DNA from: Lentisphaeria bacterium | Lineage (GTDB): Bacteria > Verrucomicrobiota > Lentisphaeria > Victivallales > UBA1829 | NCBI GenBank assembly: GCA_017629515.1 | Contig: JAGBXB010000053.1 | Coordinates: forward strand, 1 to 64,000 | DNA length: 64,000 nucleotides | Direction: 5' to 3' | Shown here: piece by piece, positions 1-64,000 of the stretch | Numbering within the stretch: the first letter of the stretch is position 1 | Layout of the letters: each line of letters starts with the position of its first letter | Notes under the pieces: generated by a model | What the model saw: the letters and a program-made list of their open reading frames with translations, nothing else | Told to the model about the DNA's origin: nothing | The model's database searches: none | Made by a program: the position numbers and the translations under genes

Positions 1-419
1 CCTTTGAAAGTTGTGCGGCATTCAATAGCGTATGTTTCATCTGTAAGAGTCATCGTGAGGTAAAAACGGATGTACCGGGGATAGGCTTTGAAAATACGGA
101 TGAAAGAGATCCCGTACATGGCATAACGGATGTTGATGAGAAATGCAAGGATGGCAACAAGAAGAAGAGAGTATTGCGGTGCATTTTTCAGCATTTCCAC
201 GGAGGCAAACTGCATACTGCCGGATATGGTCGTACTGCTCATCCCCAGTGCCCAGAGATAATTTGCCTCCTTTACCTGGGTGACAAGCAGAACACCGAAA
301 GCAAGCCCCATGGATAAGTATCCCATGAGCACAGGAAGAGAGTCCGCAAACGCTTTTTTGAAGAGTTGACGGAAAGGGATGTACCTGTTCTGTATATGTA
401 TATTTTCCTGCTTTTTCAT
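1..419 (-). CDS. azlC: AzlC-family branched-chain amino acid exporter subunit, C-terminus cut off
   Basis: The gene runs off the left edge, so only about 139 N-terminal residues are visible, starting at the ATG at 419. The translation begins MKKQENIHIQNRYIPFRQLF and continues into hydrophobic segments. I recognise AzlC-family features: a small-residue segment (MGLAFGVLL), a MQFASVEML stretch equivalent to the family's 'QFAA' region, the charged NIRYAMYG motif after a membrane helix, and LTDETYA at the loop before the next helix. AzlC pairs with the small AzlD subunit in the inner membrane to export branched-chain amino acids; an azlD would be expected just beyond the window. It is divergent from the gspE run. 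The call rests on motif memory only. Confidence 0.8.
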   Translation of the reverse strand, partial: MKKQENIHIQNRYIPFRQLFKKAFADSLPVLMGYLSMGLAFGVLLVTQVKEANYLWALGMSSTTISGSMQFASVEMLKNAPQYSLLLVAILAFLINIRYAMYGISFIRIFKAYPRYIRFYLTMTLTDETYAIECRTTFK

Positions 420-550
420 AATCCTATTAATATACATGCAGAAAAGATTTTCTTCAAGAAGAATATCCCGGAAGAAGCATAAAAGCATCCTCTTTTCCTG
501 TCAGAAAGAAAAAAAGCAGATAAAAATACATATTTTACATAAGAAATGAC

Positions 551-579
551 TTGAAAAATAGAGAGGGAAAGGCTACATT
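551..579 (+). promoter_or_regulatory. Predicted sigma-70 promoter of the gspE-gspE-gspF run
   Basis: TTGAAA at 551-556 and TACATT at 574-579 are separated by 17 bp and lie about 40 bp upstream of the preferred gspE start at 621. The rest of 420-620 between divergent azlC and gspE is AT-rich and shows no other gene. Confidence 0.45.
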
Positions 580-620
580 TCTACTGGTAAAAAATGATTT
601 TGTCTTTTTTTGAGGTGATT

Positions 621-2324
621 ATGCAGAACAGTGACTATGTTATTGAGTTGCTCATTGAAAATGGTTTGTTGGCAAATGAGCAGCTTCCGGAAGCCTGGGA
701 TCTTGTTGAAAAATCCAATGGTCAGATGAGTATTCTTGATGCTTTGATCCATCTGGGGTATATCAGTGAAGAGGATATGATCGCTCTTCTGGCGCAGGAA
801 TACGGTATGGAATTGATCGACCTTGCCTCCTATCAGATCCCCCAGGAAATGCTTACCCAGATCCCGAAAGATATCGTTCAGCAGTATAAAGTAGTTCCGG
901 TAATGATCCATGATAACATCCTTACCGTTGCCATGAATGATCCTACCGATATGGCAAAACTGGACAGTTTGCGCTTTGCACTGAAAAGGGATGTGGATGC
1001 AGTGGTAGCCCCCACAAAACAGATCCAGGCAGTGATCGATAAATTCTATTCCGGACTGGATACCGGTATTGAAGAACTCATTGATGAAATCGGCGGAGAA
1101 GCCCAGGGCCTTACCGTTGTCAAAGAAGAAGACCCCGCCATGTCAGATGATGAAGATGCCCCCATCATCCGTCTTGTGACTATGCTTATTGTGGAAGCTC
1201 ATAATTTAAGGGCATCAGATATTCACCTCGAACCCACCGAAAAGAAATATATGATCCGCTACCGTATCGACGGAGCGTTGCGGGAAATGGAAAGTCCGCC
1301 GAAATATCTGCAGCAGAATATCACCCAGCGTTTGAAGATCATGTCCAAACTGGATATTACAGAAAAACGCATTCCCCAGGACGGTCGAATCCAGTTGCGT
1401 GTCGTAGGTTGCGAAGTGGACTTGCGTGTATCCACCATTCCCACCACCCACGGCGAAAGTATCGTTATGCGACTTCTGGAAAAATCCGCCATCCAGCTGG
1501 AGATCCCCCAGTTGGGATTCTATGCGGACGACCAGGCGAAGATCAATAAGATCATCAATATGCCTGACGGCGTGTTCCTTGTTACCGGACCTACCGGGTC
1601 GGGAAAAACAACAAGTTTGTACGCCTTTCTCAATACCATCAACACTCCCAACCGGAAGATCATTACCGCAGAAGACCCTGTGGAATATCAGCTGCAGGGG
1701 ATCAATCAGGTACAGATCGACCCGATCACGGGTCTGACCTTTGCCAATGCTCTGCGCGCCATGCTCCGTCAGGCTCCCAATATCATCATGGTGGGGGAAA
1801 TCCGAGACTGCGAAACAGCGGAAATCGCCATCAATGCCGCTCTTACAGGACACCTTGTGTTCAGTACATTGCACACCAACGACGCCCCCTCCGCTATCAC
1901 ACGACTTATCGATATGGGAGTGAAACCCTTCCTTGTAGCCTCTGCTGTGCGGGCGATCATGGCACAGCGTCTTGTACGCAGAATATGTAAAAACTGTATG
2001 GAAGAAACCGAACCGACCCCCACAGAACGGCGTCTTCTGGGATTGGACGATCAGTTCATGGATACCGCAAAAGTCATGAAAGCCAAAGGCTGTTCCATCT
2101 GCGGCGGTACAGGATACAAAGGACGACTGGGGATCTATGAGATCTTCCTTGTGGGCGATGAGATCCAGCACCTTATCTTTGAAAAGTGTTCTGCGGATGT
2201 GATCCGGGATGCGGCAAGAAAAGGCGGGATGATGACATTGCGTGAAGACGGTCTGCGTAAAGCAGCAGCGGGAACGACCACACTGGCGGAGATCCTTGCT
2301 GCAACAGTTGCGGATTCCCAGTAA
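621..2324 (+). CDS. gspE: Type II secretion / type IV pilus assembly ATPase, GspE/PilB family (first copy)
   Basis: A 567-aa cytoplasmic hexameric ATPase that powers pilin-like fibre assembly. An N-terminal MshEN/T2SSE_N domain (about residues 1-150, starting MQNSDYVIELLIENG) precedes the ATPase core. The Walker A motif GPTGSGKTTS is near residue 323, Walker B is IIMVGEIRD, the His box is STLHTND, and there is a C-terminal four-cysteine zinc site (CKNC ... CSICGGTGY). A longer start at 594 exists, but ATG 621 has GAGG five bases upstream while 594 has no well-spaced ribosome site. It is followed at once by a second gspE and by gspF. No prepilin, peptidase or secretin gene lies in the window, so pilus versus secretion cannot be decided. 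Confidence 0.92.
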   Translation: MQNSDYVIELLIENGLLANEQLPEAWDLVEKSNGQMSILDALIHLGYISEEDMIALLAQEYGMELIDLASYQIPQEMLTQIPKDIVQQYKVVPVMIHDNILTVAMNDPTDMAKLDSLRFALKRDVDAVVAPTKQIQAVIDKFYSGLDTGIEELIDEIGGEAQGLTVVKEEDPAMSDDEDAPIIRLVTMLIVEAHNLRASDIHLEPTEKKYMIRYRIDGALREMESPPKYLQQNITQRLKIMSKLDITEKRIPQDGRIQLRVVGCEVDLRVSTIPTTHGESIVMRLLEKSAIQLEIPQLGFYADDQAKINKIINMPDGVFLVTGPTGSGKTTSLYAFLNTINTPNRKIITAEDPVEYQLQGINQVQIDPITGLTFANALRAMLRQAPNIIMVGEIRDCETAEIAINAALTGHLVFSTLHTNDAPSAITRLIDMGVKPFLVASAVRAIMAQRLVRRICKNCMEETEPTPTERRLLGLDDQFMDTAKVMKAKGCSICGGTGYKGRLGIYEIFLVGDEIQHLIFEKCSADVIRDAARKGGMMTLREDGLRKAAAGTTTLAEILAATVADSQ

Positions 2325-2381
2325 ACAAAAAAAAAAATGGAAGAATAACGGAAACAGAATAAAAATACGGGAGAAAAGACG

Positions 2382-4088
2382 ATGCTTGATCCGGATGGTC
2401 AGACAATATATGATTTGCTTCTTGACAACGGCAACTGTACCAAAGAGCAGTTGGATGCCGTAGCGGAAGAGTTTGAAAGCAGTGATAAAAGTTTTAAAGA
2501 GATCGTAATAGATTTCGGTCTTGCAGATGAACATACCATTTTACAGGGAATCGGAGACAGTCTCGGTCTGGAAGTGGTGGATCTCAATATTTACGGGGAT
2601 ATTCCCAGAGAAGTCATCAAACTTCTGGATGCGGGTACTGCAAGAAAAGAAGCAGCGATCCCCCTTGCTCTGGAAGATAACACCTTGACTGTTGTATTGC
2701 GTAATCCATTGAATTATCAGGCTGTGGATGAATTCCGTTTTGTACTGGGAAAAGAGATCATTCAGGTCATTGCGCCGGAAAGTCAGGTGGATGCCGCTAT
2801 TGAAAAATATTATCCGCTGGATCTGCAATCCACCATGCACGATGTTTTGCAGGAACTTTCCGGCAAAAATATCCAGCTGAATGCCCCGGCCGGTGAAGAA
2901 GAGGATGAGCAGGATCTGGAAGCCATGGCCAATGAGGCACCCATCGTGAAGTTTGTGGATGCCATTCTGTATCAGGCTATCAAGGACAAGGCCAGTGACA
3001 TCCACTTTGAACCTTTTGAAACCATCTTCAAGATCCGGTGCCGTGTGGACGGTGCTTTGTATGAAATGGCCCCTCCCCCGAAAAGCCTTGCTCTTCCGGT
3101 GATCAGCCGTATCAAAATTCTTTCCGATCTGAATATTTCTGAAAGAAGAAAACCCCAGGACGGACGAATCCACCTGAAAGTCGGGGGCAAACCCATCGAC
3201 TTGCGTGTTTCCTGTCTCCCCACCTACTACGGGGAATCTGTGGTGCTCCGTATTCTTGACCGTTCTGTGGTGAACCTTGATCTGGATTCTCTGGGGATCA
3301 ATGAGGCCAATCTTGCCAAAGTCCGGGATATTATCATTATGCCTAACGGTATTTTTATCGTTACAGGTCCTACCGGTTCCGGAAAGACGACCACTCTTTA
3401 TTCCGCTTTGAAAGAGGTGAACGACCCGGAAAGTAAACTATTGACAGCGGAAGACCCTGTGGAGTATGACCTGGACGGGATCATCCAGCTGCCCATCAAC
3501 GATGCAGTAGGTATGACATTCCACCGGGCATTGCGCGCCTTCCTCCGACAGGACCCCGATATCATCATGCTCGGGGAGATCCGAGACCTGGAATCCGCAC
3601 GAATGGCTGTGGAAGCCTCACTTACAGGACACTTTGTATTCAGTACTCTGCATACCAACGATGCCGCCGGTACTGTTACCCGACTCATTGATATGGGAGT
3701 GGAACCGTTCCTTATCGCCAGTTCCCTTGTAGGGGTATTGTCCCAGCGCCTTATCCGCCGGGTCTGCCCCCAGTGCAAAACTGCTTATATCCCCACAGAT
3801 GATGATTTGAAACTCCTGGATCTTGAACGCAGTGATGTAGGCGATCAGAAGTTCTATTACGGAAAAGGATGCAGCAACTGCAACGGTACAGGGTACAGAG
3901 GCCGTATGGCTATTACGGAATTATTGACCATGAATTCCAAGATCAATGAACTTGTATTGCAAAGTTCCCCCACTGTGGTCATAAGAGACAAGGCAAGGGA
4001 ACTGGGGATGATGACTATGCGGGAAGATGGTGTAAGAGCCATTTTGCAGGGGCTTACCTCAATGGAAGAAGTGCTTAAATATACATAA
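2382..4088 (+). CDS. gspE: Type II secretion / type IV pilus assembly ATPase, GspE/PilB family (second copy)
   Basis: A 568-aa paralogue of the preceding gene with the same order: MshEN domain, ATPase core with GPTGSGKTTTLYS near residue 329, Walker B IIMLGEIRD, His box STLHTND, and a zinc site (CPQC ... CSNCNGTGY). The two proteins align along their whole length but differ strongly in the N-terminal third, so the duplication is old and the copies are probably specialised. ATG 2382 follows GGGAGAAAAG. The 57-bp gap to the first copy and the 35-bp gap to gspF suggest one transcript. One copy may drive assembly while the other serves a different fibre or a regulatory role; this is inference. 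Confidence 0.92.
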   Translation: MLDPDGQTIYDLLLDNGNCTKEQLDAVAEEFESSDKSFKEIVIDFGLADEHTILQGIGDSLGLEVVDLNIYGDIPREVIKLLDAGTARKEAAIPLALEDNTLTVVLRNPLNYQAVDEFRFVLGKEIIQVIAPESQVDAAIEKYYPLDLQSTMHDVLQELSGKNIQLNAPAGEEEDEQDLEAMANEAPIVKFVDAILYQAIKDKASDIHFEPFETIFKIRCRVDGALYEMAPPPKSLALPVISRIKILSDLNISERRKPQDGRIHLKVGGKPIDLRVSCLPTYYGESVVLRILDRSVVNLDLDSLGINEANLAKVRDIIIMPNGIFIVTGPTGSGKTTTLYSALKEVNDPESKLLTAEDPVEYDLDGIIQLPINDAVGMTFHRALRAFLRQDPDIIMLGEIRDLESARMAVEASLTGHFVFSTLHTNDAAGTVTRLIDMGVEPFLIASSLVGVLSQRLIRRVCPQCKTAYIPTDDDLKLLDLERSDVGDQKFYYGKGCSNCNGTGYRGRMAITELLTMNSKINELVLQSSPTVVIRDKARELGMMTMREDGVRAILQGLTSMEEVLKYT

Positions 4089-4123
4089 CATACAGCAACA
4101 CAGTAAGAAAGGAGAATGACGCT

Positions 4124-5383
4124 ATGCCTGTATTTCTTTATACTGCCATGGACGCAAAAGGTCAGGAGCAGAAAGGAAAAAAAGAAGCTGCCAATGAAGA
4201 AGAGGTACAAAGTTTTCTGAAAAATCAGGGTTTGTTCCCCACCTCCATTAAAAACGCGGATAAATCCCAGGAAAAGAAAAAAGGGAAAGCTGGCAAGAAA
4301 GAGGGCGGACTGAACATGAATATCAGTCTGGGCCCGGCAGTAATGAAAACCAAAGAGATCACCCTTTTCACCCGTCAGATGGCGATCCTGCTGGATGCGG
4401 GGCTTCCCTTGATCCGGTCTTTGAAAACACTGGCGAGACAGGCGAAAAATCCGGTGGTGCGTAAAATCATTGAAGAAACCGCTACGGCTGTTGAAGGCGG
4501 AGCGACCTTTTCCGAAGCCCTTGCCCAACATCCGGCATCCTTTGACAAACTCTTTCTGAACATGGTGCGTGCCGGGGAAGCCGCCGGTAAGATCGAACTC
4601 ATCCTGAACCGTCTTGCCATGTTCATGGAAAAAGCCGCCAAGATCAAAGGCAAGGTCAAATCCGCCATGGTGTACCCGGTTGTGGTTCTCTGTATCGCAG
4701 GCGGCATCACCTCCGGACTTATGATCTTCATCGTACCGAAATTTGCCAAGATCTTTACCGACCTTCTGGAAGGAGCCCCCATGCCTGCCATTACCCAGGT
4801 GGTGCTTGCCATGTCTGACTTCATGGTGAACAACATTCTTCTCTTTCTGGGCGGGATCGTGGCTCTGGTCATTATTATCAAACTGGTGTTGAAAGTACCG
4901 TTTCTCCGGTTCTATATCGACTGGGCAAAATACAATATGCCGGTATTCGGACTTGTGGTTTCCCGTTCCTCCATCTCCCGTTTTGCCCGTACTTTGGGGA
5001 CATTGATGGGGTCCGGGGTGGCGGTGCTCAATGCTCTCATCATCGTTAAAGAGACCTCCGGTAATGAAGTGGTTTCCGGAGCCGTTGTGAAAGTATATGA
5101 AGCCGTGAAAGAAGGGGAACCGATGGCTCCGCCGCTTTCCTCCACAAAAATCTTCCCTGAAATGGTTATCAGTATGATCGAAGTAGGTGAGGAAACAGGT
5201 AAACTGCCCGAAATGCTGGAAAAAGTAGCCGACACCTACGATGAAGAAGTGGATAATGCTGTTGCCGCAATGACAAGTATGATCGAACCTTTGATGATTA
5301 TTTTCCTTGCTGTGATCGTCGGGGGACTGGTTATCGCTCTCTTTGCGCCCCTTATCACCATTATCGAAAAACTCGGTACTTGA
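4124..5383 (+). CDS. gspF: Type II secretion / pilus inner-membrane platform protein, GspF/PilC family
   Basis: A 419-aa inner-membrane platform on which the GspE ATPase acts. A short N-terminal basic, lysine-rich segment (about residues 45-65) precedes two T2SSF domains. The first is marked by LFTRQMAILLDAGLPL and is followed by a membrane pair (around VYPVVVLCIAG). The second is marked by ISRFARTLGTLMGSGV, with a terminal helix (MIIFLAVIVGGLVIALF). The repeats EAAGKIE and EETGKLPEML are typical of the family. The start ATG at 4124 has AAAGGAG nine bases upstream. It forms an operon with the two gspE genes; the following sugar nucleotidyltransferase starts nine bases downstream. Confidence 0.93.
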   Translation: MPVFLYTAMDAKGQEQKGKKEAANEEEVQSFLKNQGLFPTSIKNADKSQEKKKGKAGKKEGGLNMNISLGPAVMKTKEITLFTRQMAILLDAGLPLIRSLKTLARQAKNPVVRKIIEETATAVEGGATFSEALAQHPASFDKLFLNMVRAGEAAGKIELILNRLAMFMEKAAKIKGKVKSAMVYPVVVLCIAGGITSGLMIFIVPKFAKIFTDLLEGAPMPAITQVVLAMSDFMVNNILLFLGGIVALVIIIKLVLKVPFLRFYIDWAKYNMPVFGLVVSRSSISRFARTLGTLMGSGVAVLNALIIVKETSGNEVVSGAVVKVYEAVKEGEPMAPPLSSTKIFPEMVISMIEVGEETGKLPEMLEKVADTYDEEVDNAVAAMTSMIEPLMIIFLAVIVGGLVIALFAPLITIIEKLGT

Positions 5384-5392
5384 GGAAAACGC

Positions 5393-6496
5393 ATGAAAAA
5401 AAACAGTAAAGCATTTGCAGTAGTCATGGCAGGCGGCAAGGGGGAACGTTTCTGGCCCCAGAGCCGTCTTTCCAGCCCGAAACAGTTGCTCCGGCTTCTG
5501 GGAAATCTTACGCTTATTGAACAGACAATAGAACGTTTGTACCCTGTTTTCTGTAAAGAAAATATTTTTGTTGTGACCAACGGTATCTATGTTGAGCCGA
5601 TGCGTAAACTCATCCCCAGTCTGCCTTCTGCCAATATCATTGGCGAAAGCAGCAGAAAAGATACAGCCCCCTGTATCGCCGCAACGGTGGCATATATCAA
5701 AAGTCTGACACAGGAGGAAGATCCTGTTTTATGTTTTCTTCCCGCAGATCATGTGATCAATGATACGGCATCTTTTGCAGAAGTCCTGTCCGATTGCCTG
5801 GATATGGCAGATGATACAGGCAGTATCGTTACTGTGGGGATAACTCCGGATCAGCCGCAGACAGGCTTCGGATATATTGAAACAGGTTCCGCTATTACGG
5901 CTCCCGGCAGCACAAAATTCCATAAAGTACTGCAATTCAAAGAAAAACCGGACATTGAAACAGCCCGGAAATATTTGGAAGCAGGCAATTACAAATGGAA
6001 TTCCGGTATCTTTTTTGCCAAAAGTTCCACCTGGATCAAAGAGTTTACAAAATCTGCCGGTGAACTTGCGCTTTTCATTCAAAAGGCTGTTCCGGTATTG
6101 AAAAAAGAGTCCTGGAACTCTCCCGACTTTGAAGCTCTTTTCAATTCCCTTGATCCCATATCCATTGATTATGCCGTTATGGAACACGCAGATAATGTAG
6201 TTACAGCGCAGGCAACATTCGATTGGGATGATGTGGGTTCCTGGACTTCCTTACGCAATCAACTTGAACCGGATGAGGACAAAAATGTGATACGGGGACT
6301 GCATAAGGGGATCGGAACGAAAAACTGTATTATTGTCGGAGATTCAGAAAAACTTATCGCCACAGTGGATGTGGAGGATATGGTCATAGTGAATACGGAA
6401 GATTCTTTGCTTGTATGCAGTGCAAAATCCGCCCAGAAGGTCAAGGAACTGGTGGGGATACTGGAAAAAGATCCGGCATTGAATAAATTTGTATAA
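5393..6496 (+). CDS. manC: Mannose-1-phosphate guanylyltransferase
   Basis: A 367-aa cytoplasmic enzyme predicted to make GDP-mannose from mannose 1-phosphate and GTP, a precursor for surface polysaccharide. The nucleotidyltransferase signature AGGKGERFWPQSR begins near residue 13, followed by SPKQLL, the sugar-phosphate region ESSRKDTAPCIAA, LPADHV, and FKEKPD with NSGIFFAK. It has only the guanylyltransferase domain and lacks the C-terminal phosphomannose isomerase domain found in bifunctional ManC/AlgA proteins. The GAGG ribosome site overlaps the gspF stop codon, suggesting coupling to the secretion genes. Confidence 0.9.
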   Translation: MKKNSKAFAVVMAGGKGERFWPQSRLSSPKQLLRLLGNLTLIEQTIERLYPVFCKENIFVVTNGIYVEPMRKLIPSLPSANIIGESSRKDTAPCIAATVAYIKSLTQEEDPVLCFLPADHVINDTASFAEVLSDCLDMADDTGSIVTVGITPDQPQTGFGYIETGSAITAPGSTKFHKVLQFKEKPDIETARKYLEAGNYKWNSGIFFAKSSTWIKEFTKSAGELALFIQKAVPVLKKESWNSPDFEALFNSLDPISIDYAVMEHADNVVTAQATFDWDDVGSWTSLRNQLEPDEDKNVIRGLHKGIGTKNCIIVGDSEKLIATVDVEDMVIVNTEDSLLVCSAKSAQKVKELVGILEKDPALNKFV

Positions 6497-6512
6497 GACA
6501 GATCCGGCAAAA

Positions 6513-7277
6513 ATGATACAGAATCTTCTTATAGTAAATTGCGGCAATACGCATATTGAAACTTGTTTTCTTTCTGTCCCCCGTTCAGAAAGGTTGTTTC
6601 TGCCGTCATTTGCGGACGGGGAAAGAAAAATCCTGACAGAAAAGGAATTTGCCTCTTTTCTGGACGAACTGCCGGAAGATACCATTATCTGCGGGGCGTC
6701 TGTTGTTCCGTCGCTTGCAGAACTGCTCTCTTCCAAAGGGGCTTTCCTTGTAAACAAAGAAAAAAAGATGCCTTTCGGGACAGAAAAGATGGATATATCC
6801 ACTGTGGGAGCAGACCGTCTTGCCAATGCGGCGGCATTGTGTAATGGTCCTTTACCGGCGATCTGTATAGATTTCGGAACTGCCATCACCTTTGAAGTTG
6901 TGGAAGAGGACGGTTCTTTTACCGGCGGAGCGATTCTACCTGGCAGAAAGTTGATGCGGCACGCTTTGCATGACCATACGGCGTTACTGCCGCTTATTCC
7001 CCTTTCCGGAGATATTTCTGAACTGCCGCAGGAAGCAGGGAAAAATACTTTTGAAGCCATGCTTTTAGGTACAGATCTGGCAAGCATAGGTTCTGTAAAA
7101 GAAATTTTACACTCCTTGTGTAAAAATCTCATAAAAAAATATCCCGGAAAAAAAGTCCGTATCTGTGCCTGCGGAGGAGACAGGAAATTTTTCCTGCAGG
7201 CGATCCCGGAAATGGAGGATACGCCTTTTCTCACAATGGAAGGGATATACCGTTTCTGGCGGGAAAATGAAAGTTGA
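6513..7277 (+). CDS. coaX: Type III pantothenate kinase
   Basis: A 254-aa CoaX-family ASKHA-fold kinase, the first step of coenzyme A synthesis (pantothenate to 4'-phosphopantothenate). Seen: an N-terminal phosphate loop NCGNTH, VGADRLANAAA with the catalytic-region Asp, IDFGTAITFEVV, and the GGAILPG motif. The Asp that normally opens the first motif (DxGNT) is Asn here, which may weaken metal or ATP binding. ATG 6513 is chosen because the protein then begins directly with the phosphate-loop strand. An in-frame TTG at 6489 overlaps manC, and neither start has a strong ribosome site. It sits between manC and the trpF-like gene with short gaps. Confidence 0.8.
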   Translation: MIQNLLIVNCGNTHIETCFLSVPRSERLFLPSFADGERKILTEKEFASFLDELPEDTIICGASVVPSLAELLSSKGAFLVNKEKKMPFGTEKMDISTVGADRLANAAALCNGPLPAICIDFGTAITFEVVEEDGSFTGGAILPGRKLMRHALHDHTALLPLIPLSGDISELPQEAGKNTFEAMLLGTDLASIGSVKEILHSLCKNLIKKYPGKKVRICACGGDRKFFLQAIPEMEDTPFLTMEGIYRFWRENES

Positions 7278-7283
7278 GAGAAT

Positions 7284-7943
7284 ATGGTACGGGTAAAGAT
7301 CTGCGGATTACAAACGGAAGCAGATGTGGAAATTGCCGCATCTGCCGGAGTGGATGCGGCGGGGTTTCTTGTAGGTCAGAAACATGTTTCCAGAGACTTC
7401 ATTCTTCCCGGGACGGCACGCAGACTGGCTTCTTTTCTTCCGCCATTGATCACTCCCGTCCTTGTCACCCATTACACAGATCCGGATGAGGTGATTGAAC
7501 TGATCGATCTTACAGGGATCCCCACCGTACAACTTCACGGCGGGACAACTCCGGAAGCGTTGGCTTATCTCAAAGATATGGCAGGGGATGATGTGAAATT
7601 CCTTATTGCCATCCATGTATTGGATGATGATACCACGGAATATTCCACCGCTGCTTTTGAAAATCTTGCAGATGGATTCATTCTGGATTCCTGCAATAAA
7701 AAAGAGGGGCGCGTAGGCGGTACAGGCTTGACCCACAACTGGAAAACAAGCAGACGGATCATACAGGAAACCAATAAAAAAGTCATTCTTGCCGGCGGTT
7801 TGCATCCGGGCAATGTATGTGAAGCCATCCGAACAACCGCACCCTACGCAGTGGATGCAAATTCCCGCTTGAAAAATCCCGACGGTTCTTTAAATAAACT
7901 TCTGGCGGAAGAATTTGTAAGAAACGCCAAATTTTCCAATTAA
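7284..7943 (+). CDS. trpF: Phosphoribosylanthranilate isomerase-like protein (TrpF family)
   Basis: A 219-aa TIM-barrel protein of the TrpF family, which normally isomerises phosphoribosylanthranilate in tryptophan synthesis. Seen: VKICGL with the catalytic Cys near residue 7, GVDAAGF, VQLHGG, ILDS with the catalytic Asp, GGTG, and LAGGLHPGNV. The usual C-terminal phosphate-binding segment DVSSGVE is replaced by VDANSRLKNPDG. No other trp gene is nearby. It could therefore be a diverged TrpF or a relative with another substrate. It follows coaX by six bases, and its stop codon overlaps that of the convergent thioesterase gene. Confidence 0.75.
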   Translation: MVRVKICGLQTEADVEIAASAGVDAAGFLVGQKHVSRDFILPGTARRLASFLPPLITPVLVTHYTDPDEVIELIDLTGIPTVQLHGGTTPEALAYLKDMAGDDVKFLIAIHVLDDDTTEYSTAAFENLADGFILDSCNKKEGRVGGTGLTHNWKTSRRIIQETNKKVILAGGLHPGNVCEAIRTTAPYAVDANSRLKNPDGSLNKLLAEEFVRNAKFSN

Positions 7944-8701
7944 AGCTCAACCTTTCCCTCTGCCTGTATATAGATCTTTTTCCCATCTGGAGAAAGTCCG
8001 TGCAGATAAAAATTCCCATCAGGAGAAATGGAAGAACCGAAAAGGATCTCTGTCCCCAATTCCCCGGAACTGATGAAGTTGATCTGTATTTTTCTTACCG
8101 GAAGAAAAGAGTTTTTTTCTTTACAGAGCGTATCAAAGATCATCCGGGAAAATACCGCATTATTCAGGTGTTTATTCATATCGATATCCCCGTGCCGGAC
8201 AGTAAAAAGGATTTGAGGAACGACCTCTTTTTTTACGATTTTCCCCAAATCGGGAAAGAAACGTTCCTCATTTTCATTCTGCGGCATATTTTCCGGCAGA
8301 AAATCCACAGCCTTTACCGGACGGAATGTTTTTGCATCCAGGACCAGCCAGAAAGAGGTTCCTTTTGCAAGGATATTGTCATTTTCATCACGCATCACAT
8401 ATTCTCTTGTTGCAAAAAGTCCGGATATGCCGGAGGGATAACTTTTCAGGATGATCTTTTCATCACAGGCGGGATAACGGTCGATCTCCAAAGAGAGTCT
8501 GGAAAGCACCCAGAGCGTTCCCTGACGGGTGAGAGAAGACATTCCCACATTCAACAGTTCTGCATGACTTGCGGCAATATCCTGCAAATAATCCAGAAGC
8601 ACATGCAGTTTCAGTAATCCATCCACGCCGCATTCATGGGCACGGATAAAGTGTGTTTCCGTAAGAACGTGCGGCAGTTCTTCTGTATCTTTTCCTATCA
8701 T
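7940..8701 (-). CDS. Acyl-ACP thioesterase (double hotdog, FatA/FatB-like)
   Basis: A 253-aa protein predicted to hydrolyse acyl-acyl carrier protein and release free fatty acids in the cytoplasm. It has two hotdog repeats. The first contains ECGVDGLLKLHVLLDYLQD and LWVLSRLSLEI. The second contains the family active-site stretch DIDMNKHLNNAVF (near residue 175), comparable to the plant and bacterial 'N-x-H-x-N' motif. The frame is open 46 codons further upstream, but ATG 8701 has GGAG five bases away and starts where the family alignment starts. It is convergent with trpF (overlapping stops) and divergent from purT. Confidence 0.85.
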   Translation of the reverse strand: MIGKDTEELPHVLTETHFIRAHECGVDGLLKLHVLLDYLQDIAASHAELLNVGMSSLTRQGTLWVLSRLSLEIDRYPACDEKIILKSYPSGISGLFATREYVMRDENDNILAKGTSFWLVLDAKTFRPVKAVDFLPENMPQNENEERFFPDLGKIVKKEVVPQILFTVRHGDIDMNKHLNNAVFSRMIFDTLCKEKNSFLPVRKIQINFISSGELGTEILFGSSISPDGNFYLHGLSPDGKKIYIQAEGKVEL

Positions 8702-8754
8702 TTTTTCTCCATTGTTGGCAAAAAGGTAAAAATATATACGATCCGATGCAGGAT

Positions 8755-8782
8755 AATATACATTTTCAAAAACAAAAAGCAA
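8755..8782 (-). promoter_or_regulatory. Predicted promoter of the acyl-ACP thioesterase gene
   Basis: On the minus strand TTGCTT (8782-8777) and TATATT (8760-8755) are spaced by 16 bp, giving a leader of about 45 bases before ATG 8701. Confidence 0.45.
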
Positions 8783-8847
8783 ATGGAAAATTTGCTGTTG
8801 AAAAAGCATTTTCGCTATCTTTTCCACTTGTTTTTTCATCCCTGCTC

Positions 8848-8875
8848 TTGAAACATTCTGAAAGAATGGTATATT
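8848..8875 (+). promoter_or_regulatory. Predicted purT promoter with a palindrome in the spacer
   Basis: TTGAAA (8848-8853) and TATATT (8870-8875) are 16 bp apart. The spacer is almost filled by the perfect inverted repeat CATTCT-GAA-AGAATG (8854-8868), a position typical of a repressor operator. The leader to the purT ATG at 8935 is about 55 bases. Confidence 0.55.
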
Positions 8876-8934
8876 TCTAACGATAGAATATCAACAAGTG
8901 ATTTTTTGAATCAAAAAAAATGAAAGGATTTGTT

Positions 8935-10113
8935 ATGAAAATCGGAACAGCGTTGAGACCTTCCGCAACAAAAGTGCTTTTTCTCGGAGCAGGAGAACTT
9001 GGTAAAGAAGTAGTTATCGAAATGCAGAGACTTGGAGTGGAAGTCATTGCGGTAGACCGCTATGAAAACGCACCCGGTATGCAGGTTGCTCACCGCAGTC
9101 ATACGATCAATATGCTTGACGGCGCCGAACTGCGCAGAGTTGTGGAACTGGAAAAACCCGATTACATCGTTCCTGAAGTGGAAGCGATCGCTACTCCCGA
9201 ACTGCTGAAACTGGAAAAAGAAGGTTATACTGTCATCCCTACAGCCAATGCAGCATTCCTTACCATGAACCGTGAAGGGATCCGCCGCCTTGCCGCAGAA
9301 GAACTGAAACTGCCCACCTCCCCCTATAAATTTGCCGCGACCCATGAAGAATTTCTTGCCGCCATCAAAGAAATCGGCATCCCCTGCGTCGTCAAACCCA
9401 TTATGAGTTCCTCCGGTCATGGACAGAGCACAGTAAAATGTGAAGAAGATATTGAAAAAGCATGGCTTTGCTCCCAGGAGGGCGGAAGAGCCGGTGCCGG
9501 TAAAGTTATTGTGGAAGGTTTTGTGGATTTCGATTATGAGATCACTCTTCTTACCGTCCGTCATGTAGGCGGGACTTCCTACCTTGAACCCATCGGCCAT
9601 CATCAGGTCAACGGAGATTATCAGGAATCCTGGCAGCCCCAGGCTATGACTCCCGCCGCCAAAGCCAAAGCACAGGAAATCGCAGGAAAAATCACCGGCG
9701 CTCTGGGCGGCAGAGGCATCTTCGGTGTGGAAATGTTCATCAAAGGCGATGAGGTTATTTTCAGTGAAGTAAGTCCCCGTCCCCATGATACAGGCATGGT
9801 CACACTCATTTCCCAGGATCTTTCCGAATTTGCCCTCCACGCCCGTGCGATCCTCGGTCTTCCCATCCCCAATATCGCTTTCCATGGTCCCAGCGCCTCC
9901 AAAGCCATTGTGGTAGACGGCAATTCCACCGATGTCAAGTTCGACGGTTTCAATGAGATCCTTGCGGAACCGGATACCGCCATGCGGCTTTTCGGAAAAG
10001 GGGAATTGAAAGGACACCGCAGACTTGGTGTGCTTCTCGCCCGCAGAAACACTGTGGAAGAAGCATTGGATACCGTTATGAAAATGCGGGAAAAAGTCGT
10101 TACAGAACTTTAA
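8935..10113 (+). CDS. purT: Formate-dependent phosphoribosylglycinamide formyltransferase 2
   Basis: A 392-aa ATP-grasp enzyme, the length of E. coli PurT. It uses formate and ATP to formylate GAR, the folate-independent third step of purine synthesis. Seen: the N-terminal [52 protein letters not shown], the ATP-grasp loop [13 protein letters not shown], and the metal/ATP site [23 protein letters not shown] 8935 is preferred over 8920 because AAGGA lies six bases upstream and the protein then starts as the family does. The gene is monocistronic, with its own promoter and terminator. Confidence 0.96.
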
Positions 10114-10121
10114 GAATACCG

Positions 10122-10162
10122 GCACCATCTCCGGAATTTCCGGAAATGGTGCTTTCTCTTTT
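10122..10162 (+). terminator. Intrinsic terminator of purT
   Basis: GCACCAT (10122-10128) pairs with ATGGTGC (10146-10152), with an inner CCGGAA/TTCCGG stem, followed by a T-rich run (TTTCTCTTTT). It begins eight bases after the purT stop. Confidence 0.8.
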
Positions 10163-10189
10163 GATAAAATCCGATACAGGTGTGGAAAG

Positions 10190-12082
10190 ATGAATTTCAG
10201 AGATATAACAAAATTTTTCAGAATACGCTCTTCCAGTGCGTTTCTCGATCTTGCCGGAAGAGGATTATCTTTCATCCCGGCAGAAAGAAGTTGTGAAGCA
10301 CTTTCCCTTATCCTCCGCGCCTATCTTTTTCTCAATAAACAGAAAATTTCCGATCAGGAGTTTGAAGATCTGATCCTTATTACAGCCAAAAAGAACCCCG
10401 GAAGCAATGCGGCGGAAAAAATCGTAACGGAAGCGGCGGAAAACGCCCGTTCACTGGAAAAATCTCTTTTCTGCGCCCATTCCCTTTCCTCCCTGCCGTT
10501 GGAAAACAAACTTTCTTTTGCCGCATTGCTGTTGGAATTTGATAAGAGTTATCTTCCCATACACAAAAAGACAGAAGAAGAATTCCGGCAGATAACAGAA
10601 CAACTTTCTTTACGGGAAAAATCCGTAAATGATTTGTTGGAACAGGATGCCAAAAGAAGAGCAACAGCGTCAAAAGTATTGAATTCCGGTGCGGGGATCC
10701 TTGTGGCGGCAATAGTTCTTCTTTTGTTTCTTCTTGCGGCGACCTTTATGCGGTCACTGTTTTTCGGGATCATTCTTGCCTACCTTATGCTGCCATTGGA
10801 AAAATATTTTGAAACCAGATTTTTCAGATCGAAATATGTGGTTTGTTTTTCAAAACTCTTTGCTTTATTCTTTCTGCCTCTGGCAAAATTGAAAAATAAA
10901 GTACAGAAGAATAAAATCCTTTCCAGAGCGGAACATGTGAAAAGTGAACGCAAATCACTGATCCTCAAATCCACATTTGCCACATTCATTTCCCTGCTTG
11001 TTATGGTGCTTCTTGTATTGATCCTCCTTACGGCATTGATCGTTCCTACAGCAATGAGTGTCGGAAGAGATCTTTCCAAAACCATTTCTTCCAGTTCTGC
11101 CATGAAAAATCTGGAACAGCAGTTGGAATATTATCTGCCTGCGGAAAAAAAGCCCGAACAAAATCTGCTGGATAAACTTCTGGCACTGAAAAAGAAGAAA
11201 GAAGATATCCCCGCCCCGCCCCCGGAAGAAATCAGGGTGGAGGAAGAAAAAAACTCTTTTACCAAATTGTTGCGCAAACTGCGTCCGAAGTTGAAAGCCT
11301 ATACGGCAAAACATAAAGAGGAACTTACCAAATTTGCTTTTTCCCAGAGCAAAGGAGTTGTTGCCGCATTGCTGACTCTGGCAAAATTTCTGGGCAACAT
11401 TCTCTTTGATCTGCTTCTTACCATATTCTTTTTCCTCTATTTCCTCCAACAGATGGCCTTTTTCACCAATAGCGCAAAAGGCGGGAAAAAACAGAATAAA
11501 AAACTGCAATCTGTCGGTCAATGGGCTGTAAAGGGAATTTTTGATTCCACATGGCTGCCCTCTGTTTCACAGGATACAAAAGAAGAAGCCATCAATATTA
11601 TTGACAGGATCTCCAATATGTTCCGGTGCTGGGCAAAAGGATATTTGACCATCATTGTTATTGAAGCTCCTTTATATGTGATTCTTTTTTCCCTGCTCTC
11701 TGTTCCCTATGGCGTGCTTCTGGGTTTGATTTCCAGTACGACTGTATTACTGCCGGTCCTGGGACTTGCCGGGTGTATTACTTTAACTGTCTGCACCTGT
11801 ATAGCCTTCTGTGAAGCCAATCTTGCGGCAACACTTATTGGTGTATTGTGCGTCTATCTGCTGGTAAATGGAATTCTGGAACAGTTGATTCTGTACCCCA
11901 ATCTGGTGGGCGGCTCCATCGGGCTGACCATCCTTGAAACCATTATCGTTGTACTTCTGGGCGGACTTTTTGCCGGGGTAGCCGGTATGATCTTTGCTGT
12001 TCCTGCTGCGGCTGTCATCAAATACCTGATCCCCAAGATATATAAAATATGGTCAGAGGAGCCGGAAGGAAAAAGATCATGA
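10190..12082 (+). CDS. AI-2E family transporter-like membrane protein with extra N-terminal domain
   Basis: A 630-aa inner-membrane protein. The C-terminal half matches the AI-2E transporter/YhhT-PerM family: several hydrophobic helices, the segment GYLTIIVIEAPLYVILFSLL, a loop PYGVLLGLISSTTVLLPVLG, and a final LGGLFAGVAGMIFAVPAAA motif. The usual family length is about 350 aa. Here about 160 soluble residues precede the first helix and a charged insert (about residues 305-360, rich in Lys, Glu and Pro) lies between helices. Substrate is unknown; many family members are Na+/H+ antiporters or have no known role. Its stop overlaps the next start (ATGA at 12079). Confidence 0.75.
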   Translation: MNFRDITKFFRIRSSSAFLDLAGRGLSFIPAERSCEALSLILRAYLFLNKQKISDQEFEDLILITAKKNPGSNAAEKIVTEAAENARSLEKSLFCAHSLSSLPLENKLSFAALLLEFDKSYLPIHKKTEEEFRQITEQLSLREKSVNDLLEQDAKRRATASKVLNSGAGILVAAIVLLLFLLAATFMRSLFFGIILAYLMLPLEKYFETRFFRSKYVVCFSKLFALFFLPLAKLKNKVQKNKILSRAEHVKSERKSLILKSTFATFISLLVMVLLVLILLTALIVPTAMSVGRDLSKTISSSSAMKNLEQQLEYYLPAEKKPEQNLLDKLLALKKKKEDIPAPPPEEIRVEEEKNSFTKLLRKLRPKLKAYTAKHKEELTKFAFSQSKGVVAALLTLAKFLGNILFDLLLTIFFFLYFLQQMAFFTNSAKGGKKQNKKLQSVGQWAVKGIFDSTWLPSVSQDTKEEAINIIDRISNMFRCWAKGYLTIIVIEAPLYVILFSLLSVPYGVLLGLISSTTVLLPVLGLAGCITLTVCTCIAFCEANLAATLIGVLCVYLLVNGILEQLILYPNLVGGSIGLTILETIIVVLLGGLFAGVAGMIFAVPAAAVIKYLIPKIYKIWSEEPEGKRS

Positions 12083-12780
12083 GATTTCCTGCGGAAAAGA
12101 TGGCTGTATTTTTTCTTATTCTTTCAGGAATCCTTTTTCCAGCGTTTCTCCATGCGGATACTTTGGGGAAAGTAGCAAAAGAACTGCGGAAAAACAACGC
12201 TGGCAATGAGTTGAAAGAAAATCTCTCCCGGTATATAGAAGAACGGGAAGAATATTTGAAAAATGCCATTTCTTCCGGTAAAATCAATAAAACGGAAGAA
12301 AAAACCATCCGCAGAAGTCTTGAAAGACTTTCAGCATTGCGGGAGAAAGCGAAGGAAAAAGATTCTCTCTCTCCCGGCGATATAAAAAATATCCGGCGGG
12401 AATTGAGTCATTGCTACCATCTTATCTACTTTTATTCCAGAAAAGATGGCACATTCACCTACGATCTGTATGGAAAAAAGTTCTATTTGAAAGAAGCCTG
12501 GCAGAAGCGTTTTGACAGAGCTGCGCTTTCCCGGAAAGATATGGAAGAAATGATGTCTCTTTTCAATAAATTATGGCGTATGCGTAATTATGTGAAGGAT
12601 TCAGAAAATACTCCGGATGTAAAAGCACAGAAAGAATATATTATCCGGGAGGGGGAAAAACTGCTTCTGGAAAAGTATTTCACTTTGGAAAAACCTGCCG
12701 TTCTTTCCGTTAAAGGCTGCAAAAGCAAAAAAACAATAAAAGATATCAAACAGAAACAAAAGACAGAATATAACAAATAG
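12079..12780 (+). CDS. Exported helical protein of unknown function
   Basis: A 233-aa protein not recognised as any family. ATG 12079 overlaps the previous stop codon and has GGAAGGA upstream. Residues 1-22 look like a cleavable signal peptide (MAVFFLILSGILFPAFLHA then D). The rest is strongly charged and helical, with Lys/Glu-rich stretches such as YIEEREEYLKNAISSGK, and ends in a basic tail (KQKQKTEYNK). It is probably periplasmic. Translational coupling to the AI-2E-like membrane protein suggests that the two function together. Confidence 0.65.
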   Translation: MRFPAEKMAVFFLILSGILFPAFLHADTLGKVAKELRKNNAGNELKENLSRYIEEREEYLKNAISSGKINKTEEKTIRRSLERLSALREKAKEKDSLSPGDIKNIRRELSHCYHLIYFYSRKDGTFTYDLYGKKFYLKEAWQKRFDRAALSRKDMEEMMSLFNKLWRMRNYVKDSENTPDVKAQKEYIIREGEKLLLEKYFTLEKPAVLSVKGCKSKKTIKDIKQKQKTEYNK

Positions 12781-12817
12781 ATAAAATATCAAACAATACC
12801 AAAAGACAGGAGAAGAC

Positions 12818-13420
12818 ATGAATATAACAAATAAGAAAAGGGTTGTTTTGAGATTTTTCACGATGGCAACTGTATTTTTTATGATCACTCTGACAACAGG
12901 GTGCATCAGAGTGGAATATACAGGAACGCCGCTATCTCCCCTCGGGGAAGATGCGAAAGTGGCAGTTTATTACAGCATGGATAAATTGCCGGCAGCGGTG
13001 GATAAATTGCAAAAAGCAGGTTCATTGACTGCATCGGGCTCAACAGCAAGCACTACGGTAAATGATATGCGAAACAAGATCATAGAGTGTGCCAGAGCCC
13101 ATGGCGCAAATATTGTTCTTTTCACCTCTGTGGAATATATACCCGACGGAGGAGCAAGAGCGGATCAGATCCAGAATATTTCCGCACCCGGCTGGGACAG
13201 AGTGGATAATACAGCCACCAATGTAAAGCAGGAATGGAGTGCCTTTCTCTATTCAGGTGAACAGGAACCGGAGATCCCCATTTATACAGTAAAGATGAAA
13301 GCGGATCTTTATCTTGCACCTGCAGAACTTATTAAACGCAGGGAAGTTAAGCAGACAAGAACCCCCTCATTTCCCCTTCCGGAATCAAAAAACACTTCGG
13401 TAAAAGTAAATGTTCTCTGA
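12818..13420 (+). CDS. Putative lipoprotein of unknown function
   Basis: A 200-aa protein with a basic N-terminus, a hydrophobic stretch and the lipobox LTTGC near residue 28, so it is predicted to be a membrane-anchored lipoprotein. The mature part contains KVAVYYSMDKLPAAVDKL and ECARAHGANIVLFTSVEYIPDGG, a pattern resembling small proteins that follow a 'VAVY...A...GAN' beta-alpha layout. No family could be named. It lies 37 bp after the exported helical protein on the same strand. Confidence 0.6.
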   Translation: MNITNKKRVVLRFFTMATVFFMITLTTGCIRVEYTGTPLSPLGEDAKVAVYYSMDKLPAAVDKLQKAGSLTASGSTASTTVNDMRNKIIECARAHGANIVLFTSVEYIPDGGARADQIQNISAPGWDRVDNTATNVKQEWSAFLYSGEQEPEIPIYTVKMKADLYLAPAELIKRREVKQTRTPSFPLPESKNTSVKVNVL

Positions 13421-13444
13421 TTTTTTTATTCAACAGGAAATAAA

Positions 13445-14259
13445 ATGATTTTTCAAGACAAAGTGGAACTGCCTCTGTGGGATGAACTCCCGCCGGAGGG
13501 AGCTGAAAATGCAGATCGGGAAAATTTCTCCCACCCTGCGATAACCATGTTTGCGCCGCCCCAATGGAAAAGATATGATAAAGCGATCGTCATTTTTCCC
13601 GGAGGCGGGCATAATTACCACACACATCCCGAAGGCAATTTTTATGCAGAATATTTTGCCTCCATGGGGTATTGGACTTTTGCTGTCACATACCGGCTTG
13701 GCGGGGAAAAATTCATTCATCCGGCACTGTTGAATGATGTGGCAAGAAGCATAAGACTTGTAAGAAATGCCGCAAAAGAACTGGGGTTCTCCCCGGATAA
13801 AGTAGGGGTGATGGATTCTTCCGCCGGCGGACACCTTGCGGCACACATTTCCTGTTGTTATGATTCGGATGAGATCGTTTACGGAAAAGATGAAAAAGAA
13901 AAAGTTTCTTCCAGACCGGATTTTACCATTCCCTGTTATCCGGTGAACTCCGGAGTGAGGAAAAAAAGACATGAGAAGAGTTTCTGCCGTATTCCGGGAA
14001 AGGAAAAACCAACGGTTGAAGAGAGAAAAAAAGTCTCTCCGGAATTGTTCGTAAACAAAACCACACCGAAAGCCTTTCTCTGGCACAGATACCATGATTT
14101 GCGTGTACCATTGGAAAATTCCCTCCTGTATGCGGAAAAACTCCGGGAGAACGGTATTCCCTTTGAACGGCATATTTACGAAAAAGGCGGCACGGAAAAG
14201 GTCTGGACAGTGACGCCCCATGGAGTAATGCCTGTCTTTTATGGCTTTCCATGTTTTGA
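13445..14259 (+). pseudogene. Frameshifted alpha/beta-hydrolase (esterase), degenerate copy of the next gene
   Basis: Clear paralogue of the gene at 14311, same length and order (QWKRYDKAIVIFPGGG, YRLGGEKFIHPALLNDVARS, AAKELGFSPDKVGVM). One base is missing after 14190, compared with the paralogue's GGA-CAC-GGC. Reading through gives GGTEKVWTVTPHG and a random tail ending at 14299. Restoring one base gives GGHGKGLDSDAPW and then WLSMF with a stop at 14257-14259, matching the paralogue's GGHGMGINNGHPW and WLSMI. The frameshift removes the catalytic His, and the nucleophile elbow is also altered (DSSAG instead of GSSAG). A sequencing error could explain the missing base but not the elbow change. 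Confidence 0.85.
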
Positions 14260-14310
14260 GAATCCAATGCAAACAGAATATAACCTACACCAAAAATAAG
14301 GAAAAGAAAC

Positions 14311-15120
14311 ATGATTTTTACAGACAGAACCGCCCTCCCCCTGTGGGATGGAACCGCTCCTTTTGCCCACGGAAGTGAAGGAGGAAAAGATATTCCCACC
14401 ATCACCCTTTATACCCCTCCCCAGTGGAAAAGATATGATAAGGCTGTTGTGATCTTTCCGGGGGGCGGCTATACTCATCTTGCGCCGCATGAAGGAGTTG
14501 GCTATGCGGAATTTCTCGCTTCCAACGGGATCTGGGCGTTTGTGGTCAATTACCGTCTGGGCAGCAATAAATATGCCCACCCTGCCCAGTTGAATGATGC
14601 GGCAAGAGGGGTGAGGATGGCGCGGCTCGCAGCAAAAGAACTGGGTTTCTCCCCGGATAAAGTAGGGGTGATGGGTTCTTCCGCCGGCGGACACCTTGCA
14701 GCACATATTTCCACTTGTTTTGATTCTGAAGAGATCGTATATGGCAGTGATGAACAGGAAAAAATTTCTTCCCGTCCTGACTTTTCCATACTCTGCTATC
14801 CTGTCATTTCCGGAGTAAGCGAAAAGAGACATAAAGGCAGTTTTATAAATCTTCTCTGCAAAGAAGACCCCACAGAAGAGGAAAGAAAAAAGGTCTCTCC
14901 TGAATTATTCGTAAATAAAAACACCCCCAAAGCTTTTATCTGGCATACATTCATGGATAAGGGCGTCCCCATGGAAAACAGCCTTTTCTATGCGGAAAAA
15001 CTCCGGGAAAACGATATTCCCGTTGAACTGCATATTTACGAAAAAGGCGGACACGGCATGGGGATCAATAACGGTCATCCCTGGGCACAAGCCTGTATTT
15101 TCTGGCTTTCCATGATTTAA
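14311..15120 (+). CDS. Alpha/beta-hydrolase, acetyl-esterase-like (BD-FAE family)
   Basis: A 269-aa cytoplasmic serine esterase-like protein. The oxyanion region is VVIFPGGGYTHLAPHEG, the nucleophile elbow VGVMGSSAGGH (near residue 130), the acid is in TFMDKGVPMENS, and the catalytic His in EKGGHGMG. This pattern belongs to the family often annotated as xylan/acetyl-sugar esterase or lipase; the substrate is likely an acetylated sugar, by family precedent only. No signal peptide is seen. It is the intact partner of the frameshifted copy just upstream (11 bp gap), and is followed 15 bp later by an FNT-type channel. Confidence 0.85.
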   Translation: MIFTDRTALPLWDGTAPFAHGSEGGKDIPTITLYTPPQWKRYDKAVVIFPGGGYTHLAPHEGVGYAEFLASNGIWAFVVNYRLGSNKYAHPAQLNDAARGVRMARLAAKELGFSPDKVGVMGSSAGGHLAAHISTCFDSEEIVYGSDEQEKISSRPDFSILCYPVISGVSEKRHKGSFINLLCKEDPTEEERKKVSPELFVNKNTPKAFIWHTFMDKGVPMENSLFYAEKLRENDIPVELHIYEKGGHGMGINNGHPWAQACIFWLSMI

Positions 15121-15135
15121 CAAAAGGAACTTTTT

Positions 15136-15810
15136 ATGTCACAAATCCTCCCCCCTCCTCCGCCGCCTGCCTCTATTGCTGCTTGCGGCAAAACTTTTCT
15201 CAATGCTGTCTATTCCGGACTTTTTATCGGAATAGCAGGAACGGTTTTTCTTGCTACCCCCAATAAAATCGCAGGAGCAATTTTCTTTGCCTTTGCTCTT
15301 TTATCCATCATCTGTTATGGTTTCAAACTTTTTACCGGAGCAGTCGGCTACCTGGCGGTACAAAGCAGAAAAGATTTTTTCCCCTATTTACTTGGTCTGG
15401 TACTCATCTGGCTGGGTAATCTTCTGGGGTGTTTTCTTGTTGGAGTAATGATCCGGGCAAGCAGAGTATTTCCTCTTATTGAAAAGAGAGTTGTGGCACT
15501 TTCTCTGGACAAGATCACAGACTCATTCACAAGTCTGCTTATACTTGCCTTTTTCTGCGGGATATTGATGTATGTGGGTGTGGAAACATTCCGTAAGGAG
15601 AAACTCCCCGGATTTGTCCGCGGGATCATGGTTTTCCTTTGCGTCATCGTCTTTATTTTAAGCGGTTTTGAACACAGTATCGCCGGGATGTATTATTTTG
15701 CAGTTGCAGGGGAATGGAATTTTGCAGCATTGAAAGCAGTGGGCATTATGACTCTGGGCAATGCCCTGGGCGGGATGCTGATCCCTGTTGGAGATAAATT
15801 CCGGCTGTAA
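15136..15810 (+). CDS. Formate/nitrite transporter (FNT) family channel
   Basis: A 224-aa inner-membrane protein with about six hydrophobic helices. FNT hallmarks are visible: KLFTGAVGYLAVQSRKDFF in the first half, SGFEHSIAGMYYF (with the conserved His of the pore) near residue 180, and TLGNALGGML near the end. The family exports or imports small anions such as formate, nitrite or hydrosulfide. The protein is shorter than FocA (about 285 aa), with a proline-rich N-terminus (LPPPPPPAS). The substrate cannot be read from the sequence. The convergent histidine kinase gene ends five bases away. Confidence 0.85.
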   Translation: MSQILPPPPPPASIAACGKTFLNAVYSGLFIGIAGTVFLATPNKIAGAIFFAFALLSIICYGFKLFTGAVGYLAVQSRKDFFPYLLGLVLIWLGNLLGCFLVGVMIRASRVFPLIEKRVVALSLDKITDSFTSLLILAFFCGILMYVGVETFRKEKLPGFVRGIMVFLCVIVFILSGFEHSIAGMYYFAVAGEWNFAALKAVGIMTLGNALGGMLIPVGDKFRL

Positions 15811-15814
15811 AAAA

Positions 15815-17392
15815 TTACCGGAGGGGGAGTTTTATCACAAAAGTAGCCCCGCCTCCGGGAGTATCTTCCACATGGATCGTGCCGTCGTGTGCGTGGATGA
15901 TAGCGGCGGCAAGCGCAAGCCCCAACCCATTGCCGGAAGTGGAGCGGCTGGAATCCATACGGAAAAATCTTTTGAAAACTTTTTCCTTGCAATCATCGGG
16001 TATCCCCGGCCCGGTATCGGCTACCCGCATGGTCACAAAATGATTTTCCGGCGGCAAAAGAGTAAAGAAGAGAGAGCCGCCCTCTCCCATAAATTTTGCG
16101 GCATTATCCAGTAAATTGGTAAAGACTCGCTGTAATTTGATCTCATCGGCATGTATTTGGATCTCCTTTTCCGGCAGTTGCAATTTCCATTTCTGCCCCA
16201 GTTCTTCGGCAGTCATTTTATATACTTCAAAAAGTTTTTCCAGTAATTGCGTCAAAGAAAAACATGTTTTTTCCGGTTTACGGATCCCCGTTTCCGAACG
16301 GGAAATTTCCAGCATATCCCCAATAATGGAGATCATAGCATCACACTCTTCGGCAATACTTCCATAGGCCTCCCGGCAGCTCCGGGAGGAGCATTTCATT
16401 ACAGAAAGTTCCGCCGTTCCCCGTATTCTTGTAAGGGGGGTGCGTAAATCATGGGCTATATCATCGGTAACGGTACGCAATTCTGTTACGAGCCGCTCAT
16501 TATTTGCACTCATGGTATTGAAAGCTGAAACGAGAGAACCTATTTCCCCACCGGCAAGAGAATTTTCCTCCCAATTCACCCGGTGCGCCAAATCACCGGC
16601 AGAGATCTTCAATGCCGCATTACGGATCTTTTTCAATCCTTTTGTCATGTAGGAAGCCACCAGATACCCGGCAAACATCCCCAGTGGCAGAAGTGCAAGG
16701 AAAATAAAAAGGATGGATTGGAAAAGTCTCTGCTGACGCTTGTAGAAAGGCGCAAGGGAAACGGCACACTCCAATACTTTCTGATTATAAAGGATGCGTT
16801 TTTCAGCACGGTATTCTTTTCCGGGATTCCGGAAAGCCTGTAACGCCCTGGGGGAATCCGCACCGGCAAGAGTTGCACCTTTTTCATTGGAAAGGCGGAA
16901 AAAAAGTCCCTTATCATTGAAATAGTGCCATCCGGGAAAATTCCTGCGTAATTCCGGGATATTTCTTGCGGGGTTGAGCATACGGGATGCAACGATCCTG
17001 CCGGATGGACGGATGGAAACAAGATAAAAATTCATCCTGCTCACCCCGGTAACGGTATAAAAATCTTCCGTTCTGCCCCGTGCGAAAAAGGCAAAAATGA
17101 TCCGGAAATCTTTATGGAGAGTATGAAGAGAATTTATAACGGGGACGGGCAGTTTTTCCTCATCGGTAATTTCTCCCAGGCGGTGTCCTTTCTGACCGGT
17201 AAGATAGATACATAAAATATCATCAGCAGCAGAAGAGAGTTCGGAATCTGCCGCAGCAAGGGAATAACTGGAATACAGATAATAAATGGCGGCGGAACAC
17301 AGGAGTGAAAACAGCACAAAAAGCAAACCGGAAAGAAGTGCCGCCCGGAATTTGAGAGAATTTACAAAATAGCGTATTTTATTCCAGAACAT
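15815..17392 (-). CDS. Sensor histidine kinase, CusS-like
   Basis: A 525-aa inner-membrane kinase. A first membrane helix near residues 15-37 precedes a periplasmic sensing region of about 200 residues, then a second helix (ILFIFLALLPLGMFAGYLV) and a HAMP domain (ISAGDLAHRV). The H-box is DDIAHDLRTPLTRIRG, the N-box region LLDNAAKF, G1 ADTGPGIP, and G2 GNGLGLALA. ATG 17392 lies inside the end of the response-regulator gene (14-base overlap), implying coupled translation. The H-box resembles heavy-metal sensors (CusS/CopS), but no metal efflux genes adjoin, so the signal is unknown. Confidence 0.9.
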   Translation of the reverse strand: MFWNKIRYFVNSLKFRAALLSGLLFVLFSLLCSAAIYYLYSSYSLAAADSELSSAADDILCIYLTGQKGHRLGEITDEEKLPVPVINSLHTLHKDFRIIFAFFARGRTEDFYTVTGVSRMNFYLVSIRPSGRIVASRMLNPARNIPELRRNFPGWHYFNDKGLFFRLSNEKGATLAGADSPRALQAFRNPGKEYRAEKRILYNQKVLECAVSLAPFYKRQQRLFQSILFIFLALLPLGMFAGYLVASYMTKGLKKIRNAALKISAGDLAHRVNWEENSLAGGEIGSLVSAFNTMSANNERLVTELRTVTDDIAHDLRTPLTRIRGTAELSVMKCSSRSCREAYGSIAEECDAMISIIGDMLEISRSETGIRKPEKTCFSLTQLLEKLFEVYKMTAEELGQKWKLQLPEKEIQIHADEIKLQRVFTNLLDNAAKFMGEGGSLFFTLLPPENHFVTMRVADTGPGIPDDCKEKVFKRFFRMDSSRSTSGNGLGLALAAAIIHAHDGTIHVEDTPGGGATFVIKLPLR

Positions 17393-18047
17393 AGCCGAAA
17401 CCGCGGAGAGTCTGGATAAGTTTGCGGTCAAAAGGTTTGTCGATTTTTTCCCGCAATCTGCACATCCTTGTTTCCACAATATTGGTTTTTGGGTCGAAAT
17501 TATACTCCCATACATGTTCAATGATCATGGTTCGGGAAACAACTTTCCCCGCATTGCGCAAAAGATATTCCAGAAGCATGAATTCCTGGGGTTGCAGATC
17601 GATCCTTTCCCTGCCTCTGGTTACTTTTCTGGCAAGAAGATCCATGGTAAGATCTGCGTAGGAAAGAAGTGTCTGCTCCTGGGAAGAAGTGTTTCTGCGT
17701 AAGATGGCATTGATCCTTGCCAGTAGTTCCGTAAAAGAAAAGGGCTTTGCCATATAATCATCGCCGCCAAGTTCCAACCCTTTCACCTTGTCATCCACAT
17801 TGTCTCTTGCGCTTAAAATGATCACAGGCAGATCGTTTTTGGCTTCACGCAGGGCTTTCAGTACGCTGAAACCATCCATACCGGGGAGCATGATATCCAG
17901 TACTGCCAGATCAAAATCTTCATTTTTCAGATGCTTCAAGCCTTCTTTTCCATCGGAAAAATGTGCTGCTGTATAACCATTTTCCACCAATCCCCGGATA
18001 ATAAAAGCGGCACTTTTTGCATCATCTTCCACAACAGCTATTTTCAT
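17379..18047 (-). CDS. OmpR-family response regulator, CusR-like
   Basis: A 222-aa regulator. The receiver domain (1-120) has the acidic pair VVEDD, the phosphoacceptor Asp in LAVLDIMLPG (about residue 51), and the conserved Lys in YMAKPFS. A winged-helix DNA-binding domain follows, with LQPQEFMLLEYLLRNAG, NIVETRMCRLREKID and LIQTLRGFGYVLE. ATG 18047 has AGGAGAT upstream; a longer frame to 18077 lacks a site. The kinase start codon is inside its last codons. It is predicted to be phosphorylated by the neighbouring kinase and to act on unknown promoters. Confidence 0.93.
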   Translation of the reverse strand: MKIAVVEDDAKSAAFIIRGLVENGYTAAHFSDGKEGLKHLKNEDFDLAVLDIMLPGMDGFSVLKALREAKNDLPVIILSARDNVDDKVKGLELGGDDYMAKPFSFTELLARINAILRRNTSSQEQTLLSYADLTMDLLARKVTRGRERIDLQPQEFMLLEYLLRNAGKVVSRTMIIEHVWEYNFDPKTNIVETRMCRLREKIDKPFDRKLIQTLRGFGYVLE

Positions 18048-18095
18048 CCAAATCTCCTGTTTTTTCTGTCTTGGCATCGTTTTTTCTGATACTGT

Positions 18096-18124
18096 AATTT
18101 ATCACAAAAAGGCGTTTTTTTCAA
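18096..18124 (-). promoter_or_regulatory. Predicted promoter of the two-component operon
   Basis: Minus strand TTGAAA (18124-18119) and TAAATT (18101-18096) with a 17-bp spacer, about 50 bp upstream of the response-regulator start. Confidence 0.6.
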
Positions 18125-18182
18125 GTTTTTCTTCTGTTATTGCCAAAATGTCAGATTTCTGCCTTCCATCCACGGTCAAAAT

Positions 18183-18839
18183 TCAATAAATACCTTTTTC
18201 CGCTTTTTCAGCAAGAAGCGCAAGGATTTTTTCTTCTGTCCAGATTTCCGGAAGTTTCCCGCCCGCGGCACGCAATGTATTGCGGTAAATTCCGGCAAGT
18301 TCCTCAAAAGAAAAGACTTTTTCCATAACAAGACACTTATCCAGTTCCTTTAAGATCTTTTCAGCAATATTTGCATAATACAAGTCTACGATTTTCCCTT
18401 TTTCCACCGCCATTTCCGTTGCTTCATGCCATAACTGCATGGAGTGGAGGATAAGGGAACGTGTACGGGGATAACCGGAACACATCAGATTCCAGGGATC
18501 GGGACTTGTGCTGCTTTCTGCGGGACAGCGGAAATCTGTACGCAGTAAAACAGCCGGTATATCCAGCATTTTTGCAAACAGAAATTCTGCCACTGTTCCG
18601 GAATCCAGATCGGGTCCGTCAAAATTTCCCAGATACATATCACAGGAAAGCAGAAGATCATAATCGCCATCGCGTATATCCAGAGAACGTTTTTTATTTA
18701 CTTCCCCATTCTGGGGCAGCATCGGCAGATAGCGGCCGCCGGAAAGAAATTCCACTTTCTCCGCCAGAAGAAGATTGCCGGCAAGATCTTTATGATCGAA
18801 AAGATCTCCCGCCCAATAAATCTTTATCCTTTTTTCCAT
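18183..18839 (-). CDS. Nucleoside 2-deoxyribosyltransferase-like protein
   Basis: A 218-aa cytoplasmic protein of the nucleoside 2-deoxyribosyltransferase fold, whose members swap bases on deoxynucleosides or hydrolyse nucleotide N-glycosidic bonds. Seen: IYWAGDLFDHKDL at the N-terminus, a central CDMYLGNFDGPDLDSGTVAEF stretch (substrate Asp and the nucleophilic Glu in GTVAE), and VLLRTDFR. ATG 18839 (MEKRIKIYW) is used because the fold's first strand begins there; AAGGA lies eight bases upstream, inside a possible small ORF that overlaps it. Actual substrate not determinable. Confidence 0.75.
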   Translation of the reverse strand: MEKRIKIYWAGDLFDHKDLAGNLLLAEKVEFLSGGRYLPMLPQNGEVNKKRSLDIRDGDYDLLLSCDMYLGNFDGPDLDSGTVAEFLFAKMLDIPAVLLRTDFRCPAESSTSPDPWNLMCSGYPRTRSLILHSMQLWHEATEMAVEKGKIVDLYYANIAEKILKELDKCLVMEKVFSFEELAGIYRNTLRAAGGKLPEIWTEEKILALLAEKAEKGIY

Positions 18840-18925
18840 TGGGTATTTTCCTTGTTGACAAGGTGATTTCCTTTTTTGTCCATTGCCGCAAAAAACCAAT
18901 CACCACAGGAAGTTGCGAAATTCAC
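18824..18925 (-). CDS. Possible 33-aa leader ORF overlapping the deoxyribosyltransferase start
   Basis: From GTG 18925 the frame reads MNFATSCGDWFFAAMDKKG and continues to a stop at 18824, overlapping the next gene's start by 16 bases. AAGGTGAT lies six bases before the GTG, and the strong promoter at 18964-18991 places it first in the transcript. Composition looks protein-like (Trp, Asp-Lys-Lys-Gly, Asn-Lys-Glu-Asn), but the family is unknown. It may be a genuine small protein or a translational coupling device. Confidence 0.4.
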   Translation of the reverse strand: MNFATSCGDWFFAAMDKKGNHLVNKENTQWKKG

Positions 18926-18963
18926 AGGGCAATCACCTTTTTTACAGTTTTCTCTTTCTCCGT

Positions 18964-18991
18964 AATATACATCCGGTACAAAAGTTGTCAA
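18964..18991 (-). promoter_or_regulatory. Strong predicted promoter of the deoxyribosyltransferase gene
   Basis: Minus strand consensus TTGACA (18991-18986), 16-bp spacer, TATATT (18969-18964). It is divergent from the tyrS promoter about 65 bp away. Confidence 0.7.
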
Positions 18992-19056
18992 TAGGCAACA
19001 AATGAAAAAGAAACAAAATATTTGCCATGAAAAGGGGAAAGGTACCGTATTATTTC

Positions 19057-19085
19057 TTGACATTAGCTTTGCACGGTGGTATATT
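19057..19085 (+). promoter_or_regulatory. Strong predicted tyrS promoter
   Basis: Consensus TTGACA (19057-19062), 17-bp spacer, TATATT (19080-19085). The leader is about 75 bases, too short for a classical T-box. Confidence 0.75.
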
Positions 19086-19165
19086 ACATGCCGGAAACGA
19101 AGGGAATGTTTTTTCCCTGCATAATATACAATCCGGCAGAAATGCCAAAAAGGAAAGACATAAAA

Positions 19166-20452
19166 ATGAACGTCTATCGTGAATTGAAGGCGCGCGGCTT
19201 TGTCTATCAGGAAACAGACAGTAACGCCATTGAAAATAAACTGACAAATTCCCAGATCACATTTTATGTAGGCTTTGACCCCACAGGAAACAGTCTGCAT
19301 GTGGGCCATCTTCTGCCGGTAATGGCAATGCGTCTTTTGCAGAAAGCCGGTCACATTCCCGTCGTCCTTGTAGGCGGTGCCACTGCCCAGATCGGCGACC
19401 CCTCCGGCCGCTCCACTGCAAGAAATATGCTTACAAAAGAAACTGTGGCGGAAAACGCCCTGTGCCTGAAAAACCAGTTGGCAAAATTTATCACCATGGA
19501 TAACGGTCAGGCACACTTTGTAAACAATAACGACTGGTTCAAAGATCTCTATCTTCTGGACTTCCTCCGGGATGTGGGCAGCCGTTTCTCTGTAAACAGG
19601 ATGCTTGCCCAGGAATCGGTGAAACAGAGATTGGAAAACGGTCTTTCCTATCTGGAATTTTCCTACTCTCTCCTCCAGGGCTATGACTTCTATTACCTTA
19701 ACAAAACTCTCGGCTGCACAATGGAATTCGGCGGACAGGATCAGTGGGGCAATATGGTTGCCGGTACCGAACTCATCCGCAGGATGTCCGATGAAAAAAC
19801 AGAAGTACACTGCCTGACCATTCCTCTGCTTATGAACCCTGCCACAGGTCAGAAGTTCGGCAAATCCATCGGGGGAACAAGTGTATGGCTGGATCCGGAA
19901 AGAACATCCGTATTTGATTACTATCAGTTCTGGCGGAATTGCGATGACAGCATGATCGCCGACCTCATGAAAAAATTTGCTCTGGATATCCCGGTGGAAG
20001 AAGCGGATGCTCTGGTCAATTCCGGCAATATCAACCGGGCAAAAGAGATCCTTGCCTATGAAGCCACCCGCCTTGCTCACGGAGATGCCGAAGCCGCCAA
20101 AGCCTATATTCAGGCAGGTCTCAAATTCGGTTTTGCCGATCCGGAAAATAAAATTTTCACCACAAGCAGTATTGCAAAAATTTCTGCAACAAGTGCAGAA
20201 GTGGAACTCCCCACAGCAAAAATTTCTTCTTCCCTTTTTGAAGGTGAAGGAATTGGCCTTGCCAAACTTATTGTGGAAGCAGGTCTTGCCAAATCCACTT
20301 CTGACGCAAGAAGACTTGTTCAGGGCAATGCCGTTTCCATTGATGATGTAAAGGTAAATGATGTAAATAAACGGTATATGCCCGGGGAACTTCCCAACAA
20401 ATTCATCTTGAAAACAGGTAAAAAGAACTTCAAACAGATCGTTATCGAATAA
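19166..20452 (+). CDS. tyrS: Tyrosine--tRNA ligase
   Basis: A 428-aa class I aminoacyl-tRNA synthetase charging tRNA-Tyr. Seen: YVGFDPTGNSLHVGHLLP (HIGH motif as HVGH), the tyrosine-binding stretch YSLLQGYDFYYLNK, the GGQDQWGNM motif, the KMSKS loop as KFGKSIGG, and a C-terminal S4-like RNA-binding domain (LIVEAGLAKSTSDARRLVQG). ATG 19166 (MNVYRELKARGF) is chosen because the family begins there; the frame upstream to 19076 overlaps the promoter region. Standard length for bacterial TyrRS. Confidence 0.97.
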   Translation: MNVYRELKARGFVYQETDSNAIENKLTNSQITFYVGFDPTGNSLHVGHLLPVMAMRLLQKAGHIPVVLVGGATAQIGDPSGRSTARNMLTKETVAENALCLKNQLAKFITMDNGQAHFVNNNDWFKDLYLLDFLRDVGSRFSVNRMLAQESVKQRLENGLSYLEFSYSLLQGYDFYYLNKTLGCTMEFGGQDQWGNMVAGTELIRRMSDEKTEVHCLTIPLLMNPATGQKFGKSIGGTSVWLDPERTSVFDYYQFWRNCDDSMIADLMKKFALDIPVEEADALVNSGNINRAKEILAYEATRLAHGDAEAAKAYIQAGLKFGFADPENKIFTTSSIAKISATSAEVELPTAKISSSLFEGEGIGLAKLIVEAGLAKSTSDARRLVQGNAVSIDDVKVNDVNKRYMPGELPNKFILKTGKKNFKQIVIE

Positions 20453-20475
20453 ACCGGAAAGGTTACGGTACAGAA

Positions 20476-21552
20476 GTGATCGGAAAATTACAGAAAGTCC
20501 TTGATTTCCATGTAAGAAACGGTTCTGAATGTGGTTGTCAGCTTGTGATTTACAAAGACGGCAGCCTTTTCTGTGACTTGTGTTCCGGTTTCCTTGACAG
20601 AAGCAGAAAAGTCAAAGTCACCCCTCAAACGCTTTTCCCTGTATTTTCCGCAGGGAAAAGCGTTCTTACTACTTTGTGCCACATTCTTGTAAAAGAAAAA
20701 CTTCTTTCCTACGATGATCCTGTATGCAAATACTGGAAAGAATATGGAGAAAACGGAAAAGAAAAAACTCTTGTAAGGGATATTCTTTCCCATCGTGCCG
20801 CATTGTGGGAATTTCCGTCAGATCTTCCCTATGAAGATTATTACAACTGGGAAAAAGCCTGTACTGTTCTGGAAAAAGCCCCGCTGAAAGGGGAATTGGG
20901 GGGATTTCACGAGTATCACGCTTATACCTATGGCATACTTCTGGGGCGTTTGCTGGAAAAAGCGGCAAAGAAAGAATTGCGGACTCTTTTGCAGGAAAAA
21001 ATCCTTTCGCCGCTTTCACTGGAAGATGGATTTTTCTGGGGTATTCCCGGGAAGGATTGGAAAATCGGAAAAGAAATAGCAAAAATCCTTCCGTATCAGG
21101 ATGAAACCGGGAAAGATGTTTCTTCTGAATGGTTAAAAATCAATAATGAAAAACTGCTCCTTGACGCACTCAACCCCTCCACCAATACCTTGTGTAATGC
21201 TCATGCGCTGGCAAAGATTCATGCTTCGTTGCTGGAAAAAGGTGTTGACGGCATAAAGTTGCTTACTTCCCATGATCTGGAAGAACCTTTGAAAATACAG
21301 CGGCATCCCCGTTATCCTGTAAAGAAAGACGATTGGGATAAATTCGGACTGGGGTATGTTTTATGCGGTCCGGAAGAACCGTGGAACAGAATGTTCGGAC
21401 AGGCGGGAGCTTGCGGAAGTGAGGGTTTTGCAGATAGAGAAAGCGGATACGCTGTGGGGTTGACCAGAAATCAGCTTCTTGCGTCTGACCCGGATTATCC
21501 TTTACGCAACGATCTTTCCAGAATACTGGGTATTCCGGAAAGAGTATGGTAA
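20476..21552 (+). CDS. Serine beta-lactamase-fold hydrolase/esterase (class C-like)
   Basis: A 358-aa protein of the beta-lactamase/transpeptidase-like esterase family (EstB type). The SxxK nucleophile motif is SAGKS near residue 60, the YxN-equivalent is YHAYTYG near residue 153, and the C-terminal region FGQAGACGSEGFAD holds the HTG/KTG-equivalent. The substrate may be an ester or a small peptide; beta-lactam resistance should not be assumed. No signal peptide is present. Translation appears to begin with GTG 20476, preceded at a distance by GGAAAGG; no later ATG precedes the conserved start of the domain. It follows tyrS by 23 bases. Confidence 0.8.
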   Translation: MIGKLQKVLDFHVRNGSECGCQLVIYKDGSLFCDLCSGFLDRSRKVKVTPQTLFPVFSAGKSVLTTLCHILVKEKLLSYDDPVCKYWKEYGENGKEKTLVRDILSHRAALWEFPSDLPYEDYYNWEKACTVLEKAPLKGELGGFHEYHAYTYGILLGRLLEKAAKKELRTLLQEKILSPLSLEDGFFWGIPGKDWKIGKEIAKILPYQDETGKDVSSEWLKINNEKLLLDALNPSTNTLCNAHALAKIHASLLEKGVDGIKLLTSHDLEEPLKIQRHPRYPVKKDDWDKFGLGYVLCGPEEPWNRMFGQAGACGSEGFADRESGYAVGLTRNQLLASDPDYPLRNDLSRILGIPERVW

Positions 21553-21574
21553 AAAACAGAAGGAGGAACTGGCA

Positions 21575-22927
21575 ATGAAAAAAACAAAAGGCAGAATTTT
21601 TTATCTTGCAAGACTTTTTATTGCGTTTCTTTTTCTATTCCTTCTTCTGGCGGTTTTTCTTCTGCCGTTGGAGGAATTGCTTCTTCTCCTGAAATTCCAG
21701 TTTGCCCCTGCTGCAATGAGAAGTATTGCTCTTTCGGCGACGTTTTCCATTATCGTTGTTCTTGTTTTTACCCTCATAACCTTTTTTGCAGGAAGATTTT
21801 ACTGCTCCACATTGTGTCCACTCGGCACATGGCAGGAACTTATTGCTTTTGTCCCCACTGCATGCGGAAAAAAGAAAGATCACAGAAAGACCCGTTTATT
21901 CATTGCCGGGATCGTTTTCGGACTTCTTCTTTCCATGTGCAATATTGGTTTTCTGTTTCTTGATCCCTATTCCCTTTTCGGACGGATGGTGCGTTCTTTT
22001 TCCATTTCTTCCATTATAATTTTCCTTGTGATCACTTCTTTACCAATATGGAAAAAAAGATTTTTCTGTACGACGATCTGTCCAGTGGGAACGATCCTCG
22101 GTTTGTTTGCGGAAAAAGGGGTATATAAACTGCAATTCAATGAGAGATGCGTCAAATGCGGAAAATGTGAAAAAAACTGCCCTGCCGGATGTATGGATGC
22201 GGCAAATGGAAAAATTGATAATGGAAGATGTGTAAGATGTCTCAAATGTTTGAGTATCTGTCCGGCGGAGGGCCTTTCTTTCAGCAGAAAAGATCCGGCA
22301 CCAAAAGAGGATGATTCCCGCAGGAAATTTCTTCTTGATACAGGCCTCTTCCTTGGCGGGATGATCCTGGGAAAAGCTGGTTCATTCTTTGCAGATAAAT
22401 ATGGAAAAATCCCAGCCGCCCCGGTGAGTGGGATATTGCCGCCGGGAGCAGGTTCTCTCACAAGTTTTTTCAAAAAATGTACTGCCTGTCAGGCGTGTAC
22501 TGCCGTTTGTCCGGAAAAAATCATTCGTCCGGCGCAAGGGGGAACCGGTCCGGTCTGGCTGGATCTTTCCGGAAAAGGAGCATGCAGGTATACCTGTAAA
22601 AAATGTATGGAAGCGTGTCCCACAGGGGCATTGAAAGATCTTACTTTAAAGGAGAAGCAATCCTGTAAAATAGCGTTGGCAGTGCATCTTCCGCAAAATT
22701 GTATTGCTTTTCAGGATGAGGAACAGTGCGGACTTTGTGCCGATGCCTGTCCGGTAAAGGCGATCACATTGCGGAATAATGGAACGCCCAGACCGGTGAA
22801 AAAAGATTTGTGCATCGGTTGCGGTGCGTGTCTGAAAGCGTGTCCGGCAAGTCCTGCGGCAATAAAAATAGAACCCATTGCCAGACAACTTCTTATAAAA
22901 AAGATCACCCTGACGAAAGAAAAGTAA
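21575..22927 (+). CDS. Membrane-bound polyferredoxin (NapH/YccM-like 4Fe-4S protein)
   Basis: A 450-aa protein with an N-terminal membrane half and an iron-sulfur C-terminal half. Around four to five hydrophobic helices carry two NapH-type cysteine motifs (YCSTLCPLG and CTTICPVG). Then come ferredoxin pairs: CVKCGKCEKNC ... CVRCLKCLSICP, a second block CTACQACTAVCP with CKKCMEACP, and a final CGLCADACP / CIGCGACLKACP. It is predicted to relay electrons at the inner membrane. ATG 21575 has AGGAGGA nine bases upstream; the longer frame overlaps the previous gene. A DUF1893 lipoprotein and a Tat-exported reductase follow. Confidence 0.9.
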   Translation: MKKTKGRIFYLARLFIAFLFLFLLLAVFLLPLEELLLLLKFQFAPAAMRSIALSATFSIIVVLVFTLITFFAGRFYCSTLCPLGTWQELIAFVPTACGKKKDHRKTRLFIAGIVFGLLLSMCNIGFLFLDPYSLFGRMVRSFSISSIIIFLVITSLPIWKKRFFCTTICPVGTILGLFAEKGVYKLQFNERCVKCGKCEKNCPAGCMDAANGKIDNGRCVRCLKCLSICPAEGLSFSRKDPAPKEDDSRRKFLLDTGLFLGGMILGKAGSFFADKYGKIPAAPVSGILPPGAGSLTSFFKKCTACQACTAVCPEKIIRPAQGGTGPVWLDLSGKGACRYTCKKCMEACPTGALKDLTLKEKQSCKIALAVHLPQNCIAFQDEEQCGLCADACPVKAITLRNNGTPRPVKKDLCIGCGACLKACPASPAAIKIEPIARQLLIKKITLTKEK

Positions 22928-22957
22928 TTTACCACATAACCAAAAAGGAATTGTATC

Positions 22958-23464
22958 ATGAAAAAATATTTTGTTCTTTCCGTATTCGTATGCCTTTCTC
23001 TGATCCTTTCCGGATGCTGCACCGGGAGAAAAGTTGGGGAATATGATAAGGCGGAAATGTTGATCAGAGAGGGAAAAGCAGAGTGTATCCTGTTACGGGA
23101 CGGCAAAATCCTTCACATTGAAAAGGGCCGCGGGGTAAGCCCGCTCCTTACCATGTCCAAAAAATACCCCGAAGTGATGTTTGGCGGCGAAATCGTGGAT
23201 AAGGTCATCGGACGGGCGGCGGCAGCCATTGCCATCAATGGAAAAGTAAAACATGTGCATGGTCTGGTAGTCAGTGAAGATGCAGTGGAATTTCTCAAAG
23301 CGCATGATATTTCCTGTTCCTGGACAGTGAAAGTACCAAAAATCCTCAACCGTACCCGTACGGGATTATGTCCTCTGGAAAAAAGTGTGGAAGGCATTTC
23401 CGATCCGGTAAAGGCACAGAAAGCATTGGAAGAAAAAATCCGGCAGTTGATGAAAAGAAAATAA
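22958..23464 (+). CDS. DUF1893-domain lipoprotein
   Basis: A 168-aa protein with a signal peptide and lipobox LILSGC (about residues 16-21), followed by a DUF1893 domain: AEMLIREGKAECILLRDGK, GRGVSPLLTM, VDKVIGRAAAAIAI, and VSEDAVEFLK. Most DUF1893 proteins I know of are cytoplasmic, so the lipoprotein anchor is unusual. Function is unknown; it lies between a polyferredoxin and an iron-sulfur aldo/keto reductase in one apparent operon, suggesting a role in that redox chain. Confidence 0.85.
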   Translation: MKKYFVLSVFVCLSLILSGCCTGRKVGEYDKAEMLIREGKAECILLRDGKILHIEKGRGVSPLLTMSKKYPEVMFGGEIVDKVIGRAAAAIAINGKVKHVHGLVVSEDAVEFLKAHDISCSWTVKVPKILNRTRTGLCPLEKSVEGISDPVKAQKALEEKIRQLMKRK

Positions 23465-23502
23465 GCAACATTTTTTCACGCCCGAAAATAAAGGAGAAAA
23501 GT

Positions 23503-24741
23503 ATGGACAGACGCAATTTTCTGAAAACTCTGGCGGGAGTGGCAGCATTGGCTCCCTTTGCACACCTTTCGGCAAAAAGTGGTATGGATAAAGTGCCGGC
23601 AGAAATCAAAAAAACAGGGAAAGTAGACAGAAGAAAATATAAGGATACGGCTGTATCGCTTCCGCTTCTCGGCTTCGGCATGATGCGGCTCCCCCGCCTT
23701 GCCAACGGGAAAATAGATGAAAAAAAGGCTGCCGATATGGTGGATGCGGCAATGAAAAGCGGGCTGAATCATTTTGATACCGCCCACATGTACCATAAGG
23801 GGGAAAGTGAAAAATTTATTGGAAAAGTATTGAGTAAATACCCCAGGAAAAGTTATACTCTTGCCAGTAAAATGCCCTGGTACGCAAAAGATGCCGCAGG
23901 CGTGGAAAAGATCTTTTTTGAACAGTTGAAAAGATGCAATACTTCCTACTTTGATTTTTATATGATCCACTCTCTCGGCAGAAAAAACTGGGCAACAGCG
24001 GAAAGATTGAAAACATACGATTTCCTTCTGAAAATGAAAAAAGAGGGCAAAATCCGTTTTCTGGGATTTTCTTTCCATGATAAACCGGAAGTATTGGAAG
24101 AGATCGTCAAAGCAAAGAAATGGGATTTTGCTCTGATCCAGATCAATGCTCTGGATTGGAAAAATTATAAATCAAAAGAACAGTATGAGATCCTGACAAA
24201 AAACAATATTCCTGTTATGGTCATGGAGCCGTTGCGGGGCGGTTCACTGACGAAATTGAATAAACATGCCACAGAAATATTGAAGAATAAAAATAAAGAT
24301 GCGTCCGTCGCCTCCTGGATGTTCCGTTTTACGGGAACTCTCCCCAATGTGTTATGCGTCCTTTCCGGCATGAGCAAAATGGAGCATCTGGAAGAAAATA
24401 TCAAAACTTTCACCTCTTTCAAACCTCTTACAGAGACAGAAAAAACCACATTGTCTCTTGCCATAGCCGCTTATCAGAAACGCCTTGCCGTCCCCTGTAC
24501 TGCCTGCCGGTATTGCCTGCCCTGCCCTGCGGGGGTGAATATTCCGGCTGTATTCACTCTTTATAATGAATATAAACTGGACGGAAACCGGAAAGCATTT
24601 CTGAAAAAGATCAAAAATCTCCCCGCAGAAACCGGTCCGGAAGAGTGTGTGAACTGCGGCAAATGTATGAAACACTGCCCCCAGCATATCCAAATTGCGG
24701 CAGAACTTAAAAAGATCAAAGAAGATATTGCCAAAGGATAA
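23503..24741 (+). CDS. Tat-exported aldo/keto reductase with C-terminal 4Fe-4S domain
   Basis: A 412-aa protein. The start ATG 23503 has AGGAG six bases upstream and opens a twin-arginine signal (MDRRNFLKTLAGVAALAPF). The aldo/keto reductase barrel follows, with the tetrad visible as Asp in FDTA, Tyr in MYH, Lys in ASKM and His in MIHS. The C-terminus has CTACRYCLPCPAGVNI and CVNCGKCMKHCPQHI, typical of the iron-sulfur AKR subgroup. Export in folded form fits cofactor loading in the cytoplasm. Together with the polyferredoxin this suggests periplasmic substrate reduction fed from the membrane. Confidence 0.88.
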   Translation: MDRRNFLKTLAGVAALAPFAHLSAKSGMDKVPAEIKKTGKVDRRKYKDTAVSLPLLGFGMMRLPRLANGKIDEKKAADMVDAAMKSGLNHFDTAHMYHKGESEKFIGKVLSKYPRKSYTLASKMPWYAKDAAGVEKIFFEQLKRCNTSYFDFYMIHSLGRKNWATAERLKTYDFLLKMKKEGKIRFLGFSFHDKPEVLEEIVKAKKWDFALIQINALDWKNYKSKEQYEILTKNNIPVMVMEPLRGGSLTKLNKHATEILKNKNKDASVASWMFRFTGTLPNVLCVLSGMSKMEHLEENIKTFTSFKPLTETEKTTLSLAIAAYQKRLAVPCTACRYCLPCPAGVNIPAVFTLYNEYKLDGNRKAFLKKIKNLPAETGPEECVNCGKCMKHCPQHIQIAAELKKIKEDIAKG

Positions 24742-24767
24742 GTTTTTACCTGTGGAAAGTCTTTTAC

Positions 24768-25112
24768 CTATTCCCGGATAATGACTCTGTTTCCGGGAAA
24801 GGTTCTGTTTTTCTCTTCCTGCAGCTTCTTCGGCAGAAAAAGTTCCGGAAAGAAAAAACGCAATACAAGCAACAGAATACATATCACTGAAAGCGATGTT
24901 GTAAAGTACAATTCCTGTGAGAATTTTATTTTTTCATTCCGGGAAATATTGTTGTGGCTTTTCCCGTTTTTTGCCGGTACTTCATAGTTGCAGAGGTACA
25001 ATGCCGCAGCAATAAAAATCCCCAGGATCAAAGGTACTGACCAGGATAATGCGGAAGCGCCCCCCCCATCCGGTGAAGCAGATGCCAAATGAATAACACT
25101 TCTGAATAACAT
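24768..25112 (-). CDS. Small membrane protein of unknown function
   Basis: A 114-aa protein with two hydrophobic helices (SVPLILGIFIAAALYLC near residues 25-41 and TTSLSVICILLLVLRFFF near 70-88) and a basic tail. ATG 25112 has AGGA eight bases upstream; the longer frame to 25163 begins inside the leader. A run of seven G (minus strand, near 25064-25070) lies close to the start and could allow slippage. No family was recognised. It is convergent with the aldo/keto reductase and is preceded by a long structured leader. Confidence 0.55.
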   Translation of the reverse strand: MLFRSVIHLASASPDGGGASALSWSVPLILGIFIAAALYLCNYEVPAKNGKSHNNISRNEKIKFSQELYFTTSLSVICILLLVLRFFFPELFLPKKLQEEKNRTFPGNRVIIRE

Positions 25113-25369
25113 ATTTTTCTTTCCTGTAACCGTGTCCATAAAAAAAGGACACACTCCCATCATTCATCCCACCGGCGGTACTGGCATACCATTGTGCAAC
25201 GACGAACCATGGGAACATGTCCTTTTGGACACATTCCATGATACAGCCGTTACACATAAAACTGCCAGTTTTCCGATGGGGCCGTAAAACCATACATGCA
25301 GTATGGTCGTATGTAAAAAATTCTTTATAAAAGGTTCTTCTGGTTTTACTTTCTCCTTACGATTCAGAA
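25113..25369 (-). ncRNA. Structured 5' leader, possible attenuator or riboswitch-like RNA
   Basis: About 257 transcribed bases lie between the promoter at 25376-25403 and the small membrane protein. On the minus strand I see successive hairpins: CCATAC-TGCAT-GTATGG followed by TTTT; AAAACTG-G-CAGTTTT; and an 11-bp stem GGAATGTGTCC-AAAA-GGACATGTTCC (two G-U pairs). The 3' arm of the last (AAAAGGACA) could instead pair with the downstream TGTCCTTTT, which runs into a T tract, so two mutually exclusive folds are possible. No known riboswitch consensus was recognised. Short open frames here look unconvincing. Confidence 0.45.
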
Positions 25370-25375
25370 TCTTAT

Positions 25376-25403
25376 AATATACATGTAAAGAATAAAAAAT
25401 CAA
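25376..25403 (-). promoter_or_regulatory. Predicted promoter of the structured leader / small membrane protein
   Basis: Minus strand TTGATT (25403-25398), 16-bp spacer, TATATT (25381-25376). Confidence 0.55.
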
Positions 25404-25432
25404 GTAATCCCTTATGAACAAATCCCCTCTTC

Positions 25433-25460
25433 TTGAAAAAAAACTTTTTTATGCTATTGT
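25433..25460 (+). promoter_or_regulatory. Predicted promoter of the FAD oxidoreductase gene
   Basis: TTGAAA (25433-25438), 16-bp spacer, TATTGT (25455-25460), about 45 bp before the start. The -10 box matches the consensus only partly. Confidence 0.4.
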
Positions 25461-25505
25461 AATAAATACATTACGGATAATCCCCATAATTTTACAGGAG
25501 CATTC

Positions 25506-26816
25506 ATGATGAAAAATCAAATTTCCTATACTTTTCAAAACAATATCCCCATTATAGCAGAAACGGATGTTCTTGTTGTCGGCGGAGGTCCGGGCGGCTT
25601 CGGTGCTGGCGTCATGGCGGCTAAACAGGGCGTCAAAGTCGTTCTTGCAGAAAGATACGGCGCACCGGGAGGAATGGCAACTTTTGGCGAAGTAACGCCA
25701 TTCATGCCCAATCATACAGAAAAACAGAGTATGGATAAACCGGTTTTTACAGCATGGAGAAAAAGAATGTGGGAGTATTTTTCCAGTCAGGAAAAAGAAG
25801 AACACCCGTTCAACAGCGAAGAACTTGCCCCGTATTTAAGCAAAGATATTGCCATTCTCGCAATGGAAGACCTTCTTCTGGAAGCGGGAGTAAAGATTTT
25901 TTATCACCATACCCTTTTTGATGTAAAGAAAGAAAACGGAAAAATCACAGAAGCCATATTCCATTCCAAATCAGGACTTTGCGCCATCAGAGCAAAAATC
26001 TTTATCGACGCCACAGGTGATGGGGATCTTGCCGCCCTTGCTGGATGCGAAGTGGAAACAGGAAATGATGAGGGATTATGCCAACCTATGACCACCTGTT
26101 TCAAAATAGATCATATCGACCCTGCCGGAAAGCCTTCCTGGGAAGGGATCAATGCTATTTATAAAAAGTGTAAAGAAGAGGGGAAAATAGATTGTCTGCG
26201 GCAGAGTATTCTTGGATTCAACACTCTTCATAACGACAGTCTCCATTTCAATACCACCCGTGTCGTGAAAAAAAATGCTACTGACGGAGTGGAACTTTCG
26301 GAAGCAGAGATCGAAGGGCGAAAAGAAGTTCGTAAATTTATTGCTTTTCTGCGGGAAAATGTTCCGGGATTTGAAAATGCCCGTCTCCAATCTCTTGCCC
26401 ATCATATCGGAGTGAGAGAATCCAGAAGGATCAGGGGAATCGTTTACCAGACAAGTGAAGACTTTTTCAATCGCGCAAAATATGATGATGGCATTGCCAG
26501 GATCAATTACCCCATTGATATCCACAATCCCGCAGGCGGCGGAACTGTTATGAAATATATGGAAAGAAGCCAGTGGTATGAGATCCGTTATGGAACGCTT
26601 GTTCCCCTGAAATCGGAAAATCTCCTTATGGGATGCAGAGCGATCTCTCTGGATCATGCTCTTCACAGCAGCGCAAGGATCATGCCGGCAGTATGTTCTT
26701 TCGGTCAGGCGGCGGGCATGGCTGCGGCTATGTGTGTGAAAGAAAATGTCGTTCCTGCGTCTCTGGATGGGAAAAAAGTGCGGGAAGCATTGAAAAATGA
26801 AGGGGCATTTCTGTAA
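25506..26816 (+). CDS. FAD-dependent oxidoreductase (FAD_oxidored family)
   Basis: A 436-aa cytoplasmic flavoprotein. The dinucleotide-binding loop VVGGGPGGFGAGVMAAKQG is near residue 24, followed by a glycine-rich FAD segment (ERYGAPGGMATFGE). The mid-domain motif FIDATGDGDLAALAGCEV is typical of the PF12831 family, and the C-terminal FAD motif is near MPAVCSFGQAAGMAAA. Relatives are common in polysaccharide-degrading PVC bacteria, but substrates are mostly unknown. ATG 25506 has AGGAG five bases away. The glycosyltransferase follows after nine bases. Confidence 0.88.
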   Translation: MMKNQISYTFQNNIPIIAETDVLVVGGGPGGFGAGVMAAKQGVKVVLAERYGAPGGMATFGEVTPFMPNHTEKQSMDKPVFTAWRKRMWEYFSSQEKEEHPFNSEELAPYLSKDIAILAMEDLLLEAGVKIFYHHTLFDVKKENGKITEAIFHSKSGLCAIRAKIFIDATGDGDLAALAGCEVETGNDEGLCQPMTTCFKIDHIDPAGKPSWEGINAIYKKCKEEGKIDCLRQSILGFNTLHNDSLHFNTTRVVKKNATDGVELSEAEIEGRKEVRKFIAFLRENVPGFENARLQSLAHHIGVRESRRIRGIVYQTSEDFFNRAKYDDGIARINYPIDIHNPAGGGTVMKYMERSQWYEIRYGTLVPLKSENLLMGCRAISLDHALHSSARIMPAVCSFGQAAGMAAAMCVKENVVPASLDGKKVREALKNEGAFL

Positions 26817-26825
26817 AGAAACAAA

Positions 26826-27584
26826 ATGGGATTCTCCATGGTGGATATAGAAAAAAATACTGCCATTGCAATATGTGTTTACAATAATTTTTCCACGATC
26901 AGGCTTGTAGCGGAAAAATGTCTTGCACTTACTTCCTGTGATGTAGTTATTGTAGATGACGGAAGTACCGATGGAAATGTAAAAGAACTACTCAAAGATC
27001 TCCCCCGTACAAGAATCCTTGTTCATAAAAAAAATCTGGGGAAAGGGGCAGCTTTACAGACTGCCCTCCATTTTCTTTCCGCCCATCATCCGGAGAAAAA
27101 ATGGATGCTTACCCTTGATGCGGATGGTCAGCATTTTCCGGAAGATATCCCCAATTTTCTTTCGGCTCTGAAAAAAACACAGGAAGAAAATATTCTTTTC
27201 ATTGGAACAAGGGATTTTTCCTCCGGGAAAGGGGAAATCCCGGCAAAATCCATACTGGGCAAAACCCTTTCCGATTTCTGTATCAGACTGGAAACAAAGC
27301 AGAAAATCACAGATTCCCAGAGTGGTTTCCGGTGTTACCCGGTATATCCTCTGCGGAAAATCGCCTGTAAAAGTTCCCGTTATGCCTGGGAGACAGAAAT
27401 TCTTGTACGGGCATTATGGCAGGGGATAAAAGTTATCCATATCCCTGTTCAGGTGGAGTATTTCACCAAAGAAACCAGAGTCACCCACTTTAAGGTATGG
27501 AAAGATAATTTACGCATAATTGCTCTGCACTTGGGGTTTCTGTGGCAGCTATTGCTTAACGGCAGGGAAAAATCCGGCAAGTAA
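26826..27584 (+). CDS. Family 2 glycosyltransferase (dolichyl/polyprenyl-phosphate mannosyltransferase-like)
   Basis: A 252-aa GT-A-fold glycosyltransferase. Seen: ICVYNNFSTIR at the first strand, VVIVDDGSTDGN, KNLGKGAALQTAL, and the metal-binding motif LTLDADGQHFPED, followed by DSQSGFRCYP. These match the GT2 subgroup that transfers a sugar from an NDP donor to a polyprenyl phosphate or lipid. No membrane helix is obvious. ATG 26826 and ATG 26841 are both possible; neither has a strong ribosome site. The donor might be GDP-mannose made by the ManC at 5393, by inference only. Confidence 0.85.
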   Translation: MGFSMVDIEKNTAIAICVYNNFSTIRLVAEKCLALTSCDVVIVDDGSTDGNVKELLKDLPRTRILVHKKNLGKGAALQTALHFLSAHHPEKKWMLTLDADGQHFPEDIPNFLSALKKTQEENILFIGTRDFSSGKGEIPAKSILGKTLSDFCIRLETKQKITDSQSGFRCYPVYPLRKIACKSSRYAWETEILVRALWQGIKVIHIPVQVEYFTKETRVTHFKVWKDNLRIIALHLGFLWQLLLNGREKSGK

Positions 27585-27608
27585 AAGAGCATTTTTTTCT
27601 CATTTTCC

Positions 27609-27637
27609 TTGATATTGCATAAAAAAAGTTGTATAGT
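27609..27637 (+). promoter_or_regulatory. Predicted promoter of the lipase-like lipoprotein gene
   Basis: TTGATA (27609-27614), 17-bp spacer, TATAGT (27632-27637), about 40 bp before ATG 27679. Confidence 0.6.
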
Positions 27638-27678
27638 ATTTCCATCCCTGTTTTCACTGAACAAAAACGGAGCAGACA

Positions 27679-29544
27679 ATGACAAAACTGACAACAGTAT
27701 TACTTTTTATTTCTGTAATTCTTTTTTATTCCACAGGTTGTTCCACTGGGATCCATGTAATAAATAATTCCCCGCAGGAACGGAAAAATTATGCGGTCAT
27801 TGATTTTTCCTCCGGCGATCTCAATGGCAGCACCATCAATCTTCTGAATAACTATCAGTTGATGCAGTGCTATGAAAATGATCCGGAAAAATTGATTTTC
27901 AATCTGGAAAAACTTTACGCGATTTATAAAACAAGTGACATTGTTGCAGCTTTGGCGGATACAGCCTTGCAGATCGGATACAGAACAAGCAGGGAAGAGG
28001 ATATTTCAAGCAGATATTTCCTTGCGGCGGCATTATATGCAAGTATGTATCTCAAAGAACTCGATGATAAGGAAAATCTATATAACGAACAGCGAATCAG
28101 TATGATCCGAATCTGCAACATGGCAACCACGGAACTTTTTCTTTATCTGAAAAAACGCTCTCTGGAACGCAAATGCGGCTTTGAACTTGTTTTACCCGGT
28201 ACGGGGGGCAGAAAGATCTATTTTTCCCCTCCGGTTTTCGATCTTCCTCTGCCGGAAAAGGATATAGCAGATTTTACACCCTGCGCCCAGTACAGGACAG
28301 TAAATCTCACCCATGATACAAAAACATTCGGTATCGGAGTGCCGCTGGTGGCAACTTTACAGAAAAATTGCCGGGACAGTGTGGGGCTGCCGTTACCGGG
28401 CTTCCCTGTTGCTGTGACCTTACTGCCGGATTTCAAAGTAAAAAGCAAAGAAGATATCCTTTGTTCTTTACGGTATATTTATACAAGGATCAATGATACG
28501 GTAATGTTCGGCAACAGACTGTTTCCCCTTGCCTCCGATTTCTCCACCCCGTTGGCAAAGGCTGCCGCCATGCCGAAAAAACTGCATTTTCTGCGCCGGA
28601 CTTTTCAGGTGCAGGAGGCCAAATCCATTACAGGATTATATCTTTTTGAACCTTACGATGAAAAACGCATCCCGGTAGTATTTGTCCATGGACTCATGTC
28701 GGATATAAGCACATGGGGACAGATGCTCAATACTTTGCTGCATGACAGTAAACTGCGGAAAAAATATCAGTTTCTGGGGTTTGCCTATTCCAGCGGAAAT
28801 CCTGTTTTCACTTCAGCGGCGATATTAAGGAAAAACCTTGCGGCGTTGCGTCAGACCCTTGTGGAGAATAAACGCTCCACAGAACAATTTGACAAAATGG
28901 TACTTGTCGGTCATTCCATGGGGGGACTTCTTTCCCGTTTACAGATCACAAGTTGTTCCGTTGAGGAAATATCCGGTTTCTTCCAGATCCGGAACCAGGA
29001 ATTGTTTCTCCGGAATCTTTCCAGTCAGGAAAGGGAAAAAATCCGGGAGAAGATCGTTTTTTCCCCTGCGCCTTTTATCAAACGGGTGATTTTTATAGCC
29101 GTACCTCATAAAGGCTCGGAAATTGCAAGAAGCTGGGTGGGGGCAATAGGAGCCTCTCTGATCAATCTTCCTGTGGATCTGGTCAAAGTCAATATAGATA
29201 TTGTGAAAAAGGTGGCGAAACTGGATAAAAACGGTAATAAATACCTTGATGCGCTCCGCCATAATACGGGAATAGATAATCTCCGCCCGGATTCCCCGAT
29301 CCTTCTTCTGATGAACAAATTGAAAATGGCAGATATTCCCTGTCATTCCATCATAGGAAATAATAAAAAATCCTTCACCCCCGGCGGTACTGATGGCGTT
29401 GTCCCGTATTGGAGCAGTCATCTGGACAATGCAAAAAGTGAACTTATCGTCCATTCCGGACACAGTGCCCACCGTTCCCCTCTTGCCATACAGGAAGTAA
29501 GGCAGATACTGCTTACCCACGCAGAAAAAAGTTTGAAGAAATGA
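27679..29544 (+). CDS. Lipoprotein with alpha/beta-hydrolase (lipase/PGAP1-like) domain
   Basis: A 621-aa protein. A signal peptide ends in a lipobox (FYSTGC, Cys near residue 21), so it is probably anchored in the outer or inner membrane facing the periplasm. Residues 25-320 are unrecognised. The hydrolase domain then shows VVFVHGLMSDISTW, the nucleophile elbow VLVGHSMGGLL, FIAVPHKGSE, an Asp in GGTDGVVPYWSS, and a His in VHSGHSAHRSP. This order fits esterases of the lipase/PGAP1 type acting on lipids. The N-terminal region is unusually long for the family and may bind a substrate or partner. Confidence 0.82.
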   Translation: MTKLTTVLLFISVILFYSTGCSTGIHVINNSPQERKNYAVIDFSSGDLNGSTINLLNNYQLMQCYENDPEKLIFNLEKLYAIYKTSDIVAALADTALQIGYRTSREEDISSRYFLAAALYASMYLKELDDKENLYNEQRISMIRICNMATTELFLYLKKRSLERKCGFELVLPGTGGRKIYFSPPVFDLPLPEKDIADFTPCAQYRTVNLTHDTKTFGIGVPLVATLQKNCRDSVGLPLPGFPVAVTLLPDFKVKSKEDILCSLRYIYTRINDTVMFGNRLFPLASDFSTPLAKAAAMPKKLHFLRRTFQVQEAKSITGLYLFEPYDEKRIPVVFVHGLMSDISTWGQMLNTLLHDSKLRKKYQFLGFAYSSGNPVFTSAAILRKNLAALRQTLVENKRSTEQFDKMVLVGHSMGGLLSRLQITSCSVEEISGFFQIRNQELFLRNLSSQEREKIREKIVFSPAPFIKRVIFIAVPHKGSEIARSWVGAIGASLINLPVDLVKVNIDIVKKVAKLDKNGNKYLDALRHNTGIDNLRPDSPILLLMNKLKMADIPCHSIIGNNKKSFTPGGTDGVVPYWSSHLDNAKSELIVHSGHSAHRSPLAIQEVRQILLTHAEKSLKK

Positions 29545-29549
29545 AAATA

Positions 29550-29580
29550 CCGGGGAAAGCATAGAAGCAGCCTCCCCCGG
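29550..29580. terminator. GC-rich hairpin between convergent genes
   Basis: CCGGGG (29550-29555) pairs with CCCCGG (29575-29580) across a 19-base loop, between the lipase stop and the QueD-like stop. There is no T tract on either side, so termination efficiency is uncertain. Confidence 0.35.
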
Positions 29581-29607
29581 CATGACAGCTGACGGAAATG
29601 AGTTAAA

Positions 29608-30174
29608 TTATTTTTTCCTGTAACCGCATTTCGGACATACGCCTTCTTTATTGAGGGCTATACCGCATAACGGACAGCGTTCCACTTTGGCTTCGGGCGT
29701 AAAGCAGCAGCTTGCGGCATTTACCCCGCTTGTAAAGGTAAGTTTCACAATATTGAGTTTATCTTTCAACAAACTGTGAACGATTTTGATCATTCCTTCC
29801 ACCGTCATGGTTTCCTTTGTCACCACCAGACGACATTCCGGATGGGCTGTGGCAAGTTCCGTATGGAAAGCAGGCCCTTTCATGGTGTTGGTATGTGCGC
29901 CATGCCGGATCCCCTGTTTTTCATAAACATCCAGAATGACCGGCAGAATGGGATCATCTTCCCGCAGGATGAGTGCGTGATCGAAATTCTGCAGGATCTC
30001 CCATGCTGTTTTCTGTATTTCGTTGCATGGAAAGACCATATTGACCCCGCAGTTGATGGAATCTTCCACTTCGATTGTGAGATGTCCGGTATGTCCGTGG
30101 AGGTATTGCGCCTCCCCTTTGAAGTTGTAAAATCTGTGGGCGTACTGTAATTGGATGTGTGCAATACTTCTCAT
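29608..30174 (-). CDS. 6-pyruvoyl-tetrahydropterin synthase/QueD-like protein with C-terminal zinc ribbon
   Basis: A 188-aa protein. The PTPS/QueD fold shows zinc-binding histidines (YAHRFYNF and LHGHTGHL) and a second half with GMIKIVHSLLKDKL. The position just before LHGH, often a catalytic Cys in QueD/PTPS, is occupied by Tyr (AQYLHGH). After residue 160 a zinc ribbon is appended: CPLCGIALNKEGVCPKCG. Such a tail is not part of classic QueD. Start ATG 30174 has a perfect AGGAGG six bases upstream. No other queuosine or folate gene is nearby, so it may be a paralogue with a different substrate. Confidence 0.8.
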   Translation of the reverse strand: MRSIAHIQLQYAHRFYNFKGEAQYLHGHTGHLTIEVEDSINCGVNMVFPCNEIQKTAWEILQNFDHALILREDDPILPVILDVYEKQGIRHGAHTNTMKGPAFHTELATAHPECRLVVTKETMTVEGMIKIVHSLLKDKLNIVKLTFTSGVNAASCCFTPEAKVERCPLCGIALNKEGVCPKCGYRKK

Positions 30175-30361
30175 TTTTTCCTCCTTTGATTTTTTTGTGT
30201 GTGATGAAAATTTTTCTATTGTTTTCTGTGGATCAGAGTATTTCCTCCTCCTTTCCATGTTCAGCGTACTTTTTCCACAGAATATTTCAGCAACAACAGT
30301 TTTCCGGCGGAGGATCTCCGGAAGAAAAAACGGCAGGAGGATGTGCCGCAAATGGTTTTTC
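30175..30361 (-). promoter_or_regulatory. Leader of the QueD-like gene with tandem hairpins carrying anti-Shine-Dalgarno loops
   Basis: From the promoter at 30368-30395 the transcript would carry about 187 leader bases. It begins with an intrinsic-terminator-like hairpin (30348-30325), then a second stem TTCCGG/CCGGAA (30323-30302). Both loops contain CCTCC, complementary to the AGGAGG ribosome site and to a decoy AGGAGGAGG at 30252-30244. A 9-bp pair TTCTGTGGA/TCCACAGAA encloses the decoy. A translational or attenuation switch is plausible; no preQ1 riboswitch consensus was recognised. Confidence 0.4.
30325..30348 (-). terminator. Terminator-like hairpin in the QueD-like leader
   Basis: Minus strand CGGCA (30348-30344), loop CATCCTCC, TGCCG (30335-30331), followed by six T. 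It lies close to the predicted transcription start, consistent with attenuation. Confidence 0.5.
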
Positions 30362-30367
30362 ATCTTC

Positions 30368-30395
30368 AATTTACAGCCATATTGCAATTTTTCAA
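30368..30395 (-). promoter_or_regulatory. Predicted promoter of the QueD-like gene
   Basis: Minus strand TTGAAA (30395-30390), 16-bp spacer, TAAATT (30373-30368). Confidence 0.5.
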
Positions 30396-30556
30396 GAGGA
30401 AAAATATATTTTAAAACAAAAAAATGAAAAGAGGGATAAAAAGGATTTAGAATAAAAATACACTCCGCCATGGCTCCCACTTCCGGTATATATGATTTTT
30501 TTCTTCTTGGGAAATCACTTTTTAAAAGTTATTTTACTGAAATTTTCTTATGTCAA

Positions 30557-30586
30557 TTGGAAAAAAGTGGTTCCGGGCAGTATAGT
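30557..30586 (+). promoter_or_regulatory. Predicted promoter of the Gfo/Idh/MocA gene
   Basis: TTGGAA (30557-30562), 18-bp spacer, TATAGT (30581-30586), about 80 bp before the start at 30666. The rest of 30400-30556 is AT-rich and shows no gene. Confidence 0.4.
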
Positions 30587-30665
30587 ATATGGAGAAATAA
30601 AATTTGCATATCAAATATTTATGGATATGCCTGCCGCAGAAATCAGATAATAAAAAGGATCTGCA

Positions 30666-31766
30666 ATGAATAAGATCAAAGTCGGAATCATCGGTCTCGG
30701 AAGAGCCGGTTGGGGAATGCATGTTTCTGAACTGAAAACTTTTTCAGACATGTTTGAAATTACTGCTGTTTGTGATGTGGATTTCAAACGGGCGGAAGCC
30801 ATGAAAGACCGTATCAGTAAGGATGTCCGCTGTTACAGCAAACATAAAGAGCTTATCAATGATCCCACGGTGGAACTTGTTGCCATTGCATGCCGTTCTG
30901 TGGAACACACTTCCTACGCACTGGAAGCACTCCGTGCCGGGAAATATGTAGTTTTGGATAAACCTATTGCCCTTTCTTATGCGGATGCCTGCAAACTGCT
31001 TACTGCATCAAAAAAATATCCGGGCAGACTTTTCTGCCGTCAGAACCGCCGTTTTGAACCGGAATTCAACCATGTGCTGCAAATCATGGATTCGGGGGTG
31101 CTCGGCAATATTTATATGATCCGTCACAGTGTTTTTTCCTATCAACGCCGTAATGACTGGCAGACCCTGCGCCGTTTCGGAGGCGGCCAGTTGAATAACT
31201 GGGGCCCTCACCTCATCGACCATGCTGTTCAACTTATGGGCGATAAAATCACGAATGTGGATGGGATCTTGCGGAAAGTCACGGCAGTAGGAGATGCAGA
31301 AGACTATTTCAAAATTCTGCTTACAGGCCGTAACGGAAGAATCGTGGATGTGGAATTCAGCGGCGGAGCGGCACTCAAATCCAATATTTATGAAGTTCAT
31401 GGGGATCGCGGCAGCTTGATCCTGCCCTCTGCACCCGGAGCGCAGTTCCAATTGAAATATCTTGATCCGGCATATCCTCTGGAAGAAATCAAAGCAGATC
31501 CCGGTACACCTGCAATTTCCATGAATAAGTGGGAGCCGTACCGGAATCCGGAAACACTTCATTGGATCGAAAAAACATTTCCTGTCGGTCCGGATAATGA
31601 TGATAATATTTCAACCATCTACCGTCATGTATATAATGCGATCCGCAAAGGTATTCCTTACCGCGTAAAAACGGAGGAAGCAGTGGAAGTTGTCCGGGTT
31701 ACAGAACTTGTGCGGCAACAAAACAAAAAATTCCGTCAGTCCAGACTTACCCGTATGGGAAAATAA
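30666..31766 (+). CDS. Gfo/Idh/MocA-family NAD(P)-dependent oxidoreductase
   Basis: A 366-aa cytoplasmic oxidoreductase, usually acting on sugars or inositols. An N-terminal Rossmann domain starts KVGIIGLGRAGWGMH; the coenzyme/catalytic motif is VVLDKPIALS (the EKP equivalent, Lys near residue 99); the substrate-domain motif NNWGPHLIDHAVQL holds the conserved Asp and His. ATG 30666 follows AAAAGGATCTGCA. The gene appears monocistronic, with its own terminator. Such genes are expanded in PVC bacteria; substrate unknown. Confidence 0.92.
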   Translation: MNKIKVGIIGLGRAGWGMHVSELKTFSDMFEITAVCDVDFKRAEAMKDRISKDVRCYSKHKELINDPTVELVAIACRSVEHTSYALEALRAGKYVVLDKPIALSYADACKLLTASKKYPGRLFCRQNRRFEPEFNHVLQIMDSGVLGNIYMIRHSVFSYQRRNDWQTLRRFGGGQLNNWGPHLIDHAVQLMGDKITNVDGILRKVTAVGDAEDYFKILLTGRNGRIVDVEFSGGAALKSNIYEVHGDRGSLILPSAPGAQFQLKYLDPAYPLEEIKADPGTPAISMNKWEPYRNPETLHWIEKTFPVGPDNDDNISTIYRHVYNAIRKGIPYRVKTEEAVEVVRVTELVRQQNKKFRQSRLTRMGK

Positions 31767-31803
31767 CAGGGAACTTTGCCATTTATTTTTTATCCCCCGG
31801 AAA

Positions 31804-31879
31804 ACGGTAATTTCACAAGGCACGCAACAGGAAAGAAATCATGTCTTTTCTGTTTTTTGATGACTTATGAAATTACCGT
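31804..31879. terminator. Nested bidirectional terminator hairpins between convergent genes
   Basis: An outer 16-base inverted repeat (31804-31819 with 31864-31879, one mismatch that is a G-U pair on the minus strand) encloses an inner hairpin (AACAGGAAAGA at 31826-31836 with TCTTTTCTGTT at 31844-31854). On the plus strand the inner stem runs into six T and would end the Gfo/Idh/MocA transcript. On the minus strand the outer stem is followed by TTTT and would end the 31893 gene. Confidence 0.6.
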
Positions 31880-31892
31880 AAGAACCGCTATT

Positions 31893-33446
31893 TTATTTTG
31901 CGGCAGCCAGAGCAAGAATCATCAGGGGGAAAAGTAAAATATTGACAGTATAATATCCGGCAGTTGTCCATCCGGAAATCTTGTCATCCATATATTTATA
32001 CATTTCCTTATTATTGTGTTTCTTTGCCCAGGTACGGGCATCATCAGAAGCGGCATAAGTGGATAATGAGCCGAAATCATACCCTTCTTTTTCGATCAGA
32101 TATTTAACGGCGTCAAAATTATTGAGTTCTGCCATATAAGCAACAGGAACTGTTGCTTTATTCCGTTTAACTTCTTTTGTTTTACTGTTGCTGCTGTAAG
32201 ATTTCTGTTCTTCTTTCCATACTTCGATTTTATCTTCATGCATGGTCGGAGAGATCTTGACCTTTTCAGCATACACATAATCCTTGCCGGCAATAAGCAG
32301 GTGATAAGGATAGACTGCAAGATCATTTTTTCTGATGGCGGCAGACCCCGTTACTTTGCGTTTGTCGATAAGATATTTGTAAGTAACAGTATCGCCATCG
32401 GCAACCGCCTGTGTCAGAATACTTTCCAGTTTTTCAACGGGGAGAGCATCATACAGAGGCTTCATGGCAGCAAAGGGCAGTTTGGAGTTCTGTGCAAGGA
32501 TTTGAGTAAATATGATCTCATTGGCTTGGTTCCCCTCACTGCTTGTGCAATAATTGGAATTTCTCAAATCATAGGAGGAAAAAGATGTTGTTTTCAAAGT
32601 GGAAAGGATTTCTGCAATATAGGCAGGATTTTTAAGGCGGCAATGGGTCTCAACGATCACAGGAACTGCCTTACAGAATAATTCCCCGTTTTTAAGTTTG
32701 CCTGCAAAAAGTTTTACATAAATTGTTTTGCCTGTTCCCAATCCGGAAAGAACAACACTTTCCCCGGGATTGATATTGGCAAAAATAATGGAAATTTGTT
32801 TTTCATCATTCAATTTCAATGCGGTGGAGACCATTACATTGAGAATATTGCATTTTTCCCCGCCGCTGCGACCGCCGAACATCCCGAAGATACCTCCGGA
32901 AGCCTTACTGGCGTAGCCATCATGGTTGTCATGGTGTTTCAGCATAGCGGCAACGGTCTGTTTGAGTGTTGCAGGAGATTTGCTTTTGAGGGCAGATCTG
33001 AAAGCGGCAAGCATTTTAGCGTGTTCAGCGCGCAATACTTTGATTCCAGCCTGTTCTTTCTGTTCTTTTGCTGCTTTGGCTTTTGCAGCATTTTCAGCTC
33101 TCTGACGGGCTGCAGCCTGTTCTCTTCTGATCGTTTCCGCAGAACGGTTATCAGCAATTTTTCTTGTAATGTTTGCATTGCAAACATTGTCATACCGGTT
33201 TACTTTTGTGCAGCGCATACTGCTGCCGGAACCGCCGCCGAAAGCAGCTACCAAATTATCCGAAAAGGCTTCTGCCTGTGTTCTTCCGCGGGAACATTTT
33301 GAACAGGTTATATGCTGTTTTTCACACATAAAAATAATGTTTCCATCATTGATACCGCAATTTCTGCATCTTGTTTTGGATGCACCGGCAAGAGTCATTG
33401 CAATACAAAGAAATACTGCAACACAAAAAATTCTTTTCATTTTCAT
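31893..33446 (-). CDS. Exported protein with N-terminal zinc-ribbon motifs, coiled coil and ankyrin-like end
   Basis: A 517-aa protein I do not recognise. Residues 1-22 form a signal peptide (IFCVAVFLCIAMTLAGA). Directly after come cysteine pairs CRNC, CEKQHITCSKC, C and C (residues 27-90), resembling a zinc-binding treble-clef or ribbon. An Ala/Lys/Glu/Gln-rich coiled coil lies near residues 110-150, a glycine-rich stretch (GIFGMFGGRSGG) near 190, and the segment MAELNNFDAVKYLIEKEG has ankyrin-repeat character. The C-terminus is hydrophobic (YTVNILLFPLMILALAAA), so it may be membrane-anchored. ATG 33446 has AGGA four bases upstream. A 300-base structured leader precedes it. Confidence 0.65.
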   Translation of the reverse strand: MKMKRIFCVAVFLCIAMTLAGASKTRCRNCGINDGNIIFMCEKQHITCSKCSRGRTQAEAFSDNLVAAFGGGSGSSMRCTKVNRYDNVCNANITRKIADNRSAETIRREQAAARQRAENAAKAKAAKEQKEQAGIKVLRAEHAKMLAAFRSALKSKSPATLKQTVAAMLKHHDNHDGYASKASGGIFGMFGGRSGGEKCNILNVMVSTALKLNDEKQISIIFANINPGESVVLSGLGTGKTIYVKLFAGKLKNGELFCKAVPVIVETHCRLKNPAYIAEILSTLKTTSFSSYDLRNSNYCTSSEGNQANEIIFTQILAQNSKLPFAAMKPLYDALPVEKLESILTQAVADGDTVTYKYLIDKRKVTGSAAIRKNDLAVYPYHLLIAGKDYVYAEKVKISPTMHEDKIEVWKEEQKSYSSNSKTKEVKRNKATVPVAYMAELNNFDAVKYLIEKEGYDFGSLSTYAASDDARTWAKKHNNKEMYKYMDDKISGWTTAGYYTVNILLFPLMILALAAAK

Positions 33447-33478
33447 TTTTCCTTTAAAATCTTTTACTGTTTTTTTCC

Positions 33479-33645
33479 GGAGATCGCTTTAAAAGTAGAA
33501 AGCGCATTCCCCTACACACAGTACAAGCCGGCAACGCCAATCGCCGAGATAACCCATGCGACAAGAGAATACGCCCATATGAGCGTACCTTGTCAGACAG
33601 CCGGATTATCAATATAAAGAAAATTTGGCGTTTTTGCTTGTACTG
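33479..33645 (-). ncRNA. Structured RNA element in the leader of the zinc-ribbon protein gene
   Basis: On the minus strand a rod-like fold is visible. The closing stem CAGTACAAGC/GCTTGTACTG (33645-33636 with 33528-33519) and TTGGCGTT/AACGCCAA (33632-33625 with 33540-33533) are followed by an asymmetric bubble, then GATAATCC with GGGTTATC (one G-U pair on this strand only), then CTTGTC stems and an apical GTACGC-type hairpin. A second hairpin (33512-33479: GGGGA/TCTCC with CGCTTT/AAAGCG) follows. The G-U evidence favours minus-strand transcription. It could be a cis-regulatory leader or a separate small RNA; the shape is 6S-like but shorter. Confidence 0.5.
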
Positions 33646-33754
33646 AAAATCTGTCCGAAGATACGAATAATCTTCTATGTTTTTATTGTATTTTTGTTGT
33701 CCTTACCTTATTTTACATCACCATCCTTTCTATTTTCCAATTTTTTTCTTCTAT

Positions 33755-33783
33755 AATATACCTTTCTATAAATGTTTTATCAA
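33755..33783 (-). promoter_or_regulatory. Predicted promoter of the structured leader and zinc-ribbon gene
   Basis: Minus strand TTGATA (33783-33778), 17-bp spacer, TATATT (33760-33755). It starts a transcript whose leader is about 300 bases and contains the element at 33479-33645. Confidence 0.6.
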
Positions 33784-33802
33784 ATATAAAACACTTTTTA
33801 TC

Positions 33803-35896
33803 TCACATATTGGGGTAACGGCAGAGAGATTTGCGGTAGGCAGGCATGGTTTTATTGCGCAACGCATCCAGCTGATTGAGTTTCCACCGGATATGATCGG
33901 CATCCCCTACATATTCCATACGCGGTTCCCAACCAAGACGGGAATCTTTTTCCGCCACAGGCAAAGCCCGCATGGCATTGGCATACTCATTTTCCACGAT
34001 CTTTTCCAATTCATCCATAATGGCATGCCCTTTATCAAAATCCGCCTCCACTTCCAGACGCATATTGTTCACCCACCATCTCTTTGTATTATACATGGTA
34101 CGGATGGCACAACCGAAGAAGATAGCTACTCCCAATTCCTTTTCTGCAAAATCCCGTTTATCCGCAGGCACTTTATCCAGAGCCTTTTCCATAATGGAAA
34201 GACCTTCTTCATAAACTTTCAAAGCCCCTTCCAGCAAACGGATATCTTCCTGCATCCTCAAACCGCAATGGGCGGAATTATACAATACTTCCGGCATATA
34301 CAATTCATTGACGACCGCAGGAGAAAAGTGGGAGTGTTCCGGGAAAGGTATATGCAAAAAGCGTTCACAATGCGGATGCAGAACAGGACGGAACAATAAA
34401 GGATAGGCAGGGCCGTTACGCAGAGGGCCTGTCTGATCGTCGAAGCCGGGGATGTAAGAATCCACCGCATCACTCCATTTCTGCCATGCTTTCATCACAT
34501 CCTCTGCCGCATCTTTCCCGTAATCCTTTACTGCAATACGCTGCAGGATCTCAATGGGGTCACTTTCCGGATCAAGGAAATAGTGTCTGGCACATTCAGA
34601 GATCATACAGGGATGCCAGCCGAAGTGGTGGGATTCCATAAGACCGCACAAGCCCTGATTTTTTCCGCTTTCCACCATGGCACGGAATCTTTTCACCCAC
34701 TGCATGGGAGCGGGAATATAAGGCACGATCCCGCTGTCCCAGGTTCGTCCACCGGTATTTGTCATGGCATAAAGGGGAAGTTTCCGTTTGGAGGCTTCAT
34801 CCGCTTCTGTGGCAAAATATTTTCCGGGGCCGGGGAAGGTGATGGTATAATCCGGCACATACGCCTGATGATTGGGGAATTTATCCGGCAGGACTTCATA
34901 CATCTCGAATGTGGCAAGAAGCGAAACATCCTGCGGCATATTCTGAATAAGTTCCCTGCGGTATTTTTCAGGCTGTCTGCCCCAGTTGTAAGACCAGAAG
35001 ACGATATCGGCATCGGGAGTATATTTCCGCACAGCATTCTTTACCCCGTTCAGCCATTTGGGATAATCCGTACAGGGCCACCATCCGCTGGCGGGTCTGT
35101 GATCGTCGGGAGAGCGTTCCCCTTTTTTTGCGGGACATGCAAGGGGGTCTTTTGTGGGGAAACAGGCAGATTCCCCGACAATGACCAATCCTTTCGCACC
35201 GGGGCAATCTTTGAATACACTGCCGAAATTCCGGTCAAAAAGTTGTTCTGCATTGGGAGCATCCGGATCGATCCAGGAATCCAGATAACTGTAAAAATAT
35301 ACTTTGATACCGTATTTTTCCGCACGGTAGACAAGTTCATTGAAATCCATATGCCCGAAAGTAGTTTTGGAAGGCCCTTTCACATAGACAAGGATAGCAT
35401 CGTATCCGGCATGGACGATAGCGTTCAAATGGGAATCCGGATACTGGTCAAGTCCCCAGGCAGAGTGTACCATACGGGGGGAGAACATATCTTTTTTCGT
35501 TGTTTCCCCTTTTTTCACATAAGGAGCTTTACGGAAACGCATGGCATCTTCCAAATAAATAACTCCTCTGCGGGTATTGCCTTTTATGGTGATTTTATTT
35601 TCTTCTGCAATAATGGTAAATTCTTTTGCTTCTTTCACCTCTTCCAGAAGAAAATATTTCCCCTCCACCGGCAGAACAGATGCTGTAAGAAGGTGCATGG
35701 AAAAACTGCTTCTGAAAAAGTCTTCCAGATCGTTTGCCGCACTGCCCTGACCGAATCCGTCTTTTGTAACGATTTTCCAGGAATCGTCAACAGCGGTCTC
35801 GTCGGTATTTTTCACTGTCTGCGGATCAAATGAGATCACATCATGCACTTTGTCCAGAGCAGCACGGAATTCATAATTTTTTTCAATTTTCAGCAT
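33803..35896 (-). CDS. Glycoside hydrolase-like protein (hexosaminidase/GH20-like architecture)
   Basis: A 697-aa protein with no signal peptide, so likely cytoplasmic. The first 130 residues resemble the N-terminal alpha/beta domain that precedes GH20/GH67-type barrels, ending in NTRRGVIYLEDAMRFRKAP. A TIM-barrel-like region follows (FSPRMVHSAWGLDQYPD, GYDAILVYVKG, YGIKVYFYSYLDSW, ADIVFWSYNWGRQPE, GLCGLMESHHFGWHP), then a helical C-terminal region. Candidate acidic residues exist (for example in VIVGESACF and GLMESHH), but the catalytic pair cannot be assigned. It is 11 bases downstream of a DUF4838 gene; both probably work on the same intracellular glycoside or uronide. Confidence 0.65.
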   Translation of the reverse strand: MLKIEKNYEFRAALDKVHDVISFDPQTVKNTDETAVDDSWKIVTKDGFGQGSAANDLEDFFRSSFSMHLLTASVLPVEGKYFLLEEVKEAKEFTIIAEENKITIKGNTRRGVIYLEDAMRFRKAPYVKKGETTKKDMFSPRMVHSAWGLDQYPDSHLNAIVHAGYDAILVYVKGPSKTTFGHMDFNELVYRAEKYGIKVYFYSYLDSWIDPDAPNAEQLFDRNFGSVFKDCPGAKGLVIVGESACFPTKDPLACPAKKGERSPDDHRPASGWWPCTDYPKWLNGVKNAVRKYTPDADIVFWSYNWGRQPEKYRRELIQNMPQDVSLLATFEMYEVLPDKFPNHQAYVPDYTITFPGPGKYFATEADEASKRKLPLYAMTNTGGRTWDSGIVPYIPAPMQWVKRFRAMVESGKNQGLCGLMESHHFGWHPCMISECARHYFLDPESDPIEILQRIAVKDYGKDAAEDVMKAWQKWSDAVDSYIPGFDDQTGPLRNGPAYPLLFRPVLHPHCERFLHIPFPEHSHFSPAVVNELYMPEVLYNSAHCGLRMQEDIRLLEGALKVYEEGLSIMEKALDKVPADKRDFAEKELGVAIFFGCAIRTMYNTKRWWVNNMRLEVEADFDKGHAIMDELEKIVENEYANAMRALPVAEKDSRLGWEPRMEYVGDADHIRWKLNQLDALRNKTMPAYRKSLCRYPNM

Positions 35897-35907
35897 AAGA
35901 AAATTCC

Positions 35908-37668
35908 TTATATTTGTTTACGGAAAAAATTACTTTCTTCATGTTTGCGGATATATTCATCTTCCCAGTCAAAATTAAAATGCAGCCACGGAAAACCTTT
36001 TTCCAATGCTTCATGCAGCGCCGGGAAATACATATCGAATTTATCCTGAACAAAAACTCTTGTATCTTTGTATGTATGGATCCAGCTGACAAATCCATCC
36101 ACATCCTGTTTTGTCAACTTTCCTGCGTGATATGTATCAAAAAGTTCTTTGAAACGGATAAGGTATTGCGTCCAGATGACAAGTTCTTTTCTCATGGTGT
36201 CGGCAGGGGATTTTTGAAGAAGTTCTTCTGCAAGGATATTCAATTCTTTCAAAGATGCCGTTTTTACTCTTTTGAGGAAAGAATAAGGATAAGGGATATG
36301 ACACTCGCCCAGAGCAAGAAGTGTTTCTTTTACTTTCTGCCAGAAGTTTTTTGCCGCGGAAGCATCTTTCCCGTACAGCATTTCAAAAAGCATGGCAATG
36401 GATTCCTCTTTATTCTCCCCTCTGGCGGCTCTCCCCATAAGAAAGTAATTCTTTCCGTAAACCGTCCAATGGGGAATATGGAACTGGGTCAGGATGCCGT
36501 CTATACCGTGGGCATTATACCAGGAAATATCCCGGAACATCTCTTCAAAATGCACCATCGGCAATGAAAGGTAAAAGTTTACCCCCATGTAATACTCATA
36601 AATATTGATCTCGCCGCCGTTTTTGGCTTTCTGCCACTTTTTCAGATCATCGGCATAACAGGAATTGACGGGACAATCCTCATCCCCGATGGAATGATTG
36701 ATACAATGCCAGTAGGGTGCCATGTGCACACTTGTCCCCTTATTGAGTTTGAATCCCTCTGCGGGGGCACTGTAATTCACGTAGGCGACAAAGGTAAGAG
36801 AAATATCCGGTCTTGCTTTATGCAGTTGAGCGGAAATATCAACAATCAGATCGTGGTAGATCTTATCTGCCTTATACACATGGTGGGAAAGGTTATAGTA
36901 TTCCCCTTTTTTTTCCTTATCATAAAATTTACTGCATTGGGGACACTCGCACCAGCCGAAACCATCATTGGGGACAAGGGAGATGACCTTGACTTCCGGA
37001 TGTGCATCACAATAAGCAAGCATATTTTTCACGATCTCCGCGCGTAATTCCTTATTGGTGGTGCAGAGTTGTTCACTCATAAGAAGATCAGAATCCTTTT
37101 CGGACGGAGTGATCCTTTTTCCATTTATCATAGCGAAAAAGTGGGGATGGGTCTTACCGTATTTCCTGCCGGGGATCCAGTAATCAAAATTGTGATGACC
37201 GCTTTCAATGACAATACCACGAACTCTTGCATATTCTTTCAATTCGCTGGAAAGATGATCGTAATATTTCATCCATACAAGCAGGTAGTTAAGTTTATTT
37301 TTCGCCATGTGGTCAAAGAGCATTTCTGTTTCATCATTGAAAGGAAATTCCTGGATGAAACCCCGTCTTTTCAGTTGTACGGGACGGGCGGGTACGAAGA
37401 TACCGTCAGGAAGATCCTTTTTTACTCTTGTTGCATCGAATCTGTCCCTGCCGGGTTCAAAGAAAGAGTATCCGCCGGCTCTTTCCGCAAGATCATAAAC
37501 ACCGTAGAGAAGTTCAATACTGTTTGGTGCGGCAATGATAAATATGCCTTTTTCCACTCTGATCTCAAAGGAAACAAGCGTTTCTTCGATCTTCAAAACA
37601 GCATCAAGAGCATAATGTTTCAACTCTTTTTCCGCAAGGAGAAATGTTGCATCTTTCCTTATATCCAT
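35908..37668 (-). CDS. DUF4838-family glycosidase-like protein
   Basis: A 586-aa protein matching the DUF4838 family. The N-terminal alpha-glucuronidase-like domain ends with LLYGVYDLAERAGGYSFFEP. The core has the family signature SLVPNDGFGWCECPQCSKFY near residue 240, with its Cys-x-Cys-x-x-Cys cluster, then FVAYVNYSAP and PYWHCINHS. A carbohydrate-active role is suggested by family and neighbours, not shown. No signal peptide is present. It follows the cation diffusion facilitator gene by 17 bases and precedes the GH-like gene, forming a three-gene operon. Confidence 0.75.
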   Translation of the reverse strand: MDIRKDATFLLAEKELKHYALDAVLKIEETLVSFEIRVEKGIFIIAAPNSIELLYGVYDLAERAGGYSFFEPGRDRFDATRVKKDLPDGIFVPARPVQLKRRGFIQEFPFNDETEMLFDHMAKNKLNYLLVWMKYYDHLSSELKEYARVRGIVIESGHHNFDYWIPGRKYGKTHPHFFAMINGKRITPSEKDSDLLMSEQLCTTNKELRAEIVKNMLAYCDAHPEVKVISLVPNDGFGWCECPQCSKFYDKEKKGEYYNLSHHVYKADKIYHDLIVDISAQLHKARPDISLTFVAYVNYSAPAEGFKLNKGTSVHMAPYWHCINHSIGDEDCPVNSCYADDLKKWQKAKNGGEINIYEYYMGVNFYLSLPMVHFEEMFRDISWYNAHGIDGILTQFHIPHWTVYGKNYFLMGRAARGENKEESIAMLFEMLYGKDASAAKNFWQKVKETLLALGECHIPYPYSFLKRVKTASLKELNILAEELLQKSPADTMRKELVIWTQYLIRFKELFDTYHAGKLTKQDVDGFVSWIHTYKDTRVFVQDKFDMYFPALHEALEKGFPWLHFNFDWEDEYIRKHEESNFFRKQI

Positions 37669-37685
37669 AAGTTCTCCCGTTTATT

Positions 37686-38864
37686 TCAAATGTAACTGTT
37701 GAGAAATTGTATTTCAAGAACAAGATCCTTTTTGTATTCCTGCATTTTCTTCTGCAATTCCAAATGGATCAGTTCTTTGCTGACCGTATATTTGTGGGGG
37801 ATAAGCAAATGATAGGAAAGAGCATATACTTCCCCGTCCTTATCCTTTCCCAACCGGAAATCATAGAGTTTGAAAGTGGCATCATATTTTGCCACTTCAT
37901 TTTCCATCCGGCTCCGCCAGAAGATGACTTCCGGATCACTTTTACTGTAAGGATCGCCATGCAGAAGCAAATGCACCGGCAGAGTTTTTTCCACAAGGAT
38001 CTCTGCATTTTCCAGAATATCATGGGCGGAAAAACGGTCTCCATCGCAGGAAATTTCCGCATGAGCTGTCACATAATAGGAATTTTCCCCGTAATTATGG
38101 ATTATGATATCATGCACCCCGTCGATCCCGGGGGACGAAAGGATGGTTTCTTTGATCTTTTCCACAAGATCCGGTTCAGGCAATTCCCCCAGCAGTTTAT
38201 TTACCGTATCTTTGAGAATACTTCCCCCTGCCCACAGGATCATCAATGCAAGAATGATCCCGGCAACAGCATCCAGCGGGAATGTGGTATAACGGGAAGC
38301 AATCAGGGAGGCAATGACAAGAAGTGTTCCGATACAATCACTTAAACTGTCGTAAGCTGCCGCTCTGATCACATCCGATGAGAGTAATTTGGCTATTTTC
38401 CGGTAAAAGAAAAAGAGCCAGCATTTCACAAGCACAGTGGAAGCAAAAATAATGATCGTAACGATTCCGCCTTTGATACTTTTCTGCTCCTGAAAGAGGG
38501 AAGCAATGGAATCTTTGAGAAATGTTATCCCCAGAACCATAACCAGAACCGCTACAACAAGTCCCGCCACATATTCCGTCCTTCCGTGTCCGAACGGGTG
38601 TTCGGCATCCGGAGGAGCACCGGAAATACGGAATCCGATGGCAGTAATGATCCCCGTACCTGCGTCAGAAAGATTATTGACCGCATCCGCAGCAATAGCG
38701 ATACTTCCGGCATACACCGCAAGGGCGATCTTTACCACAGCAAGCACGGCATTGCATACGATCCCCACGATCCCGCTTACGATCCCGCAGCGGACACGTT
38801 TTTCCGGAGTCAGGACTTTATCCGCTCCGGGCACAAAAACTTTTAAAAGCAAATTTGTAAGCAT
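37686..38864 (-). CDS. Cation diffusion facilitator family metal transporter
   Basis: A 392-aa inner-membrane divalent-metal/proton antiporter. The CDF core shows SIAIADAVNNLSDAGTGI (metal-site Asp in the second helix region), HPFGHGRTEYVAGL, and a later AAAYDSLSDCIGT repeat of the metal-site motif. A cytoplasmic C-terminal domain follows (IDGVHDIIIHNYGENSYYVTAH), then about 80 extra residues. ATG 38864 directly abuts a T tract and hairpin that hold its ribosome site. Exported metal is unknown; zinc, manganese and iron are the family options. Confidence 0.9.
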   Translation of the reverse strand: MLTNLLLKVFVPGADKVLTPEKRVRCGIVSGIVGIVCNAVLAVVKIALAVYAGSIAIAADAVNNLSDAGTGIITAIGFRISGAPPDAEHPFGHGRTEYVAGLVVAVLVMVLGITFLKDSIASLFQEQKSIKGGIVTIIIFASTVLVKCWLFFFYRKIAKLLSSDVIRAAAYDSLSDCIGTLLVIASLIASRYTTFPLDAVAGIILALMILWAGGSILKDTVNKLLGELPEPDLVEKIKETILSSPGIDGVHDIIIHNYGENSYYVTAHAEISCDGDRFSAHDILENAEILVEKTLPVHLLLHGDPYSKSDPEVIFWRSRMENEVAKYDATFKLYDFRLGKDKDGEVYALSYHLLIPHKYTVSKELIHLELQKKMQEYKKDLVLEIQFLNSYI

Positions 38865-38893
38865 AAAAAAAATCCCTTAATTAAATTAAGGGA
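38865..38893 (-). promoter_or_regulatory. Hairpin and T tract abutting the CDF start codon, enclosing its ribosome site
   Basis: On the minus strand TCCCTTAAT pairs with ATTAAGGGA (9 bp, 3-base loop) and is followed by eight T and then the ATG. AAGGGA, the only ribosome-site candidate, is in the stem. The same hairpin would terminate transcription of the upstream six-gene operon that ends at 38964. It may thus serve as terminator, translational lock, or both. Confidence 0.6.
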
Positions 38894-38895
38894 TA

Positions 38896-38923
38896 AATTT
38901 AGCATAAAAAAAAGTTTATGCAA
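38896..38923 (-). promoter_or_regulatory. Predicted CDF promoter with palindromic spacer
   Basis: Minus strand TTGCAT (38923-38918), 16-bp spacer, TAAATT (38901-38896). The inverted repeat GCATAAA-N6-TTTATGC (38902-38908, 38915-38921) fills the spacer and is a candidate operator. Confidence 0.45.
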
Positions 38924-38963
38924 CTTAAAATATTTTTCTTGACTGAAAAATTATTCTTTTTTT

Positions 38964-39266
38964 TCAGATTTCCAGATTTCCCAGGGGAAAATGCTGCTGA
39001 CTTCCGTACACATCGGAATCAAGAAGAGAGCCGGAAGAACACTTCCGGGGCAATACAACTTTGATGGTCAAAATCTGTTCAAAAGTCTTTATGCAAATTT
39101 TTTCAGAGTCAGTCCGGTATAATTTTCCAATATTTTCCACAGTAAAAGCGGGACTTTTCAAGACCTGTTCATAGGTTTGCAAGTCTTTGAACATCAAATC
39201 CACTGTCACCTGGAACGGTCCGGCATTTTTGCTTCTGCACACAAAAGCAATATCGTATAATCTCAT
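38964..39266 (-). CDS. DUF4387-family protein (AtuA partner)
   Basis: A 100-aa protein matching DUF4387: the N-terminal LYDIAFVCRSKNAGPFQVTV, TFEQILTIKVVLPR, and the C-terminal DVYGSQQHFPL. Members of this family are nearly always encoded next to, or fused with, AtuA-type proteins, as here, where its start overlaps the AtuA stop by four bases. Its biochemical role is unknown; it is probably a small subunit of the AtuA complex. It is the last gene of the six-gene operon. Confidence 0.85.
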   Translation of the reverse strand: MRLYDIAFVCRSKNAGPFQVTVDLMFKDLQTYEQVLKSPAFTVENIGKLYRTDSEKICIKTFEQILTIKVVLPRKCSSGSLLDSDVYGSQQHFPLGNLEI

Positions 39267-40621
39267 ATTATGACCTCCTTTACTTCAAATTCCAGAGGAA
39301 GATCCGTCAGGTGATACAACGCAAATTCATATACCGCACCACCGGAAAAATCCGAGGGGGAAAAGGGAAATGCCAGATTTCCAGCCGTTGCTTTTCTATC
39401 CGGGAACCCCTGATGCAATGCCTTGGAACGGGCAAGCCCCACAAGTGCATCCGCTTTCTCCTGCGTGGAAGCCACTGCCTCAATGACAAGACCGACTTCT
39501 CTGGGAAGAACAGGATTTTCCTTTTCATTATCTCCGGTAACTGCATCCAGCCCGTAACGGAGGAAACGCAGAGAATATTCCCCTTCTTTCACAAAGTTGG
39601 CAGACTGCGCCACGGAAGCGCGTACCCCTTCTTCGATCTCTTTAAGGTGACGGATCCCGGAAGGATCACGCAAACCGGCAATGGTGATGGCACGGTATCC
39701 GGCAAGGAACGCCCCTTCCAGTTTGGTGGTCTCCTTTTCCGCCGGGACAAGATGACTTCCTTTCACCAATACTTTTCTTTCCCCGATCTGTTCAAAAGTA
39801 CATCCGGAAAGATCGATTTTCCCTTCCGGTTCGTAGAAGCAGTTGGGGTCGGGCTGTTCATAAAGAGAGTGTGCCGCAACGGAATCCGGCGTACAGGTTC
39901 TTGCAGGATTGGGCGGTTCAACGGTAAAATGATCTTCATACATTTCCACCATAAGAGAATCATTCGCCCCCACCGGTCTGGCGCACAATGCTCCACATTC
40001 CGCAATCTTTGCCGCATGGAGCGCAAGGCCCGGATCAAAACCTTTCCAGATGGGATAGGAGGCAAAGACTGCTGTATCACAGCATCTGCCGGCAAGGATG
40101 ATGTCAAATTTCTTTTCCAATGCTTCAATGATAGGCGCAGTCCCGAACTGGGCAACAGCGTTGGTAAGAGAGTCCGCCATTGCCGGATCAAAATCAGGAG
40201 AGCCTCCGCAGGAAAAGAGGTGGCCATTGGCGGCTTTCTTTACAAATCCCTCCGGAAGATCCGAATAGATAACTGCAATACGGAAAGAAAGATCCTGTTC
40301 CTTTGCGATCTCTTTAATGATTTCCAGAGTTCCGTTCACATGGGGGGCAGCCCCTGCCCCGCCGGAAGAACCGATGATAAGGGGGATATTTCTTTTTCTG
40401 ATTACCGGAAGAATAAGGGAAAGATCCCTTTTCACCTGCAAATTCTTTACAAAATTTTTTCCGCTGCCCAGATAATAGGGCCCCGGATCGGTACTGCCCG
40501 CATCCACGCCCACAAAATCCAGCTCTTCTTTCAGCGCATTTTCCAGACTTTCCAGAGCATATCCATACCCCAGAAGTCCGCAAAGGGAAAGATAGCGGAG
40601 CATCTTTTTCTCACTGCTCAT
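39263..40621 (-). CDS. AtuA-family protein (DUF1446, acyclic terpene utilisation-like)
   Basis: A 452-aa protein of the AtuA/DUF1446 family. Seen: the N-terminal GYGYALESLENAL, VDAGSTDPGPYYLGSG, IIGSSGGAGAAPHVNGTL, DIILAGRCCDTAVFASYPI, and the acidic/aromatic block ENDSLM-like region GANDSLMVEMYEDHF. The family was named from citronellol catabolism, but its reaction is not established; many members sit in unrelated acid-degradation clusters. It overlaps the hydratase beta-subunit gene and DUF4387 by four bases each. Confidence 0.85.
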   Translation of the reverse strand: MSSEKKMLRYLSLCGLLGYGYALESLENALKEELDFVGVDAGSTDPGPYYLGSGKNFVKNLQVKRDLSLILPVIRKRNIPLIIGSSGGAGAAPHVNGTLEIIKEIAKEQDLSFRIAVIYSDLPEGFVKKAANGHLFSCGGSPDFDPAMADSLTNAVAQFGTAPIIEALEKKFDIILAGRCCDTAVFASYPIWKGFDPGLALHAAKIAECGALCARPVGANDSLMVEMYEDHFTVEPPNPARTCTPDSVAAHSLYEQPDPNCFYEPEGKIDLSGCTFEQIGERKVLVKGSHLVPAEKETTKLEGAFLAGYRAITIAGLRDPSGIRHLKEIEEGVRASVAQSANFVKEGEYSLRFLRYGLDAVTGDNEKENPVLPREVGLVIEAVASTQEKADALVGLARSKALHQGFPDRKATAGNLAFPFSPSDFSGGAVYEFALYHLTDLPLEFEVKEVII

Positions 40622-41256
40622 TTTGCATTGACCTCCGTATAATCATACCCGGCAGGGATCCCCAGATCTTTTTCGATTTCCGGCATTTTGCTTTCCGCTT
40701 CTTTTGCCAGATCTTCAAAGTAATTATTTCCTTCCGAATCCATTGCCACAAAGAAAGGTCCGAAGTGATCCACTTCATAGATCCAGGTACATTCCGTCTT
40801 TCCCAGTTCGTCAAGGAAATATACATCATGCACCTTTTTCACCTGATCTTTCAGGGCATTACCGCTTAAACCGATCTTGGAAAGGTAAATGCCGCCGACT
40901 TCTTTCAAAGCCTGTGCAGTAGCGGGGCCCATGGTGGTTTTGCCGATAAGGGTACGCAATTTGAACTTCCGCACCACATCCGCCCCGTAACGCTCAAAAC
41001 GGATACTGCTGGTCGGTTCGCAGCTTACCACTTTCCACTCTCCATCCTCCTCCTGACGCATCACAGGCCCCACATGGAAGAAACAGTTGATCTTTTCATA
41101 GTCGATGGGAGGATATATATTGTCCTCAATGGCACGGATGTGCAAACGGCTCCGTCCTGTAAAAAGCAGTCCGCTTACCGTTATCATTTCTCCAAGTTTC
41201 AGACTTTTCACATCTTCTTCCGTCATCGGAAGTTTAATATCTCTTATTTCCGCCAT
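40618..41256 (-). CDS. Class I fumarase-type hydratase, beta subunit (FumA C-terminal / TtdB-like)
   Basis: A 212-aa subunit that, with the alpha subunit encoded three bases upstream, should form a 4Fe-4S-dependent hydro-lyase of the class I fumarase / L-tartrate dehydratase / mesaconase type. Seen: ITVSGLLFTGRSRLH near residue 27, FFHVGPVM, GKTTMGPATAQALKEVGG, and the end segment FFVAMDSEGNNYFEDL. Which 2-hydroxyacid it handles cannot be read from the sequence. The next gene (AtuA) overlaps by four bases. Confidence 0.9.
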   Translation of the reverse strand: MAEIRDIKLPMTEEDVKSLKLGEMITVSGLLFTGRSRLHIRAIEDNIYPPIDYEKINCFFHVGPVMRQEEDGEWKVVSCEPTSSIRFERYGADVVRKFKLRTLIGKTTMGPATAQALKEVGGIYLSKIGLSGNALKDQVKKVHDVYFLDELGKTECTWIYEVDHFGPFFVAMDSEGNNYFEDLAKEAESKMPEIEKDLGIPAGYDYTEVNAK

Positions 41257-41259
41257 TTT

Positions 41260-42162
41260 TTACTCCATTTCCCCTGTATAATCAATATTGCCGTTTCCGT
41301 CGATCTTTGCGATCCATCTTCTGCCAACCATACACTGGGCATTCACCGCAACCGGCAATGCCGCAGTATGGGTAACAGCCACATCCACATTCACGGCAAG
41401 AACCGCATTGATCCCCCGGGAACCCATAGGTCCGATACCAAGTTTCCGGCTTGCTTCATAAAGTTCCTTTTCCAGTCTTGCCGCTTCCGGATCAGTGTGT
41501 TTTTTGCCGATGGGACGCAAAAGAGCCGCTTTCTTTGCCATACTCATACACAAATCCGCCGTTCCGCCGATCCCTACGCCAATAATGGCAGGAGGACATA
41601 CTTTTCCGGCATAACAGGCATCTTTGATGCACTCAATAACAAATTTCTTGATCCCGGCTTCCCCGTCAGCAGGGAACATCATACGGTAGAAAGTTCCGAA
41701 GATCTCACTTCCGCCGCCTTTGGGAGCGGCAAGGATCTCAAGGGAATCATCATCCCGGTCAAAAACAACTTCGATTTTGGGCATCCCGGGGCCTACATTG
41801 TTCCCGGGATTTTTTCTGGTGAGAGGGTGTACCATTGTAGGACGCAGGAAACATTCGGCAGTAGCTCTTGCGGTGGCTTCTTCCGCACACTCTTTCAGGA
41901 TCCCGAAACCGCCTTCCAGTTGTGTTTTTGCCCCGGCATGGATAAAATACATGGGGAATCCGGTATCGGCACAGACAAGGCCATTGCCTTTTTCCGACAT
42001 ATCGGCATTCTGTAAACTTACTTCCAGATGTTTTACCGCCATGGGATCGGTTTCTTCTTTCAACGCATTCTGCAATGCTCTCCGGATATCCGGGGGCATT
42101 TTTGTTGCTCCAAGCCGGATGGCATTATACATTGCCTCAACGATCGTTTCACGCCTGATCAT
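41260..42162 (-). CDS. Class I fumarase-type hydratase, alpha subunit (FumA N-terminal / TtdA-like)
   Basis: A 300-aa iron-sulfur subunit. The three cluster cysteines can be placed in VCADTGFPMYF (about residue 83), in KDACYAGKVCPPAIIGVGIGG, and in GGTADLCMSMAKKAAL. It is typical length for a two-subunit class I fumarase, tartrate dehydratase or mesaconate hydratase. ATG 42162 has AGGAGG about nine bases upstream and overlaps the end of the amidohydrolase gene by 14 bases. Oxygen-sensitive hydratases of this type suit an anaerobe. Confidence 0.9.
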   Translation of the reverse strand: MIRRETIVEAMYNAIRLGATKMPPDIRRALQNALKEETDPMAVKHLEVSLQNADMSEKGNGLVCADTGFPMYFIHAGAKTQLEGGFGILKECAEEATARATAECFLRPTMVHPLTRKNPGNNVGPGMPKIEVVFDRDDDSLEILAAPKGGGSEIFGTFYRMMFPADGEAGIKKFVIECIKDACYAGKVCPPAIIGVGIGGTADLCMSMAKKAALLRPIGKKHTDPEAARLEKELYEASRKLGIGPMGSRGINAVLAVNVDVAVTHTAALPVAVNAQCMVGRRWIAKIDGNGNIDYTGEME

Positions 42163-43462
42163 ACTTGAATTCCTCCTTTGAACTCATTTTTTCTTTATAT
42201 TCGAGATAGGTTTCTTTATTCATTACCGGTGTTTCCGCAGCTATTTCCCTGCCTTTTTCCGCCCCCTCCCCAAGGAGTACAACTACATCCATGGCAAGAA
42301 GTTTTGCTCCCTCCACATAGGCAAGAACCGGATCTTCCACAATAAAATCCGCTCCGTGGGGAGAACCGGCAAAACCGCCGCTGTAAGCATGCAGTGCTGG
42401 CAAAAGCATACTTACATCCCCCATATCCGTGGATGACCCTCTGTGACCGAAATTCCCCAGCACTTTGCCGGAAAGTTCCATAAGGTTATCCCCGTGCAGC
42501 TTATTGAGGTTCTCACTGCTCTTATAAGGCATATACCCACTGAGATTATGGATGGTGACATTGCCGCAAAATGCCATTGCCGCAGCTTTCACGCACCGGT
42601 CAACTACTTTACAGGCATTTGCCACAGCTTCCGGTGTTTTTGCCCGGATCTGCAATTCCAGAACCGCTTTGGCAGGCACAACATTTACCGCATTTCCGCC
42701 ATCGGAAATAATACCGTGGATACGCACGGAATCTTTATCATCAAAGGTATCCCGCTGGGCGTCGATCATATTCAAAGCCTGTCTTGCCATTGCAGCAGCA
42801 TTTTTTCCTGCCCAGGGACGTAATCCTCCGTGAGCGGCTTTCCCCTCAAAAATGATCTCTTTCATGCAGAAGCCGTTATAACTTTCCGGCGTGAATGTAT
42901 CGTGACCGGCATGGATGAGAAGCACCATATCGATATCATCCAGAACCCCCAGACGGATAAATTCCGGTTTACCGCCGCAATAACGGATCTTTTCTTCCGC
43001 CATCAACTTTCTGCAATAATCCAATGCCTGAAATTCCTCCGCAGGAACAGCAATAAAAGAGAGAGAACCGCTCAACTCTTTTACAACAGGGACAAGGGCA
43101 TCCGCCGCCGCAAGCATCTGGGTAAGCTGGGCATGATGTCCGCAGGCGTGTGCCGCCCCGGTAGTTTTATCGGCAAAGGGGTGACTCGGCACAGGTAAAG
43201 CATCCAGTTCCCCCATCAAAGCGATGTGAGGCCCTTCTCCGTTCCCGCAGGCGATATCTGCTCTTATACCGGTAACAGCAAGCCCGGTACGGCAGACGAG
43301 TCCCAGTTTTTCCAGTTCTTCTTTGACTTTGGCAGCAGTTTTAACTTCACAATATCCCAATTCCGGCATATGGAGAAGTGTATTTCCCAGAGCAATGATC
43401 TCCTCTTTTCTGCTTTCGATACGGTCAATGACAATTTTTTTCAATTCCGCAATGCTTTTCAT
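42149..43462 (-). CDS. M20-family amidohydrolase (AbgB/aminoacylase-like)
   Basis: A 437-aa metal-dependent amidohydrolase of the M20D group, which cleaves N-acyl or aminobenzoyl amino acids. Seen: HMPELGYCEVKTA, the metal-binding stretch ALMGELDALPVPSHPFAD and AHACGHHAQLTQML (near residues 108-118), the catalytic Glu in VPAEEF, and the dimerisation-domain motif GKAAHGG. The unusual length and the STDMGDVS metal-ligand region resemble AbgB. In this operon it could deacylate the product of the racemase upstream. Confidence 0.88.
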   Translation of the reverse strand: MKSIAELKKIVIDRIESRKEEIIALGNTLLHMPELGYCEVKTAAKVKEELEKLGLVCRTGLAVTGIRADIACGNGEGPHIALMGELDALPVPSHPFADKTTGAAHACGHHAQLTQMLAAADALVPVVKELSGSLSFIAVPAEEFQALDYCRKLMAEEKIRYCGGKPEFIRLGVLDDIDMVLLIHAGHDTFTPESYNGFCMKEIIFEGKAAHGGLRPWAGKNAAAMARQALNMIDAQRDTFDDKDSVRIHGIISDGGNAVNVVPAKAVLELQIRAKTPEAVANACKVVDRCVKAAAMAFCGNVTIHNLSGYMPYKSSENLNKLHGDNLMELSGKVLGNFGHRGSSTDMGDVSMLLPALHAYSGGFAGSPHGADFIVEDPVLAYVEGAKLLAMDVVVLLGEGAEKGREIAAETPVMNKETYLEYKEKMSSKEEFKYDQA

Positions 43463-44565
43463 GCAAAAACCGCCTCTTCCTGTTTATATTTATTCAATAC
43501 TTCCTCATTGGCGACCACATCCAGTCCGGGATTCTCCCGCAAAGTATAAGTACCATATTGTTCTGTCAGAAGAACGGGAGTACCCAGATTTTCCACATAG
43601 AACTTTTCCGCAGGGGAAATATCCGAGGGATAATTCACAAAAGGAAGTGTGGCAAGGTTTGCCACCACATTTGTCCCCAGGGAGGATTCCCCCATACCGC
43701 CCAGCCAGCAGCCGATATTCTTTTCCCCGCAGAGATTATGGATATCCAGTGTTGGGGTGATCCCGCCCACCCTGCCGTATTTGATATTGATATATTTACA
43801 TGCGCCGATCTCGATAGCCTGTCTGGCATCCTGTAAAGAACAGATACTTTCATCCAGACAGATGGGAGTACCGATCATCTTCTGCAATTTTGCATGGTCA
43901 AGGATGTCATCATGCATCAAAGGCTGTTCGATCATGGCAAGATTGTATTTATCCAGTTTTTTCAGCATATCGATATCATTAAGAGTATAGGCACTGTTGC
44001 AGTCGATATGAAAAACCGTATCCGGATAGACACTGCGGACTGCTTCCAGCATATCGCACTCCCAGGAAGGACAGAATTTGAGTTTGATGCGGGGATACCC
44101 CAATTTCAGCATCTTATCGATCCCGGCAATAAGATCATCAAAGGTTTTCAATACCCCGAAACAGTACCCGACTTCCGCCTTTTCTTTTGTTCCGCCGATG
44201 GCTTTTTTAAAGGAAATCCCCTGTTTTCTGCTCAAAAGATCCCAGAAGGCTACGTCAAAAGCGGCTTTGGCAAATTCATTGCCCCGGATGGGAGCCATGA
44301 TTTTCTGCAACTCCTGCGGAGTAGAGATCTCCTTATGCAGAATGGATGGCACAATAAAATCTTTCCCCAGAAGGAAACAGCCCTTATCCCAATAGGGAGA
44401 AAAAGCCGGACACCCCCAGGGACAGGATTCCCCCCAGCCCACCAATCCGCCGGATTCCATTTTCACCACAATGGAATTAAAAGCATTCTGTGTTCCGAAA
44501 GCGGTGGTGTAGGGATTCTTGATGGGATTGCAAACCCGGTACATGGTAATACGGTCGATTCTCAT
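43459..44565 (-). CDS. Enolase-superfamily enzyme, N-succinylamino acid racemase / o-succinylbenzoate synthase subgroup
   Basis: A 368-aa enzyme with capping domain and barrel. Catalytic residues can be placed: KLK at 161-163, metal ligands Asp188 (HIDCN), Glu213 (IEQP) and Asp238 (LDES), and the second-base Lys262 (NIKYGRVGG), followed by WLGGMGESSLGTN. These correspond closely to the known NSAR/OSBS numbering (Lys163, Asp189, Glu214, Asp239, Lys263 in the Amycolatopsis enzyme). No menaquinone genes are near, so N-acylamino acid racemase activity is more likely than MenC. It is the first gene of the operon; AAGGAG lies upstream of ATG 44565. Confidence 0.85.
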   Translation of the reverse strand: MRIDRITMYRVCNPIKNPYTTAFGTQNAFNSIVVKMESGGLVGWGESCPWGCPAFSPYWDKGCFLLGKDFIVPSILHKEISTPQELQKIMAPIRGNEFAKAAFDVAFWDLLSRKQGISFKKAIGGTKEKAEVGYCFGVLKTFDDLIAGIDKMLKLGYPRIKLKFCPSWECDMLEAVRSVYPDTVFHIDCNSAYTLNDIDMLKKLDKYNLAMIEQPLMHDDILDHAKLQKMIGTPICLDESICSLQDARQAIEIGACKYINIKYGRVGGITPTLDIHNLCGEKNIGCWLGGMGESSLGTNVVANLATLPFVNYPSDISPAEKFYVENLGTPVLLTEQYGTYTLRENPGLDVVANEEVLNKYKQEEAVFA

Positions 44566-44607
44566 TTTTCTCTCCTTATTTTTACGGTTTTAAAAGATTA
44601 TGAAAGA

Positions 44608-44635
44608 AATATATTTTTTTATTTGATTTTTTCAA
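44608..44635 (-). promoter_or_regulatory. Predicted promoter of the six-gene operon
   Basis: Minus strand TTGAAA (44635-44630), 16-bp spacer, TATATT (44613-44608), about 40 bp before the racemase start. The LysR-type palindrome sits upstream, centred near -63. Confidence 0.6.
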
Positions 44636-44651
44636 TAGTTTGATCTATATT
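44623..44651 (+). promoter_or_regulatory. Predicted promoter of the divergent LysR gene
   Basis: TTGATT (44623-44628), 17-bp spacer, TATATT (44646-44651), overlapping the divergent operon promoter. The palindrome 44654-44674 follows the -10 box, so the regulator could repress itself. Confidence 0.6.
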
Positions 44652-44653
44652 TA

Positions 44654-44674
44654 TTGATACTCTTTTTATATCAA
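44654..44674. promoter_or_regulatory. LysR-type operator palindrome
   Basis: TTGATA-N9-TATCAA is a perfect palindrome containing a T-N11-A core (44658 and 44670), as LysR-family regulators recognise. It lies about 63 bp upstream of the predicted operon start, the usual place of the primary binding site. Confidence 0.65.
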
Positions 44675-44693
44675 TACAGGAAATAAAAAAACA

Positions 44694-45578
44694 ATGGAAC
44701 TTACACATTTACGGTATTTTCTTACAGTGGCGGAGCTTCTTCATTTCCGGAAAGCAGCGGAAAAACTCAATATGACCCAGGCTCCGTTAAGTTTTGCAAT
44801 AAAAAAACTGGAAGAGGAACTGGAAACAAAACTTTTTGAACGGACCAGCAGATCGGTCAAACTTACCAAAGAAGGGGAATTTTTTCAAAATGAGGCAAAA
44901 TGTATCCTTGCCCGTGCGGATGAAGCCGTTTTAAGATTGAAAAAAATGCGTACAGAAGCTCTTTCCCATATTTCCATAGGGTATAATGAACCCTCTTTAA
45001 ATTCTTTTCTTCCCGATTTTCTTGCAAAGTGCAGGAAAGGTACGAAACTGTTTTTCCCCGGAATGCAGGAACTGGAAACAAGTCAGCAGCTTTCCCTTTT
45101 GCGTTCCGGAAAACTGGATATAGGATTTATGCGGCCCTACGGCTTTGATCTGACAGGATTGAAGAGCCGGCTTGTTTTCCGTGAAAAATATGTTCTTGTG
45201 ATGCCCTCCACCCATAAACTTGCAGGAAAGGAAAAAATATCAAAGGAAGATCTTTCCCTTGAAAATATTATTTTATTTGCAAAAGAAGTCAATCCAGTTC
45301 TTTATGACCGACTGACCGCATTTCTTGCAACAGATTCTTTACCTCCGCCCGTATTCCGTCAGGATGCAAGGAACAAAAGCAGTATGCTTGCCCTTGTGGA
45401 GGCTGGTTTCGGTTCGGCACTTCTCCCCGCATCCACCTTGAAAGAAGATCACCACTCTTTCCTTGTGAAAAAAGATCTTGCCTTTCCTCTGCCGCCGGTG
45501 GATATTTTTGCGGTCTGGGATGAAAAAAATCCCTCCATGCTTCTGCCCAAATTATTGAAACTGCTTCCGGAGGTGTAA
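44694..45578 (+). CDS. LysR-family transcriptional regulator
   Basis: A 294-aa regulator. The winged helix-turn-helix is at residues 1-60 (MELTHLRYFLTVAELLHFRKA, MTQAPLSFAIKKLEEEL, LFERTSRSVKLTKEG). The effector-binding domain follows (ISIGYNEPSL-type first strand, then LDIGFMRPYG). It is divergent from the racemase-hydratase operon and shares a 128-bp control region with it, so it is predicted to activate that operon in response to a pathway acid or N-acyl compound. An N-terminal half like BenM/CatR-type regulators fits the role. Confidence 0.93.
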   Translation: MELTHLRYFLTVAELLHFRKAAEKLNMTQAPLSFAIKKLEEELETKLFERTSRSVKLTKEGEFFQNEAKCILARADEAVLRLKKMRTEALSHISIGYNEPSLNSFLPDFLAKCRKGTKLFFPGMQELETSQQLSLLRSGKLDIGFMRPYGFDLTGLKSRLVFREKYVLVMPSTHKLAGKEKISKEDLSLENIILFAKEVNPVLYDRLTAFLATDSLPPPVFRQDARNKSSMLALVEAGFGSALLPASTLKEDHHSFLVKKDLAFPLPPVDIFAVWDEKNPSMLLPKLLKLLPEV

Positions 45579-45623
45579 AAAAGGAGGCAGAAATTCTGAA
45601 AGGAAAATCCCGATCTGCTTCCG

Positions 45624-46760
45624 TCAATATTTTCTGACCCGGAGTGCAAGGGCATCCACAAAAGCGGAAATCTCTTTTTCTGTATTGTTATGCCAGAAAG
45701 AAATACGCAGAGCGTTATACAATTCCTCTTTCTTTATTTTCATACATTGAAGAGTTCTGGATGGTTCGCCGCTTTCCGATTCACAGGCACTTCCCGGAGC
45801 AGTGGAAATCCCGTCAAGAGCCAACATCCTTGTAAGGATCGCCCCCTGAAACGGCGTGGTAAGAAAATGTAAAATATAGTTACTGGCATTTGCAGCAGGT
45901 ATGGTTTCTCTGAATGAAATATTTTTTTTCTTCAAACCATCCAGAAGCAGTTGTTTCAACTTTGCCATTTTTAAGAGTCTGTTCTCCATTTCCGGCATCA
46001 TTTCAGAAAGCACTTCACTTAAAAGAAGAATGACGGCAGGCACACATCTTCCCGGAAGATGGGATTTACTGCGTAAAAACTGCAACTTTTTATGATGTTC
46101 TTTCCTATATAAAAGGCAGCTGCCGCCGGGACACCCGATTTTCTGACCGGAAACAAAGGCAAAATCCAATCTTGCGTCGTTCCATAAAAGGGGATATTTT
46201 CCGGCAGACTGGACGGTATCGGCAAGAAACAGTGTGGAGGGGGAATATTCATCCAGCACATCCCGGATGGCGGCAAGATCCTGCATACAGCCGGTCTCAC
46301 TCTGGATATGATGGAAAGCGGCAAGACTTACCTTTTCTTTCTTCAATATATCTTTCAGAAAATCCATATCCAGTTTGCCATCCTCCTGAATGGGACAATA
46401 AAGCAAAGGAAAATGATATAATGCGGAAGTTCTTTTCAATGCGGCAAGAAGTGCCGGGTGTTCCGCTTCAGTGGTAACGACCGCCCCGTGGAGAAAGGAG
46501 CCAATGCCATGCACACAGGCGGAAAGGACACTGCTTCCGGTATTTCCGGATAAGATCCCCCCCCCGTGGGAAATATCATTATTGGTAAGAAGCTGAAAGA
46601 TCTTTTCCTCTGCCGTTTTCACTGCGGCAGCAGATTTTCTCCCGTGAAAAGAGAGGGATTCCTGATTGGCAAAATATTCAGAAGCAAGGGAACAAAAGCG
46701 CTCCAGAACCCATTTTTCACATGGGACGGAAGAAGCATTGTCCAGATAAATATTTTCCAT
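45624..46760 (-). CDS. Cysteine desulfurase (NifS/IscS family)
   Basis: A 378-aa PLP enzyme that mobilises sulfur from cysteine. Seen: NIYLDNASSVPCEKWVL at the start, HGAVVTTEAEHPALL, HIQSETGCMQDL, the cofactor lysine in FVSGQKIGCPGG, and the active-site Cys loop GSACESESGEPS. ATG 46760 (MENIYLDNAS) is preferred because the fold starts there; the extra 16 codons upstream overlap the coiled-coil gene. There is no strong ribosome site, so coupling to the upstream gene (stop at 46771) is likely. No IscU or NifU partner is adjacent. Confidence 0.88.
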   Translation of the reverse strand: MENIYLDNASSVPCEKWVLERFCSLASEYFANQESLSFHGRKSAAAVKTAEEKIFQLLTNNDISHGGGILSGNTGSSVLSACVHGIGSFLHGAVVTTEAEHPALLAALKRTSALYHFPLLYCPIQEDGKLDMDFLKDILKKEKVSLAAFHHIQSETGCMQDLAAIRDVLDEYSPSTLFLADTVQSAGKYPLLWNDARLDFAFVSGQKIGCPGGSCLLYRKEHHKKLQFLRSKSHLPGRCVPAVILLLSEVLSEMMPEMENRLLKMAKLKQLLLDGLKKKNISFRETIPAANASNYILHFLTTPFQGAILTRMLALDGISTAPGSACESESGEPSRTLQCMKIKKEELYNALRISFWHNNTEKEISAFVDALALRVRKY

Positions 46761-46770
46761 AACTGTTTCA

Positions 46771-47034
46771 TCATTTACTGTTACGGATCTCTTCTTTCGC
46801 CCGTTCACAGCGGTCTTTGAGAGAGGCTATATCCGTTACAAGGCACTCTTCCAGTTCTTTGATTTTTTCAGGATCATTTTCTTTGGCAAGTCTCTGTTCG
46901 TGAGCGAGTTTCACTTCGGCTATTTTCGCATTATATTTTTTTGTTACTTCGGCAATAGCGTTTTTCTTTTCATCGGACAATTTTTCTATTTTTCCGCCGA
47001 GTCTTTCCATGGCAAGTTCAAATGCGCTTTTCAT
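46771..47034 (-). CDS. Small coiled-coil protein of unknown function
   Basis: An 87-aa, highly charged protein predicted to be one long coiled coil (LGGKIEKLSDEKKNAIAEV, KIAEVKLAHEQRLA, KIKELEECL). It has one Cys near residue 64 and another near 77. It begins with an ATGA overlap with the lipoprotein gene and ends 11 bases before the cysteine desulfurase start. Family not recognised. Its position between these genes suggests a shared transcript more than a shared function. Confidence 0.7.
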   Translation of the reverse strand: MKSAFELAMERLGGKIEKLSDEKKNAIAEVTKKYNAKIAEVKLAHEQRLAKENDPEKIKELEECLVTDIASLKDRCERAKEEIRNSK

Positions 47035-47933
47035 ATTTCTTTTCCTTTTGTATGTTTTTCTGTATTTTTATTGACTTTATTTTCCGTTTCTTTTTTGCTA
47101 TTCCCCTGCGGAACACCGGAAGAAACTTTATGAGTGAAAGGGACTGGGGGGAGGAAGAATGATTCCGGATATACCTTATTGAGGATGATTTCTTCCAACT
47201 GGGAGACCTGGGTCACTCCGCCGGATTCCACAATAGTTTTTGCAGGCAGGATGATACCGTCAATGGTGGTATATTCCTCTACTTTGGAGGTATAAAGTAC
47301 GGACGCACCGGACTCACTTATATATTTGACGGTCTCCATTTTTTCCTGCAGAAAAGTTTTACCGTTGTAGTAGAAAATATAGGGACTTGTTCTTGTATCA
47401 TCGCTGCGGCAGATCATACGGTAATACCGGACACCGTTTTCGGTGAATGTATCCACAGAGATCCGGCGGAATATATCTGTATAATCCATATAGGGAGTCC
47501 CCATGCGCACCGTATTGGTAAAAAGTGCGTATTCCAGGGAATCACTTTTGAGTTCGATACTGTGATTTGTCCGGCAATTCACGCTCCAGATGCGGCCGTC
47601 ATTGTAGATGAGTTCTTTTTCCCGGCTCCCGTTTTTACTTGTAGCAAGTTTGAAACATTTGGGGTGCTGATACCAGATCTCCGAGCCGAAATAGTCTTTG
47701 GTCTCTTTTCCGGTAAGGGTCACTTTCAACCGCATATAGTAGGAATCAGCCTTCCGCCATTTTCTATCTGCATCTGTTTTATTATTCTGTTTGCGTATAA
47801 GTTCCCTTACGGAAAGATCGGAAGTATCTCTGGGTTCCAGATCCAGAACAGGAAAACACCCTGTAAGGGCAAAAAAGAATACAGAAGAACAAACAGTAAA
47901 ACAACTCTTCAAGATCAAATTTATTTTCTTCAT
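47031..47933 (-). CDS. LolA-like outer-membrane lipoprotein sorting-related lipoprotein
   Basis: A 300-aa protein with a signal peptide and lipobox FALTGC (Cys near residue 26). The mature part has the LolA/LolB-type pattern: SYYMRLKVTLTGKETKDYFG, WYQHPKCFKLATSK, YNDGRIWSVN, and a late GIILPAKTIVE strand. Such proteins carry lipoproteins or lipids across the periplasm, but this one is itself lipidated, like LolB. The C-terminus is long, Lys/Glu-rich and disordered (NKVNKNTEKHTKGKEI). The divergent symporter gene lies 165 bp away. Confidence 0.65.
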   Translation of the reverse strand: MKKINLILKSCFTVCSSVFFFALTGCFPVLDLEPRDTSDLSVRELIRKQNNKTDADRKWRKADSYYMRLKVTLTGKETKDYFGSEIWYQHPKCFKLATSKNGSREKELIYNDGRIWSVNCRTNHSIELKSDSLEYALFTNTVRMGTPYMDYTDIFRRISVDTFTENGVRYYRMICRSDDTRTSPYIFYYNGKTFLQEKMETVKYISESGASVLYTSKVEEYTTIDGIILPAKTIVESGGVTQVSQLEEIILNKVYPESFFLPPVPFTHKVSSGVPQGNSKKETENKVNKNTEKHTKGKEI

Positions 47934-47953
47934 TTACAATAAACTCCTCACGG

Positions 47954-47981
47954 ATAATATGAATACTTACGTCTTTATCAA
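47954..47981 (-). promoter_or_regulatory. Predicted promoter of the LolA-like/coiled-coil/desulfurase operon
   Basis: Minus strand TTGATA (47981-47976), 16-bp spacer, TATTAT (47959-47954), giving a very short leader before ATG 47933. Confidence 0.5.
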
Positions 47982-48026
47982 TATAGCATAAAAGCAGAAA
48001 AAGTCCAACGGTAAAGAGAAACTATA

Positions 48027-48055
48027 TTGACTTAAAGCCATTCCTGGTGTATTTT
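48027..48055 (+). promoter_or_regulatory. Predicted promoter of the BASS transporter gene
   Basis: TTGACT (48027-48032), 17-bp spacer, TATTTT (48050-48055), about 43 bp before ATG 48099. Confidence 0.55.
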
Positions 48056-48098
48056 ATAAGCTGTAAATTACAAAAAAACAACAAAAAGAGAGTTTGCC

Positions 48099-49073
48099 AT
48101 GAATGTTTATAAGATCGTAAAAAAGACATTTCTGCCAGCCGGATTGGTTCTTGCAGTTCTTCTTGCCTGCATCGTTCCGGAATTCGGTATCAAAATGAAA
48201 AGTACCATTGATCAGAATATATTTATCGTTATTGTTTTTGTTGTCTGCGGCATACAGACAAGTCTTTCCGATCTGCATATTACGAAAAAATCCCTTTTCT
48301 TTCTTGTCTGCGGCGGTATTCTGACATTATTTCTGTGTCCCCTTTTTGCCTGGGGGATCACTCTTCTGCTGGGACTTGCTTCCTTACAGGCGGCGGGTCT
48401 TATTGTTGCAGCAGCGGCTCCCCCCACTCTTTCCAGCGGGATCGTTATGACGGAAACAGCCGGCGGAAATCATGTTACTGCCATTGCCATAACCATGCTT
48501 TACAATCTTGCGGCAGTATTCACCATTCCGGTCGTTCTTGCTTTCGCCATTGCCTCGGATGCGGGGATCAATACCAATCCCTGGAACATGCTGAAAAAAC
48601 TTTTTCTCCTTGTTGTTCTCCCCTTTGCTGCTGGATTTGTATTCAAAACTCTCATCAGAATGAAAAAAAGTCCCTCCTGGCTTTCCTTTGTCTCCTCCTT
48701 TGCGGTCATTGCACTTATTCTTTTCTTTTTTTCCGCATCCAGTGATAAAATGAAAGCGATTTCCGCAATGGTGCTTCTGAAAGGATTTATTGCTTCCATC
48801 ATCATCCATTTTGCCTGTATGGCATCTTTCTGGTACGGGGCAAAGGCTCTGAAACTGCCTGTGGAAGAGTGCAAAGCCTATCTTTTTACAGCAGCTTCCA
48901 AAACTCTGACCATAGCCTTGACCACTCTTGCCATTATCGGCGCAGGGGATGGGGATGCTGTTGCCCCCTGTATCATCTTCTACTTTTTCCAGATGATCTT
49001 TGATAGTTTCCTTGCGGCGAAAATGGGTCTTTCCGGTAAAGAAAATCCTGCGGAACAGACAGCAAAGGGATAA
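48099..49073 (+). CDS. Bile acid:sodium symporter (BASS/SBF-like) family transporter
   Basis: A 324-aa inner-membrane protein with about ten hydrophobic helices. The SBF-like pattern is visible: a first half with VVCGIQTSLSDL, the crossover region AAAAPPTLSSGIVMTETAGGN (rich in Pro, Ser and Thr, equivalent to the sodium-site motif), and the second crossover ASKTLTIALTTLAI. Members carry pantoate, pyruvate, arsenite or bile acids; substrate is not predictable. It is followed by a radical SAM gene after nine bases. Confidence 0.85.
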   Translation: MNVYKIVKKTFLPAGLVLAVLLACIVPEFGIKMKSTIDQNIFIVIVFVVCGIQTSLSDLHITKKSLFFLVCGGILTLFLCPLFAWGITLLLGLASLQAAGLIVAAAAPPTLSSGIVMTETAGGNHVTAIAITMLYNLAAVFTIPVVLAFAIASDAGINTNPWNMLKKLFLLVVLPFAAGFVFKTLIRMKKSPSWLSFVSSFAVIALILFFFSASSDKMKAISAMVLLKGFIASIIIHFACMASFWYGAKALKLPVEECKAYLFTAASKTLTIALTTLAIIGAGDGDAVAPCIIFYFFQMIFDSFLAAKMGLSGKENPAEQTAKG

Positions 49074-49082
49074 AAAAACATT

Positions 49083-49949
49083 ATGCGGGCATATCTGGAA
49101 ATCACCACTATCTGCAACCGCTCCTGTTCTTTCTGTGCCGGAACAGGCAGGAAAAAAGAGTTTCTCGCCCCGGAAAAATTTGAAGAACGATTGAAAAAAG
49201 TTCTACCGGTAACCCATAACATCTTTCTTCATCTCATGGGGGAGCCTTTACTGCATCCCGACTTTGAGAAAATCGGTGCTGTCTGTAAAAAATACAACGC
49301 AAAAGCCACTCTCGTCACCAATGGCACTCTTCTTGCCGGCAAAGAAGAACTTCTATTCAACAATCCTGCATTTTCCCAGATCAATTTTTCTCTTCATGCC
49401 TTGCAGAAGGACTCTCTGCCGGATAGAAAAATTCTGGAAATGATCCTTTCATTCTGCGAAAAAGCGGAAAAAATACGGCCGGATCTGTATATAAATCTGC
49501 GGCTGTGGAATCAACAGAAAAGGGAGGAAGAAAAAACCAACTCTCTCAATACCTTTCTTCTTGAAGCCATCGGAAAAAGATTCCCCCTGCCCCCGCAGGA
49601 GAAATTACAGTTTTCACCGGGCAGAAAAAGCAAACATCTTTCCGGCAGGATCTATCTCAATATGGATACGGTTTTCCAATGGCCGGAAACGGAAAAAGAT
49701 ATCTTGCAGGAAAAAGGTTATTGTCACGGGATGCGGGATCAGTTCGGCATCCTTACAGATGGCAGACTTGTCCCATGCTGTCTGGATACGGAGGGGAAAG
49801 CCTCTCTGGGGAATATAGATATGGTGGAAGATATTCAGGAGATCCTCTCTTCTCCGGAAGCGGAAAGTATCCGTAAAGGCTTTGAAAAAGGCATCGCCGT
49901 AAAAGAGTTTTGCAAAAAATGCTCTTTCCGTACAAGATTCAAAAAGTAA
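49083..49949 (+). CDS. Radical SAM / SPASM-like protein
   Basis: A 288-aa enzyme. The radical SAM cluster motif CNRSCSFC (CxxxCxxC) begins near residue 13, followed by HLMGEPLLHPDF (the 'GGEP' equivalent) and KATLVTNGTLL. The C-terminal region has YCHGMRDQFGILTDGRLVPCC and CKKCSFR, a short SPASM-type auxiliary cluster domain. Typical SPASM enzymes modify peptides or prepare maturases, but no precursor peptide is seen nearby. ATG 49083 is close to the symporter stop; both may share a transcript. Confidence 0.85.
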   Translation: MRAYLEITTICNRSCSFCAGTGRKKEFLAPEKFEERLKKVLPVTHNIFLHLMGEPLLHPDFEKIGAVCKKYNAKATLVTNGTLLAGKEELLFNNPAFSQINFSLHALQKDSLPDRKILEMILSFCEKAEKIRPDLYINLRLWNQQKREEEKTNSLNTFLLEAIGKRFPLPPQEKLQFSPGRKSKHLSGRIYLNMDTVFQWPETEKDILQEKGYCHGMRDQFGILTDGRLVPCCLDTEGKASLGNIDMVEDIQEILSSPEAESIRKGFEKGIAVKEFCKKCSFRTRFKK

Positions 49950-49953
49950 CAGA

Positions 49954-49981
49954 TTGAATTTTTGCCTTTGCGGGGTATATT
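49954..49981 (+). promoter_or_regulatory. Predicted uvrA promoter
   Basis: TTGAAT (49954-49959), 16-bp spacer, TATATT (49976-49981), just before ATG 50010. No LexA-type palindrome was recognised. Confidence 0.5.
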
Positions 49982-50009
49982 ATACTCCATTAAAGAAAGG
50001 GGGATCATT

Positions 50010-52901
50010 ATGGATATGGATGATATTTTTATCAGAGGGGCGGAGGAACACAATCTTAAAAATATTGATGTAAGGATCCCCCGGAACTCTCTTACCGTTA
50101 TAACCGGATTAAGCGGTTCAGGTAAATCCACCCTGGCTTTTGATACTCTCTATGCGGAAGGTCAGAGAAGATATGTGGAAAGTCTTTCCGCCTACGCCCG
50201 ACAGTTCCTTGACCGGATGCAGAAACCCAAAGTAAGACATATTGAAGGACTTTCCCCTGCCATTGCCATTGAGCAGAGAAGTGCCTCTTCCAACCCCCGT
50301 TCCATTGTGGCAACTGTTACAGAGATCTATGATTATCTGCGTCTCATGTATGCCCATGCCGGCTTGCCCCATTGTCCCTCCTGCGGCAGGGAATTATCCA
50401 GTCAATCCCCCCAGACGATTTGTGAAAAGATCCTGAAAATGCCGGAAGGTTTGCAATTGATGATCCTCTCTCCTTATGTGACAGGAAAAAAAGGCGAACA
50501 TAAAGATATCCTCCACCAAATCGCCAAAGATGGTTTTGTACGGGCAAGGATCGACGGGGAGATCCTTATGCTTGGAGAAGATATGCCGGAACTGCCCAAA
50601 ACAAAAAGGCATGATATTGAAGCAGTTGTGGATCGGCTTATTACCGGAAAAACCGACCGTTCCCGCCTGAATGACTCTGTGGAAACAGCATTGAAAACCG
50701 GCAATGGATTGATGATCCTTCTCATTCAGAATACAGATCCTGCCACACCGAACAAAAGGTGGAAGGAAGAACGCATAAGTGAACACCTTGCCTGTCCGGA
50801 TTGCGGAATAAGCATCCCCAAACTGGAACCCAGAAACTTTTCTTTCAACAGTCCATTCGGAGCATGTCCCGAATGTAACGGGTTGGGAGCGTTGATGGTC
50901 ATGGATGAACGCCTTGTTGTTCCGGATGATTCCTTATCCATCAAAAAAGGAGCCATTCCCGGCTGGCGGCGGGGGCCGCGTAATCTTATCATCTATTACA
51001 ATCATATTCTTAAATCCATAGCCAATCATTACAATATGCCGGATATGCTTTCCACACCTTTCCGGGATCTTCCGGAAAAGATCAGAAATATCCTTCTTTA
51101 CGGAAGCGGAGAGGAAGCGATCGACATGAGTTTCTATATGCGGGGCAAACTGCATAAATGGATCGCCCCCTTTGAGGGTATCCTTGCCAATATGCAGAGA
51201 CGGCAGGCGGAAACGGAAAGTGACAGTGTCCGGGAACGGCTGAAAGAATATATGGTATTCCGTCCCTGTCCGAAGTGCAAGGGGAAACGGTTGAAAAAAG
51301 AGAGTCTTGCTGTAACAGTCGGAGGACTTTCCATATATGACTTCTGTTCCCTTTCTGTGGAAAAAGCCAAATCGTTCATGGAAAAACTGGATCTGGATGT
51401 GGAGAAAAATGCCATTATCCGGGAAGTGAAAAAAGAGATCATTTCCCGGCTGAAATTTCTGGAAGATGTAGGATTGGCATATTTAACATTGAACCGGGAA
51501 AGCGGTACTCTTTCCGGCGGGGAAGCCCAGAGAATACGCCTTGCAACCCAGCTGGGCAGCGGTCTGGTGGGGGTATTGTATATTCTGGATGAGCCGTCCA
51601 TCGGTCTGCATCAGCGGGATAACGGAAAATTACTTGCCACGCTGCGGAAACTCCGGGATCTGGGCAATACCGTGGTCGTTGTGGAACACGATATGGAAAC
51701 AATGTTTGCGGCGGACTATCTTCTGGATCTCGGCCCGAAAGCAGGGATCCACGGAGGAGAATTGGTTGCCGCCGGAACGCCAAAGGAGGTCATGACCTCC
51801 CGCCGTTCCCTTACCGCACAATTCATGTCCGGCGAAATGCAGATCAAAACGCCCCAGTTCCGCAGTACGGGAAATGGGAAAATGCTTGAAATTCTGGGAG
51901 CAGAGGAAAACAATCTGAAAAATATTGATGTAAAGATCCCTCTCGGCATGTTCTGCTGTGTTACCGGCGTATCCGGTTCAGGTAAAAGTTCTCTTGTCAA
52001 CCGGATATTGCGGGGTGCGCTGGAACGGTATTTTGAGTTGGAAAGTGCCCCTCCCCCCTGTAAATATAAAGAGATAAAAGGGTTGGAACATATAGGCAAA
52101 GCTATTGTCATCGACCAGAGTCCCATTGGACGCACTCCCCGTTCCAATCCGGCTACTTATACAGAGTTATTCGGTACGATCCGGAATCTTTTTGCCAATC
52201 TTCCCGAATCCAAAATGCGCGGCTTCGGTCCGGGCAGATTCAGTTTCAACATGAAAGGGGGAAGATGTGAAGAGTGTGCCGGGGACGGGATCAAAAAAAT
52301 TGAAATGCAGTTTCTCCCGGATGTATATATACCCTGTTCCGTCTGTCATGGGAAAAGATTCAATGATGAAACACTCCTTGTAAAATACAAAAAGAAAAAC
52401 ATCGCGGAAGTACTGGAAATGACAGTAGATGAAGCGGTGGACTTTTTTGAACCGGTCACCAATGTTTACCGGAAACTCAAAACATTGCAGGATGTGGGCC
52501 TGGGGTATATCACTCTGGGGCAATCCGCCACCACCCTTTCCGGCGGGGAAGCCCAGAGAGTGAAACTGGCAACAGAATTGGCAAAGATCCCCAGAGGACA
52601 TACTCTCTATATTCTGGATGAACCCACCACCGGACTTCATTCCTACGACATCATGCAGCTTATTGATGTGCTTATGAAATTAAGAGACAAAGGCAATACG
52701 GTGCTTGTTATTGAACACAATCTGGATGTGATCAAAGTTGCCGACTACATTATTGATCTCGGTCCGGAGGGGGGAGATGCCGGCGGCAGACTTGTAGCAA
52801 CAGGCACACCGGAGGAAGTGGCAAAAAATCCCTCGTCCTACACAGGCAGATACCTTGCCGATATTCTGAAAGATCCTGTACCTTACGCAAAAGGCAGATA
52901 A
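50010..52901 (+). CDS. uvrA: Excinuclease ABC subunit A (UvrA)
   Basis: A 963-aa DNA-damage recognition ATPase of nucleotide excision repair. Two ABC modules are seen. Walker A motifs are GLSGSGKST (near residue 33) and GVSGSGKSS (near 655), with ABC signatures GTLSGGEAQR and TTLSGGEAQR. Zinc modules are CPSCG, CPDCG..., CPECNGLGA, and the C-terminal CEECAGDG and CSVCHGKRF. ATG 50010 has GGGGGA five bases upstream; an in-frame upstream extension to 49962 overlaps the promoter. Full length for a bacterial UvrA. Confidence 0.97.
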   Translation: MDMDDIFIRGAEEHNLKNIDVRIPRNSLTVITGLSGSGKSTLAFDTLYAEGQRRYVESLSAYARQFLDRMQKPKVRHIEGLSPAIAIEQRSASSNPRSIVATVTEIYDYLRLMYAHAGLPHCPSCGRELSSQSPQTICEKILKMPEGLQLMILSPYVTGKKGEHKDILHQIAKDGFVRARIDGEILMLGEDMPELPKTKRHDIEAVVDRLITGKTDRSRLNDSVETALKTGNGLMILLIQNTDPATPNKRWKEERISEHLACPDCGISIPKLEPRNFSFNSPFGACPECNGLGALMVMDERLVVPDDSLSIKKGAIPGWRRGPRNLIIYYNHILKSIANHYNMPDMLSTPFRDLPEKIRNILLYGSGEEAIDMSFYMRGKLHKWIAPFEGILANMQRRQAETESDSVRERLKEYMVFRPCPKCKGKRLKKESLAVTVGGLSIYDFCSLSVEKAKSFMEKLDLDVEKNAIIREVKKEIISRLKFLEDVGLAYLTLNRESGTLSGGEAQRIRLATQLGSGLVGVLYILDEPSIGLHQRDNGKLLATLRKLRDLGNTVVVVEHDMETMFAADYLLDLGPKAGIHGGELVAAGTPKEVMTSRRSLTAQFMSGEMQIKTPQFRSTGNGKMLEILGAEENNLKNIDVKIPLGMFCCVTGVSGSGKSSLVNRILRGALERYFELESAPPPCKYKEIKGLEHIGKAIVIDQSPIGRTPRSNPATYTELFGTIRNLFANLPESKMRGFGPGRFSFNMKGGRCEECAGDGIKKIEMQFLPDVYIPCSVCHGKRFNDETLLVKYKKKNIAEVLEMTVDEAVDFFEPVTNVYRKLKTLQDVGLGYITLGQSATTLSGGEAQRVKLATELAKIPRGHTLYILDEPTTGLHSYDIMQLIDVLMKLRDKGNTVLVIEHNLDVIKVADYIIDLGPEGGDAGGRLVATGTPEEVAKNPSSYTGRYLADILKDPVPYAKGR

Positions 52902-52915
52902 AAAGGAGGGAAAAG

Positions 52916-55006
52916 TTATTTTTCAGTCTCCTGTAAAAGGATTTTTGCTTTGGAATGAGGATTGATAAGCAATGCTTTTGCACAACTCTTTTTCATTTCC
53001 CCGGTTTTCCCTGCGATCTTCCGGGCAACGGCAAGATTTAAAAGATACTGTTCATTTTTTTCATCCATGGCACACGCCCGCATCAAAAAGATCTCTGCAT
53101 CCACAGCCCCGCCGGAACGGATAAGCAATACGCCAAGATTATTCAATGCCTTTGCATATAACGGATCCAACTGCAATACAGAATAGTATCTTCTTTCCGC
53201 TTCCGCAAAATTTCCGGTATATTGAGCAAGCAGTCCGTAATTATACAGAAGCAGTACCGTATTGCTGCGGGAACGGGGAAGAAGAGAGGCTCTGTCAAAG
53301 ACTTCTTTTGCCTTGTCCCACTTTTTTGTTTCCAGAAGAAGCGTTCCGTAATTCATGAGAAGTGCGAAATCTCCGGGTTCCTGCTGTAAAGCCTTTTCCA
53401 GAATTGCTGCTCCCCCGGCATAATCTTTCCGGGCGATCTTCGCTTTTGCCAGAAGATCATATTTCTGGGCATCAAATTTATGATAATACAAGGGGGTTTG
53501 TTGAAGCACTTCTTCACAATGCCGCACCTCCCCTTTTTTCAAATAGGCTTCCGCAAGCAGAAGGCGTGAATATTCTTTCAGATCGTTGCCCCGTGCTTTC
53601 ATATCAAGAACCATTCCCCCGATCCCCATGGCAAGAAACAAAAGAAAGGCAAATGCCGCTTTCAGGTATTTCCCGAAAGTTCTGCGGGGGGCGGCAAAAA
53701 GCAGACTGGCTATTGCCGCAAGGACCGGCAATAATGCCATACGGTAACGCCCAGCACTTACAGTAAGGATCTGTGCAAGGAAAATACTTCCTCCCAGAAG
53801 GATAAAATACCGCATATCATGGAGAAATCTTCTCTGGAACGCTCTTGTCAAAAAGACCATTGCGGCACTTACAGAAAGGAAAAGGAAGAAAAAGTGAAAG
53901 AAATATTTATGGAAAAAACATTTTTTCAGTGCGGTGATATCCGACCATGTGGAAAGTTCCGAAGCAGAAAAGATATAAAGGATCTTCCGGATCGTCCGCA
54001 ATATGGTTTTCACAGGATGGGATATACTTTCCTGCAATGCCTTTTTTACAAAGAGCGCATCCGTATTACACTCTCTGCTTTCCGCTTCTTTTGCATTGTC
54101 TGCATGGATCCTGTACCAATCCTTTCCCGGGGGGATATCACATGCGCCAGTTGCATTTTTATTATTTCCCAGATAGAAATTAAAGCCGCTGTTTCCCTGG
54201 ATAAATACCGGACGGGAGGCAACTTTACTTACATGATATGACCAGAAAAATGTAAGAATAAGCACAGGAAAAATAAAGGCGAATGCAGTAAAAATCTTTC
54301 TGTTTCTGCTTACAAGTCCTCTGCCCAGGATGCCTCTTATGAGAAGATAGAAAAATACAAAAAGGGCAAAAAGCATACTGGATGGATGGGTCAATACAGC
54401 CAAAGCACAGAATGATCCGGCAATGGCAAAATACCCGAACCGTCCGGGAAGTTTCGTTTTATCCGCAAGAAGCATAAAATATACAGCAAAAGCAAGACAT
54501 ACACAAAGAAGATTTTCCGCAAAAAAATCACTCTGATATACGATCAACGGAGGATAAAGAGCCAGGATCCATGTGGAAATAAAGGGAATGAACCGCATCG
54601 TCCAGGGACGGTCGGTCGTCATGTTTTCCGGAGCAAAATAGATGATACGCAGAGAATAATAAACAGGATATACTGTCAGACACATCATGATCAAAGATTG
54701 CAGAAAGCGCATCTCTAAAATTTGATGGGAAGTAAAAGATGCCAGAAGCGCAAGAAAATACGCATACAACGGCGCATGGATCGGCAGGGATTCCGGTAAA
54801 AATTCCCCGGCAAGGATACGGCAGGCGTGGGAATAATATTCCGATACGTCCGGGCCGACGATCATTTCCCCTACCGGCAATAAAGAAAGTTCATATAAGT
54901 ACCACCCGCGCAAACAGCATCCGCACAAAAGCGCAAAAAGAGGAATGAGGATGGGCGGCATCCCTTCAAATGAACTTGCCACACTTCTTAAAAAAGAATT
55001 TCTCAT
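52916..55006 (-). CDS. Membrane glycosyltransferase (GT39/PMT-like) with C-terminal TPR repeats
   Basis: A 696-aa inner-membrane protein. About ten hydrophobic helices form a GT-C-type core (IHAPLYAYFLALLASFTSHQ, VYQSDFFAENLLCVCLAFAV), like ArnT/PMT-type transferases that use a polyprenyl-phosphate sugar. A C-terminal region from about residue 490 contains TPR-like repeats (GGAAILEKALQQEPGDFALL, YYSVLQLDPLYAKALNNLGV). Conserved acidic pairs near VGPDVSEYYSH may bind the donor. ATG 55006 has AGGGA seven bases away; a TTG at 55033 is less likely. It is the last gene of the envelope operon. Confidence 0.75.
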   Translation of the reverse strand: MRNSFLRSVASSFEGMPPILIPLFALLCGCCLRGWYLYELSLLPVGEMIVGPDVSEYYSHACRILAGEFLPESLPIHAPLYAYFLALLASFTSHQILEMRFLQSLIMMCLTVYPVYYSLRIIYFAPENMTTDRPWTMRFIPFISTWILALYPPLIVYQSDFFAENLLCVCLAFAVYFMLLADKTKLPGRFGYFAIAGSFCALAVLTHPSSMLFALFVFFYLLIRGILGRGLVSRNRKIFTAFAFIFPVLILTFFWSYHVSKVASRPVFIQGNSGFNFYLGNNKNATGACDIPPGKDWYRIHADNAKEAESRECNTDALFVKKALQESISHPVKTILRTIRKILYIFSASELSTWSDITALKKCFFHKYFFHFFFLFLSVSAAMVFLTRAFQRRFLHDMRYFILLGGSIFLAQILTVSAGRYRMALLPVLAAIASLLFAAPRRTFGKYLKAAFAFLLFLAMGIGGMVLDMKARGNDLKEYSRLLLAEAYLKKGEVRHCEEVLQQTPLYYHKFDAQKYDLLAKAKIARKDYAGGAAILEKALQQEPGDFALLMNYGTLLLETKKWDKAKEVFDRASLLPRSRSNTVLLLYNYGLLAQYTGNFAEAERRYYSVLQLDPLYAKALNNLGVLLIRSGGAVDAEIFLMRACAMDEKNEQYLLNLAVARKIAGKTGEMKKSCAKALLINPHSKAKILLQETEK

Positions 55007-55041
55007 TATTGAATCCCTGTATCTTTTTTCCAATTTTTATC

Positions 55042-55896
55042 TTATCCGAACTCGCCCCCGGCAATACCGTAGCAGCCGGTATCCGGCAGTGGGAAATGTT
55101 CACCCCAGTCCATCAAATTCATGTTCACGCCCTCTGTAAAACCTTTTTCCAGCAGTATTTTCCGGAATTTTTCCTGATTATCATAGATCATCGTCTGCAA
55201 TTTTTCCGCACCGGATTTCAGAGTACAGGAATAGAAAAAGAGTTTTTGCGCTGCCGAAGGATCGATGGAAGAACACATGATATTTCTTGCCGCAGGCCCG
55301 ATCCTGCCCAAAGTAAAAGCATTCATTTTTCCATCAGGATCTCTGTGGCAGAATGCCAGTTCCGGATGGGTACGGAAAAGATATTCCATTATCTTTCTCC
55401 GGGGGAAACCGAAAATCTTTTCATCCAGGATATACATTTCTTCCAAATCTTTTTCTGTTACAGGAAAAATCCCTTCCGGCATTTCATCCATAACAGGAAA
55501 ATCCTTACAGGAAGCAAAATATTTTCTCTGCCCCAGCAAAGGAACAAACCCCAATTTCGTATAAACATGCCCTCCGGAGGGTGTGGCATACAGCCGGTAT
55601 GTACGGCAGGCGGCTTTTTCCATAAGCATTTTCACCATGTTTTTTGCTATCCCCCTGCCCCGGTAATCTTCATGGGTCACGACCATATTGATATGCCCAA
55701 GTTGCCGGTCTCCAAAGATGAAACAACCGGCACAACCGATGATTTTTTCCCCGGCAAGCGCGTAAACGGCAAGCGAATTATCCGAAGAAGTAACCATCCG
55801 GCAATCTTCCATTGTCTGATTCCATCCGGCATGTCCGGCAAGAAAAAGCATTCCCGCCGGTTCTTTTGTAAAAACATATTCTATTTTCTTATCCAT
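55042..55896 (-). CDS. GNAT-family N-acetyltransferase
   Basis: A 284-aa protein with two GNAT-like halves. The first has the acetyl-CoA loop in MVVTHEDYRGRGIAKNMVKMLME (Arg-Gly-x-Gly-Ile/Ala type, near residues 80-100); the second resembles the C-terminal GNAT of two-domain members. The acceptor is unknown. ATG 55896 has GAGG five bases upstream and follows the MFS stop closely. Its place in the operon suggests acetylation of a lipid, sugar or peptide handled by the neighbours. Confidence 0.8.
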   Translation of the reverse strand: MDKKIEYVFTKEPAGMLFLAGHAGWNQTMEDCRMVTSSDNSLAVYALAGEKIIGCAGCFIFGDRQLGHINMVVTHEDYRGRGIAKNMVKMLMEKAACRTYRLYATPSGGHVYTKLGFVPLLGQRKYFASCKDFPVMDEMPEGIFPVTEKDLEEMYILDEKIFGFPRRKIMEYLFRTHPELAFCHRDPDGKMNAFTLGRIGPAARNIMCSSIDPSAAQKLFFYSCTLKSGAEKLQTMIYDNQEKFRKILLEKGFTEGVNMNLMDWGEHFPLPDTGCYGIAGGEFG

Positions 55897-55903
55897 CAAA
55901 ACC

Positions 55904-57178
55904 TCACTTATTTTTATGTGTTTCCGGAACAAACAGTGCAGTAATAACGCCGACAACGGCAAAAGATGTTATCACAATAAAAATATCCCGGTAGGCTTGC
56001 GGGGGATAATGGAATACACTTCCCACACTTCCGGCTGCTTTCATTGCAAATTCACTTGTTTCATATTTTCCCAACACCAATCCGGCAGAAGTCCCGCCAA
56101 TGGCAATACCTACAAAAGCAAAAAAGTTCAGCATTGCCACCGATAACCCCACATATTCCGGAGGATTCAATTCCTTTGAATATGTTCCGTACAGGGGGAA
56201 ACACCCGGCGGGAAGTGCCAGAAGAACAAATACGAAGGGGGTAAAAATCCCCGGCAGCTGCAAACCGAATACAAGAATACCGGCGATCCCGCCGGATAAA
56301 CACAATAAAGATGCGGTAATAAGAATACGGTGTCTTTTCTGTTTGAAAAAGGCGAGGATCATCCCCGCCCCCAGATTCAATGCAGCAATGATCCCGGAAA
56401 GAGTGGACATCCATAAAGAAGCGGAATAGTGGCTGAAATGTGCATAATCTTCCAGTGCTTTCAGCCCGATGGTGGATAAGATCATATAGTGAGAACCGAA
56501 AATGATCATACTGGAAACACTCAAACAGTTGGAAAAATGATTTTTCAGGATCAGGAACAGAGGGGAAAAGAGGGATTCCCCGCCCCGGATCTTTTTTAAT
56601 GTACCGGGGGAAAGAAAATAAATAACGCACATGGCTGTTGCCACCACCGCACCGACCGCAAGGAATGCCTTGTTCCAACCGGTAAGTTTCACAAGGGAAA
56701 CAAAAGGCAATCCGCCGCAAACCGGGCCGAGATACCCGATAAAAAGCGTGATACCCAATACGGATGAAAACTTTCCCGGAAAAATATCCGCAATAAGTTT
56801 AGCCAAAGCAATAAATACAGAACCAGCGCCGATCCCGGTTATTCCCCTTACCGCAATAAGAAGAAGAGGATCTTTCAAAAGGGGGAAAAGAATACTTCCG
56901 GCAGTAAAAAGAGAGCCTCCTATAAGAAGAATACGCACTCCGCCGAATTTGTGGCTCAACAACCCCAATACCAACTGACTCAACGCATAGCAATACATAA
57001 AGGCAGACCCCATGGCGGCAAGTTCATTGCCGGAGACGCCAAGCGTCCTCTGCATATCGGAAAATACAGCCCCCGGCACAAGCACCTTGTTCATGCTGGT
57101 AAAGAACATAAGAAGAGTGGCAAAACAGAGGATAAAGAATTTTTTCCTGCGGATGATATTTACATTAGTTATTTCCAT
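55904..57178 (-). CDS. Major facilitator superfamily transporter
   Basis: A 424-aa inner-membrane carrier with twelve predicted helices. MFS features include the loop-2 region LLSHKFGGVRILLIGG (with the conserved Gly-x-x-x-Asp/Arg pattern) and helix 4-5 LLIAVRGITGIGAGSVFIA. A central loop of about 20 residues separates the halves. The substrate is unknown; the operon context would fit transport of a lipid-derived or sugar product. It starts 24 bases after the MlaA-hydrolase gene. Confidence 0.85.
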   Translation of the reverse strand: MEITNVNIIRRKKFFILCFATLLMFFTSMNKVLVPGAVFSDMQRTLGVSGNELAAMGSAFMYCYALSQLVLGLLSHKFGGVRILLIGGSLFTAGSILFPLLKDPLLLIAVRGITGIGAGSVFIALAKLIADIFPGKFSSVLGITLFIGYLGPVCGGLPFVSLVKLTGWNKAFLAVGAVVATAMCVIYFLSPGTLKKIRGGESLFSPLFLILKNHFSNCLSVSSMIIFGSHYMILSTIGLKALEDYAHFSHYSASLWMSTLSGIIAALNLGAGMILAFFKQKRHRILITASLLCLSGGIAGILVFGLQLPGIFTPFVFVLLALPAGCFPLYGTYSKELNPPEYVGLSVAMLNFFAFVGIAIGGTSAGLVLGKYETSEFAMKAAGSVGSVFHYPPQAYRDIFIVITSFAVVGVITALFVPETHKNK

Positions 57179-57202
57179 AAACTTTTTCTCTTGCTTTCTG
57201 CA

Positions 57203-59398
57203 TTATTTTTCCATTTTTTTTGTATCACACTTTTCCACGCCGAAAGTACTTTCCAGAATGGCTTTTTTATATACACCCAGAAACATATTTCCCAGATGCC
57301 CGCCGCAATCAAACCATGTGATTTTGCTTTTCAAAGTTTCATCAAGGAAAAGAATATCTTTCTTTTGCAGAAGAGGATCATCCAGATTATGCAACACTCT
57401 CACACGGGGATTTTTTTCAAGAGTGGAAGAAATGCTCTGCAAAGCTGCTCTCATGCCCAGTTTTTCCATAGTGAGATCTTTTTCCTTTTTCTGCAAAGAG
57501 GGCAGCAAAATCTTTTGCGCATATTCCATCCAGTTGTAAGAATCTATCTCCCTGTAAAGCGTACTTCTCTGCCACCAGCTGTACGGAGTTCGCAAGGGCC
57601 TTTCCCCGAATGGAAATTCACGCTGGGCGGCAAACAAAAGTTCCCGCAATCCCATACGCATATAGATCCCGGAGATCCACCCTGCCTGACGGGGGGATAA
57701 CGGCAGATAAAGAGGATTATCCCATACTTTTTCTTTATGATTTTCTTTCCTGTTTTCTTTTTCTTCTGCTTTTTTCTTCACTTCTTTCTTCCCCGCATCT
57801 TTTATCCCTTCTTTTCGGCTTTGCGGACGCAAAACGCCAAGTACACCTTTTTTCCCGGAAGAAGCAAGATAGATCTTCATAGCAGCATCCCCCGCCATAT
57901 CAAAAAATTCCTTTTTGGAAAGGTCTTTGGGAATATCGCAGAAGGAATCCATTTTCTGCAAAGCATAAATAAGATCCGCCGGAGGATTGATGGCAATGAA
58001 ACGGTCTATTTTCATTGGATTATTCTCTTTTTCCTCCAATGCGGCAAGGTGCAGAGTATGCAATCCCCCCAGAGAATACCCCCCGACAATAAGACGGGAA
58101 GGCAATAATCCATGTTCTTTTTTCACTTGATGGATGATTTTTTTCAACGCCTTGCGTACATTTGCCGTATCTTTTTTCACATCACCGGGCAATCCATCAC
58201 CCGCAGGCAGGAAAAATGCCGGATTCAAACTGTTGGCAAGTACAACAACTGAACAGCCTTTCTCAAAGTATATCTCTGCCAGAGCCCGCAACATACCTGC
58301 CTTGTAGTGCCCCCCTGCACCGGGGATAAGCAATACAAGAGGGGCATCTTTCTTTTCTTCCTGTAAAAAGATCTGATATTCCATCTGCCGGGCATCTTCC
58401 TTTTTATCGGTAAAAGAGATGGATGAAGTTTCCGCAAGGGGGATAAAATCCGTATTCCACAAGGAGGTTTTGATCCACCACCCGGAATTATTCTTTCTAA
58501 CCTGAAAAAACGCTCCTTTAAGGGTATCGATCAAAGGATTCTGCGCACCATATTGAGAAGCACATTTTATCATATTGCCCTGAAAAGGAATTTGCGGGAT
58601 CTCTGCTTTACCGAAGTTGGATTGCTCCGTATGCAATAATTTTTTATGGAAATTTTCCACCTGGGCATACCGCATAAGGGACATGACTACTTTGGTATTT
58701 TCATATACATCGCAAGAATTTTCCGTAAGGGAACTATATGAGTCATAAGAATTTACGGCACTGTTTATCCCGGCAAGGTATCCAAAGTAGGGGATATAAC
58801 TTTTCATATCCGTTGCACGGTCAAAGACCACGCCCACCGTATCCCGCACATTGGAGGAGGCAAAGAAAGGCAATACAAAATAACACCCCGGCCCGATATT
58901 CCAGTACCCGAAGGTCTGTCCGAAATCCTCGTTGCGTCTTTCCAGTCCGAACCAGGCCTCCGCAGGATCGAAAAATCCGGCTATACCGATGGTAGAGTTG
59001 GTCAGGAATCGGAGAAATTCCACGCCGCCGCCCTTAAATTCCCCCTGTAAAAAACAACTGAACATCCGGCAGGGAAAAGCCAGATTGTCCGACGCATAAT
59101 CGATTCTTTTTATGACTTCCATAGGAAGAATGGAACCATAAACATACCCTATGGGACGCACGATATAGTGCATACAAAAGTCGGTAATGGCAAACATCGT
59201 CCGGTTGAAAGGTTCAATGGGGTCACTCCCGGCAAGTTCTTCCGTTATCCGGCTTGCCGTCCAGTCGATATTTTTCTGTTCCCCTTCTGCGCCGGAAAAA
59301 TCCGGCATACTCCGGCATCCGGCAGAAAGGAAAAGAAGAAAAGAAAGGAGCAGGATACTGCATGAATAAAAAATATTCATTTCCGTAGATTTTTTCAT
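57203..59398 (-). CDS. MlaA-type outer-membrane lipoprotein fused to an alpha/beta hydrolase
   Basis: A 731-aa protein. Signal peptide with lipobox LSAGC (Cys near residue 28), then a VacJ/MlaA domain to about residue 250 (SDPIEPFNRTMFAITDF, FLTNSTIGIAGFFDPAE, NEDFGQTFGYWNIGPGCYFV). A hydrolase domain follows: VLLIPGAGGHYKAG, the nucleophile elbow GGYSLGGLH (near residue 450), HNLDDP as acid and GGHLGNMF as base, interrupted by a charged Lys/Glu-rich linker. MlaA normally removes phospholipids from the outer leaflet; the fused hydrolase suggests coupled cleavage. ATG 59398 has GGGAG eight bases upstream; a GTG at 59407 is too close to it. Confidence 0.85.
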   Translation of the reverse strand: MKKSTEMNIFYSCSILLLSFLLFLSAGCRSMPDFSGAEGEQKNIDWTASRITEELAGSDPIEPFNRTMFAITDFCMHYIVRPIGYVYGSILPMEVIKRIDYASDNLAFPCRMFSCFLQGEFKGGGVEFLRFLTNSTIGIAGFFDPAEAWFGLERRNEDFGQTFGYWNIGPGCYFVLPFFASSNVRDTVGVVFDRATDMKSYIPYFGYLAGINSAVNSYDSYSSLTENSCDVYENTKVVMSLMRYAQVENFHKKLLHTEQSNFGKAEIPQIPFQGNMIKCASQYGAQNPLIDTLKGAFFQVRKNNSGWWIKTSLWNTDFIPLAETSSISFTDKKEDARQMEYQIFLQEEKKDAPLVLLIPGAGGHYKAGMLRALAEIYFEKGCSVVVLANSLNPAFFLPAGDGLPGDVKKDTANVRKALKKIIHQVKKEHGLLPSRLIVGGYSLGGLHTLHLAALEEKENNPMKIDRFIAINPPADLIYALQKMDSFCDIPKDLSKKEFFDMAGDAAMKIYLASSGKKGVLGVLRPQSRKEGIKDAGKKEVKKKAEEKENRKENHKEKVWDNPLYLPLSPRQAGWISGIYMRMGLRELLFAAQREFPFGERPLRTPYSWWQRSTLYREIDSYNWMEYAQKILLPSLQKKEKDLTMEKLGMRAALQSISSTLEKNPRVRVLHNLDDPLLQKKDILFLDETLKSKITWFDCGGHLGNMFLGVYKKAILESTFGVEKCDTKKMEK

Positions 59399-59431
59399 CC
59401 GGCACACTCCCTTTTCTAAAAACAGAAACCC

Positions 59432-60637
59432 TTATTTTTTCACAGTTTTCACCGGTTTTTCCGGTTTTTCATAGATGGAGGGGGTGGATAATTTGCGTCT
59501 GCGCAATTCTTCATCTTCGGATTCTTTTGTCAGGTTCAGCAAAGCAAACATGGCAGGCTGTTTACCGGTAATGATGGCAACTTCCACACCGGAACCGTAT
59601 TTAAGGTGGAATCCCTCCGGATCAAGTTCCACTTCCACGATATACCGGATCTGATTGGGATCCGTATCATCCGGCACATCGCTTATCCAGCGTACTTTCC
59701 CCAGGAATTCCCCGTACTGCAAGCGGTTATATACATCGCTTGTCACTCTCACAAGCTGCCCCGGCTTTACCTTTCTGACTACATTGACATCCACCTTGCA
59801 CCTTGCACGGCTTTTATTTCCGGCGGCAATGATGGCGGCAACTTTCCCCTGGGAAACATACCAGGAATTTTTAGAGGGCAGCAGAACCAGTCTCCCGTCC
59901 GCAGGCGCAACGATCCGGCAATCGCGGATACACTTTTGCAAAAAGGCAAGTTCCGCCTTTTTTCCGGCAAGTTTTGCCTCGACCAGAGCAATCTCACGCT
60001 TTGCCTTTGCTATATACAATTTACCCAGCCCGCTGTTGACGATCTGCAAATTTTTCTTTGCGCGCGCCAATTCCCCCTCACCGGCAATGGCTTCCATCTC
60101 CACTTTCTCAAATTCGATAAGAGAGATGGCACTTACAAGCTGCAATTTTTTACTTCTGTCCAGACGCGCCAGAAGCCGTTTACTGCGTTCACTGGCTTCC
60201 TTATGGTTCATGGCGGCATACCAGAGTTCTTTCGGCAAGGGTTCTTTTTCCAGAATGGCAAGTTCCGTTTTTTTCAGTTCCAGTTCAGCGGCAAGTTCCT
60301 TTATCTCCGCATCGGCGGCAATGGCGGAGGATTCATAACTTCTTGTATCCAGTTCGGCAATAACATCTCCGGTTTTCACATCATCCCCGGTACGGAAATT
60401 GAATTTCTTCACCTGCGCGTCCAGATGCCCCACGATCTCATAGGTATGTTCCGGAACAACTGCGCCTCTGGCAAAGATGGTATCCTCGATCTCAATAAGC
60501 AGAAGGGCAAGTCCGGCAATAACGACCGCCCCTCCCCCGATGGCTGTAAGGATCAGCATAAGTCTCATTTTGGAACGGATGCCGCTGGCACCGGCCTTGT
60601 GTTTCTGTTCGGAAAAACTGTTTCCTGCCCTGCTCAT
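59432..60637 (-). CDS. HlyD/MFP-family periplasmic adaptor
   Basis: A 401-aa membrane-fusion protein. It has one N-terminal inner-membrane helix (LMLILTAIGGGAVVIAGLALL, residues 25-45), a first lipoyl-like strand (EIVGHLDAQVKKFNFRTGDDV), a long coiled-coil hairpin from about 100 to 230 (ELAAELELKKTELAILEKE), a second lipoyl half (RIVAPADGRLVLLPSKNSW), and a beta-barrel end. Such adaptors link an inner-membrane pump to the outer membrane. ATG 60637 has GGAG seven bases upstream; the longer frame is implausible. It is the first gene of the operon; no pump or TolC is adjacent. Confidence 0.8.
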   Translation of the reverse strand: MSRAGNSFSEQKHKAGASGIRSKMRLMLILTAIGGGAVVIAGLALLLIEIEDTIFARGAVVPEHTYEIVGHLDAQVKKFNFRTGDDVKTGDVIAELDTRSYESSAIAADAEIKELAAELELKKTELAILEKEPLPKELWYAAMNHKEASERSKRLLARLDRSKKLQLVSAISLIEFEKVEMEAIAGEGELARAKKNLQIVNSGLGKLYIAKAKREIALVEAKLAGKKAELAFLQKCIRDCRIVAPADGRLVLLPSKNSWYVSQGKVAAIIAAGNKSRARCKVDVNVVRKVKPGQLVRVTSDVYNRLQYGEFLGKVRWISDVPDDTDPNQIRYIVEVELDPEGFHLKYGSGVEVAIITGKQPAMFALLNLTKESEDEELRRRKLSTPSIYEKPEKPVKTVKK

Positions 60638-60804
60638 AAAAAGACTCCATGGTTGATTTGCGCTGAAAAAAATGAAGAACACCTTCATTTCAGGAAATAA
60701 AAATTTCAGCTTTCCCATTACTTTAATACATTGAAGCATAAAAACAAGTTTATTTCCTGTAAAAAAATTGTTTTTTTTCTTTTTCCATTGTTTTTTGAAA
60801 AAAA

Positions 60805-60846
60805 CCTTCTTCCGGGGAGGAAAAAGAACCGGAGAAGGTGTATAGT
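60805..60846 (+). promoter_or_regulatory. Inverted repeat and -10 box upstream of mnmG
   Basis: CCTTCTTCCGG (60805-60815) pairs with CCGGAGAAGG (60829-60838), with one bulge, just upstream of TATAGT (60841-60846). No good -35 box stands 17 bp away, so the repeat may be an operator or a hairpin. The 60638-60804 stretch is AT-rich and shows no gene. Confidence 0.3.
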
Positions 60847-60925
60847 ATTATGTCGGGATTTTTCTTTTTTTATATCCGGAAAAATTCCGGCGGAACAGTA
60901 AACTGCTATTTATTTCAGGTTCAGC

Positions 60926-62797
60926 ATGAAAAAATATTATGATGTCATCGTTATAGGCGGCGGACATGCCGCATGTGAAGCCGCCCTTGCCTCCGCAAGA
61001 CTGGGGGCGAATACCCTTATGCTTACCATCAATCCGGATCATATCGCCCAGATGAGCTGCAATCCCTGTATCGGCGGCGTTGCCAAAGGGCATATCGTCA
61101 GGGAGATCGACGCTCTCGGCGGAGCGATGGCGCTCGTTGCGGATGCCTCCTCCATCCAATTTAAAATGCTGAACAGCACCAAAGGCCCTGCCGTACGCAG
61201 TCCCAGAGCCCAGTGCGATAAAGTGGTCTATCAGGCAGCAATGAAAAACTATCTGGAAAAGCAGGAAAATCTGACCATCAAACAGGATCTTGCGGTCTCT
61301 TTCCTTGTTGACGGAGATTCTGTCTGCGGTGTGGAAACAAATCTGGGGCATTTTTATTACAGCAAAAGTACCGTTGTTGCCACAGGAACATTTCTCCACG
61401 GCAAACTGCATTACGGATTACGCAATTATCCGGGCGGCAGAGCGGGAGATCCTCCCTCCAATGAACTTGCCGCGGCGTTGAAAGAACAGTTGAAACTCCA
61501 TGTGGGAAGATTGAAAACCGGTACACCGCCGAGAGTATTGCAGTCCAGTATTGACTTTTCAAAAATGACAAGACAGGACGGGGAGGAGTGCGAAGAAAAC
61601 TTTTCCTTTTTTCCCGGGGAAGATCTTTACCCGCGGGCAGAAAAAAAATCCATGCCCTGTTATATGACCCATACAGGGAAAGTTGCCGCAGATCTTGTGA
61701 GGAACAACCTCTTTCAAGCCCCCATGTATAACGGGATCATTGAGGGGATCGGAACAAGATACTGCCCCTCCTTTGAGGATAAAGTTGTCCGTTTCCCTGA
61801 CCACGAAACACATCATGTGATGCTGGAACCGGAGGGGGAACATACGGGAGAATATTATGTAAACGGACTTTCCAGCAGTCTGCCGCCGGATATTCAGGAA
61901 GAGATCCTGCACAGTGTCCACGGATTGGAAAATGCCGTTGTTACAAGATATGCTTATGCTATTGAATATGATTTTGTCTTTCCGGAAGAACTTACAAGGG
62001 CTTTAAGAGTAAGAAAGTGGAAAGGATTGTATCATGCCGGGCAGATCAACGGTACAAGCGGATATGAAGAGGCGGCGGCGCAGGGTCTGCTTGCAGGTCT
62101 CAATGCGGCAAGATATGCCCGGAATAAAGACGATGTGGAATTCGGCAGGGATCAAGCCTATATGGGAGTACTTGCCGACGATATAACCACCAAGGAGATC
62201 GTGGAACCCTACCGGCTCTTCACCAGCCGTGCGGAATACCGCCTTTATCTGCGTCAGGATAATGCGGACTTGCGCTTGTGTCCCCTTGCCCATTCTCTCG
62301 GGTTGCTTCCGGAAGCAAAATATAAAATCTATAAGGAATATGAGACCCGTCTCACTGATTGTGAAAGACTTGCCAGAAGCTGCAAGCATAACGGCAAGAC
62401 CTTGTGGGAACATTTACGGGATACCCATGGAGATATTCAGGAAGCGTGTCTGCCCTTCCCGGCAGAAATGCTCACTCTTGACCTGACAGGATTTCAGGAT
62501 AGAAAAATCATGAAACAACTTGCCATTCAGGCACATTATGAAGGTTATATGCGTCAGGAGGAAGTGGCGATCAAACGCTTGCAGACTCTGGAAAGCTGGA
62601 AGATCCCCGCTTCATTCAATTATGATGATATTCCGGGAATGAAAAATGAGTGCCGTATGAAACTCAAAAAAACAGCTCCCACCACATTGGCACAGGCGGG
62701 CAGGATCGACGGGATCACCCCTGCGGAGATCGGACTGTTGCAGGTCTATCTCACCCGCTTGAAAAAACAGGGGGAGAACGAGGGGAAGAAAGAATAA
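60926..62797 (+). CDS. mnmG: tRNA uridine-5-carboxymethylaminomethyl modification enzyme (MnmG/GidA)
   Basis: A 623-aa FAD enzyme that, with MnmE, modifies the wobble uridine of several tRNAs. Seen: the FAD-binding GGGHAACEAALASARLG near residue 12, MSCNPCIGGVAKGHIVREIDALGG, the second nucleotide-binding region ATGTFLHGKLHYG, LKTGTPPR, and the C-terminal QAHYEGYMRQEEVAIKRLQ. ATG 60926 has AGGTT upstream. Full length for the family. The permease gene follows after four bases. Confidence 0.96.
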   Translation: MKKYYDVIVIGGGHAACEAALASARLGANTLMLTINPDHIAQMSCNPCIGGVAKGHIVREIDALGGAMALVADASSIQFKMLNSTKGPAVRSPRAQCDKVVYQAAMKNYLEKQENLTIKQDLAVSFLVDGDSVCGVETNLGHFYYSKSTVVATGTFLHGKLHYGLRNYPGGRAGDPPSNELAAALKEQLKLHVGRLKTGTPPRVLQSSIDFSKMTRQDGEECEENFSFFPGEDLYPRAEKKSMPCYMTHTGKVAADLVRNNLFQAPMYNGIIEGIGTRYCPSFEDKVVRFPDHETHHVMLEPEGEHTGEYYVNGLSSSLPPDIQEEILHSVHGLENAVVTRYAYAIEYDFVFPEELTRALRVRKWKGLYHAGQINGTSGYEEAAAQGLLAGLNAARYARNKDDVEFGRDQAYMGVLADDITTKEIVEPYRLFTSRAEYRLYLRQDNADLRLCPLAHSLGLLPEAKYKIYKEYETRLTDCERLARSCKHNGKTLWEHLRDTHGDIQEACLPFPAEMLTLDLTGFQDRKIMKQLAIQAHYEGYMRQEEVAIKRLQTLESWKIPASFNYDDIPGMKNECRMKLKKTAPTTLAQAGRIDGITPAEIGLLQVYLTRLKKQGENEGKKE

Positions 62798-62801
62798 GAT
62801 C

Positions 62802-63797
62802 ATGCCGGAAAGAACAGCAGAAACAAAGGGAAACATCCAAAAGGAGAGGGAACAAGCCAATGATCCCGGAGCCTTTTCTGCTGTCCTGAAAAGGCTCTGT
62901 AAAGATAAGATCGCTTTCCTTGCCCTCCTGATCACTCTCTGTTATTTTGCCGTTGCCCTTTTTGCCGAAGGGTATAAGATCTGGTGTGATGTGAAAAAAG
63001 TTACTCCTGTATATATGGTGGAAAATCATACATCCTGTTATGCCGCCCCCTCCCTGAAACATCCCATGGGGACGGATTATCTGGGCAGAGATGTTTTCCT
63101 GCGGGCACTTTTTGCCTCAAAAACGGCGGTGAAAGTGGGTGTGATCGCCAGTATCCTTTCCGCACTTACGGGTGTGATCCTCGGACTTGCCGCAGGCTAC
63201 TGCGGCGGCAGAACAGATGCAATCATCGTCTGGATATACAGTACTTTTGCCTCCATGCCCTCCCTTCTTTTCATCCTTGCTTTTGCACTTCTTGTGACAA
63301 AAGGCTTTCTCTGGGGCGGGCTGGAAAAAGCCTTTGGAGCAACAGCGTTTCTTTTACGGACGGAACCGGGGATGCTGGCAGTATATCTGGGGATCGGACT
63401 TACCGGCTGGGTCTCCCTTTGCAGAGTGGTGCGGGCGGAAACTTTGCGTCTGCGGGACATGCCTTATGTTCAGGCGGCAAAAGTTCTCGGTCAGAAAGAG
63501 TATAAAATCCTTTTCGGGCATATATTCCCCAATATTGTGCATCTTGTCATTATCTATTTTACCATGCGTTTTGCTTATGCGGTAATGACAGAAGTCATTG
63601 TAAGTTATCTGGGGTTGGGAGCGCAGTTTGAACCCAGTTGGGGGATCATGATTTCCGATGGTCAGGAAAAGTTGTGGAGAGGGATCTATTGGGAAGCGGG
63701 AGGAGCGACATTTTTCATGTTCCTGCTTGTTCTTGCGCTCAATATCCTTGGAGATGCATTGCGGGATGCCCTTGATCCGAAAATGAAAACGACATGA
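62802..63797 (+). CDS. ABC transporter permease, DppC/OppC-like
   Basis: A 331-aa inner-membrane permease for peptides, nickel or similar substrates. A long N-terminal soluble segment precedes the first helix (AFLALLITLCYFAVALFAE); HPMGTDYLGRDVFLRAL is the C-family signature before the core. The core shows LTGVILGLAAGYCGGRTDA and the EAA loop region ETLRLRDMPYVQAAKVLGQK, ending DALDPKMK. A DppB-type partner, ATPases and a binding protein are not in the window and may lie to the right. The gene begins four bases after mnmG. Confidence 0.88.
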   Translation: MPERTAETKGNIQKEREQANDPGAFSAVLKRLCKDKIAFLALLITLCYFAVALFAEGYKIWCDVKKVTPVYMVENHTSCYAAPSLKHPMGTDYLGRDVFLRALFASKTAVKVGVIASILSALTGVILGLAAGYCGGRTDAIIVWIYSTFASMPSLLFILAFALLVTKGFLWGGLEKAFGATAFLLRTEPGMLAVYLGIGLTGWVSLCRVVRAETLRLRDMPYVQAAKVLGQKEYKILFGHIFPNIVHLVIIYFTMRFAYAVMTEVIVSYLGLGAQFEPSWGIMISDGQEKLWRGIYWEAGGATFFMFLLVLALNILGDALRDALDPKMKTT

Positions 63798-63821
63798 TTT
63801 CAGAATATAGAGGTGAAAATA

Positions 63822-64000
63822 ATGAGTAAAGATAAATTTGTAACAGGCAATCTTCACAGAATAAGCGATAAAATCGCGGAAGTGGCAAAAAAACATGAAC
63901 AGGAACTTTCCCAGTGGAAAAATCCTCCGGCAAAAAAAGTTGAACCGGAATTTCCTGAAGAAGAAAAAGAAGATTTGCACTCTCTGAATACTGTGGAGGA
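63822..64000 (+). CDS. Unknown protein, N-terminus only
   Basis: ATG 63822 has GAGGTGAAA upstream and opens a frame to the window edge. The visible 59 residues start MSKDKFVTGNLHRISDKIAE and are charged and helical, with KKVEPEFPEEEKED. No family can be named from this piece. It follows the permease by 24 bases and may belong to another gene set. Confidence 0.6.
   Translation, partial: MSKDKFVTGNLHRISDKIAEVAKKHEQELSQWKNPPAKKVEPEFPEEEKEDLHSLNTVE

What the first reader, a model, noticed from the sequence alone, without database searches (positions are those of the whole stretch)
38964..44565. Six-gene coupled operon: NSAR/OSBS-type racemase, M20 amidohydrolase, fumarase-type hydratase, AtuA and DUF4387
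Genes overlap by 4, 14 and 4 bases or abut within 3, so they look co-translated. The racemase keeps all catalytic residues of the NSAR/OSBS group (K161/K163, D188, E213, D238, K262). NSAR with an M20 deacylase is a known logic for N-acyl amino acids; a class I hydratase plus AtuA/DUF4387 added to it is a combination I cannot assign. It may degrade an N-acylated or dicarboxylic acid substrate such as an N-succinyl, N-fumaroyl or mesaconyl-type compound. No biochemical role is established for AtuA/DUF4387 here.
Basis: partly seen in the sequence, partly recalled or inferred. Interest (0 to 1): 0.78.

Follow-up and report, generated by a model that had tools for sequence, protein, structure and literature searches.

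The report
Gut bacterium's amide-acid breakdown operon
Six tightly packed genes in a ruminant-gut Lentisphaeria bacterium form a real, conserved operon that probably frees a branched dicarboxylic acid from an amide, adds water to it and splits it into acetate and a keto acid; the two "unknown function" genes are relatives of a solved citramalate lyase, but altered active sites suggest the true substrate is a different acid that nobody has identified.

Summary
In detail: six minus-strand genes at 38964-44565, overlapping by 4, 14, 4 and 4 bases or separated by 3, with a divergent LysR gene, a terminator-like hairpin after the last gene and a LysR-box/promoter arrangement also seen in relatives. 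AtuA and DUF4387 do have an assigned role: they match both chains of PDB 9erq/9evf, named citramalate lyase CmlA/CmlB (E 3e-104 and 3e-18), and their relatives sit next to methylaspartate ammonia-lyase in glutamate-fermentation clusters of several phyla. The operon therefore reads: N-acylamino-acid racemase, M20 amidohydrolase, two-subunit [4Fe-4S] hydratase, two-subunit citramalate-lyase-type enzyme. The set recurs in at least nine genomes of four families, in two gene orders; many relatives carry only LysR, hydratase and lyase. The window's hydratase and lyase form clades apart from the glutamate-pathway enzymes. The hydratase keeps the catalytic residues but replaces a substrate-pocket Gln and several neighbours that are invariant in fumarases, mesaconases and tartrate dehydratases. 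Glutamate mutase, methylaspartate ammonia-lyase and menD were not found in the 82%-complete genome. Best reading: deacylation of an N-acyl amino acid, then hydration and cleavage of a 2-substituted fumarate to acetate and a 2-oxoacid. Substrate unknown; plain mesaconate possible, not favoured.

The parts
43459..44565 (-). N-acyl/N-succinylamino-acid racemase-like enzyme (NSAR/OSBS group of the enolase superfamily), first gene
   Evidence: Pfam MR_MLE_N/C; NCBIfam menC_lowGC_arch 277 bits, cut-off 201; best PDB matches 1wue, 2zc8, 1wuf, 1sja; catalytic Lys/metal residues invariant
42149..43462 (-). M20 amidohydrolase (M20D-like; CGHH, AEE, HAGHD and SPHGADF motifs)
   Evidence: PF01546/PF07687; TIGR01891 over cut-off; nearest PDB match HmrA 3ram; alignment A2
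41260..42162 (-). Class I [4Fe-4S] hydratase alpha subunit; CADTG instead of CQDTG at residues 64-68
   Evidence: PF05681 250 bits; PDB 7xky_A E 2e-61; residue comparison
40618..41256 (-). Class I hydratase beta subunit; GRSRxH, EPTSSIRF and GKTT motifs in place of GRDxAH, GPTTxxRM and GKG
   Evidence: PF05683 98 bits; PDB 7xky_B; residue comparison
39263..40621 (-). Citramalate-lyase-type large subunit (CmlA / AtuA / DUF1446)
   Evidence: PF07287; PDB 9erq_A/9evf 'citramalate lyase subunit A', E 3.3e-104 over residues 8-441
38964..39266 (-). Citramalate-lyase-type small subunit (CmlB / DUF4387)
   Evidence: PF14330 105 bits; PDB 9erq_B 'citramalate lyase subunit B', E 3e-18
44694..45578 (+). 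Divergent LysR-type regulator of the operon
   Evidence: PF03466/PF00126; divergent LysR kept next to the operon in relatives with and without the racemase/M20 genes
44652..44676 (.). LysR-type operator: perfect inverted repeat TATTGATA-N9-TATCAATA
   Evidence: similar boxes upstream of the operon in L034, L035, L036, L038 and L059, degenerate forms in others
44608..44635 (-). Promoter-like TTGAAA-N16-TATATT just downstream of the LysR box; block TTGAAAAAATCAAAT conserved in relatives
   Evidence: (consensus match only), conservation
38872..38894 (-). Terminator-like hairpin followed by T7, between DUF4387 and the CDF transporter gene
   Evidence: consensus match only

Best explanation
A LysR-controlled catabolic operon. 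The racemase makes both enantiomers of an N-acyl amino acid available. The M20 enzyme hydrolyses the amide. The two-subunit [4Fe-4S] hydratase adds water to a 2-substituted fumarate released by that step (or derived from it), giving a 2-substituted malate. The CmlA/CmlB-type lyase splits that malate into acetate and a 2-oxoacid. Shown by sequence: family membership of all six proteins, conserved catalytic residues, operon structure and conservation. Inferred: reaction order, direction and substrate. The hydratase and lyase belong to a subfamily distinct from the glutamate-pathway mesaconase and citramalate lyase; their changed pocket residues suggest that the substituent is not simply methyl.
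For: Lyase identity: (PDB 9erq/9evf chains named citramalate lyase CmlA/CmlB). The 9erq sequence is 92% identical to the DUF1446 protein of an E. coli glutamate-mutase/MAL/mesaconase cluster. CmlAB next to MAL recurs in Prevotella, the window's own phylum, Bacillota and Planctomycetota. Hydratase plus lyase as one unit: FumAB-CmlAB is the stable core, with or without racemase/M20. Racemase and M20 linkage: two gene orders; racemases paired with M20 form one clade; in the phylum sample 10 of 11 genomes with this racemase type also have the class-2 lyase (hypergeometric 2.5e-12, relatedness ignored). The eleventh (G267) has the class-2 hydratase. NSAR-M20 pairs recur elsewhere: Leisingera with TRAP uptake genes, Cytobacillus, and Lysinibacillus with a GNAT. 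Distinct pocket: class-2 clades in both trees; Gln134 (L. major numbering; active-site list in PMC10602362) becomes Ala/Gly, and Asp, Gly, Ala and Gly neighbours are replaced in the beta subunit; 12 class-switch positions in CmlA, 9 of them in two short stretches. No glutamate mutase or MAL in the window genome; a separate class II fumarase is present, so FumAB is not the only fumarase. Shared LysR box and promoter block in operons with and without racemase/M20.
Against: No substrate has been identified, and I found no biochemistry for this subfamily. Many class-2 operons lack the racemase and M20, so these may serve a side branch. The M20 family is too broad to predict an acyl group. The Gln-to-Ala change also occurs in other uncharacterised class I hydratases (Pseudomonas MPC6, Cupriavidus), so it marks 'not a typical fumarase' rather than a particular substrate. 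The paper behind 9erq/9evf is not in the library, so the lyase name rests on the PDB record plus gene context.
Confidence: 0.55

Rival explanations
1. Ordinary mesaconate/citramalate utilisation with an amide-release front end: racemase and M20 free mesaconate from N-mesaconyl (or similar) amino acids, FumAB is a mesaconase and CmlAB a true citramalate lyase giving pyruvate and acetate.
For: Homology to the citramalate lyase CmlAB and to mesaconase-type hydratases; canonical clusters use the same hydratase-lyase sequence; an N-mesaconyl group resembles the N-succinyl group that NSAR enzymes accept.
Against: Class-2 hydratase and lyase form clades apart from the mesaconase/citramalate-lyase clades, with systematic changes at pocket positions. 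G368 carries both systems side by side. N-mesaconyl amino acids are not known to me as common natural compounds.
Confidence: 0.22
2. Tricarboxylate version: FumAB hydrates trans-aconitate (common in forage) to citrate and CmlAB acts as a citrate lyase without an acyl-carrier subunit, giving oxaloacetate and acetate; racemase and M20 release the acid from conjugates.
For: Hosts of the named relatives are ruminant and deer gut bacteria; trans-aconitate fermentation via citrate is known in Acidaminococcus (PMC3035267); the class-2 beta subunit gains invariant R37 and K127, which could hold a third carboxylate.
Against: The gain of E80 in the beta subunit and of E264/E266 in CmlA is not explained; no tricarboxylate transporter was recognised among the neighbours scanned; a purely residue-based guess.
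Confidence: 0.1
3. The racemase homologue is really an eliminase: like methylaspartate ammonia-lyase in the canonical cluster, this enolase-superfamily enzyme eliminates a group beta to a carboxylate and so creates the unsaturated acid itself; M20 acts on the by-product or a precursor.
For: It occupies the logical place of MAL (also enolase superfamily) upstream of hydratase and lyase; OSBS, its closest relative, catalyses a syn elimination with the same lysine pair (own knowledge).
Against: It carries the NSAR/OSBS Lys pair and matches MAAL_C only below cut-off; NSAR homologues pair with M20 deacylases elsewhere without any hydratase.
Confidence: 0.08
4. The operon is a loose assembly: LysR-FumAB-CmlAB handles one acid, while NSAR-M20 independently salvages N-acyl amino acids and shares only the promoter.
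For: The core occurs without NSAR-M20 in many genomes, and NSAR-M20 occurs apart from the core in G192 and G267.
Against: Those two genomes still carry the class-2 hydratase; in L057 and L056 the pair is inserted between the two hydratase subunit genes; paired racemases are one clade.
Confidence: 0.05

Closest known systems
Methylaspartate pathway of glutamate fermentation (GlmES-MAL-mesaconase-citramalate lyase CmlAB)
   Same: Class I hydratase followed by CmlA/CmlB-type lyase, LysR in some clusters, enolase-superfamily enzyme upstream
   Different: No glutamate mutase and no MAL in the window genome; racemase and M20 instead; hydratase and lyase in separate clades with changed pocket residues
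NSAR + N-succinyl/N-acyl amino acid hydrolase pairs (Geobacillus from own knowledge; here Cytobacillus, Lysinibacillus, Leisingera)
   Same: NSAR/OSBS-type racemase next to an M20 deacylase
   Different: No GNAT acyltransferase in the operon; coupled to hydratase and lyase; GGMGESS instead of GGM[FLI]E[SAT]G in the C-terminal active-site loop
Two-subunit class I fumarase / mesaconase / L(+)-tartrate dehydratase
   Same: Fe-S cysteines, Asp135, Arg173, His334, Arg421, Thr467, Arg471 and Lys491 equivalents retained
   Different: Gln134 to Ala/Gly, Thr468 to Ser, neighbouring Asp to Ser, Gly to Glu, Ala to Phe/Leu and Gly to Thr; scores below the NCBIfam fumarase and tartrate equivalog cut-offs
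Citramalate lyase CmlAB (PDB 9erq/9evf)
   Same: Two-subunit AtuA + DUF4387 enzyme, 43% identity of CmlA over 434 residues
   Different: Separate clade (SH-aLRT 100); 12 class-switch positions

Membership tests
NSAR/OSBS subfamily (enolase superfamily) | KxK + second Lys catalytic pair and D/E/D metal ligands | tested here: met
   K161/K163, D188, E213, D238, K262 invariant
NSAR/OSBS subfamily (enolase superfamily) | Sequence in the NSAR/OSBS group rather than dipeptide epimerase, MLE or MAL | tested here: met
   TIGR01928 over cut-off, best PDB hits are NSAR/OSBS
Functional MenC (OSBS for menaquinone) | Other men genes in the genome | tested here: not met
   menD below cut-off in 11 genomes; window genome 82% complete, G321 has split sub-cut-off fragments; other men genes not searched
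M20D amidohydrolase | M20 fold with Cys/His/Glu metal motifs | tested here: met
   PF01546, PF07687, TIGR01891 over cut-off; motifs conserved in A2, except Glu143 to Lys in L035
Class I Fe-S hydratase | Three cluster cysteines and catalytic residues | tested here: met
   C64, C189, C277, D66, R107, H265 in alpha; R35, T82, R86, K106 in beta
Mesaconase / fumarase / tartrate dehydratase proper | CQDTG and GPTT pocket motifs shared by the enzymes of known or context-assigned function compared here | tested here: not met
   CADTG/CGDTG and EPTSS in all class-2 members
Citramalate lyase CmlAB | AtuA-type A subunit and DUF4387 B subunit, adjacent genes | tested here: met
Citramalate lyase CmlAB | Falls in the clade of MAL-linked enzymes | tested here: not met
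   separate clade, SH-aLRT 100
Citramalate lyase CmlAB | Cleaves citramalate to pyruvate and acetate | not testable with these tools
   needs enzyme assay
Methylaspartate glutamate-fermentation pathway | Glutamate mutase and MAL present | tested here: not met
   absent from the window genome

The most novel reading that the evidence does not exclude
An undescribed catabolic pathway in gut and environmental Lentisphaerota/Planctomycetota. A new specificity of the class I Fe-S hydratase and a new specificity of the CmlAB lyase act in sequence on an unknown 2-substituted (possibly charged or amino-bearing) fumarate/malate, released from an N-acyl amino acid by a dedicated racemase/M20 pair or, in relatives, perhaps by other hydrolases.
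Probability: 0.45. Interest if true: 0.75.

Novelty: new variant of a known kind. Interest (0 to 1): 0.55.

Why it matters
It gives two 'unknown function' families (AtuA, DUF4387) a concrete reaction type in this operon. It also points to an unknown metabolite that ruminant-gut Lentisphaeria appear to harvest. The clean split between the glutamate-pathway clades and this clade, with a short list of changed residues in both hydratase and lyase, makes the specificity question directly testable with two enzyme assays. It also warns against labelling every AtuA/DUF4387 pair citramalate lyase, or every racemase of this type menC.

Tried and rejected
Papers on AtuA with citramalate lyase, on DUF4387 and on 9ERQ/9EVF: none relevant held. 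The L. major fumarase papers are not held; the active-site list was taken second-hand from PMC10602362. A search of the window genome for DUF993 told nothing. Arg265 as a racemase-versus-OSBS marker was dropped, because it is also present in 1wue and 1wuf. Housekeeping fumarase rejected: a full class II fumarase lies elsewhere in the genome. MenC rejected. The CDF transporter gene downstream is not counted as part: a terminator-like hairpin intervenes and it is next to the operon only in the same genus. Class 2 outside the window's phylum: none among 399 genomes of one Bacillota phylum (best 545 bits against 801 for L044), and only L044's own genome among 343 of its phylum. The claim that the Gln-to-Ala change is unique to this clade was dropped. 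Structure prediction was not run, since coordinates would not have been available for docking.
Full report
Observation. Overlaps are 4 (racemase/M20), 14 (M20/hydratase alpha), 4 (hydratase beta/AtuA) and 4 (AtuA/DUF4387) bases, with 3 bases between the hydratase subunits. A LysR gene is divergent at 44694-45578. The 128-base gap between them holds a perfect inverted repeat TATTGATA-N9-TATCAATA and, just downstream, a TTGAAA-N16-TATATT promoter-like site. The operon ends at a hairpin followed by T7 at 38894-38872. Pfam assigns DUF4387, AtuA, Fumerase_C, Fumerase, M20 and MR_MLE, all above cut-off.

What AtuA/DUF4387 are. The AtuA protein matches PDB 9erq_A/9evf, 'citramalate lyase, subunit A (cmlA)', at E 3.3e-104 over nearly its whole length. 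DUF4387 matches chain B, 'subunit B (cmlB)', at E 3e-18. The solved protein is 92% identical to the DUF1446 protein of an E. coli plasmid cluster: methylaspartate mutase S, glutamate mutase L, mutase E, methylaspartate ammonia-lyase (MAL), DUF1446, DUF4387, symporter, class I fumarase, cobalamin adenosyltransferase, LysR. That is the methylaspartate pathway. A 2015 paper noted the DUF1446 gene and wrote that the fate of citramalate was unclear (PMC4682846). The same arrangement appears in Prevotella, in nine genomes of the window's own phylum and in many Bacillota and Planctomycetota. Structure name and context agree that the canonical pair is a citramalate lyase. The primary paper is not in the library, so this rests on the PDB record plus context.

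The window's operon is a second type. In the same phylum, CmlAB occurs in two settings. Type 1 is the glutamate cluster. Type 2 (called class 2 above), which includes the window, is LysR / FumA-FumB-CmlA-CmlB, never beside MAL or glutamate mutase in the loci examined. A tree of 82 CmlA sequences puts type 2 in one clade, SH-aLRT 100, apart from the MAL-linked clade. The alpha-subunit tree gives the same split. One genome (G368) carries both types. In a sample of 388 genomes of the phylum, 34 have DUF4387; 25 of these are type 2.

Racemase and M20. At least nine genomes carry all six genes (window, L032, L034-L038, L056 and L057; in L056 the M20 and racemase frames are incomplete). Two more (L033, L039) are cut by contig ends. 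In L057 and L056 the order is FumA-M20-NSAR-FumB-CmlA-CmlB (FumA seen in L057), so the pair sits inside the hydratase genes. In L078 an M20 relative is convergent with the core. In many others, LysR is directly beside FumA. The promoter block with the LysR box is recognisable in both situations, though the box is degenerate in several FumA-headed operons; this suggests the same kind of inducer. A search of 376 genomes for the racemase, with neighbourhoods, shows that racemases paired with this M20 form one clade (99). G192 has racemase-M20, class-2 hydratase and class-2 lyase at three separate places; G267 has racemase-M20 and class-2 hydratase at two places. Ten of eleven genomes with this racemase type have the type-2 lyase (hypergeometric 2.5e-12, which ignores relatedness). 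NSAR-M20 pairs without hydratase and lyase were seen in Leisingera (with TRAP genes), Cytobacillus and Lysinibacillus (with a GNAT). No GNAT lies among the operon genes, which fits breakdown rather than D-to-L inversion; this is inference.

Not MenC, not the glutamate pathway, not the only fumarase. menD never reaches its cut-off in eleven genomes with the racemase (G321 may hold a split copy). Glutamate mutase E and MAL are absent from the window genome and from eight others, and present only in G368 and G267 in their own clusters. The window genome has a class II fumarase over cut-off and a single class I hydratase, the one in the operon. The genome is 82% complete, so absences are provisional.

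Active sites. The L. major fumarase active site is Cys133, Gln134, Asp135, Arg173, Gly216, Cys252, Cys346, Arg421, Thr467, Thr468, Arg471, Lys491 and His334 (PMC10602362). The window enzyme keeps the cysteines, Asp, the three Arg, Thr467, Lys491 and His334. Gln134 becomes Ala (Gly in L057, L059 and G267) and Thr468 becomes Ser. Next to these, type-2 beta subunits replace residues invariant, or nearly so, in the fumarase, tartrate dehydratase and mesaconase sequences compared: GRDxAH to GRSR[FL]H, GPTT to EPTS, GKG to GKT. New invariant charges are R37, E80 and K127. In CmlA, 83 positions are conserved in both types and 12 switch; nine of the twelve lie in residues 204-219 and 256-266, beside conserved His, Glu and Asp residues. 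The racemase clade mostly has GGMGESS where the solved NSAR/OSBS proteins have GGM[FLI]E[SAT]G (L117 reads GAMCESA). These facts fit working enzymes with a substrate other than fumarate and probably other than mesaconate. A limit: other uncharacterised class I hydratases (Pseudomonas MPC6, Cupriavidus) also have CADTG, so this change does not name a substrate.

Other hydrolases beside type-2 cores. L044 has an esterase-like gene directly upstream and a sodium:solute symporter directly downstream. L057 has an acetyl-xylan-esterase-like gene upstream. L079 and L080 have a beta-lactamase-family hydrolase next to CmlB. L059 has a protein with a weak ceramidase match between CmlA and CmlB, and L244 has its relative beside FumAB. 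This loosely supports release of the acid from esters or amides, but these are single cases.

Mechanism and confidence. Hydratase-then-lyase as a sequence: about 0.8. Deacylation feeding it: about 0.55. Substrate other than mesaconate: about 0.6. The lyase products would be acetate and a 2-oxoacid by analogy with citramalate cleavage. Trans-aconitate to citrate is one named possibility, given the gut hosts and the extra basic residues, but it is a guess.

Verdict. A real and conserved operon. The 'unknown' pair is of citramalate-lyase type. The whole is a variant of a known hydratase-lyase module coupled to a known racemase-deacylase module, with signs of a new specificity. Nothing here has been tested biochemically.

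Noticed in passing
L059 951-2234 (G365) and L244 6736-8034 (G267): Two 45%-identical proteins with a weak match to neutral ceramidase sit inside or next to class-2 hydratase/lyase operons; in L059 the gene lies between CmlA and CmlB.
   Followed up: partly
L060 8155-10152 (G290): AtuA and DUF4387 appear fused in one long reading frame (681 aa open frame at the DUF4387 match).
   Followed up: no
L256 1883-8222 (Pseudomonas sp. MPC6 plasmid) and L257: Another uncharacterised class I hydratase with CADTG, in Pseudomonas in an operon with succinate-dehydrogenase-like subunits and a methylmalonate-semialdehyde dehydrogenase.
   Followed up: partly
L194, L204, L206, L202, L205, L214, L203, L212: Further AtuA-DUF4387 subfamilies in Bacillota without glutamate mutase or MAL nearby, with recurring unknown neighbours; function open.
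   Followed up: no
L035 5988-7289 (G014): M20 protein has Lys where relatives have the second Glu of the AEE motif, expected to bind metal.
   Followed up: no
G321 C281:50-757 and C271:20676-21065: Two sub-cut-off menD fragments, one at a contig edge, may be one split menD gene; this relative may make menaquinone.
   Followed up: no
window 33803-37668: Two large minus-strand proteins downstream of the operon (one with DUF4838), probably glycoside-processing, not part of the operon.
   Followed up: no
window 48099-49073: Bile-acid:sodium-symporter-family (BASS) protein about 3.5 kb from the operon; a relative lies near the operon in L042.
   Followed up: no
L044 3443-8368: In the Planctomycetes operon a LacI regulator, a 2-hydroxyacid dehydrogenase, two Amidohydro_2 proteins and an esterase precede FumAB-CmlAB; possible clue to the substrate.
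   Followed up: partly

Follow-up and report, generated by a model that had tools for sequence, protein, structure and literature searches.

The DNA analysed here, called the window below, is a stretch of 64,000 nucleotides from a Lentisphaeria bacterium (contig JAGBXB010000053.1), and the feature under study is a single gene that codes for an MlaA-type lipoprotein joined in one chain to a serine hydrolase. The first-pass annotation placed this gene rightly at 57203-59398 but omitted its strand, which is the minus strand. This strand is open for 731 amino acids from the ATG at 59398, and on the plus strand the same interval has no open frame and many stops. An SD-like GGGAG lies about 10 nt upstream of the ATG, and because of its position ATG 59398 is preferred to GTG 59407 as the start. 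The protein begins with the lipoprotein-type signal that serves as a criterion of the MlaA family, and Cys28 is kept in 30 of 31 aligned relatives; the lipobox was judged by eye, and its position -3 is occupied by Ser in this protein but by Leu in a number of relatives. The features of the gene are collected in Table 1. The Lys/Glu-rich insert has a pLDDT below 50 at residues 517-542 and 545-560 and falls in a gap of the alignment with most relatives. The gene stands in a tightly spaced, operon-like run on the minus strand (52916-60739), which codes for HlyD-like, fusion, MFS, GNAT and TPR/glycosyltransferase-like proteins. The idea that the neighbours, HlyD-like upstream and MFS and GNAT downstream, form a functional module was rejected, as the gene order is not conserved beyond the genus.

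Table 1. The mlaA-hydrolase fusion gene in the window and the parts of its protein product.
Feature	Coordinates	Strand	Basis
mlaA-hydrolase fusion gene, ATG start, 731 aa	57203..59398	-	open frame; GGGAG; kept in family and class
Signal sequence, lipobox-like LSAGC; Cys28 is the predicted lipidated residue	59315..59398	-	sequence; Cys28 conservation
MlaA domain, residues 58-238	58685..59227	-	PF04333 E 3e-48; fold match 5nuo
Junction, residues 250-320	58439..58651	-	motif Y..QNP..DTL common to split hydrolases and MlaY N-termini
MlaY-type alpha/beta hydrolase domain, residues about 321-720	57239..58438	-	hhalign, family HMM, fold
Lys/Glu-rich insert, residues 517-560	57719..57850	-	predicted disordered; missing in most relatives
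Catalytic Ser442, nucleophile elbow GYSLG; aligns with MlaY Ser187	58073..58075	-	invariance; MlaY alignment
Catalytic Asp674 (DD); aligns with MlaY Asp388	57377..57379	-	invariance; spacing to His 27 as in MlaY
Catalytic His701 (GGH); aligns with MlaY His415	57296..57298	-	invariance

MlaA is a remover of lipids from the outer membrane. The N-terminal half had been assigned to this family from its VacJ/MlaA motifs, and the assignment holds well: both blocks, DPIEPFNR and NEDFGQTFGYW, are found, and the match to PF04333 reaches 164.5 bits against a curated cut-off of 25, covering profile positions 2-187 of 195. With the fusion protein as the phmmer query, the solved MlaA structures are matched at E 5e-21. 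A model of the fusion predicted by AlphaFold2 from 29 sequences (mean pLDDT 84.9, pTM 0.85) superposes on MlaA 5nuo with Z 18.2 and rmsd 2.6 over 193 residues, and Foldseek gives a TMt of 0.75 to MlaA 5nuq. In the full-length alignment of 29 members, residues D59, E62, N65 and R66 of the motif DP.E.FNR are invariant. In the MlaA tree a branch with SH-aLRT 92 separates all hydrolase-linked proteins of the Verrucomicrobiota type from the standalone and proteobacterial MlaA, including Pseudomonas MlaZ. A grouping of the MlaA half of the fusion with MlaZ, tested by this tree, was not recovered, so the two MlaA halves need not be orthologous as a pair.

The C-terminal half was read by the first-pass annotation as a serine hydrolase with a GYSLG elbow, a DD acid and a GGH base. 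In the single fusion protein the hydrolase is only weakly matched by Pfam (Abhydrolase_1, E 0.006), and because of these weak scores it was tested through its relatives and through structure, both of which bear out the reading. Ser442, Asp674 and His701 are invariant in all 29 fused proteins of the full-length alignment and in all 22 diverse hydrolase domains from the phylum, across which the mean column identity is 38%; in the aligned set of 31, Ser442 never varies, nor do Asp674 and His701 in the 30 sequences long enough to include them. The C-terminal region of the model is predicted to have the alpha/beta hydrolase fold, with the Pyrococcus esterase Pf2001 as the best match (Z 20.4, rmsd 3.3, 245 residues), and in the Foldseek and VIA-align comparisons of the model no phospholipase family stands out among the esterases.

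Other predicted hydrolases also occur in the window. The plus-strand gene at 27679-29544 codes for 621 aa, with an N-terminus resembling that of a lipoprotein (STGCS), a long middle stretch without assignment and a C-terminal serine esterase of the DUF676/PGAP1 type; the protein is a second predicted envelope hydrolase and is unrelated to the MlaY-type domain. At 13445-14299 and 14311-15120 (plus strand) lie tandem paralogous esterases of the BD-FAE type, of which the former diverges from the latter at GGH, its C-terminus being changed from there in the manner of a frameshift.

A two-gene counterpart of the fusion is already known, contrary to the earlier statement that no characterised example is known. 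In Pseudomonas aeruginosa, the MlaA homologue MlaZ is proposed, in PMC11131202 and PMC12569750, to hand phospholipids to the lipase MlaY. According to PMC11977310, the alpha/beta hydrolase domain of MlaY holds Ser187, His415 and Asp388, an E. coli pldA mutant is rescued when MlaYZ are co-expressed, and in MlaY mutants the breakdown of cardiolipin fails upon sphingosine treatment. The same paper describes MlaY as a PldA homologue; by sequence, MlaY matches alpha/beta hydrolase models weakly and a barrel model not at all. By tblastn we located the MlaY gene in P. aeruginosa records, where it codes for 453 aa with exactly Ser187, Asp388 and His415 and adjoins a VacJ/MlaA gene. A pair of hydrolase and MlaA genes is also present in Skermanella and Fusobacterium, and among plasmid records only six contain relatives, those inspected being two-gene forms.

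The hydrolase of the fusion is homologous to MlaY. Their identity is only about 21%, but BLASTP gives E 9e-21, and the hydrolase family profile aligns with P. aeruginosa MlaY by hhalign at E 1.5e-45 over 329 columns, whereas the controls reach E 4.5e-6 at best, over about 90 columns. With the family HMM, MlaY scores 186.9 bits and the three unrelated hydrolases taken from the window stay below 10 bits, and the spacing of 27 between Asp and His is the same in both enzymes. The likeness to OmpLA that had been drawn earlier does not hold for the enzyme itself: PF02253 has no match in the fusion protein, nor in any of the 36 family genomes (0/36), and the candidate of an OmpLA-like enzyme was rejected. 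On these comparisons the hydrolase is demonstrably a homologue of MlaY and not an OmpLA-like enzyme. The fusion is a new, single-chain form of MlaZ-MlaY; no MlaA-hydrolase fusion was found in the literature searched. Both systems consist of an MlaA-family protein and a homologous alpha/beta hydrolase with the same triad, whereas MlaY-MlaZ (PA3238-PA3239) is encoded by two adjacent genes with the hydrolase before MlaA and the fusion is one chain with MlaA first.

The fusion occurs well outside the source genome. In its family, 35 of the 36 genomes have an MlaA match, in 34 of these 35 within frames of about 590-1275 aa; the exception, G008, has its MlaA near a contig end. One genome (G001) has an in-frame stop inside the hydrolase. 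Those 34 of the 36 family genomes hold the fusion, and it recurs through most of the class and in a cultured isolate, Victivallis vadensis. Both outcomes that would have spoken against the first-pass annotation, a C-terminal region of another fold and a fusion confined to this genome, were not borne out. When named genomes were scanned with the hydrolase alone, using the closer set A2 (alignment A1 being too diverse for a pattern scan), 34 loci came up; nearly all bear the label Lentisphaeria, Lentisphaerota or Victivallales, and a few are labelled otherwise, including Kiritimatiellota and one Akkermansia label. All 34 are linked to MlaA, 30 as fusions and 4 as neighbouring genes, and they include V. 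vadensis DSM 14823 (L127) and a complete Lentisphaerota chromosome. Chance or an assembly chimera is excluded by this recurrence in independent genomes, in a cultured isolate and in a complete chromosome. Two genomes, G142 (L078, L079) and G251 (L090, L091), carry two fused MlaA-hydrolase copies each.

Within the same order there are also split forms (L065-L072), in which MlaA has only 250-340 aa and the hydrolase has a gene of its own, the next one downstream in the same direction; the two genes overlap or lie apart by no more than a few tens of bases. Since each split hydrolase begins with a signal peptide, the enzyme is predicted to be exported from the cytoplasm. Their MlaA partners have signal peptides seemingly without a lipobox Cys, and Pseudomonas MlaZ (L161) likewise appears to be without one; lipidation may sit on either partner. 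In the hydrolase tree rooted with MlaY, the eight split forms cluster inside the fused ones (SH-aLRT 91), which a single fusion with one later fission, or else two independent fusions, could explain.

Across the phylum, the hydrolase was found in 83 of 288 genomes, with two further weak matches (E about 5e-7) left out as other hydrolases, and MlaA is present in all 83, so that the hydrolase is linked with MlaA in every case seen. This strict linkage bears on the reading in which the substrate of the hydrolase is some other lipid or ester of the envelope, for instance a lipid A acyl chain, a lipoprotein or a dietary or bile-derived ester, with MlaA anchoring the hydrolase in the outer membrane or feeding it that substrate. 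Alpha/beta hydrolases are chemically versatile, the fold matches described above are to general esterases with none singled out, and many family members come from gut and rumen samples, all of which would suit such a role. It is, however, difficult to reconcile with the linkage to MlaA and with the homology to MlaY, whose loss blocks the induced breakdown of cardiolipin, and an MlaA that acted only as an anchor would not need the four invariant residues of its DP.E.FNR motif. We thus regard this reading as unlikely.

The hydrolase and MlaC nearly exclude each other. MlaC is found in 1 of the 83 genomes with the hydrolase as against 29 of the 31 with standalone MlaA (Fisher p 1.3e-23, with genomes counted as independent despite their kinship), and wherever MlaC and a standalone MlaA occur together (30 genomes), their genes are no more than about 1 kb apart. 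As the hydrolase-linked MlaA proteins all fall on one side of the tree, the exclusion may reflect very few evolutionary switches. In the family of the fusion, drafts included, MlaC as searched with one Pfam profile (PF05494) was detected in 0 of 36 genomes, whereas P. aeruginosa has, besides MlaY-MlaZ, the classical MlaA pathway (PMC12569750). The sole genome having both the hydrolase and MlaC, G195, carries mlaE-mlaC-mlaA at C1:1960572-1963828 (L064) and resembles P. aeruginosa in having both systems. This genome belongs to another class, and its second, distant locus, a fused MlaA-hydrolase at C1:2986607-2988313 (L063), was probably acquired. In the passages of PMC10665443 considered, MlaA and MlaC are already described as sparse outside Proteobacteria, and the fusion is not mentioned.

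The position of the hydrolase in the chain is compatible with a replacement of MlaC. The C-terminal helices and the tail helix of E. coli MlaA are what MlaC docks to, at the periplasmic base of the protein (PMC10719372). Canonical MlaA ends in this MlaC-recruiting tail, while the fusion has the hydrolase in that place, with its junction apparently occupying the position of the tail. It could be argued from the same position, together with the absence of MlaC, that the hydrolase half is only a structural, non-catalytic stand-in for MlaC docking. A scaffold of that kind would leave the invariance of Ser, Asp and His in such deeply diverged sequences unaccounted for, and we consider it extremely improbable.

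Based on these results, we propose that the fusion is a single-chain MlaZ-MlaY that extracts phospholipids from the outer leaflet and hydrolyses them in place instead of handing them over to MlaC, a proposal that we hold to be likely. In this mechanism, the MlaA domain in the outer membrane would pull strayed outer-leaflet phospholipids through its channel. The chain would run on from the docking place of MlaC into the tethered MlaY-type hydrolase, which would sit at the periplasmic mouth of the channel and substitute for MlaC. The Ser442-Asp674-His701 triad of this putative phospholipase would then cleave acyl chains off the lipid received, and the mislocalised lipids would be destroyed on the spot rather than returned whole by MlaC. 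The suggestion of the first-pass annotation that extraction is coupled to cleavage in one chain is thus supported, with a plausible mechanism and a presumed phospholipase activity. Relative to the canonical Mla system of E. coli (MlaA-MlaC-MlaFEDB), the MlaA domain, the predicted lipoprotein anchoring and, at another site in the genome, the genes for MlaE, MlaF and MlaD are shared, whereas MlaC was not found in the family of the fusion. With OmpLA/PldA only the proposed outcome, the destruction of outer-leaflet phospholipids, is shared: OmpLA/PldA is a beta-barrel, whereas the enzyme of the fusion is an alpha/beta hydrolase predicted to lie on the periplasmic side.

An outer membrane bearing lipid A is expected in this lineage from the presence of LpxC in 34 of the 36 family genomes. 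The LptD profile PF04453 has matches in only 16 of the 36, all weak, and LptD seems to be highly diverged in the lineage of the fusion.

Against the proposed mechanism stands the fact that the source genome, where an mlaE-mlaF-mlaD operon (L146) is present away from the fusion, and most relatives keep these genes, which leaves room for transport. The fusion could then feed a retrograde pathway, its hydrolase either cutting the extracted lipid down to a lysophospholipid or working as an acyltransferase or lipid carrier, with MlaEFD moving the product to the inner membrane without MlaC. It is in accord with this that MlaE occurs in 34 of the 36 family genomes and that, according to PMC10665443, a bridge-like MlaD without MlaC occurs in other phyla. 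By contrast, MlaE is present in 267 of the 288 phylum genomes irrespective of the MlaA type and thus has no special tie to the fusion. Moreover, MlaE was not detected in nine fusion genomes (G064, G088, G125, G168, G188, G223, G277, G007 and G254), seven of which are of one genus and some of which are 93-97% complete, which argues against a dependence of the fusion on the MlaE transporter. We therefore give the retrograde pathway little credence.

Several consequences of the fusion are to be noted. The hand-over from MlaZ to MlaY in P. aeruginosa is a proposal from genetics, and a natural fusion together with split operons across a deep lineage gives strong independent evidence that both proteins act on one substrate in one place. 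The fusion offers a single protein for structural and enzymatic work, with V. vadensis DSM 14823 as a cultured source. With MlaC nearly excluded, the question of whether degradation alone keeps the asymmetry becomes testable. It may be that the Lentisphaeria and their relatives have swapped the MlaC hand-over for an MlaY-type lipase placed at the mouth of MlaA, with extraction and destruction by a single polypeptide being their only MlaA-based asymmetry pathway and independent of MlaE in some species, a generalisation to which we give an even chance. If this is true, the partner that stands beside MlaA, a carrier or a lipase, would define two modes of Mla.
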